Below are positions 1 through 24,211 of a stretch of DNA of 24,211 bases, in pieces. The position numbers and the translations under genes are program-made. Under the pieces are notes generated by a model. That model did no database searches. It was not told where the DNA came from and saw only the letters and a list, made by a program, of their open reading frames with translations. The number at the start of each line of letters is the position of its first letter. Position 1 is the first letter of the stretch. Source of the stretch: a virus. The stretch is taken from positions 1 through 24,211 of IMG/VR virus record IMGVR_UViG_3300048999_000333; one strand, given 5' to 3'.

Positions 1-321
1 GCCCGCGTCGACGAACTGGGGGAGGATCGCGGCCAGGAACACGATCGACTTGGGGTTCGCGAAGCCGACCACGAAACCGTCGCGCAGCACGGCCCAGGTG
101 CGGCCCGGGGCGGCGCGCACGGTGGAAGCCATCGCCTCGGTGAGCTTGCGCCGTTTCCGGATCGCCTGCACGCCCAGGTAGACCAGGTACACCGCGCCCG
201 CCAGCTTGATCGCGGTGAACACCGCGGCGGACGTCGTGACGAGCACACCCAGCCCGAACGCCACCGCGACCACCTGCGTGTACACCCCGGTCGCGTTGCC
301 GACCACGGTCAGCAGCGCCTC
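1..321 (-). pseudogene. LysE/RhtB-family exporter, interrupted by prophage (partial)
   Basis: Read on the minus strand, this stretch encodes a membrane-exporter fragment with the LysE-family signatures LLTVVGNATGVYTQ near its upstream limit and GFANPKSIVFLAAILPQFVD at the window edge. Hydrophobic segments lie between them, together with a basic stretch containing IRKRRK. LysE/RhtB proteins export amino acids or related metabolites across the cytoplasmic membrane. The usual N-terminal segment before LLTVVGN is absent: going upstream, the frame reads a few unrelated residues (S-T-C-E) and meets a TAG at 334-336. The serine integrase gene starts at 355 on the other strand. I therefore read this as a host gene split by prophage integration. 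The C-terminus continues beyond position 1. The N-terminal part should sit at the far attachment site, outside the window. Confidence 0.8.
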
Positions 322-354
322 GCAGGTACTTCGCTAGTTGGTAGACTAGCACGC
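313..354. other. Prophage attachment junction (attL or attR)
   Basis: The change from exporter-coding sequence to phage sequence falls between about 313, still in the conserved LLTVVGN region, and 336, where the exporter frame stops. The integrase starts at 355. Large serine integrases recombine at short core sites next to their own gene, so the hybrid site should be here. The exact crossover dinucleotide cannot be read because the partner site lies outside the window. Confidence 0.65.
333..350 (+). promoter_or_regulatory. Putative integrase promoter with inverted repeat
   Basis: GCTAGT (333-338) and ACTAGC (345-350) form a perfect 6-bp inverted repeat with a 6-base spacer. A -10-like hexamer TAGACT (342-347) overlaps the right arm and ends 7 nt before the integrase ATG, and no good -35 is visible. 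With no Shine-Dalgarno sequence before the ATG, this spacing fits a leaderless transcript. The repeat could be an operator or an integrase-arm site. Confidence 0.4.
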
Positions 355-1902
355 ATGTCACCGAACACGTCCACGGCCTTGCTCTCGATGCGGCTCTACC
401 TGCGCGTGAGCTTCGATCGCTCCGGCCGGCAGCGCAGCCCCGACGAGCAGCGAGGTGACCTCCGGGATGACGGCGAGCGCGAGGGGTTCGCCTACTTCGG
501 CAGCGATTACGTTGACCTCATCTCGGCCAGCCGTTACGCCGCCAAGCCGCGCGACGACTTCCCGCTCATGCTGGCCGACCTGGAGTCCGGCGCGTTCGGC
601 GCGGCCGTGCTCGGGCTCTGGGAGACCTCGCGCGGCACCCGCAAGGCGGGGGAGATGGCGAGCCTGCTCGACCTACTGGCCGGGCGGGGAAAGCTCGTGT
701 GGGTCCACACCCACCGGCGTCTCTACGACCCGCGGGTAGCGCGCGACTGGCGGGCCCTGATGGAGGACTCGGTACACGACGAGTACAGCAGCCGAGAGAC
801 CTCGGACCGCGTGCTGCGCACCGTCGAGGCGGGCGCGGTGCGCGGCGAGGCGTTCGGCCTAGCGCCGTACGGATACGAGCACACGTTCAACGCGAAGACG
901 GGCCGGTTCGAGGCCCGGGTGATCGACGAGCCCGCGGCGAAGATCGTGCGCGAGGTGTTCCGGCGGTGGCTGGCCGGAGAGGACATGGCGGCGATTGCTC
1001 GAGCACTGGCCAAACGCGGCGCGGAGAAGCCGTCCGGCGGGGCATTCTCGCCGTCGCACCTACGCTGCTGGTTACAGACCGAGGCGTACGCGGGGCTCCG
1101 GGTGCACCGGCCCGGCCGTGGCAAGAACGGCAACCGACGCGTGGCCGGTCAGCTGTACGAGGCGCAGTGGCCGCCGATCATCGGCCGCGAGGACTGGTAC
1201 CGGGCCCAGGCGAAGCTCGCGGACCCGACACGGCAGAAGTTCCGACCCGGCCGTGCGCGGCACCTGCTCGGCGGGATCGCGCGGTGCGACGTGTGCGGCG
1301 GGCCCATGCATCGGACCAAGCCGACACGGGAGACCATCGAGAAATACCGGTGCCAGAACGGGGGGCACGTATCGGTCACCAAGGGCCGGTTGGACGCGCT
1401 CGTGCGGCGGACGCTGCTCGCCTACCTGCGGGAGCCGGGGCAGTACGCGGCGCTCGCGCAGCCGAACACGGACCGCTCTGCCGAGCTGGAGGCCGCCGAC
1501 CTGGAGCTTGCCGAGGCGCGCGCCGCGCTGGCCGCGTTCGAGGCGCAGGCGGACCGCGGCCAGCTGTCCGCGCTCGAGGCGCGCGCCGCGGCCGGTACCG
1601 AGCGGAGGGTAGCCGCGGCGGCGTCCACCATTGAGCGACTGAAGCGGCCGCCCGCGCTGGCGGGTCTGCTGAGCCCCGGCGAGGACATCGTGAAGCGCTG
1701 GCGCGGTATGGCGCCATCGGCAAAGCGCGAGCTGGTGCAGCTCCTACTGGTGCCGCAGTTCCTCGGCGAACTACGCGTGCTGCGTAACCCGGTCCACGGC
1801 ACTCCCGCACCACTGCGCGACCGCGCCCACTTCCACCGCGGTGACGAGTGTCGGACCGGACCGTGCGCCAACCCGTTACCAAGCCGTGATCATCCGCACT
1901 GA
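355..1902 (+). CDS. int: Large serine recombinase (prophage integrase)
   Basis: This 515-aa protein is of the size of phage large serine integrases, which cut and rejoin attP and attB through a phosphoserine intermediate. The N-terminal resolvase-like domain (about 12-165) shows the YLRVS motif with probable catalytic Ser19 next to Arg17, and the helix segment SRGTRKAGEM. A recombinase domain follows (about 168-290; FGLAPYGY, AKIVREVFRRWLAGE). A zinc ribbon with Cys311, Cys314 and Cys333 comes next; the usual fourth cysteine may be replaced by His338. A coiled-coil-like stretch at about 370-430 matches the motif that controls integration versus excision in this family. ATG 355 lacks a ribosome site. 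ATG 388 is an alternative that would still keep the YLRVS motif. Its position beside the broken lysE fits integration there. Confidence 0.93.
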   Translation: MSPNTSTALLSMRLYLRVSFDRSGRQRSPDEQRGDLRDDGEREGFAYFGSDYVDLISASRYAAKPRDDFPLMLADLESGAFGAAVLGLWETSRGTRKAGEMASLLDLLAGRGKLVWVHTHRRLYDPRVARDWRALMEDSVHDEYSSRETSDRVLRTVEAGAVRGEAFGLAPYGYEHTFNAKTGRFEARVIDEPAAKIVREVFRRWLAGEDMAAIARALAKRGAEKPSGGAFSPSHLRCWLQTEAYAGLRVHRPGRGKNGNRRVAGQLYEAQWPPIIGREDWYRAQAKLADPTRQKFRPGRARHLLGGIARCDVCGGPMHRTKPTRETIEKYRCQNGGHVSVTKGRLDALVRRTLLAYLREPGQYAALAQPNTDRSAELEAADLELAEARAALAAFEAQADRGQLSALEARAAAGTERRVAAAASTIERLKRPPALAGLLSPGEDIVKRWRGMAPSAKRELVQLLLVPQFLGELRVLRNPVHGTPAPLRDRAHFHRGDECRTGPCANPLPSRDHPH

Positions 1903-1934
1903 GTAGGCGCGGCGCAGGTCACGCCACTGTCCAC

Positions 1935-1984
1935 TGTGCCTAGTCTGCCGGGTGTGCCTAGTTTCCGTGTCAGGTGTGCCTAGT
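1935..1984. repeat. Three direct repeats TGTGCCTAGT
   Basis: TGTGCCTAGT occurs at 1935-1944, 1953-1962 and 1975-1984, spaced 18 and 22 bp start to start, just after the integrase stop. The CTAGT end is also the half-site of the inverted repeat in front of the integrase (333-350). This looks like a cluster of protein-binding sites for a repressor or a recombination accessory factor. Function is inferred. Confidence 0.5.
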
Positions 1985-2019
1985 TCCCTTGCCCCGCAAC
2001 GTGTCCGCCACTCCTTGAG

Positions 2020-2062
2020 CTGCTGGCGCAGTAAGCGCAACGTACGTAGTTTCGTGGCTATG
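2020..2062 (+). promoter_or_regulatory. Repeat element A with GCGCAGTAAGCGC, putative promoter/operator
   Basis: The first 20 bases (CTGCTGGCGCAGTAAGCGCA, 2020-2039) are identical to 2375-2394, and similarity continues for about 23 more bases including GTA(G/A)TTT(C/A)GTG. The core GCGC-AGTAA-GCGC (2026-2038) is a symmetric operator-like site. A -10-like TAGTTT (2047-2052) ends 7 nt before ATG 2060, so the element could be the promoter of the following gene with a leaderless start. Confidence 0.45.
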
Positions 2063-2374
2063 GAAACCACTCCGCACCCCGATCTCACCGACACCACTCC
2101 CGTGGTGCTCGGTGCCATCCTCGCCAATGCCACCGGCTGGACCGATGCGGCTCCCACAGCCGACTCCCTGGAACGCCCCACCGAAGCTGCTATTCCGCCC
2201 GGGTTGCTGTTCCTCGAAACGCTCGTCGAGCGGCTGGAGGCGCGGGGGCTCACCCGTGACGCGATCCTCGGAGGCATCATGACGATCGCCTACCGCGGCG
2301 CGCTTACCTGGTCGGGCGAGGTCGGGCAAGATCGCGTGTACGACGTGATCGCCGCCGACGACACCACCCCGTAA
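2060..2374 (+). CDS. Hypothetical early phage protein, 104 aa
   Basis: I do not recognise a family. The protein is acidic, with a Thr/Pro/Ala-rich first 50 residues and a more regular, probably helical part (LLFLETLVERLEARGLTRDAILGGIMTIAYRGAL), and no membrane segment. ATG 2060 is chosen because a -10-like TAGTTT lies 7 nt upstream and the conserved repeat ends there. GTG 2054, two codons upstream in the same frame, is an equal alternative. There is no Shine-Dalgarno sequence for either. The gene is bracketed by two copies of the same 44-bp element (2020 and 2375), which is unusual. Its place between integrase and the early operon would suit a recombination-directionality or regulatory factor, but nothing in the protein proves that. 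Confidence 0.55.
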   Translation: METTPHPDLTDTTPVVLGAILANATGWTDAAPTADSLERPTEAAIPPGLLFLETLVERLEARGLTRDAILGGIMTIAYRGALTWSGEVGQDRVYDVIAADDTTP

Positions 2375-2418
2375 CTGCTGGCGCAGTAAGCGCAGCACCC
2401 GTAATTTAGTGACTACGC
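2375..2418 (+). promoter_or_regulatory. Repeat element B, second copy of the GCGCAGTAAGCGC element
   Basis: This is a copy of the element at 2020-2062: 20 identical bases, then about 15 of 23 matching. It starts directly after the TAA of the previous gene. It has its own -10-like TAATTT (2402-2407). The aligned GTG (2409) opens only an 11-codon frame ending in TGA, so this copy probably drives a leader for the early operon rather than a gene. Confidence 0.4.
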
Positions 2419-2453
2419 CCCGAGGAACGCGGGGCCGCGGATGACACGCCCGC

Positions 2454-2469
2454 GGGGCACGCCTGCCCC
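2454..2469. terminator. Short GC hairpin, possible terminator or attenuator
   Basis: GGGGCA (2454-2459) and TGCCCC (2464-2469) form a 6-bp stem with a 4-nt loop. Only a weak T run follows. It lies in the 214-bp gene-free gap (2375-2588) between the repeat element B and the early operon, so it could attenuate transcription from element B. Confidence 0.3.
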
Positions 2470-2542
2470 TTCATCACGCTCGTGCACGACACGGTTACCC
2501 ACTCACCAGCCAGGCGCGTTGGCCGCGGGAGGGGCCCGGAAC

Positions 2543-2565
2543 CCCGAGATCTGACTGATTTCGGG
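2543..2565. promoter_or_regulatory. Near-palindrome upstream of the HTH gene, putative operator
   Basis: CCCGAGAT (2543-2550) and ATTTCGGG (2558-2565) pair over 8 bp with one G-T wobble around a 7-nt centre. The site is 24 bp before the GTG start of the helix-turn-helix protein and is the strongest symmetric element in the gap. It could be an autoregulatory operator or an RNA hairpin. Confidence 0.35.
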
Positions 2566-2588
2566 ACTCCGGACCCAAGGGGTTCCCC

Positions 2589-2906
2589 GTGGACGTGCAG
2601 TCCGCCGCACCGGCCGAGTTGCCGGAAAACCTGCTCACTGCCCGGGAGGCGGCCGACGCGCTGGGCGTCGGCATCCGCACCGTGCACAACGCCTTGCGGG
2701 ACGGCCGCCTGCGCGGCTTCCGCGTCGGTCCGAAGCTGTTCAAGATCCCGCGTTCCGCGCTCGCTGCGTTCGTCCAGCCGGCCGCCGAGGATCCGGACGC
2801 CGAGTTCGTGCGGGAAGTGGTTGCCAGCGCTGGCAGGCTCACCCCCGAGGCTCGCGCCGAGATCAGGCGTCTCCTGCCCGCGCCGTCCGCCGGCGGCCAG
2901 CGATGA
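2589..2906 (+). CDS. Excisionase-family helix-turn-helix DNA-binding protein
   Basis: A 105-aa protein whose middle matches the MerR/excisionase-type HTH (HTH_17): LLTAREAADALGVGIRTVHNALRDGRLRGFRVG, about residues 15-49, followed by the typical KIPRSALAAF strand and helix. Such proteins bind DNA as excisionases or as small phage regulators. With a large serine integrase the true directionality factor is often an unrelated protein, so an early regulator is as likely as an excisionase. The start is GTG 2589, with AAGGGG (2578-2583) upstream. The C-terminal 35 residues are charged and contain TPEARAEIRRLL. Its stop overlaps the next start as ATGA, which begins a chain of four such overlaps. Confidence 0.75.
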   Translation: MDVQSAAPAELPENLLTAREAADALGVGIRTVHNALRDGRLRGFRVGPKLFKIPRSALAAFVQPAAEDPDAEFVREVVASAGRLTPEARAEIRRLLPAPSAGGQR

Positions 2907-3451
2907 ACGCCGTGATCGCGCTCGACGGCGGCGCGGTGGGGCTGATCGTGGAGTCCGGTGTGCACGGCCGCCAGATCATCACCGTGGACGCCGAGGACTA
3001 CCCGGCCGTGTCCCGTTACCACTGGCACGTGGAGCGGCCGAGCCGCAACGCCGCGCTGTACGCCGCCACGAACGTCCGCACTGACGGGCGCGCTCGGGTG
3101 CTGCGCATGCACCGGCTGATCGTCAACCCGGCGCCCGGCAAGGTCACGGACCACCGCAACGGTGACGGGCTCGACAACCGTCGCGCGAATCTGCGCGAGT
3201 GCGAGCAGCGGCAGAACGTGCTCAACCGGGCGCCCAACCGCAACAACCGCACGGGGTTCAAAGGCGTGTACTGGTCCGCCCCGCACCGCAAGTTCCGCGC
3301 CCGCATCAAAGCGAACAGCCGCAACCTGTGGCTCGGGAGCCACGACACCGCCGAGGCGGCCGCCCGCGCGTACGACGCCGCCGCGCTGGAGCTGTTCGGC
3401 GAGTTCGCCCGTACAAACGCAATGCTCGGACTACTGGACGGTGTCGAATGA
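2903..3451 (+). CDS. HNH endonuclease with AP2 DNA-binding domain
   Basis: A 182-aa protein with an HNH nuclease core (about 66-110: RMHRLIV, TDHRNGDGLDNRRANLRE, with His70, Asp83, His84, Asn92 and Asn96 as likely metal or catalytic residues). A C-terminal AP2-type domain follows (about 117-172: TGFKGVYW, WLGSHDTAEAAARAYDAAA). The HNH-AP2 pairing is typical of free-standing phage homing endonucleases that cut one DNA strand or both and spread their own gene. The N-terminal segment ITVDAEDYPAVSRYHWHV is also typical of this family. It sits inside a tightly coupled operon with ATGA overlaps on both sides, so it is either a well-adapted resident or serves the phage directly. Confidence 0.9.
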   Translation: MNAVIALDGGAVGLIVESGVHGRQIITVDAEDYPAVSRYHWHVERPSRNAALYAATNVRTDGRARVLRMHRLIVNPAPGKVTDHRNGDGLDNRRANLRECEQRQNVLNRAPNRNNRTGFKGVYWSAPHRKFRARIKANSRNLWLGSHDTAEAAARAYDAAALELFGEFARTNAMLGLLDGVE

Positions 3452-3894
3452 CCATGCCTGGCAAGGAAAACGGCGGCCACCGCGTCGCCGCAGAGACCGC
3501 CGTGAGCACGCCGCTCAACCCCGATCCTACCGCCGTTCCGACGTGCAACCATCCCGCCGAAGGCGCGCCGCCGTTCCCGCACGCGTGGGTCTACGACTCC
3601 CGCGCCGGCGTCATCACGCGGACGCTGCCGGAAATCCCGGTGCCCGTTCAGATCGACCTCTATCCGAAGTCCGTCGGCGTCGATCGGATCTTCCTGACGC
3701 CTGAGCAGAGCGCTTGCGTCGACTGGCCGCGTGTCGGCGATTGGATGATCGACGCACGCACCCGGCGTTCCCCGTTCGGTGCGCGCGGCCACGCCGGCTG
3801 GACTTACCGCGGGATCACCCTGCGCGCTGGGCGCGAAGTGGCGCCTACGGCCGACGCGCTGATCGCGCTGCTCGCCGAGTCGGTGACGGCATGA
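3448..3894 (+). CDS. Hypothetical protein in replication operon, 148 aa
   Basis: I do not recognise a family. ATG 3448 overlaps the upstream stop as ATGA; a second in-frame ATG lies two codons on. After a low-complexity first 30 residues, the protein shows a mixed pattern with many prolines (TRTLPEIPVPVQIDLYPKSVGVDRIFLTPEQ), a Trp-rich middle (VDWPRVGDWMIDARTRRS) and a C-terminal LIALLAES helix. A single cysteine-histidine pair (CNHPAEG) is not enough for a zinc site. There is no signal peptide or membrane segment. Coupling to the primase gene by another ATGA overlap suggests a role in early phage DNA metabolism; this is context only. Confidence 0.7.
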   Translation: MTMPGKENGGHRVAAETAVSTPLNPDPTAVPTCNHPAEGAPPFPHAWVYDSRAGVITRTLPEIPVPVQIDLYPKSVGVDRIFLTPEQSACVDWPRVGDWMIDARTRRSPFGARGHAGWTYRGITLRAGREVAPTADALIALLAESVTA

Positions 3895-5009
3895 CGGCGC
3901 CCGAGGACGCCGGCACGCAGGCGTACCGCGCCGAGCTGCTGGCGCACGCCCTGGCCTACGTGGCGGCCGGGTGGAGCGTGGCGCCGCTGTCCGCGGTCCG
4001 GTACGTGCCTCACGCCAAGGACCCGGCCCGCCTGGTGAAGGACTTCCGGCCGCTGATCCGGTGGAAGACCGACAAGCCGCTGGACACCGCGGCCGAGGTG
4101 CAGACGTGGTTCGGCGGTGGGCGCTCGGCGGTCTACGGCCTCGCGATCATCACCGGCCCGTCGGGGCTGCTCGTGCTCGACGATGACGGGTACAAGGCCG
4201 GGCGCGGGTCATCGCTGCCCGTGCCCGCCGGTGCGTGGGTGGAGGCCGGCGGCGGCCGGGGCGGGGCGCACGTGTACCTGTCCAACGCCGCAGGGCTGCG
4301 GAACACGGCGAACGCGGTGACCGCCGTGGACAGCCGCGGTGACGGCGGGCTCGTGATCGCCGCACCGACGTGGGCGTTCTTCCCGGACGGCTCGGCGACG
4401 CAGTGGCGCACCGCGCGCCCCCTGCACGAGCTGCCCGCGATCGCTGCCGCGCTGCCGGGCCCGACGCCGGAACTGATGGCGCTGCGCGGCGACGGCGGGC
4501 AGGCGAGGGTGCGCGCGGCGCGTAAACCCGGGGCTCCGGAGATCATCTCCCGGGAGTGGGCCGCGGCACTGGTGGCACAGCTTCGGGGTGAGTTCCTGGA
4601 GACGGCGCAGGGGACCGGCCTGCGGCACCAGGTCATGCGCTTCGGGTGCTCCCTACTGCGCTGGCACCGCGCCTGCGGGCTGGACGACGAGGCCGCTGCG
4701 GAAGAGCTGTACGAGGAGCTGGCCGCCCACGATAACTACCTCACGTGGGAGGAAACCGAGCTGCCCGGCGGGTCCACGTTGGAATGGTGCGCCGACATGG
4801 CGCGTATGGAGCCGTGGCGGTTCGAGGGGGACTGGGCCGCGTCGTTCCCGAAAGCCGCCCCCGCCGAGACGCCCCCCGAGCCGGCGCCTTTCGCCGCGTG
4901 GTTGAGCCCCGCGCTCACCGCTGATATTCCCCCTGAGCTGGCGGCGTTCGATGCGTGGTTGCGCCCCGCGTCCTCCGCACTGCCCTACCTGACCGAGGTG
5001 CCCCGATGA
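3891..5009 (+). CDS. Bifunctional DNA primase/polymerase (PrimPol-type)
   Basis: A 372-aa protein whose N-terminal part resembles the prim-pol domain of archaeal plasmids and actinobacterial phages. It shows AYVAAGWSVAPL at the start, a block with IITGPSGLLVLDDDGY (acidic cluster Asp97-Asp99, expected metal ligands), then GGRGGAHVYL with the usual histidine, and GDGGLVIAAPT. This domain makes primers and extends them. The region from about 220 to 325 is a helical C-terminal domain (WAAALVAQLRGEFLE, RHQVMRFGCSLLRWH). The last 45 residues contain two imperfect copies of a P-x-x-A-x-F-x-A-W-L-x-P-A segment, an odd acidic/aromatic tail that could dock a partner such as the next gene product. ATG 3891 overlaps the upstream stop. 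Confidence 0.85.
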   Translation: MTAPEDAGTQAYRAELLAHALAYVAAGWSVAPLSAVRYVPHAKDPARLVKDFRPLIRWKTDKPLDTAAEVQTWFGGGRSAVYGLAIITGPSGLLVLDDDGYKAGRGSSLPVPAGAWVEAGGGRGGAHVYLSNAAGLRNTANAVTAVDSRGDGGLVIAAPTWAFFPDGSATQWRTARPLHELPAIAAALPGPTPELMALRGDGGQARVRAARKPGAPEIISREWAAALVAQLRGEFLETAQGTGLRHQVMRFGCSLLRWHRACGLDDEAAAEELYEELAAHDNYLTWEETELPGGSTLEWCADMARMEPWRFEGDWAASFPKAAPAETPPEPAPFAAWLSPALTADIPPELAAFDAWLRPASSALPYLTEVPR

Positions 5010-6373
5010 GCCTGCCGAACATCCCGGCCGCCGTGTACGAGACGCGGCCACTGCTGAAGGAACTGCGCGCCGAGGCGCACCGCCGGGCGGTCGGCGCCGA
5101 CGCCGTGCTGTGGTCGTTCCTGACCATCGCCGCGGCCGACGCGCCCGCGCAGATCTCGGTGGACACCGGCATCGGCACGCCGGCCAAGCTCACGCTCTAC
5201 GCCGTGCTGGCGGGCCGCTCCGGCACGGGCAAGTCCGCGGCGTGGGGCGTCGCGCGCAAGCTCTACGGCGACGGGCCCGAGCCGCTGCCGTTGTCCACCG
5301 GTGAAGGCATGATCGAAGCGTTCTTCGGCATGGTGCCCGAGGAGATCCCGCACCCCACCGACCCGAACAAGCCGCCCAAGATCATCAAGGTGCGCAAGCG
5401 CACGCGCTCCTCGCGGCTGTTCTGGCTGGACGAGGGCGAGAGCCTGTTCAAGCAGGCCGAGCGGATGGGCTCACAGCTGCACACCACGCTGCGCGGCTTC
5501 TGGTCCGGCGGCACTGTGGGCCAGGCGAACGCCACCGAGGGGCTGGGGCGCGTGCTGGAGGCCGGGACGTACGCCGGGGGACTGGTGATCGGGCTCCAGC
5601 CGGACATCTCCGGGCGCCTGCTCGCCGACACCGCCACCGGCACGGCGCAGCGGTTCGTGTGGACGGCCACCACGGACACGGGCATCCCGTTGTCCAACGG
5701 CACGCCGCCCGGCCCGCCCATGCCGATCCAGCCGGTGCCGTGGACGCGCCCGAACCTTCCGGTCATCCCGTCCATGCCCGGCCCGGGGGGCGTGCTGGAG
5801 GCGCTGTTCGCGCCGCTTCCGCCGGTCACGATAACGGTGGAGCCAGACATCGCGCTGGAGCTGGACACCCGGCGCCGGCTCGTGGCGGCTGGCCGAGAGG
5901 AGCCGGACGAGTTCGACACCCAACGCCACGCCATGCACATCAAGGTGGCCGCGGTGCTGGCGTGGCTGGACGGGCGGTTACGCGTCACGCGGGACGACTG
6001 GGCCATCGCCGGCGAGCTGCTGGGGGCGTCCGACGCCGTGCGGGATGCGCTGATCGAGCACGCCGACGGCGCCGAGCGGGAGGATATGGCCACCGAGGCC
6101 GTGCGCCGGGCGCGGGCGCGTGACGCCGAATCGGACGACCGGATCACCGAGCAGAAGTTGCGGTGCGCCAAACGAATGAACGACATCGTGACCGAACACG
6201 GGCCGATCGGTGCCGCGGCGATCCGCAAGCGGTTGTCACGCGCGCAACGGCCGATGCTCGCCGAGTTGCTGGAAAACGCGGTCAGGAACGGCGTGCTTCG
6301 GGCAGCCGACGTAGCCGGAACCGGGCAGTCAGGTACTCACTATGAGATCAACTCTGGTCACCGAGTGGAGTAA
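5006..6373 (+). CDS. P-loop NTPase, phage replicative helicase-like (DUF3987-type)
   Basis: A 455-aa protein with a Walker A motif GRSGTGKS (70-77) and a likely Walker B FWLDEGE (Asp142, Glu143). The order and the LLVIGLQPD-like segment after it (GGLVIGLQPDISGRLLADT) resemble the DUF3987 group of phage and plasmid proteins that act as ATP-driven helicase partners of prim-pol primases. About residues 390-450 form a probable winged helix (MNDIVTEHGPIGAAAIRKRL...MLAELLENAVRNGVLR), which could recognise origin DNA. The ATG at 5006 overlaps the primase stop as ATGA, so both are probably made in fixed ratio. The stop codon is immediately followed by the repeat-rich region proposed as origin. Confidence 0.78.
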   Translation: MSLPNIPAAVYETRPLLKELRAEAHRRAVGADAVLWSFLTIAAADAPAQISVDTGIGTPAKLTLYAVLAGRSGTGKSAAWGVARKLYGDGPEPLPLSTGEGMIEAFFGMVPEEIPHPTDPNKPPKIIKVRKRTRSSRLFWLDEGESLFKQAERMGSQLHTTLRGFWSGGTVGQANATEGLGRVLEAGTYAGGLVIGLQPDISGRLLADTATGTAQRFVWTATTDTGIPLSNGTPPGPPMPIQPVPWTRPNLPVIPSMPGPGGVLEALFAPLPPVTITVEPDIALELDTRRRLVAAGREEPDEFDTQRHAMHIKVAAVLAWLDGRLRVTRDDWAIAGELLGASDAVRDALIEHADGAEREDMATEAVRRARARDAESDDRITEQKLRCAKRMNDIVTEHGPIGAAAIRKRLSRAQRPMLAELLENAVRNGVLRAADVAGTGQSGTHYEINSGHRVE

Positions 6374-6386
6374 TGCCCGGTCATAG

Positions 6387-6426
6387 GGGTGGCGAGGGTG
6401 GCACTGTCCTTCGGGGCGGTGCCACC
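6387..6426. repeat. GGGTGGC repeats with 8-bp hairpin
   Basis: GGGTGGCGA at 6387-6395 is followed by GGGTGGCAC at 6396-6404. GGTGGCAC (6397-6404) is perfectly complementary to GTGCCACC (6419-6426), with a 14-nt loop. It begins 14 bases after the helicase stop codon, so in RNA it could also act as a transcript-end or attenuation hairpin. Confidence 0.6.
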
Positions 6427-6449
6427 GTCGTTTGTGCAGGTCAGAGCAA

Positions 6450-6618
6450 GGGTGGCGAGGGTGGCGAGGGTGGCGAGGGTCACTTCCCTCAACCGAAAAA
6501 GGTGGCTGTAAATAGATCCAGCCGAAAAGACAGTAGTAGTAATTACCCGCGTACGGGGAGTTTCGGTGTTGGAAAAATAGAGAAGTGGGTGCAGCCACCC
6601 TCGCCACCCTCGCCACCC
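6450..6618. repeat. 25-bp perfect inverted repeat made of 9-bp iterons around an AT-richer core
   Basis: The left arm (6450-6474) consists of the 9-mer GGGTGGCGA at 6450, 6459 and 6468, the last read to its seventh base; the full third copy ends at 6476. The right arm (6594-6618) holds TCGCCACCC at 6601 and 6610 preceded by GCCACCC. The arms are fully complementary over 25 bases with 119 bp between them. Degenerate GCCACCC copies follow at 6642-6648, 6664-6670 and 6674-6680. This fits initiator-binding iterons flanking an unwinding element. Confidence 0.75.
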
Positions 6619-6790
6619 ATCCCTGACCAGCGGAAACAGGTGCCACCCCTCGGCCTTATCGCCGCCACCCCCCGCCACCCTTCGGCCTTACGTCACCGCT
6701 CGGCCACTCTCGGTGCGCATGCCCGGTGTCTGCCGAACACGGGTTACTATTGGGACGATCGTTCAGGTAGTTCCCGCGCAGGAGGTGGCT

Positions 6791-7072
6791 GTGGACAGGC
6801 GCTACGCCAGCACCACCGCGCAGGGATACGGCGCCCAGCACCAGGCGCTACGCCGTGTCTGGTCAGCCAAGGTGGCCACGGGCCAGGTGTCCTGTGCTCG
6901 GTGCGGTGAGCTGATCAAGGCGGGCACACCATTTGACCTCGGCCACCGCGACGGCACGGACAAGCGTGAGTACCAGGGAGCGGAGCACCGCTCGTGCAAC
7001 CGCAGTGCAGGCGCGCAGCTACGCAACGCCAAGGCAGCAGACCCTGCACCCGCACCAATGACGAGGTGGTGA
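6791..7072 (+). CDS. Small HNH endonuclease next to terminase
   Basis: The GTG at 6791 is chosen because GGAGG (6781-6785) sits 5 nt upstream; earlier in-frame ATGs (6713) lack a ribosome site and fall in non-coding sequence. The 93-aa product has Cys35 and Cys38, then FDLGHRDG (His52, Asp54) and EHRSCNRS (His66, Cys69, Asn70). This is a compact HNH fold with a structural zinc held by cysteines. Small HNH proteins encoded beside terminase genes are known in several phages to help the terminase cut DNA at cos ends, so a role in packaging is plausible. An independent homing or nicking enzyme is the alternative. The tail after residue 80 is a low-complexity Ala/Pro segment. Confidence 0.85.
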   Translation: MDRRYASTTAQGYGAQHQALRRVWSAKVATGQVSCARCGELIKAGTPFDLGHRDGTDKREYQGAEHRSCNRSAGAQLRNAKAADPAPAPMTRW

Positions 7073-7217
7073 CCATGCCACGTCTGTCCACTGTGGCATG
7101 TGTGTCACATCAAATGATCAACGACTCTGCGCGGCCGGCCCGGTTTTTTGATCATGGCCAGGCGCCCTTGATCCACGTCCCTATCGTTCTCTCTCCCTCC
7201 GGAGTCTGGGGACCACG
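7073..7217. promoter_or_regulatory. Gap before terminase with 8-bp inverted repeat
   Basis: ATGATCAA (7114-7121) and TTGATCAT (7148-7155) are perfectly complementary, with a 26-nt loop that contains the palindrome GGCCGGCC and a run of T (7144-7149). TGTG/CACA half-sites flank 7093-7110. A 48-codon frame from ATG 7075, ending as ATGA over the small terminase start, exists but has no convincing protein-like composition. The gap lies where cos sites or late promoters are found in related phages, which is only positional support. Confidence 0.4.
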
Positions 7218-7532
7218 ATGAGTGCACAGCTGAGCGGGAACGACGTGCACGGCGCGGTCGTCACGACGCTGGCGGCGCTCGACCTGGACGACGAGGACGT
7301 GGCCGCGCAGGCGCTCGCGCTTTCGCTCGCTTCGGCGCTGGATCGCGAGGATTCGGGTCGGACTCGCGCGGAACTCGCCGGAAAGCTGCTCGCCACGCTG
7401 GAATCGCTCGGCGCCACGCCGGCCGCCCGCAAGGCTGTGCTGCCCCGTGGCGGCCCCGTGGAGCGCACGCCGGAGCAGCGGGCCAAGGACGAACTCAAGG
7501 CGCGGCGCGCGGCGAAGGCGGACGCGTCGTGA
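7218..7532 (+). CDS. Terminase small subunit-like protein
   Basis: This 104-aa protein lies directly before the large terminase and its stop overlaps the GTG start of that gene. It is helical and charged: an acidic N-terminal half (LAALDLDDEDVAAQALALSLASALD), then RAELAGKLLATLESLGATPAARKAVL, then a basic C-terminal tail (DELKARRAAKADA). Small actinophage proteins of this kind in this position are generally called small terminases, which recognise the packaging site and load the large subunit. There is no clear HTH, so the assignment rests on position and resemblance. GGGGA at 7209-7213 is a ribosome site for ATG 7218. Confidence 0.7.
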   Translation: MSAQLSGNDVHGAVVTTLAALDLDDEDVAAQALALSLASALDREDSGRTRAELAGKLLATLESLGATPAARKAVLPRGGPVERTPEQRAKDELKARRAAKADAS

Positions 7533-9064
7533 CGGCGGCCGTGGTGGATGAGCCTGAGGTCTTCGGCTCGGCTGTGCCTCGGCTGTGGACCCGGCCGCTC
7601 GTCGTCGGCGCGCCGGGGCCGTGTGGATGCGGGTGCGCGCTCACACCGGACACGAGCTACGGGTTCGACGTGGAGACCTTCGCGCGGGACACGCTTCACC
7701 GGCCGCTGGACCCGTGGCAGCGCTGGGCGGCGATCCACGGCGGCGAGCTGCTGCCCGACGGCCGCCCGCGCTTTCGGACGCTGCTGCTGCTCATCGCGCG
7801 GCAGAACGGCAAGACTGAGCTGCTGGTGATCCTCACGCTGTTCTGGCTGTTCATCGAGGTGCGCAAGCTCGTGCTCGGCACCTCCACCAACCTCACGTAC
7901 GCCGTGGAGAGCTGGAACAAGGCCGTTGAGCTGGCCGAGTCGTGCGACGCACTGGCCGAGGACATCCCGCCCAACGGCGTTCGGCGCGCGAACGGTGAGA
8001 ACGAGCTGAAGACGATCGACCGCGCGCGGTACCGGATCGCGGCGAGCAACCGCAAGGGCGGCCGGTCGCTCACGATCGACCGCCTGATCGCGGATGAGCT
8101 GCGCGAGCATCACGACTGGACCGCGTGGAGCGCGGCCATGCCCGCGATGAACGCCGTACACGACGCGCAGGCGTGGGCGATCTCCAATCAGGGCGATGAC
8201 CGCTCGGTGGTGCTGGACTCGCTGCGCAAGGCGGCGCTGGGCTTCATCGAGACCGGCGAGGGCGACGAACGGCTCGGTCTGCTGGAGTGGTCGGCCCCCG
8301 ACGGCTCGAAAGCGACGGACGTGTCGGCGATCCAGGCGGCGAACCCGAACCTCGGCCACCGCTTGTCGCTGCTGAGCATCCTCGGTGACGCCCGACGCGC
8401 GCAGGCCGCGGGCGGCGAGGAGCTGGCGCACTTCCTGACCGAGATCTTGTGCATGCGCGTCCCGATGCTGGAGCCCGCGATCGACGGCGCGAAGTGGGCG
8501 GAATGCCTCGACCCCGGGGACCTCTCCGGCGTCGCCCGCTCGCGCGTCGCGCTGTGTTTCGATGTGGCGATCGACGGCCGGCACGCCTCGCTCGTCGCCG
8601 CGGCGCTGCTGCCGGACGGCCGGGTGCGCGTGGACGTCGTGGCCGCGTGGAGCGATCCCAAAGCGTGGCGCGCTGGTCTGCGCGATTGGGTGCGCAAGGT
8701 CGGGCCCGGCGTCATCGGATGGTTCCCGTCCGGGCCGTCGGCCGCCGTCACTGCCGAGCTGGCCGAGAACGAGCAAGCCGACTGGCCGCCGCGCGGTGTT
8801 GAGGTCCAGGGCATCCGCTCGGACGTGCCCGCAGTTTGTATGGCCTTCAGCGACCTGGTGGACGCCGGCGAGATCGCGCACTCGGATGACCCGCTGTTGA
8901 ACGCGCACATCGCCGCCGCGGAGAAGCTGCGGCAGGGCGACGCGTGGCGCTTCACCCGGCGCGGTGCCGGCCACTGCGACGCGACCTATGCCGCCGCGGG
9001 CGCCGTCCACCTCGCCCGCACCCTGCCCGACAACAAGCCCGCGCCGTGGTTCGGCGTGGTGTGA
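7529..9064 (+). CDS. terL: Terminase large subunit
   Basis: The 511-aa length fits HK97-type large terminases, the ATP-driven motor that pumps DNA into the prohead and cuts it. The ATPase domain has the atypical Walker A RQNGKT (91-96, after LLLIA), the common form in this family, and a Walker B LIADE (Asp189, Glu190). The C-terminal nuclease part shows CFDVAIDG (Asp345) and the late CDATYAAAGAVHLAR (Asp484), both expected metal ligands. A Cys-rich CGCGCAL segment lies near residue 30. The GTG start overlaps the small terminase stop. No frameshift or missing motif is seen, so the gene looks functional. Confidence 0.93.
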   Translation: MTAAVVDEPEVFGSAVPRLWTRPLVVGAPGPCGCGCALTPDTSYGFDVETFARDTLHRPLDPWQRWAAIHGGELLPDGRPRFRTLLLLIARQNGKTELLVILTLFWLFIEVRKLVLGTSTNLTYAVESWNKAVELAESCDALAEDIPPNGVRRANGENELKTIDRARYRIAASNRKGGRSLTIDRLIADELREHHDWTAWSAAMPAMNAVHDAQAWAISNQGDDRSVVLDSLRKAALGFIETGEGDERLGLLEWSAPDGSKATDVSAIQAANPNLGHRLSLLSILGDARRAQAAGGEELAHFLTEILCMRVPMLEPAIDGAKWAECLDPGDLSGVARSRVALCFDVAIDGRHASLVAAALLPDGRVRVDVVAAWSDPKAWRAGLRDWVRKVGPGVIGWFPSGPSAAVTAELAENEQADWPPRGVEVQGIRSDVPAVCMAFSDLVDAGEIAHSDDPLLNAHIAAAEKLRQGDAWRFTRRGAGHCDATYAAAGAVHLARTLPDNKPAPWFGVV

Positions 9065-9074
9065 GGGAGACGTG

Positions 9075-9236
9075 ATGAAGGTCAACCGTGTGTGGCCGGT
9101 AGCCGCTCAGTTCGCCGGCGGCGCGATCGCCGTTGCCGGGCTGTACGGGCTCGTGGGGCTGTTGTGGACGGCCCTGGTGGTTGGTGCAGTGCTCGTGGCG
9201 CTCGGCACGCTGGCTGAGATCAAGGACGGCGCGTGA
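9075..9236 (+). CDS. Small two-helix membrane protein between terminase and portal
   Basis: A 53-aa protein with two adjacent hydrophobic stretches (about 8-26 and 28-46) and a short charged end (EIKDGA). GAGGGAG (9063-9069) precedes the ATG, and the stop overlaps the portal start, so the frame is supported by layout. Tiny membrane proteins at this place are frequent in actinophages; their role is not known to me. A holin-like function is imaginable but unsupported. Confidence 0.7.
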   Translation: MKVNRVWPVAAQFAGGAIAVAGLYGLVGLLWTALVVGAVLVALGTLAEIKDGA

Positions 9237-10549
9237 TGGCGCTCGGGAAGTGGCTCACGCGCGGCGCGCCGGCCGAGCAGCACTCTCGGATGCTCGTGTC
9301 CGACGGCTTCCGGATCGGCCCGTCCGCGACGCTCGGCGCCAACGAGGGCTGGGGTTGGGAAGGGTTCGTGCACGCGCTCGGCATCCCCGGCGTGGAGCGC
9401 GCGGTGTCGCTGATCTCGGACGTAGTCGGTGGTCTGCCGTTCGACGCCTACACCGAGCACGGCCGGAACTTCGCGGAGAAGATCAGCCCGCGGCCCGTGT
9501 TGCTGGACCAGCCGAACCCGGAAGAGGTGCGCGCGTCGACGTTCGCGGCGTGGGTGGCGGACTACCTGCTGCACGGGAACGCGCTCGGCGTGATCGTCGA
9601 GCGGAACCGGCAGGGGGTGCCGACGGCGATCGTGCCGGTGCCGGCGTGGCTGGCGTCGATCCGGCGCAGCGCGGGCGAGACGTACGCCGTCATGCCTGCG
9701 GGAATGATCGAATACGACATAGGCGGCAAGACGTACGGGGCGCACGACGTGTTCCACGTCAAGGCCCTGTCGCACTCCGGCTGGCCGCGTGGGTACGGCG
9801 TGATCCAAAAGCACCTGTGGCGCCACAACGGCTCGCTCCGGCTGGCTGAGGAGCTTCAGCGGCAGGCGCACAGCATCGAGAACAACGGCGTGCCCACCGG
9901 CGTGCTGAAGGCGACTAACCCGGACGTGACCAAGGACGATCTGATCGCGGCCAAGGACGGCTGGATGCGCTCGCAGCGTGACCGCACGGTGGCCGCGCTC
10001 GGCCCCGGCACCGACTTCGTTCCGCTGGCCTGGAACCCGGAAGAGCTACAGCTGATCGAGGCGCGCAAGTTCTCGCTGCTGGAGGTGGCGAACATCTTCG
10101 GCTTGCCGCCGCGCTTCCTCGGCGCCAGCTCGGGCGACTCGATGACCTACAGCACGTCGGAAACCGAGTCCATCGACCTGATCAAGTTCTCGCTGGGCGG
10201 CATCATCTCCCGGTTCGAGCAGACGCTGAGCCTGCTCTACCCGCACGGCACCGAGGTCAAGGCCAACCTGGACGCGCTCCTGCGCGCCGACACCACCGTT
10301 CGGTACAACGCGCACCAGGTCGGCATTCAGTCCGGGTGGCTGCTCCGCTCGGAAGCCCGCGCGCTGGAGAACCTGCCGCCGGTGCCCGGGATCGACGACC
10401 AGCCGGAGACGACGGCGGTCCAGCTCAAGCTGAACAAGGAAGAGCCGGTGACCGACCCGGCCATCCTCCAGCCGCACGCACCGAACGCCCCGATCACCGG
10501 AAAGGGAGGCGGCACCAATGGCAACGTCCCGACGCAAGGCAAGCAGTAG
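9236..10549 (+). CDS. Portal protein (HK97 family)
   Basis: A 437-aa protein of the usual portal length. The portal forms the dodecameric ring at one capsid vertex through which DNA passes and to which terminase and connector bind. Recognisable family segments are GIPGVERAVSLISDVVGGLPFDAY near residue 50, the DYLLHGNALGVIVERN block, and FGLPPRFLGASSGDSMTYSTSE with ISRFEQTLSLLYP, which belong to the stem and crown region. The C-terminal 40 residues are disordered and Pro/Gly-rich. ATG 9236 overlaps the preceding stop; GTG 9233 one codon earlier is possible. Its last 32 bases overlap the next gene in another frame. Confidence 0.92.
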   Translation: MALGKWLTRGAPAEQHSRMLVSDGFRIGPSATLGANEGWGWEGFVHALGIPGVERAVSLISDVVGGLPFDAYTEHGRNFAEKISPRPVLLDQPNPEEVRASTFAAWVADYLLHGNALGVIVERNRQGVPTAIVPVPAWLASIRRSAGETYAVMPAGMIEYDIGGKTYGAHDVFHVKALSHSGWPRGYGVIQKHLWRHNGSLRLAEELQRQAHSIENNGVPTGVLKATNPDVTKDDLIAAKDGWMRSQRDRTVAALGPGTDFVPLAWNPEELQLIEARKFSLLEVANIFGLPPRFLGASSGDSMTYSTSETESIDLIKFSLGGIISRFEQTLSLLYPHGTEVKANLDALLRADTTVRYNAHQVGIQSGWLLRSEARALENLPPVPGIDDQPETTAVQLKLNKEEPVTDPAILQPHAPNAPITGKGGGTNGNVPTQGKQ

Positions 10550-10745
10550 CCAGCCCACCAAGGCCGCCGAGCCGGCCGAGGCTCCAGCGCCGGCGCGCCG
10601 CCCGGACCCGCGTTCGGAAGTCGTCACCGTCGGCGAGTGCATCGTGGACGGTTGCTCGGTGCTGGAGTTCGAGCCCGGCCGCGGTCTTTGTGACGGCCAC
10701 TTCACCACCCGCCTGGACCTCCGAGAGGTTGCGCGCCATGACTGA
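10518..10745 (+). CDS. Small Cys/His protein between portal and protease
   Basis: A 75-aa protein with a strong ribosome site (GGGAGG, 10504-10509) inside the end of the portal gene. The first 35 residues are basic and Ala/Pro-rich, probably disordered. The second half has CIVDGC, then GLCDGHF 11 residues later: a Cys-x4-Cys...Cys-x2-His pattern that could hold one zinc ion. The family is unknown to me. Overlaps on both sides (portal before, protease after) make it a real part of the head operon, perhaps a small assembly or DNA-binding factor. Confidence 0.65.
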   Translation: MATSRRKASSSQPTKAAEPAEAPAPARRPDPRSEVVTVGECIVDGCSVLEFEPGRGLCDGHFTTRLDLREVARHD

Positions 10746-11556
10746 GATGCTTACCCGGCAGTTCCTGCCCGAGCTGGAGGTGCGCTCGGCCGCCAAGGGG
10801 GGCGACGGCCGCACGGTCTGCGGCATCGCCGTCCCGTACGGGCGCCCGCAGCAGATCGATTCTCGGCTCGTCGAGCAGTTCGCCCGCGGGGCGTTCAACG
10901 CGCAGCTGCGTGCGGCGCACCGCATCCCGTTCATGCGCGACCACGGGCCCCACGGCGGCCGGCTGATCGGCGTGGCGACTGCGCTGCGCGACGACGCTTC
11001 TGGGCTCTACGGCGAATGGCGGGTGTCCAACACCGACACCGGGAACGAGACGCTGGAGCTGATCAAGGACGGTGCGCTGTCCGAGTTGTCGATCGGGTTC
11101 CGGGAAGGTCAGAACCGCCAGCTGCCCGGCGGCGTCACCGAGCGCGCGAGCGCCACCCTGACCGAGGTGGCGATCGTGATGGCGGGCGCTTATGGGGAGT
11201 CGGCCGCCGTCGCGTCGGTGCGCGCGCAGTCCGAGCCGGACCGGCGCGCCGAGCTGGCGCAGATCATCGCGGGACTGCCGACGCTGTCCGCGGACGCCGA
11301 GCTGTTGACCCGCTCAGCGAACGGCGGCTCGAACCTGAAGTATGGTCCAGGTTCGACGCTGTGGAAGTACTGGACCGGGCCGGAAGGGCTTGCTCGGTAC
11401 GCCGGTGCCGCGGACCCGTGGACGACGCTGCGCGCCGCGCTGCTGAAGGAAGGTGCGCCCGCGACGATGGCCGACGGGCTGGCCACGAACATTATGCAGG
11501 CCACGCCGGTGGGGCGCGCGCTGTTCGCCGCGCACCACGGCGGCGCGAAGAGTTAA
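10738..11556 (+). CDS. HK97-type prohead protease with C-terminal extension
   Basis: A 272-aa protein. The first 170 residues match the phage prohead protease family, serine proteases that cleave the scaffold part of the capsid protein during maturation: VCGIAVPYGRPQQID, FARGAFNAQL, PFMRDHG with likely catalytic His69, and GALSELSIGFRE with likely nucleophile Ser118. The acidic third member should be in the following strand (TLTEVAIV). After about residue 185 there is an extension with LWKYWTGPEGLARYAG. Its K-Y-W-T-x-G-x-G-x-A pattern resembles a motif seen at the end of other actinophage head proteins. It may be cleaved or act as a docking module. ATG 10738 overlaps the upstream gene. Confidence 0.87.
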   Translation: MTEMLTRQFLPELEVRSAAKGGDGRTVCGIAVPYGRPQQIDSRLVEQFARGAFNAQLRAAHRIPFMRDHGPHGGRLIGVATALRDDASGLYGEWRVSNTDTGNETLELIKDGALSELSIGFREGQNRQLPGGVTERASATLTEVAIVMAGAYGESAAVASVRAQSEPDRRAELAQIIAGLPTLSADAELLTRSANGGSNLKYGPGSTLWKYWTGPEGLARYAGAADPWTTLRAALLKEGAPATMADGLATNIMQATPVGRALFAAHHGGAKS

Positions 11557-11581
11557 AGCTCGCTCATACTTGAGGTATGAT
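11553..11581 (+). promoter_or_regulatory. Candidate capsid promoter with overlapping inverted repeat
   Basis: TTAAAG (11553-11558) and TATGAT (11576-11581) are spaced by 17 bp, a good -10 with a weak -35. TCATAC (11564-11569) and GTATGA (11575-11580) form a perfect 6-bp inverted repeat that overlaps the -10. This is a typical layout for a repressible promoter just after the protease stop and 108 bp before the capsid gene. Confidence 0.45.
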
Positions 11582-11688
11582 CGCAGCAGTACGCGGACGC
11601 CGACACCTCCACCGCTCATCGAAGTGGACACCCCGGCCAATCGGGCGGATGAACCCCACATTCGTTTCGAGCCCGGGAGGACGGCGCC

Positions 11689-12993
11689 ATGCCGAACCCG
11701 TACCTGGTGCGCTTGCGTGAGCAGCACGACGCGCTCCGCGGCAGCATCGAAGGTCTCCAGACGCGGGCTGCTGAAGGCAACCGCGATCTGTCCGAAGAGG
11801 AACTGCGCTCGGTCACCGAGCAGGCTACGCAGCTCAAGACCCTGACCGATCAGATCGAGCAGCTGACCGACGTCGAAACCCGCTCCCGCAAGGTCGGCGA
11901 ACTGGCTGCCTCGCTCGACGGCGGCGAGGCGCAGAACCTCGGCGGCGAGCAGTCGCGCTCCCGCACCACCACCACTCAGCCGCGCGACCCCGGGCACTAC
12001 CGCAGTGCGGCCGAAGGCGGGCAGCGCTCGTTCTTCGCGGACCACTTCCGCGCGAACGCGCAGAACGACCAGGAAGCCCTGAAGCGGCTGGAGGAGCACT
12101 CCCGCGCCGTCACGCAGGCGTCCGGCGGTACCGGCATCGTCCCGCCCAAGTGGCTGACCGACGAGTACATGAGCCTGGCCCGCCAGACGCGTGCCGTGGC
12201 CAACGCCGTCCGCCGTATCCCGCTCGGCCGGGACCCGCGCCCGCTGGTCCTCCCGAAGCAGACCGCCGGTACCGACGCGAACGTCCTCACGCAGTCCGCT
12301 GAGGGCACGAACACCGCCGGGTGGGGCACGGACCGGTTCACCACGAACACCGACACCCTGACCCCGGTCACCAAGGCCGCGTACCAGGATGTTTCCCGCC
12401 AGCTGCTCGACTCGTCGAGCCCTGCCGTGGATGCGCTGATCTTCGGCGACCTGCGCGCCGCGTGGGACGCCATGGTGGAAGGTCTGGTGTGCGCGGCCAT
12501 CCTCGCGGGCGGCACGGCCACCGGCACCACCTTCGCGAACGAGGCCGCGTTCAAGGCCAACGCCGCAGCGATCGATGGCGTGATCGACGCGCAGACCGCC
12601 GTTGCGTCCGACCTGCGCGGCCCCGCAGACCTGGCCATCATGAACTTCCGCCGGTTCGGCAACTTCCGGAAGCTCAAGGACACCGCCAACCGGCCGCTCA
12701 TGCCGGTCAGCCGCTACGGGCCGCAGAACGCGGCCGGTGCCCTGGACAACCTCCTGGTCGGCGACATCGAGGGCGTGGACGTGATCGGCACGGCCGGCGT
12801 CCCGACCGCCTACGCCGAGACGTACGCGGTGCTGCGCCGTGCCGCGGTGTTCCTCGCCGAGTCCGACGTGCTGGACTTCCAGTACGAGCAGGTGGCCGGC
12901 CCGTCGGCTGTCCGCATCGGCGTGTGGGGCTACATCGGCACGCTGGTCCGCAACCCGAACAGCGTGTCCATCCAGACCGTGACGGCCGCCTGA
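11689..12993 (+). CDS. Major capsid protein (HK97 fold)
   Basis: A 434-aa protein of the HK97 major capsid family. Residues 1-80 are a coiled-coil delta/scaffold domain (LVRLREQHDALRGSIEGLQTRA, LKTLTDQIEQL). The mature shell probably starts after about residue 110. Family segments include GGTGIVPPKWL, GWGTDRFTTNTDTLTPVTKAAYQDVSRQLLDSSSPAVDALI for the N-arm and E-loop region, and the late GDIEGVDVIGTAGVP followed by YAETYAVLRRAAVFLAES. Gene order directly after the protease is as expected. GGGAGGA (11676-11682) is the ribosome site, and a possible own promoter lies upstream, fitting the high demand for this protein. Confidence 0.93.
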   Translation: MPNPYLVRLREQHDALRGSIEGLQTRAAEGNRDLSEEELRSVTEQATQLKTLTDQIEQLTDVETRSRKVGELAASLDGGEAQNLGGEQSRSRTTTTQPRDPGHYRSAAEGGQRSFFADHFRANAQNDQEALKRLEEHSRAVTQASGGTGIVPPKWLTDEYMSLARQTRAVANAVRRIPLGRDPRPLVLPKQTAGTDANVLTQSAEGTNTAGWGTDRFTTNTDTLTPVTKAAYQDVSRQLLDSSSPAVDALIFGDLRAAWDAMVEGLVCAAILAGGTATGTTFANEAAFKANAAAIDGVIDAQTAVASDLRGPADLAIMNFRRFGNFRKLKDTANRPLMPVSRYGPQNAAGALDNLLVGDIEGVDVIGTAGVPTAYAETYAVLRRAAVFLAESDVLDFQYEQVAGPSAVRIGVWGYIGTLVRNPNSVSIQTVTAA

Positions 12994-12995
12994 TC

Positions 12996-13349
12996 ATGGC
13001 GACCTGGCCGCCCGCGCTGGGCGATCTCAAAGACGATCTGAAGATCGCCCTTGACGACACACGCGACGATGCCGTGCTACAGCGGCAAATCGACGCGTCC
13101 GTGTCGTTCGTCCAGCGCGTGCGGCCGTCGTTCAACTTCACCGCCGATCCCCTGTCCGAGCTGCCCGCTCCGACCGCTGATCTTGCGCTCGGCACGATCC
13201 GGCTGGCCGGCCGCTGGTACACCCGGCGCCGGTCGCCGGATGCCCTGGTGGCCATGGCCGAGCTGGGCAGCGCGCGGATTCCGTCGTTCGACGCGGATAT
13301 CGAACGGCTGCTCGGCATCGGGCGCTTTGCAGGGCCGGTGTTCGCATGA
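12996..13349 (+). CDS. Head-tail connector protein (gp6-like)
   Basis: A 117-aa, mostly helical protein right after the capsid gene. The start LGDLKDDLKIALDDTRDDAVLQRQIDASVSFVQRV and the following LALGTIRLAGRWYTRRRSPDAL match the layout of HK97 gp6/SPP1 gp15-like adaptors, which form a ring below the portal. The C-terminal PSFDADIERLLGIGRF also fits that family. ATG 12996 is two bases after the capsid stop; its own stop overlaps the next start (ATGA). Confidence 0.8.
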   Translation: MATWPPALGDLKDDLKIALDDTRDDAVLQRQIDASVSFVQRVRPSFNFTADPLSELPAPTADLALGTIRLAGRWYTRRRSPDALVAMAELGSARIPSFDADIERLLGIGRFAGPVFA

Positions 13350-13705
13350 GCACCGTCGTGCAGGATGCCGCTGTGGCGCTGGAATCCGCCCTGAAAACCG
13401 TTGAGGGTCTTCGGGTCTACCGGCTCGGCGACAACGTGGATCCGCCGGCGTTCGTCGTCGGGCCCCCGACACTGCGGTGGGACAACTTCTGCGGTGACCC
13501 GACCGAGGCGACGTTCGCGGTGTTCCTCATCGAAGCGATGGACGACCGCACGTTGGAACGCCTGTGGCAGCACGTCGTCCCGGCGTCCGAGGCGGTGGAC
13601 ACCGTGGAGAACGCGGCCGTGATCAGTGCGGCACCCGGAATCTTCGAGGCGGGCGCGACGCCGTTGCCCTGCTACGTCTTGAGCGTGGAAGTGAGTTTGT
13701 CATGA
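13346..13705 (+). CDS. Tail terminator/tail completion-like protein
   Basis: A 119-aa protein with an alternating strand pattern: LRVYRLGDNVDPPAFVVGPPTLRWDNF, then ATFAVFLIEAMDDRTLERLW, then a C-terminal PLPCYVLSVEVSLS. This is characteristic of minor tail terminator proteins, which cap the tail tube and join it to the head. Its place between connector and tail tube is the expected one. ATGA overlaps couple it to both neighbours. A separate head-closure (stopper) protein is not recognised, so this or the connector may carry that role. Confidence 0.7.
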   Translation: MSTVVQDAAVALESALKTVEGLRVYRLGDNVDPPAFVVGPPTLRWDNFCGDPTEATFAVFLIEAMDDRTLERLWQHVVPASEAVDTVENAAVISAAPGIFEAGATPLPCYVLSVEVSLS

Positions 13706-14130
13706 CGGTGCACCAGAAGCGCCTTAAGCTGATCAACTTCACGATCGGCGGCACCTCGTTCGAGTGCCAGCTGAACTCGTGGACCCTGGACCCCGGCGTC
13801 AAGGACGGTAAGCGCGAGTACACGTTCTGCCCGGACGGCCAGTTCATCGAGGAGACCGACGACGAGCCCACGCTGAAGCTGAAGTTCTTCGCGGACTACC
13901 GCTCGGCGGGCATCTCCGACTTCCTGTGGAGCAACCCGAACGCCGTATCAGCGTTCGTGCTCGACCACCACCCGGACATCGTCGGCGAGCACGTGCGCTG
14001 GTCCGGCTCGGTGCTTGTCCAGCCGGCGCCGGTGGGCGGCGACGCGCGCGACACGGAAATGACCGAGATCACGCTGATGATCGTCGGCTCCCTCTCGGCC
14101 GGCACCCTCACCTACGCACGGATTGGCTGA
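13702..14130 (+). CDS. Major tail tube protein
   Basis: A 142-aa protein with the beta-rich character of tail tube proteins, which stack as rings to form the long non-contractile tube. The start LKLINFTIGGTSFECQLNSWTL, the acidic loop FIEETDDEPTLKLKFFADY and the closing ITLMIVGSLSAGTL follow the usual pattern. Length is at the short end for siphophages, so no extra Ig-like domain is fused. The next gene might supply a surface module separately. ATG 13702 overlaps the previous stop as ATGA. Confidence 0.75.
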   Translation: MTVHQKRLKLINFTIGGTSFECQLNSWTLDPGVKDGKREYTFCPDGQFIEETDDEPTLKLKFFADYRSAGISDFLWSNPNAVSAFVLDHHPDIVGEHVRWSGSVLVQPAPVGGDARDTEMTEITLMIVGSLSAGTLTYARIG

Positions 14131-14135
14131 CCGTC

Positions 14136-14510
14136 ATGGCTCCTCGCGTTCCCGTTACCACGCAGCAGGTTCCGTACTCCGGGCTCGTGCCCGCGCACAC
14201 CGCGCCCACCGTCGATGGTGACGTGGTGGACGTCGGCCGCTGCCACCTGTCCGTGATCAACGGCGGCGGCGCGCCGATCACCGTCACCGTGCAGACGCCG
14301 GGCGTGGTGGACGGCGATCTGCCGATCACCGACCGCGTCGTGACCGTGCCCGTCGGCACCACGCCGAAGATCATCCCGCTCAACAGCGTGAACTACAAGC
14401 AGACCCCGGCATCGGCGGTACTGCCCGCGGATGCCGGACGGGCCTACGTCGACTACTCCACGATTGCGAGCGTCACGCGCGCCGTCGTCGGCAGCGCGAT
14501 GCTTCCCTGA
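14136..14510 (+). CDS. Beta-rich structural protein of unknown role, 124 aa
   Basis: The protein is made of short hydrophobic strands separated by Gly/Pro turns (HLSVINGGGAPITVTVQTPGVVDG, RVVTVPVGTTPKIIPLNS), which suggests a small beta-sandwich. Sequences of this style are used by phages as capsid decoration or tail tube surface proteins. It begins 5 bp after the tail tube gene and ends 17 bp before the tail chaperone, so a tail-surface part is most likely. I cannot name a family. No signal peptide or membrane segment is present. Confidence 0.65.
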   Translation: MAPRVPVTTQQVPYSGLVPAHTAPTVDGDVVDVGRCHLSVINGGGAPITVTVQTPGVVDGDLPITDRVVTVPVGTTPKIIPLNSVNYKQTPASAVLPADAGRAYVDYSTIASVTRAVVGSAMLP

Positions 14511-14527
14511 CCGGAGAGGAACAGCAC

Positions 14528-14797
14528 GTGTTCACGTTCCAGCTCGTGTCCGATAAGGACGCCGCGCCGACCGAGATCCGTTCGACCAGTCGGGACATTC
14601 TCAACTGGGAGAAGACGACCAAGGGCGCCACGCTTCAGACCCTGATGAACGAGACCCGCATGGCCGACATGTACAAGGTCGCGTGGTTCACCGCACAGCG
14701 TCTGTCGCTGTTCTCGGGGCCGCTGAAGGACTTCGAAGACACCTACGACTTGGAATTCGAGACGGAAGAGACGGACCCTACGACGTCGGCAGCCTGA
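14528..14797 (+). CDS. Tail assembly chaperone, short form (gpG-like)
   Basis: An 89-aa acidic protein beginning at GTG 14528 after GGAGAGGA. It lies between the tail tube and tape measure genes and has an open frame in the -1 phase running across its end. That combination identifies the tail assembly chaperone of long-tailed phages, which coats the tape measure during tail building and is not in the virion. Family-like parts are EIRSTSRDILNWEKTTKGATLQ and the acidic end FETEETDP. Confidence 0.75.
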   Translation: MFTFQLVSDKDAAPTEIRSTSRDILNWEKTTKGATLQTLMNETRMADMYKVAWFTAQRLSLFSGPLKDFEDTYDLEFETEETDPTTSAA

Positions 14798-14976
14798 GCC
14801 GGACGCTCGTCGCCCTTGCTGTGGCGACGTACACGCTTCCGAGTGGGTGGGCCGACGAGGACCCGAGAGCCGTTGTGACCGCGCTCCAGATTTTGGAGGA
14901 GCAAGAGAAAGCCGCCGGTGGAGGCACCAAGAACCCACCGCCCGGGGCCGGGGGCCCGTACCAGTTCTCCGGCTGA
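14528..14976 (+). CDS. Tail assembly chaperone, frameshifted long form (gpGT-like)
   Basis: The -1 frame stays open from before 14750 to the TGA at 14974-14976 and continues as YDVGSLSRTLVALAVATYTLPSGW...ALQILEEQEK with a Gly/Pro-rich tail, which has no start codon of its own with a ribosome site. A slip of the proline tRNA from CCT to CCC inside GGACCCT (14773-14779) would join both frames after residue 84 into a 149-aa protein. GGGGCCG near 14715 and the GGAAGAG at 14764 are weaker alternatives. A -1 shift at this gene is a conserved habit of tailed phages and controls the ratio of short to long chaperone. Confidence 0.6.
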
Positions 14977-14991
14977 CGGGAGGTGGCTACG

Positions 14992-15447
14992 GTGGCCAAG
15001 ACGTCCTTTACGATGAAGATCCAGATTGAGGGCCTGCGCGAGACGCTGAAGGCTTTCTCTGATCTCCCCAAGGACGCGAGCACCGAGCTGCGTGACGCGT
15101 CGCTCAAGCTGTCTCGGCTGCTGGCTACGAAGGTCGCCGCCGAGGGGAAGGCGGACGGCGCCCCTCAGTCGGCGCTGGTGGCCGACACCGTGAAGGCGAC
15201 TCGTGACCGGGTTCCGGCCATCTCGGCGGGCGGCACGCGCAAGCTGGGGCGGAACAAGGCGCCGGCGTACACGCTGCTGTTCGGCTCGGTGTTCGGCTCG
15301 AACACCTACCGGCAGTTCGGGCGCCCGCACCGTGGCCGTGACGCGTACTGGTTCTTCGATGTCGTCGAGCGCGACGCCGACGACATCGCCCGCGCCTGGA
15401 ACGAAGCGGCCGACGCGATCGTGCGCAAGTTCAGCGAGGGCGCGTAA
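14992..15447 (+). CDS. Phage virion-assembly protein, HK97 gp10-like
   Basis: A 151-aa protein with a helical start (LRETLKAFSDLPKDASTELRDASLKLSRLLATKV) and a late block AYTLLFGSVFGSNTYRQFGRP...AYWFFDVVERDADDIARAW. This F-G-S...R-Q-F...Y-W-F-F pattern is what I know from gp10-type proteins that lie between tail chaperone and tape measure in actinophages. The exact role there is unclear; neck or tail-tube assembly is likely. GGGAGG (14978-14983) is spaced 8 nt from GTG 14992, so this start is preferred over GTG 14983. The stop overlaps the tape measure start as TAATG. Confidence 0.65.
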   Translation: MAKTSFTMKIQIEGLRETLKAFSDLPKDASTELRDASLKLSRLLATKVAAEGKADGAPQSALVADTVKATRDRVPAISAGGTRKLGRNKAPAYTLLFGSVFGSNTYRQFGRPHRGRDAYWFFDVVERDADDIARAWNEAADAIVRKFSEGA

Positions 15448-17366
15448 TGGCCGCCGGCGAACGCACAATCAAGATCAAGTTTGACGGCTCGGCCAAAGGG
15501 CTCACCGCCGAGACGATCAAGGCGCGCGCGGAACTGAAGGCGCTGGAGGCTCAGACCGAGAGCAACCGCGAGAAGTTCGACAAGCTCACCGGCCCGGTGG
15601 GCAACGCGGCCAAGTCCTTTGTGGCCCTCGGCCAGCGCCTGGCTTCGCTCGGCACGCTCACGCAGGTGCTGCCCGCCATCGTCTCGGGCATCTTCACGAT
15701 GGCCGGCGCGCTGCCCTTGGCGGTTGCGGGCGGGTTCGCGCTCGCGGGCGTCATGGCCACGATGAAGCTCGGCGCGGACGGCGCCAAGGCTGCATTCAGC
15801 CGGCTCACGCCGACGTTGAACACCCTGAAGGCCAACGTCTCCGCGTCGTTCGAGTCGGCGTTGAACCCGGCCGTCAACAACCTGAAAGTCGTGCTGCCCA
15901 AGCTGACCTCGGGGTTCCAGCAGATCGCGACGGCCATCGGCGGCGTAGCCACCCGGGTCACGGCGATGCTGAAGACCTCGGCGGCCACCTCGCAGCTCCA
16001 GACGATCCTGTCCGGCACGGCCCGCGTGGTGCAGAACCTCGGCAAGTTCCTCGCCCCGGTGATCGCGGCGTTCATCCGCATCGGCGCCGTGGCGATGCCG
16101 ATCCTGGTCCAGCTGACCAGCGGCATCGGCGCCGCGGGCGACAAGTTCAACGCGTTCGTGCAGCACGCCGCGGACACCGGGAACCTGACGCAGTGGATCA
16201 ACGGCGCGGTGAACGCGTTCAAGTCGATATTCAGCGTCGTCAAAGACCTCGGATCGATCGTCTCCAGCGTCTTCGGCGCGATGCAGGACGCCGGCGGTGG
16301 CCTCTCCGGCGTGCTCGGCCCGATCCTCGGTCAGGTCAAGACGTTCCTGGACTCGGCGCAGGGTCACGACACGCTGGTTTCCCTGTTCCGCGCGCTCCAG
16401 TCGGTCTCCCAGTCGTTCGGCCAGGTGTTCGGCGCCGTGCTCAAGGCGGTCGCCCCCGCGATTCCGCCGCTGGCCGACGCGTTCGCCCGGCTGGCCAGCA
16501 CGGTGTCCGCCATGCTGCTGCCGGTCATCACATTTCTGGCGCCGATACTCCAGAACGTCGCGACGTTCATTCAGCAGAACATGACCTGGATCACGCCGCT
16601 GCTGATCGCGATCGGGCTGTGGACGGCCGCGCAGTGGCTGCTGAACATCGCGCTCAACGCGAACCCGATCGGCCTGGTGGTCCTCGCGATCGGCGTCCTT
16701 ATCGCGATCGTGGCGACCATCATCACCTACTGGGGCCCGATCTCCGGGTTCTTCAAAGGGCTGTGGCAGGGCATCGTCACCGCGTTCAACGCGGCCATCG
16801 ACTGGATCAAGAACGCGTTCACCACCGCCGTTGATTGGGTCAAGGGCGTGTGGGGCGGCATCAGCGGGTGGTTCTCGGGGCTCTGGGCCGGGATCACCGG
16901 CGGCGTCTCGGACGCGATGTCGTGGGTGCGGCAGCGCTTCTCCGACGCCTGGTCGTTCATCAAGGGCGTGTGGGGCAGCGTCGGGAGCTTCTTCTCCGGC
17001 ATCTGGTCCGGCATCGGCAACGGTCTCAAGTCCGCGCTGAACGGCGCGATCCGGATTATCAACGGGGCGATCGACGGGCTGAACTTCATCCCCGGCGTGA
17101 ACATCTCCCATATCTCCTACCTGGCCAGGGGCGGCACCGCGCAGGCCGGGCAGCCCTACCTGGTCGGCGAGCGCGGCCCCGAGCTGTTCACTCCCGGCCA
17201 GACCGGGCGCGTCACCTCGAACGCCCAGACCATGGGCGGGGCGCAGGAAATCACGCTGAACCTGGACCTTGGTGAAGGTATCCGCCAGCGGATTCAGATC
17301 GCGATCGACGAGAACGGCCGGGCGACCGCCCGCAACGTGCTGGCTGGAATCGGGGGTGCACGGTGA
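15447..17366 (+). CDS. Tail tape measure protein
   Basis: A 639-aa protein, the longest in the window, which sets tail length and is ejected with the DNA. By the usual rule of about 0.15 nm per residue the tail would be near 95 nm. Residues 1-60 are basic and helical. A hydrophobic Ala/Gly-rich stretch lies at about 74-106 and a larger one at about 380-430 (TPLLIAIGLWTAAQWLLNIAL and LVVLAIGVLIAIVATIITYW), likely membrane-inserting. Between about 430 and 535 there are tandem Trp-containing repeats of the type W-x3-F/V-x2-I/V-W-x-G-I. The C-terminus has YLARGGTAQAGQPYLVGERGPELF, a very common tape-measure ending. No peptidoglycan-cleaving domain is apparent. Confidence 0.92.
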   Translation: MAAGERTIKIKFDGSAKGLTAETIKARAELKALEAQTESNREKFDKLTGPVGNAAKSFVALGQRLASLGTLTQVLPAIVSGIFTMAGALPLAVAGGFALAGVMATMKLGADGAKAAFSRLTPTLNTLKANVSASFESALNPAVNNLKVVLPKLTSGFQQIATAIGGVATRVTAMLKTSAATSQLQTILSGTARVVQNLGKFLAPVIAAFIRIGAVAMPILVQLTSGIGAAGDKFNAFVQHAADTGNLTQWINGAVNAFKSIFSVVKDLGSIVSSVFGAMQDAGGGLSGVLGPILGQVKTFLDSAQGHDTLVSLFRALQSVSQSFGQVFGAVLKAVAPAIPPLADAFARLASTVSAMLLPVITFLAPILQNVATFIQQNMTWITPLLIAIGLWTAAQWLLNIALNANPIGLVVLAIGVLIAIVATIITYWGPISGFFKGLWQGIVTAFNAAIDWIKNAFTTAVDWVKGVWGGISGWFSGLWAGITGGVSDAMSWVRQRFSDAWSFIKGVWGSVGSFFSGIWSGIGNGLKSALNGAIRIINGAIDGLNFIPGVNISHISYLARGGTAQAGQPYLVGERGPELFTPGQTGRVTSNAQTMGGAQEITLNLDLGEGIRQRIQIAIDENGRATARNVLAGIGGAR

Positions 17367-18757
17367 CCACCACCGCGACGTACATGGGCGACCTGTCCCG
17401 GGTCCGGGTGGCCTTCACCGGCGCGCCCGTGATCGCCGATTACGCGAAGGTCGAGCGGTCCACCGACGGCGTGAACTGGACGGTGATCCGCGGCGGCGAC
17501 GTGGTGCCGCTCGCGCCCGGCTTGATCGACGACTACGAGTTCGTGGCCGGCGTGCTCAACACCTACCGGGTGTCCTTCGTGGACTCCAGCCCGATCGTGT
17601 CCACCGTGTCCGCGGGCGCGGCGTCGACCGGCAACAACACCTCGCTCACGCCCGCGCTGCCCGCCGGGTGGGCCGAGGGTGACGGGCTGCTGCTCGCCGC
17701 GTCGATCCGCAACACCTCGGCCACCATCACCACGCCGACCGGCTGGACCCGGGTGCTCTCGCTCGGGAACGTCGTGCTGTTCGGCAAGCGCGCCACCGCG
17801 ACCGAGACGGCGCCGACGGTGGCGTTCGCCGGCGGCGCGGCCGGAGACGACACGATCGCGCAGATCAACGCGTGGAAGAACCTCGACATCACGGCGGTCA
17901 CCACCAACACGATCAGCAACGTCTCGGCCCAGAACATCGGCCTGCCGGCCATGACGGTGCCCCTGCAGAAAATGCTGAACGTGTGGCTGGCGTGGAAGCA
18001 GTCGGGCTGGACCAGCGTCACCGACCCCGCGGCGTTCGCCGTCGTCGGCTCCACGTCCTCGGCGGCCGGCACCGGGGCGGGTCAGTGGTGGACCTACACC
18101 GTGCAGGGCGCCACCGATATCGACTTCACCACCCGCACGCTCACCGTCGCGGGCGGCGCGTCCGCGGTGTCCAAGGGCATGGCGCTCACGTTCTCGGCCG
18201 CGGCGTGGGTGACCCGGCAGACCGCCACCATCACGCCGGCCCTCACACAGACGTGGCTGAAGAACCCGCGCCGGCCGAGCCTGAACACCCCGGTCACGGT
18301 CACCGATGTCGGCGACATCTCCCGCAAGGCCAGGTCCGGCACATTCGACGTGATCGGCCGCACCATGCCGGTGGTGGTGTCCGACGTGATGTCGTCTCGG
18401 TCCCTGCAGATCACGGTGGTGGCGGCCGACCTCGCCGCGGCGGCCGACCTGGAAACGCGTCTCGCCGCCGGTGACCCCGTGTTCCTTCAGGCGCCCGGGG
18501 TGAACCTGGCCGTGCCCACGATGTACGCCACGGTGGGCGGCCTGACCGCGTCCAAGTACAGCCAACGCGGCGTTCACCGCTTCTACGCGCTGGACCTGAC
18601 CGAGGTCGCCGCCCCGGCGTCCACGGTGTACGGCGGCACCATCACCTACGCCGACCTGCCAGGCCTGTACGCCACGTACGACGCCATGACGGCCGCGGTC
18701 GCGTCCTACTTCAACCTGATGGACCTGGTGGCCGTGGCCACGGTAATCGTCCCATGA
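17363..18757 (+). CDS. Distal tail-like protein with inserted beta domain
   Basis: This 464-aa protein directly follows the tape measure, where distal tail (Dit-type) baseplate proteins lie. Residues 1-80 look like a fibronectin-type start (VRVAFTG...VERSTDGVNWTVIRGG...VLNTYRVSF). From about 291 a second conserved part begins (TQTWLKNPRRPSLNTPVTVTDVGDISRKARSGTFDVIGR) and runs to the end. Between them, about 85-290, sits a separate beta-rich domain beginning TGNNTSLTPALPAGWAEGDGLLL with many Thr/Ser/Ala strands. In related proteins, as I recall them, the two outer parts follow each other directly, so the middle reads as an insertion, possibly for binding cell-surface glycans. GTG 17363 overlaps the tape measure stop. 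Confidence 0.75.
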   Translation: MTTTATYMGDLSRVRVAFTGAPVIADYAKVERSTDGVNWTVIRGGDVVPLAPGLIDDYEFVAGVLNTYRVSFVDSSPIVSTVSAGAASTGNNTSLTPALPAGWAEGDGLLLAASIRNTSATITTPTGWTRVLSLGNVVLFGKRATATETAPTVAFAGGAAGDDTIAQINAWKNLDITAVTTNTISNVSAQNIGLPAMTVPLQKMLNVWLAWKQSGWTSVTDPAAFAVVGSTSSAAGTGAGQWWTYTVQGATDIDFTTRTLTVAGGASAVSKGMALTFSAAAWVTRQTATITPALTQTWLKNPRRPSLNTPVTVTDVGDISRKARSGTFDVIGRTMPVVVSDVMSSRSLQITVVAADLAAAADLETRLAAGDPVFLQAPGVNLAVPTMYATVGGLTASKYSQRGVHRFYALDLTEVAAPASTVYGGTITYADLPGLYATYDAMTAAVASYFNLMDLVAVATVIVP

Positions 18758-19893
18758 GGCCCGTCTCGGACGCGTTCCTTGCCACCCTGCGCGGCGCGCA
18801 CAAGATGGTCGCGCGAGCGACGCTGGTCGCGCCCGGCCAGACCGGCGTCACACCGACCGGCATCGCGATCCCCGGCGTCTCGGACCTCGGCCGGCTCCCG
18901 ATCCTCGGCGGCGACGTGACGGTGGATGCCACCGCCGATGTCCAGGCCACGCTGGACTTCACCACGCTCTACCCGTGGCCGACCTCGGCGAGCGACCCCG
19001 GAACCCCGTACGGGCAAGAGATCTACGTGGAACGCGGCGTCGAGTACGGCGTGGGCACCACCGAGTGGGTGGGGCTCGGCTACTTCCGGATCGACTCGGT
19101 GGAGCAGTCCGGCCGCGCCGACGGGACGATCCGGATCTCGGGCTCGGACCGGATGGCGGTGGTGCGCGACGCCCGGGCGTACCAGCCCGAGCAGTTCGGT
19201 GCCGGCGCGTCCGTCGGCGCGCTCATCGACCAGGTGGTGCAGGAAGCCTTGCCCACCGGGCAGACGCTCGTGTCGGTGTACGACTGGTCCGCCTACACCG
19301 ACACCGTCGGCACCGTGCAGATCCTCGACCAGGACCGGCTGCCGTTCCTGCAAGACATCGTGGCCAGCCGCGGCAAGGTCATGTACTGGGACTACGCCGG
19401 GCGGCTGCAAGTGAAGTCGGCGCCGTCGCCCACCACGCCGTCGGTGTGGACGGTGAACCGCGGCGCGGGCGGTGTGCTCGTCTCGGTGTCCCGGAAGATC
19501 AGCCGCGACGGCGTCTACAACGCGGTCGTGGCGCGCGGGGACGCCACCGGCGAGTTGCCGCCGGTGCAAGGGATCGCCTACGACAACAACCCGTCGTCAC
19601 CGACCTACTGGGACGGCCCGTTCGGGCTGGTGCCGAAGTTCTACAGCTCGTCGTTCATCACGACCACCGCCCAGGCGAACTCGGCAGCGGCGGCCGTGCT
19701 GCTCAAGTCCACCGGCCTGCCCTACACGGTGTCGTTCGCGTCGGTGCCGAACCCGGCGCTGGAGGCGTACGACGTGATCACGCTGCTGTTCTCCGATGAC
19801 GAGGGCTCCGAGGCGCACATCCTCGACCGCATCACCTACGCCCTGACCCCGGACGGCGCGATGGCCGCGGACACCCGAAAGCAGGTGCTGTGA
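18754..19893 (+). CDS. DUF5047-family tail (baseplate hub) protein
   Basis: A 379-aa protein whose start MRPVSDAFLATLRGAHKMVARATLVAPGQTG and following PILGGDVTVDATADVQATLDFTT are characteristic of the DUF5047 family of actinophage tail proteins. The later part (ALIDQVVQEALP, LQDIVASRGKVMYWDYAGRLQV) resembles hub proteins of the gp27/gpD class that close the tail end and carry the tail tip. The order tape measure, distal tail, this protein fits a siphovirus tail end. ATGA overlaps the previous stop, and its own stop overlaps the next start. Confidence 0.8.
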   Translation: MRPVSDAFLATLRGAHKMVARATLVAPGQTGVTPTGIAIPGVSDLGRLPILGGDVTVDATADVQATLDFTTLYPWPTSASDPGTPYGQEIYVERGVEYGVGTTEWVGLGYFRIDSVEQSGRADGTIRISGSDRMAVVRDARAYQPEQFGAGASVGALIDQVVQEALPTGQTLVSVYDWSAYTDTVGTVQILDQDRLPFLQDIVASRGKVMYWDYAGRLQVKSAPSPTTPSVWTVNRGAGGVLVSVSRKISRDGVYNAVVARGDATGELPPVQGIAYDNNPSSPTYWDGPFGLVPKFYSSSFITTTAQANSAAAAVLLKSTGLPYTVSFASVPNPALEAYDVITLLFSDDEGSEAHILDRITYALTPDGAMAADTRKQVL

Positions 19894-20573
19894 TGGACGC
19901 TCAGACGATCGCGCGCCTGATGACGGCCGGGCTCGCGCAGCCCACCGGCGCGGACAACACCGGGCTCTACACCGGCGTGATCCTCACGTGGGATGAGTCC
20001 TCGGGCCTGAACACCGTGCAGATCAACGGCGTGGCGATGAGCAACCTCCGGACGATCCAGTCCGGCATCGGCCTGATCTACCAGCCCGGCGACACGGTCA
20101 TGGTCCAGCGCAAGGGAACGCAGTACTACATCCAAGGCAAGGTGGCCGCCCCGGGCGCCGGCGCCGGTGCGCAGATTGTCGCGGATCAGGTCGCGACGCT
20201 GGAAACCACCACCTCGGCCACATTCACCGACCTCGCGACGTTCGGGCCTCAGGTCACGATCAACATCGGGACCAGCCGCCGGGCCCTGGTGCTCGTGAAC
20301 GCGATGGTGCAGGTCAGTTCGTCGTCCGGGTTCGCGTCGTTCGTGGTCACCGGTGCGTCGTCGATCGCGCCCGACAACTACCGCTCTGCCTCGGTGGGTT
20401 CCAACGCCACGGGGACCATCTTCAGCATCTCGGCCGGCACGGTTCTGCTCACCGCGGCGGACGGGCTGAACGCCGGCTCGAACACCTTCACCATGAAGTA
20501 CCGCCGAGACGTCTTCGGCGCCGGCACCGGGGCGGACTTCGCCACCCGCCGAATCACCGTCATCCCGTTCTAG
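19893..20573 (+). CDS. Baseplate OB-fold protein with C-terminal jelly-roll-like domain
   Basis: A 226-aa protein. Residues about 25-90 form a small beta barrel (YTGVILTWDESSGLNTVQINGVAMSNLRTIQSGIGLIYQPGDTVMVQRKG), like the OB-type domain of gpV/gp5-type tail spikes and baseplate plugs. After an Ala/Gly linker (about 91-100) the rest is a strand-rich module (FTDLATFGPQVTINIGTSRRALVLVNAMVQV...FTMKYRRDV) of a type often used for receptor or glycan contact. ATG 19893 overlaps the previous stop; GTG 19890 is one codon earlier. It is probably part of the tail tip. Confidence 0.65.
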   Translation: MDAQTIARLMTAGLAQPTGADNTGLYTGVILTWDESSGLNTVQINGVAMSNLRTIQSGIGLIYQPGDTVMVQRKGTQYYIQGKVAAPGAGAGAQIVADQVATLETTTSATFTDLATFGPQVTINIGTSRRALVLVNAMVQVSSSSGFASFVVTGASSIAPDNYRSASVGSNATGTIFSISAGTVLLTAADGLNAGSNTFTMKYRRDVFGAGTGADFATRRITVIPF

Positions 20574-20586
20574 GAAGGACAACGCC

Positions 20587-21171
20587 ATGCCTCAGACCTC
20601 TACGTGGGCGCTGCCCTACCCGGCGGGCACTCAGGTGCCGAACGTGCCGGCCGACGTGCAGGCGCTCGCCGTGGCCGCCGATACCGCGATCTCCACGGTT
20701 CAGGCGAACCTCGCCGGTCAGCCCGCGTTCGCCCGCTACGAACGGACCACCGCCACCGCGGCGCAGACCCCGATCACCACGGGCGCCAACAACCCGGTGT
20801 CGTGGCCCGACACGATCACCGCGGTCGCGGGCGTCACGCCCGGCGGAGCGGGCAACCTGTATTTCACGCTCGCGGCCGGCACGTGGGAAGTCCACGCAAC
20901 CGTCCGCTGCTCGACCACGCTCAACGGCACGGGCGAACTGTCGCTCGCGTGGGCCAACGGCGCGACGACATGGGCCGCGGGCAACGTGAAGGCCATCGGC
21001 GGGTCCGGCTCGGGCAACGTCCACGTGACGGCCACCGTCGTGTCCGACGGCACCACCGCGGTGTCGGCGTCGCTCTGGCAGCAGTCCGGCTCCACGTCCA
21101 CGATCCAGGGCACGGGGTCGCCGTTCACGCACGCCACGGGAATCTCGTTCTCCCGCACCAGCAAGCCGTAA
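20587..21171 (+). CDS. Minor tail protein, tail-tip or fibre type
   Basis: This 194-aa protein starts with TSTWALPYPAGTQVPNVPADVQALAVAADTAI, an N-terminal segment that is frequent in actinophage tail-tip proteins and probably anchors it to the baseplate. From about residue 48 to the end it is a beta-rich domain (YERTTATAAQTPITTG, LYFTLAAGTWEVHATVRCSTTLNGTGELSLAW, VHVTATVVSDGTTAVSASLW) with the look of a C1q/TNF-like jelly roll, which usually forms trimers. A role in host recognition is inferred. GGAAGGA (20574-20580) is the ribosome site. Confidence 0.7.
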   Translation: MPQTSTWALPYPAGTQVPNVPADVQALAVAADTAISTVQANLAGQPAFARYERTTATAAQTPITTGANNPVSWPDTITAVAGVTPGGAGNLYFTLAAGTWEVHATVRCSTTLNGTGELSLAWANGATTWAAGNVKAIGGSGSGNVHVTATVVSDGTTAVSASLWQQSGSTSTIQGTGSPFTHATGISFSRTSKP

Positions 21172-21180
21172 GGGGAGAGC

Positions 21181-21426
21181 ATGAGCACGGCGGAGGACAG
21201 ACGCAGCGGCGTCACGATCACCAACCGCGAGATCTACGACTTGCTGCTCGAGAACACCCGCGTGACGCGGGACCTCGCGGGCAAGGTGACCGCGATCGAG
21301 ACACGCGACACCGATCACGAAACGCGTATCCGCGCACTGGAGCGGTGGCGGTGGGAGCTGGGCGGCATCATCACGATCGTGGCGTGGGGCGGCTCGGCGG
21401 TGGTGGCTTGGGTCACCGGGGGCTGA
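21181..21426 (+). CDS. Small coiled-coil membrane protein, holin/XhlA-like
   Basis: An 81-aa protein with a coiled-coil-like helix (about 17-55: EIYDLLLENTRVTRDLAGKVTAIETRD...RIRALERWRW) followed by one C-terminal membrane segment (about 61-78, GGIITIVAWGGSAVVAWV). This architecture is that of XhlA-type and related proteins encoded after phage tail genes near lysis enzymes. It may be a holin or an accessory of one. No endolysin gene follows on this strand, so the lysis role is not proven. GGGGAG (21173-21178) lies 2 nt before the ATG, a tight spacing. Confidence 0.65.
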   Translation: MSTAEDRRSGVTITNREIYDLLLENTRVTRDLAGKVTAIETRDTDHETRIRALERWRWELGGIITIVAWGGSAVVAWVTGG

Positions 21427-21580
21427 ACGCGGCCGGCTGCCGGACAGAGCCCGGTAGAGCCCTCGGCGCAGGCGCGCACACGAGCAGCGCGTGGAGGGCA
21501 CTCACTTCATCTGGTCGGCTGTAGCGCCCCGCTCGTTCCGCCCGATTCACTGGGCACACTCGATTCGCGGGAGGGCAGCT

Positions 21581-21757
21581 GTGCAGTACGTGCAGGGTTA
21601 CCACGTAGAGGACGTCACGGAGATAGCGCAGAAAGTGAGCGATTCACTGGAGCAGGGGAAGGGCAAGCTTCGCGTGTCGTCCATCGCGATGAGCGAGGTG
21701 TGGCCCGTGAAGGGCGACGGGTGGATCCACGCGCTGGTGGTTTTCGAGCGGGACTGA
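21581..21757 (+). CDS. Small soluble protein, 58 aa, distantly Cse60-like
   Basis: GTG 21581 is chosen because GGGAGGG (21569-21575) is spaced 5 nt from it; the frame is open further upstream from ATG 21491 but that part has no ribosome site. The product (YHVEDVTEIAQKVSDSLEQGKGKLRVSSIAMSE...GWIHALVVFE) is a helix followed by a beta hairpin. The pattern reminds me of the small Cse60/DUF2758 type, named in Bacillus for sporulation but also found in phages; the match is weak. It is separated from the tail operon by 154 bp and ends 29 bp before a strong hairpin, so it is probably transcribed on its own. Confidence 0.55.
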   Translation: MQYVQGYHVEDVTEIAQKVSDSLEQGKGKLRVSSIAMSEVWPVKGDGWIHALVVFERD

Positions 21758-21786
21758 CCTGCTGCTGGTCGGCCAAAGGGCTGGAA

Positions 21787-21828
21787 CCCGGCCGCCGCGC
21801 CGTCGAGGGGAGCAGCACGGCGGCCGGG
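21787..21828. terminator. Strong hairpin between convergent genes, probable bidirectional terminator
   Basis: CCCGGCCGCCG (21787-21797) and CGGCGGCCGGG (21818-21828) are fully complementary over 11 bp with a 20-nt loop. It sits just after the plus-strand 58-aa gene and just before the stop of the minus-strand 25-aa gene. No T run follows on either side, which is usual for actinobacterial terminators. Confidence 0.65.
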
Positions 21829-21831
21829 AGA

Positions 21832-21909
21832 TCAGGTGTCTTCGATGACCTCGCCGGTTTCCGGGTCGGTCACCACCTCGGTGCCGTCGTCTTGAATCCA
21901 CGTACCCAT
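21832..21909 (-). CDS. 25-aa acidic microprotein
   Basis: A minus-strand frame of 25 codons, product MGTWIQDDGTEVVTDPETGE followed by VIEDT. Its ATG overlaps the stop of the upstream 76-aa gene by one base (TGATG), a typical coupling by termination-reinitiation. It ends right before a terminator hairpin. Eight of 25 residues are Asp or Glu, and there is no hydrophobic segment. Its length makes the call uncertain, but the TGATG junction and the terminator placement support translation. Role unknown. Confidence 0.45.
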   Translation of the reverse strand: MGTWIQDDGTEVVTDPETGEVIEDT

Positions 21910-22139
21910 CAGGCACCCGCCCGGCGTTCGATGCAGGCCGGGCACCAGTCACCGCCGAGCATCAGGGCCAGGTCATCGCGGTGGTGGCGGTCTGGATACG
22001 CGGTGTCCTCCGAGCACCAGGGGATCAACCACTCGGTGCCGTCCGCGAGCGCCCGCTTGCGGTAGGCGTGCACCACGCCGTCGTAGGCGTGCTCTCTCAG
22101 CGTGAAGTCCGTTGACCGGCGCGTGAACCGCGTTCCCAT
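21909..22139 (-). CDS. Small protein with Cys/His-rich C-terminus, 76 aa
   Basis: ATG 22139 on the minus strand is preceded by GGGAGG at 6 nt, so the frame starts here and not at the further upstream ATG (22202). The basic first half (GTRFTRRSTDFTLREHAYDGVVHAYRKRA) is followed by WCSEDTAYPDRHHRDD and GGDWCPACIERR, giving Cys, His, His, Cys, Cys as possible zinc ligands. Proteins of this sort are common as unassigned accessory genes in actinobacteria and their phages. It diverges from the XRE regulator across a 66-bp gap, which suggests co-regulation. Confidence 0.6.
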   Translation of the reverse strand: MGTRFTRRSTDFTLREHAYDGVVHAYRKRALADGTEWLIPWCSEDTAYPDRHHRDDLALMLGGDWCPACIERRAGA

Positions 22140-22205
22140 CGTTACCTCCCGACAAGTAGCATCGGCGCTACAGAGCGTGGGGTGCAGTGGAGAAGGGTCC
22201 ACAAG
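22140..22205. promoter_or_regulatory. 66-bp divergent control region with inverted repeat
   Basis: This gap separates the minus-strand small genes from the plus-strand XRE regulator, so it must carry promoters for both. GTAGC (22156-22160) and GCTAC (22167-22171) form a 5-bp inverted repeat with a 6-nt centre, an operator-like spacing. It could be the site by which the regulator controls itself and the small genes. The promoter hexamers are not clear. Confidence 0.4.
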
Positions 22206-22904
22206 ATGTCCACAGACACGGTGCCGGGCGGCCGGCTGAGGGCCGAGCGCGAAGGCGCGGGACTGTCGCTCACGGAGATGGCGAAGCGGGCACGGTTCTC
22301 GAAATCGCTGCTCGGTATGGTCGAAACCGAGCGACGGGCAGCGACGCCTGAACTGGTCGAGGCGTACGAGCGAGTGCTAGGGGTCGACATGTGGCGCAAG
22401 GACATCACGCACCCGGGGCTGTTCACGGTGAACAAGGCCAGCCGCGAAACGCTGCTCCGTGCCGTCGAGACCGGTGACCCGGGAGTCCTGCGCACGAAGC
22501 CCACCGCGCACCGCACAGACGTCGAGCTCGGCAACCACGTCACCGAGGCTGGGGCCGCGATGTTCCGCCGCTGGGCCGTGGAGGGCGACACCGCGACGCT
22601 CCGCACGAACTCGCTGAGCGTGGTGGCGAAGCTGCCCGGGCAGGAGAACGCCGACCTGGTCGTGCAGGTGCTGGAGTCGGACACGAAGGTCCGGCGGCTC
22701 ATCCTCGCGTCCGAGATCTCCCGCTTGACGCAGCTGGATTGGAAGCAGGCGCTCGCGGGCGCCGACGACCCCTCGACCATCCCGGAGCCCCGGAAGCTGG
22801 CCGCCAAGCTCGCCAAGGGCGCGATCAACCCGAAGGGCACCGAATCGCGATGGGCGTGCTCGCACCTGCTCGCCGGTCTCGTGCCCTACCTCGGCAAGTC
22901 CTGA
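22206..22904 (+). CDS. XRE-family transcriptional regulator with unknown C-terminal domain
   Basis: A 232-aa protein beginning at ATG 22206 behind GGAGAAGGG (22188-22196). Residues about 8-62 are a classic XRE helix-turn-helix (GGRLRAEREGAGLSLTEMAKRARFSKSLLGMVETERRAATPELVEAYERVLG). The remaining 165 residues (VNKASRETLLRAVETGDPGVLR, VVAKLPGQENADLVVQVLESDTKVRRLILASEISRLTQLDWKQAL) do not look like the LexA-type self-cleavage domain nor like DUF5753, and I cannot name them. It may be the immunity repressor, since no other repressor is seen in the window, or a regulator of the neighbouring small genes. It ends 63 bp before a strong terminator. Confidence 0.8.
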   Translation: MSTDTVPGGRLRAEREGAGLSLTEMAKRARFSKSLLGMVETERRAATPELVEAYERVLGVDMWRKDITHPGLFTVNKASRETLLRAVETGDPGVLRTKPTAHRTDVELGNHVTEAGAAMFRRWAVEGDTATLRTNSLSVVAKLPGQENADLVVQVLESDTKVRRLILASEISRLTQLDWKQALAGADDPSTIPEPRKLAAKLAKGAINPKGTESRWACSHLLAGLVPYLGKS

Positions 22905-22967
22905 CCACGCAGAAAAACGCGTGCGGGATCCCGAGCAAGATTTTTCACCGGCTGCCGAGCGCACGAA

Positions 22968-23003
22968 AGAGCCCCGGCCGCCGTGGTGGCTGACCGGGGC
23001 TCT
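22968..23003. terminator. Strong hairpin between convergent genes, probable bidirectional terminator
   Basis: AGAGCCCCGG (22968-22977) and CCGGGGCTCT (22994-23003) are complementary over 10 bp with a 16-nt loop. It lies between the end of the XRE gene and the end of the minus-strand operon and can serve both. The flanking AAAG and short T stretches add mild support. Confidence 0.7.
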
Positions 23004-23017
23004 CTGCTGTTCTACGG

Positions 23018-23464
23018 CTACGGGCGCCACTCCTCGCGGTAGTCCGGATGGTCGTCGTACGGCAGGGCCAGCGCTCGCAACGTCCGGCACGGGAGGCGTT
23101 GAGGGCGGCTGTCCCTGCTTGCTTCGGGATAGCCCCATCCTGCGGCCACGCACGTACCGCACTCGTGCGTGTCTGACTCCGCGTGCTCGTCGATGATCAG
23201 CCGCTTGGCGGCCACGTCGGCGTGTACCCGGTCTGGATTCCAGCGCTGGACATGATCGACGACGTCCGACAGCCACCCGGCTTCAGGGGCCTGGTCCTGA
23301 TCGATGCTGACCACCGCGAAGAAGTTCGGCTCATCGGCGACAACGCGCGCGGAGTGCCCGCGGTCCGAGACGTCCCAGGGCGTCGGGTACACGGCCTGCA
23401 TTGCCTTGGCGGCCTGCTCGTCTTCGTCGAGCCGTGCGCGCAGGAACGCGATCAGGTCATCCAC
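23018..23464 (-). CDS. DUF6221 family protein
   Basis: The minus-strand product (about 148 aa) begins (M)DDLIAFLRARLDEDEQAAKA and ends RTLRALALPYDDHPDYREEWRP, both hallmarks of DUF6221, a family widespread in actinobacteria and their mobile elements with no known activity. Between them are VVDHVQRWNPDRVHADVAAKRLIIDEH and two cysteines in CGTC. The GTG at 23464 is preferred because it gives the family's usual start and a GAGAGG site lies 9 nt upstream; ATG 23473, three codons earlier, is the alternative. Last gene of a three-gene minus-strand operon, 13 bp after the peptidase-like gene. It ends close to a terminator. Confidence 0.8.
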   Translation of the reverse strand: MDDLIAFLRARLDEDEQAAKAMQAVYPTPWDVSDRGHSARVVADEPNFFAVVSIDQDQAPEAGWLSDVVDHVQRWNPDRVHADVAAKRLIIDEHAESDTHECGTCVAAGWGYPEASRDSRPQRLPCRTLRALALPYDDHPDYREEWRP

Positions 23465-23477
23465 GGTGCGCATCCTC

Positions 23478-23963
23478 TCACCGAGCCCACCGCCGAAGCT
23501 CGGCCGCCGCGCGGGTTTCGTAGTCGGTGCAACCGGCGCCGCGCGCGGTGAGGTACGGCTGGTAGAACTCCCACCCCGTCGCCACGGCCGCGCAGTCCGC
23601 GATCGGCTCGAAATGGGCGCCGTACGCCTGCATGGCGCGGGCCATCGTGCCGTACTTCCGGGCCTCCCAGACGTGCGCGACTTCGTGCGCCACGACGGCC
23701 GAGAGGTATCGGCACGGCAGCGCGTTCGAGAACACGATCACCGTCGCGGTGGCGTACGCGGCGGCGTCCGGGTCGATGGCCCGCACCTGCTCGGGCGTGA
23801 TCACCGCGAACGACGTCTCGTGCTCGCCGAGCGCGGCCATGGCGGTCTCGATGACGGCCGGGCGGTCGCACGACGGCGCAGCGGCGGCTCGAGCGGGCTG
23901 GACGGCCGCGCCGAACCCGAGCAGCACGGCGACGGCGGCGAGCACCGCGGCGACGCGGATCAC
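23478..23963 (-). CDS. Secreted HExxH zinc-peptidase-like protein
   Basis: A 161-aa protein with a signal peptide (about 1-27: VAAVLAAVAVLLGFGAAVQPARA-AAA). The mature part has VVAHEVAHVWEARKYG (His93, Glu94, His97), the zincin motif, and later FEPIADCAA, where Glu119 and Asp123 fit the third ligand of gluzincin-type enzymes (E-x3-D). Four cysteines in the mature chain (32, 84, 124, 145) could form two disulfides, as expected outside the cell. It should act in the cell wall or outside. The GTG start overlaps the upstream stop as GTGA, so it is coupled to the 83-aa gene. I cannot name the family or substrate. Confidence 0.7.
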   Translation of the reverse strand: MIRVAAVLAAVAVLLGFGAAVQPARAAAAPSCDRPAVIETAMAALGEHETSFAVITPEQVRAIDPDAAAYATATVIVFSNALPCRYLSAVVAHEVAHVWEARKYGTMARAMQAYGAHFEPIADCAAVATGWEFYQPYLTARGAGCTDYETRAAAELRRWAR

Positions 23964-24211
23964 CGGGCACCGTCCGCGCGTGCCGTCACGACAACCACGG
24001 CGCTGCCGCTGTTGGCGGGGTAGTCGAACGCCAGCTCGTACGTCACGCCGTCGCGCGTGCAGGTGACGGGCGCGGGGTTGTCGGGATCGTCCCCACCGGC
24101 GTCCCCCAGCTCATCCCAGAGCGACACGGCCTCGACGACCGTGAGCCCGCGCGCCGTGAAGTAGTCGACGAACTCGCCGGTGGGGATGAACTCGGTGCGC
24201 GGCTCGCTCAT
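23960..24211 (-). CDS. Hypothetical protein, 83 aa
   Basis: The minus-strand frame begins with an ATG at the very last base of the window, so an earlier start cannot be excluded and its promoter is not visible. The product starts SEPRTEFIPTGEFVDYFTARGLTVVEAVSLWDELGD, a helical segment, and goes on with strands (PVTCTRDGVTYELAFDYPANSGSAVVVVTA). It is acidic with no signal peptide. It is the first visible gene of the operon with the secreted peptidase-like and DUF6221 proteins. I do not recognise it. Confidence 0.6.
   Translation of the reverse strand: MSEPRTEFIPTGEFVDYFTARGLTVVEAVSLWDELGDAGGDDPDNPAPVTCTRDGVTYELAFDYPANSGSAVVVVTARADGAR

Follow-up and report, generated by a model that had tools for sequence, protein, structure and literature searches.

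Do the repeats at positions 6374-6790 of this viral DNA, directly behind two replication genes, form an origin of replication (ori), and which protein would read them? The window, i.e. the whole analyzed stretch of 24,211 nucleotides (IMG/VR record IMGVR_UViG_3300048999_000333), was originally predicted to carry a phage origin at this place, composed of iterons in a 25-bp inverted repeat and initiated by the products of the genes upstream. Direct reading of the sequence confirms the repeats. The left array consists of three tandem GGGTGGCGA units of 9 bp each on the plus strand (6450-6476). The right array on the minus strand (6594-6618) is its exact 25-bp complement, corresponding to the reverse complement of 6450-6474, and the spacing between the two arms is 119 bp. 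The repeat structure is real and far beyond chance: among inverted repeats with at least 60 bp between the arms, the longest has 25 bp, versus at most 13 bp in 1,000 dinucleotide shuffles of 6374-6790 (without a minimum spacer, the shuffle statistic includes an outlier of 24). GGTGGC/GCCACC occurs 14 times in the region versus at most five times in the shuffles, and no further copy of GGGTGGCGAGGGTGGC was found anywhere in the 24,211-base record.

Additional copies of the iteron flank both arrays, as had been described. On the left side, two GGGTGGC units are located at 6387-6402 on the plus strand, the first of them beginning 14 bp past the helicase stop (gene end 6373), and on the right side GCCACCC is found at 6642, 6664 and 6674 (6642-6681, minus strand). 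One left copy (6421-6426), however, points the other way. It is part of a terminator-like hairpin directly behind the helicase stop (6397-6426, plus strand), in which an iteron and its inverted copy form a 13-bp stem around TTCG (GGTGGCACTGTCC-TTCG-GGGCGGTGCCACC). A single inner GGTGGC at 6501-6506 was likewise found as described, inside the DNA enclosed by the arrays. This enclosed core (6477-6593, no strand assigned) is the proposed unwinding element. Its GC content of 48%, compared with 69.5% for the window, is the minimum among all 117-bp stretches. In thermodynamic terms, too, no other DNA of the window is weaker, the core deviating from the mean by about 4.7-4.9 standard deviations. The enclosed DNA was thus correctly described as AT-richer than its surroundings. 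The GC-skew analysis that had been suggested as a check did not single out the site.

The genes around the repeats serve DNA replication, packaging and the building of a tailed virion. A prim-pol gene (P0002; 3891-5009, plus strand) was identified by Pfam (PF09250 Prim-Pol, E 4.6e-19) and by a PHROG DNA primase match. It overlaps by ATGA with the gene of the replicative helicase or initiator (P0001; 5006-6373, plus strand), which has a PHROG DNA polymerase/primase match (C-terminal part, E 4e-31). On the other side, the region is bounded by an HNH endonuclease gene (6791-7072, plus strand; phrog_1808, E 3.3e-13). The contig also encodes a serine recombinase, a small HTH protein (2589-2906) and an AP2-HNH protein. 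Since it carries its own genes for the small and large terminase subunits, portal, head protease, major head protein, tape measure and tail protein, it is assigned to a tailed phage or prophage and not to a satellite.

The helicase itself shows no Pfam match, also not to DUF3987 (PF13148) at E 0.01. Of 59 aligned homologs, 52 do match this family, and DUF927 or D5 was found in none of the 59. DUF3987 has already been predicted to be a helicase accompanying primases (PMC5862659). The protein contains a Walker A motif (GRSGTGKS), and a sequence search of the PDB returned essentially P-loop matches. An AlphaFold2 model calculated with 56 homologs, three alignment rows from annotated records being left out of the input, reached a pLDDT of 90.7. 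The AAA+ domain of the model resembles the archaeal MCM structure 6mii (Z 15.9, rmsd 4.6 over 267 residues), and it is followed by a long helix and a winged helix. A separate AlphaFold2 model of residues 368-455 (pLDDT 84.9) gave winged-helix matches in a structure search. The helicase is therefore predicted to combine an MCM-type AAA+ fold with a C-terminal winged helix, and the latter (residues 383-455; 6152-6370, plus strand) is proposed as the iteron-binding domain from the model, the structure matches and the covariation described below. SaPI Rep, Cch and P4 alpha were absent among the structure matches listed, an absence which does not exclude them. A distant common AAA+ ancestry with DUF927 or Primase_Cterm/D5 Reps may exist. 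The original reading of the two upstream proteins as a prim-pol and a P-loop/winged-helix protein was thus borne out, the second one being a predicted MCM-like helicase, probably of the DUF3987 type, that ends in a winged helix.

A distant blastn search of the region against phages yielded short, chance-like matches only, and because the iteron letters are not conserved, relatives have to be sought via the protein. Scans with P0001 as a single protein found no homologs, since the peptide patterns were too specific, but an alignment of the window helicase with homologous proteins of a Nonomuraea plasmid and of Gordonia and Mycobacterium phages succeeded, retrieving 80 loci each from bacterial genomes and viral contigs. 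The same layout at the same place was first seen in the Nonomuraea plasmid, which carries terminase genes and has TGTGGACA iterons, and in the isolated Gordonia phage DelRio with TTTGCTGG iterons; it is also present in the isolated Gordonia phage BetterKatz. A strict test required exact arms of at least 13 bp and an AT-richer spacer of 60-250 bp within -60 to +340 of the helicase stop. It was passed by 61 of 155 loci (61.8 kb), compared with two loci in the remaining 1,794 kb. A softer score asked for an AT-rich gap with at least five copies of a 7-mer on both sides of it. It was reached by 88 of 153 loci of helicase relatives versus 29 of 7,167 control windows. In Pseudonocardiaceae, the family of the host of locus L019, three strict and two weak positives were found among seven non-redundant loci taken from 390 genomes (0 of 155 control windows). 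A common arrangement consists of two iterons pointing inward, one outward, the AT-rich core, one outward and two inward. In the window, the inward arrays are present, but the inner copy of opposite orientation is missing. The trait is clustered on the protein tree (18 changes versus 41.5 with shuffled labels). In the supported clade that includes the window, 38 of 46 rows carry it. Conservation thus concerns the layout and its place but not the letters of the iterons. The suggested check, a search for the same repeats behind homologous prim-pol/DUF3987 genes, was hence strongly positive for the layout and negative for the letters.

These relatives also bear on the question whether the repeats are simply part of a coding frame or mere satellite DNA. 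An open reading frame of 178 codons (6373-6909) runs across the arrays, and units of 9 bp would preserve its frame. However, no relative of this reading frame was found in Pfam or PHROG, it shares sequence with the HNH gene, which is read in another frame, and at the same place the relatives carry iterons which differ in length and sequence. When viral contigs were searched for the triple iteron, all hits were coding repeats in unrelated contigs, and these true coding copies of a similar triple repeat are one-sided and lack an AT-rich core. A coding or satellite nature of the repeats is extremely unlikely.

A second element, overlooked in the original prediction, was detected by counting k-mers in the related origins. 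This conserved box, CTGACC(T/A)GCRNAAAY, has letters that are constant across distant relatives, unlike those of the iterons. Its extended form CTGACCWGCRNAAAC is 82-fold enriched, with 13 copies in 26 kb of array-positive origins versus 4 in 741 kb elsewhere, and none of two scrambled versions of the box occurs in the array-positive origins. The window has exactly two matches to CTGACCWGCRNAAACR, a left one (CTGACCTGCACAAACG, 6429-6444, minus strand) and a right one (CTGACCAGCGGAAACA, 6623-6638, plus strand). They are mirror images, located 5 bp and 4 bp outside the left and right iteron array, respectively, so that the inverted symmetry extends to the boxes. The CTGACCWGC box may have a role in the origin, for which a priming site or a site for a host factor should be considered first.

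Not all relatives have an array directly behind the helicase gene. It is missing there in L100 and L101 (35-37% identity, branching close to the window) as well as in L106 and L184, all of which kept the helicase. In a clade of 36 rows, mostly from Mycobacteriaceae and Nocardiaceae, none is above the threshold, and a few members have iterons in other spacings. Some loci were scored negative yet show arrays by eye (e.g., L103) or dense iterons in another spacing (e.g., L084). The loci L036-L052 and related mycobacterial prophage loci encode longer helicase proteins and have no array behind the gene. In L136 and L138, a long stretch about 1.2 to 3.4 kb past the helicase stop is densely filled with short repeats (CCTGTCC, CAGGTCG and others) and may be a repetitive coding gene. 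In the cluster O mycobacteriophages Ryadel and Bora (L016, L163), a two-sided module is located about 5.7 kb upstream of the helicase stop, with TGTACAAC-type iterons flanking a TATATA-rich core and three copies of the conserved box. In L163, the module lies at about 1380-1580 and the boxes within 1357-1690. This module is a candidate for a displaced origin, and L163, with the same layout and boxes, is one of the two control loci found by the strict test.

Such a displaced module does not fit a terminator or operator that is linked to the helicase gene's end. As an operator, the array would serve the helicase or another regulator as a binding site for regulating the replication operon or the HNH-terminase genes downstream. 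Repression of their own genes is common among initiators, and the hairpin at 6397-6426 just past the helicase stop has the appearance of a terminator. However, the array is located behind the operon and not before it, and a scan of 6300-7250 revealed no sigma-70-like promoter, which is a weak test in actinobacteria. Moreover, the AT-rich core is kept together with two-sided arrays in distant relatives. A function as operator is quite unlikely.

Which protein reads the iterons was approached by covariation. Among 63 array-positive proteins, the similarity of the iterons correlates with the identity of the C-terminal domain when the ATPase core is taken into account (partial Mantel 0.28, p 0.001), but not with the core when the C-terminal domain is taken into account (0.02, p 0.37); Mantel tests are somewhat anti-conservative when the sequences compared are related. 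L057, L133 and L131 were left out of the test for their poor iteron consensus. Sliding-window analysis showed the strongest covariation at residues 366-425 and none over the last 30 residues, which are nearest to the origin. We infer from this pattern that the winged helix probably reads the iterons. Between the loci L109 and L113, winged helix and origin have apparently been swapped together: their helicase cores are 90% identical, their C-terminal domains 43%, and their iterons differ.

The locus could also be an origin whose iterons are bound by another protein, such as a host factor or the HTH protein encoded at 2589-2906, with the link to the winged helix reflecting joint inheritance. The codons of the winged helix adjoin the origin, and recombination can exchange both together. 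Mere closeness to the origin, however, does not explain the covariation, because the signal vanishes over those last 30 residues, which lie still nearer to the origin. We regard binding by another protein as unlikely.

The joint change of repeats and protein is also relevant for the assumption that the inverted repeat acts as RNA or as a cruciform, i.e. as terminator, attenuator or regulatory RNA. As a single strand, the region folds far better than its shuffled versions (z -9.7). Yet the long distance between the arms does not favor such a structure, no Rfam family was detected in the region, and the arrays consist of tandem units resembling binding sites, with extra dispersed copies. Furthermore, the relatives keep the layout while the letters change on both sides together, and with the winged helix. 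An RNA or cruciform function is very unlikely. For the symmetry, either bidirectional loading or recognition through a cruciform had been suggested. With binding-site-like units and arms this far apart a cruciform is needless, whereas two-sided loading would fit.

Taken as a whole, the region 6387-6681 is very probably the ori of a tailed actinobacterial phage or prophage. The predicted assignment to the upstream prim-pol and helicase is supported by the layout in 88 of the 153 loci and by the covariation of iterons and winged helix. For the window, we infer the start of replication, the binding of the iterons, the number of rings and the bidirectional forks as follows. The helicase (5006-6373) would recognise the 9-bp iterons via its C-terminal winged helix. 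With two arrays facing each other across AT-rich DNA, one helicase ring would probably be seated per side. The AT-rich core would then melt, and the prim-pol (3891-5009) would prime two diverging forks. It is possible, although we propose it only tentatively, that these loci form a widespread and undescribed class of bidirectional actinobacterial phage origins. Two MCM-like rings would be placed head to head, like the archaeal and eukaryotic MCM double hexamer, without a separate loader. Co-evolution of winged helix and iterons would switch the specificity, and the constant CTGACCWGC box would mark a second, fixed step, for example the start of the prim-pol or a host-factor site.

The layout as such is not new. 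Two iteron sets flanking an AT-rich region directly after the genes for primase and helicase-initiator are known from PICI origins (PMC6092414), and the C-terminal domain of SaPI Rep binds an iteron origin directly downstream of its own gene (PMC7581432). The window resembles the PICI/SaPI rep-ori modules (SaPIbov1, SaPI1 and E. coli EcCICFT073), in which the initiator genes are followed by a two-sided iteron ori, and its proposed ori likewise lies immediately 3' of the initiator gene. Autonomous replication driven by the pri-rep-ori segment is part of how PICI-type origins are defined. However, its carrier is a tailed phage with packaging, head and tail genes of its own instead of a helper-dependent satellite, its Rep is a helicase, probably of the DUF3987 family, with a prim-pol and not DUF927 or Primase_Cterm/D5, and its origin contains the conserved CTGACCWGC box. 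By these features, the origin would work like a PICI origin but does not belong to a PICI.

Other systems share parts of this arrangement. In SCCmec elements with the self-loading helicases Cch and Cch2, the helicase gene is also followed by repeats, and the C-terminal domain of Cch2 binds them specifically, but Cch2 has only three 5-nt direct repeats and no two-sided array is reported there (PMC7581432). The helicase families differ from that of the window; a reference of that article describes Cch as MCM-like in its title. Among actinobacterial ICEs, the autonomously replicating SLP1 has the same gene order as the window, a Prim-Pol gene followed by a replication gene (SCO4617/SCO4618, RepPP), but these elements are conjugative with an FtsK-like Tra, and no iteron layout is described there (PMC3218068). 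Plasmid origins of the RepA/RepE type have one-sided direct iterons, in contrast to the two-sided arrays of the window, whose adjacent genes encode a prim-pol and an MCM-like helicase and not a Rep_3/RepA initiator. The alpha protein of satellite phage P4 is a primase-helicase whose C-terminal winged helix binds short GGTGAACA-like iterons near AT-rich DNA. The window shares the C-terminal winged helix, which is predicted in its helicase, the short iterons and the AT-rich DNA with P4, in which ori and crr are separate and the primase and helicase families are different ones. For actinobacterial phages, no description of such origins was found in the open-access literature searched. The statement that the layout is undescribed hence applies to these phages and not to the layout in general.

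A layout that was said to be unique to PICIs is thus extended to tailed phages whose initiator belongs to a different family. This is relevant to the question how satellites and phages exchange replication modules or converge on them. For many actinobacterial phages and prophages, otherwise annotated only with a 'DNA primase', origins would become predictable from sequence. Isolated and culturable Gordonia phages are included, which makes the claim directly testable. From the paired change of iterons and winged helix, one could read, as from a natural table, which DNA is recognised by each of these MCM-like and probably self-loading helicases.
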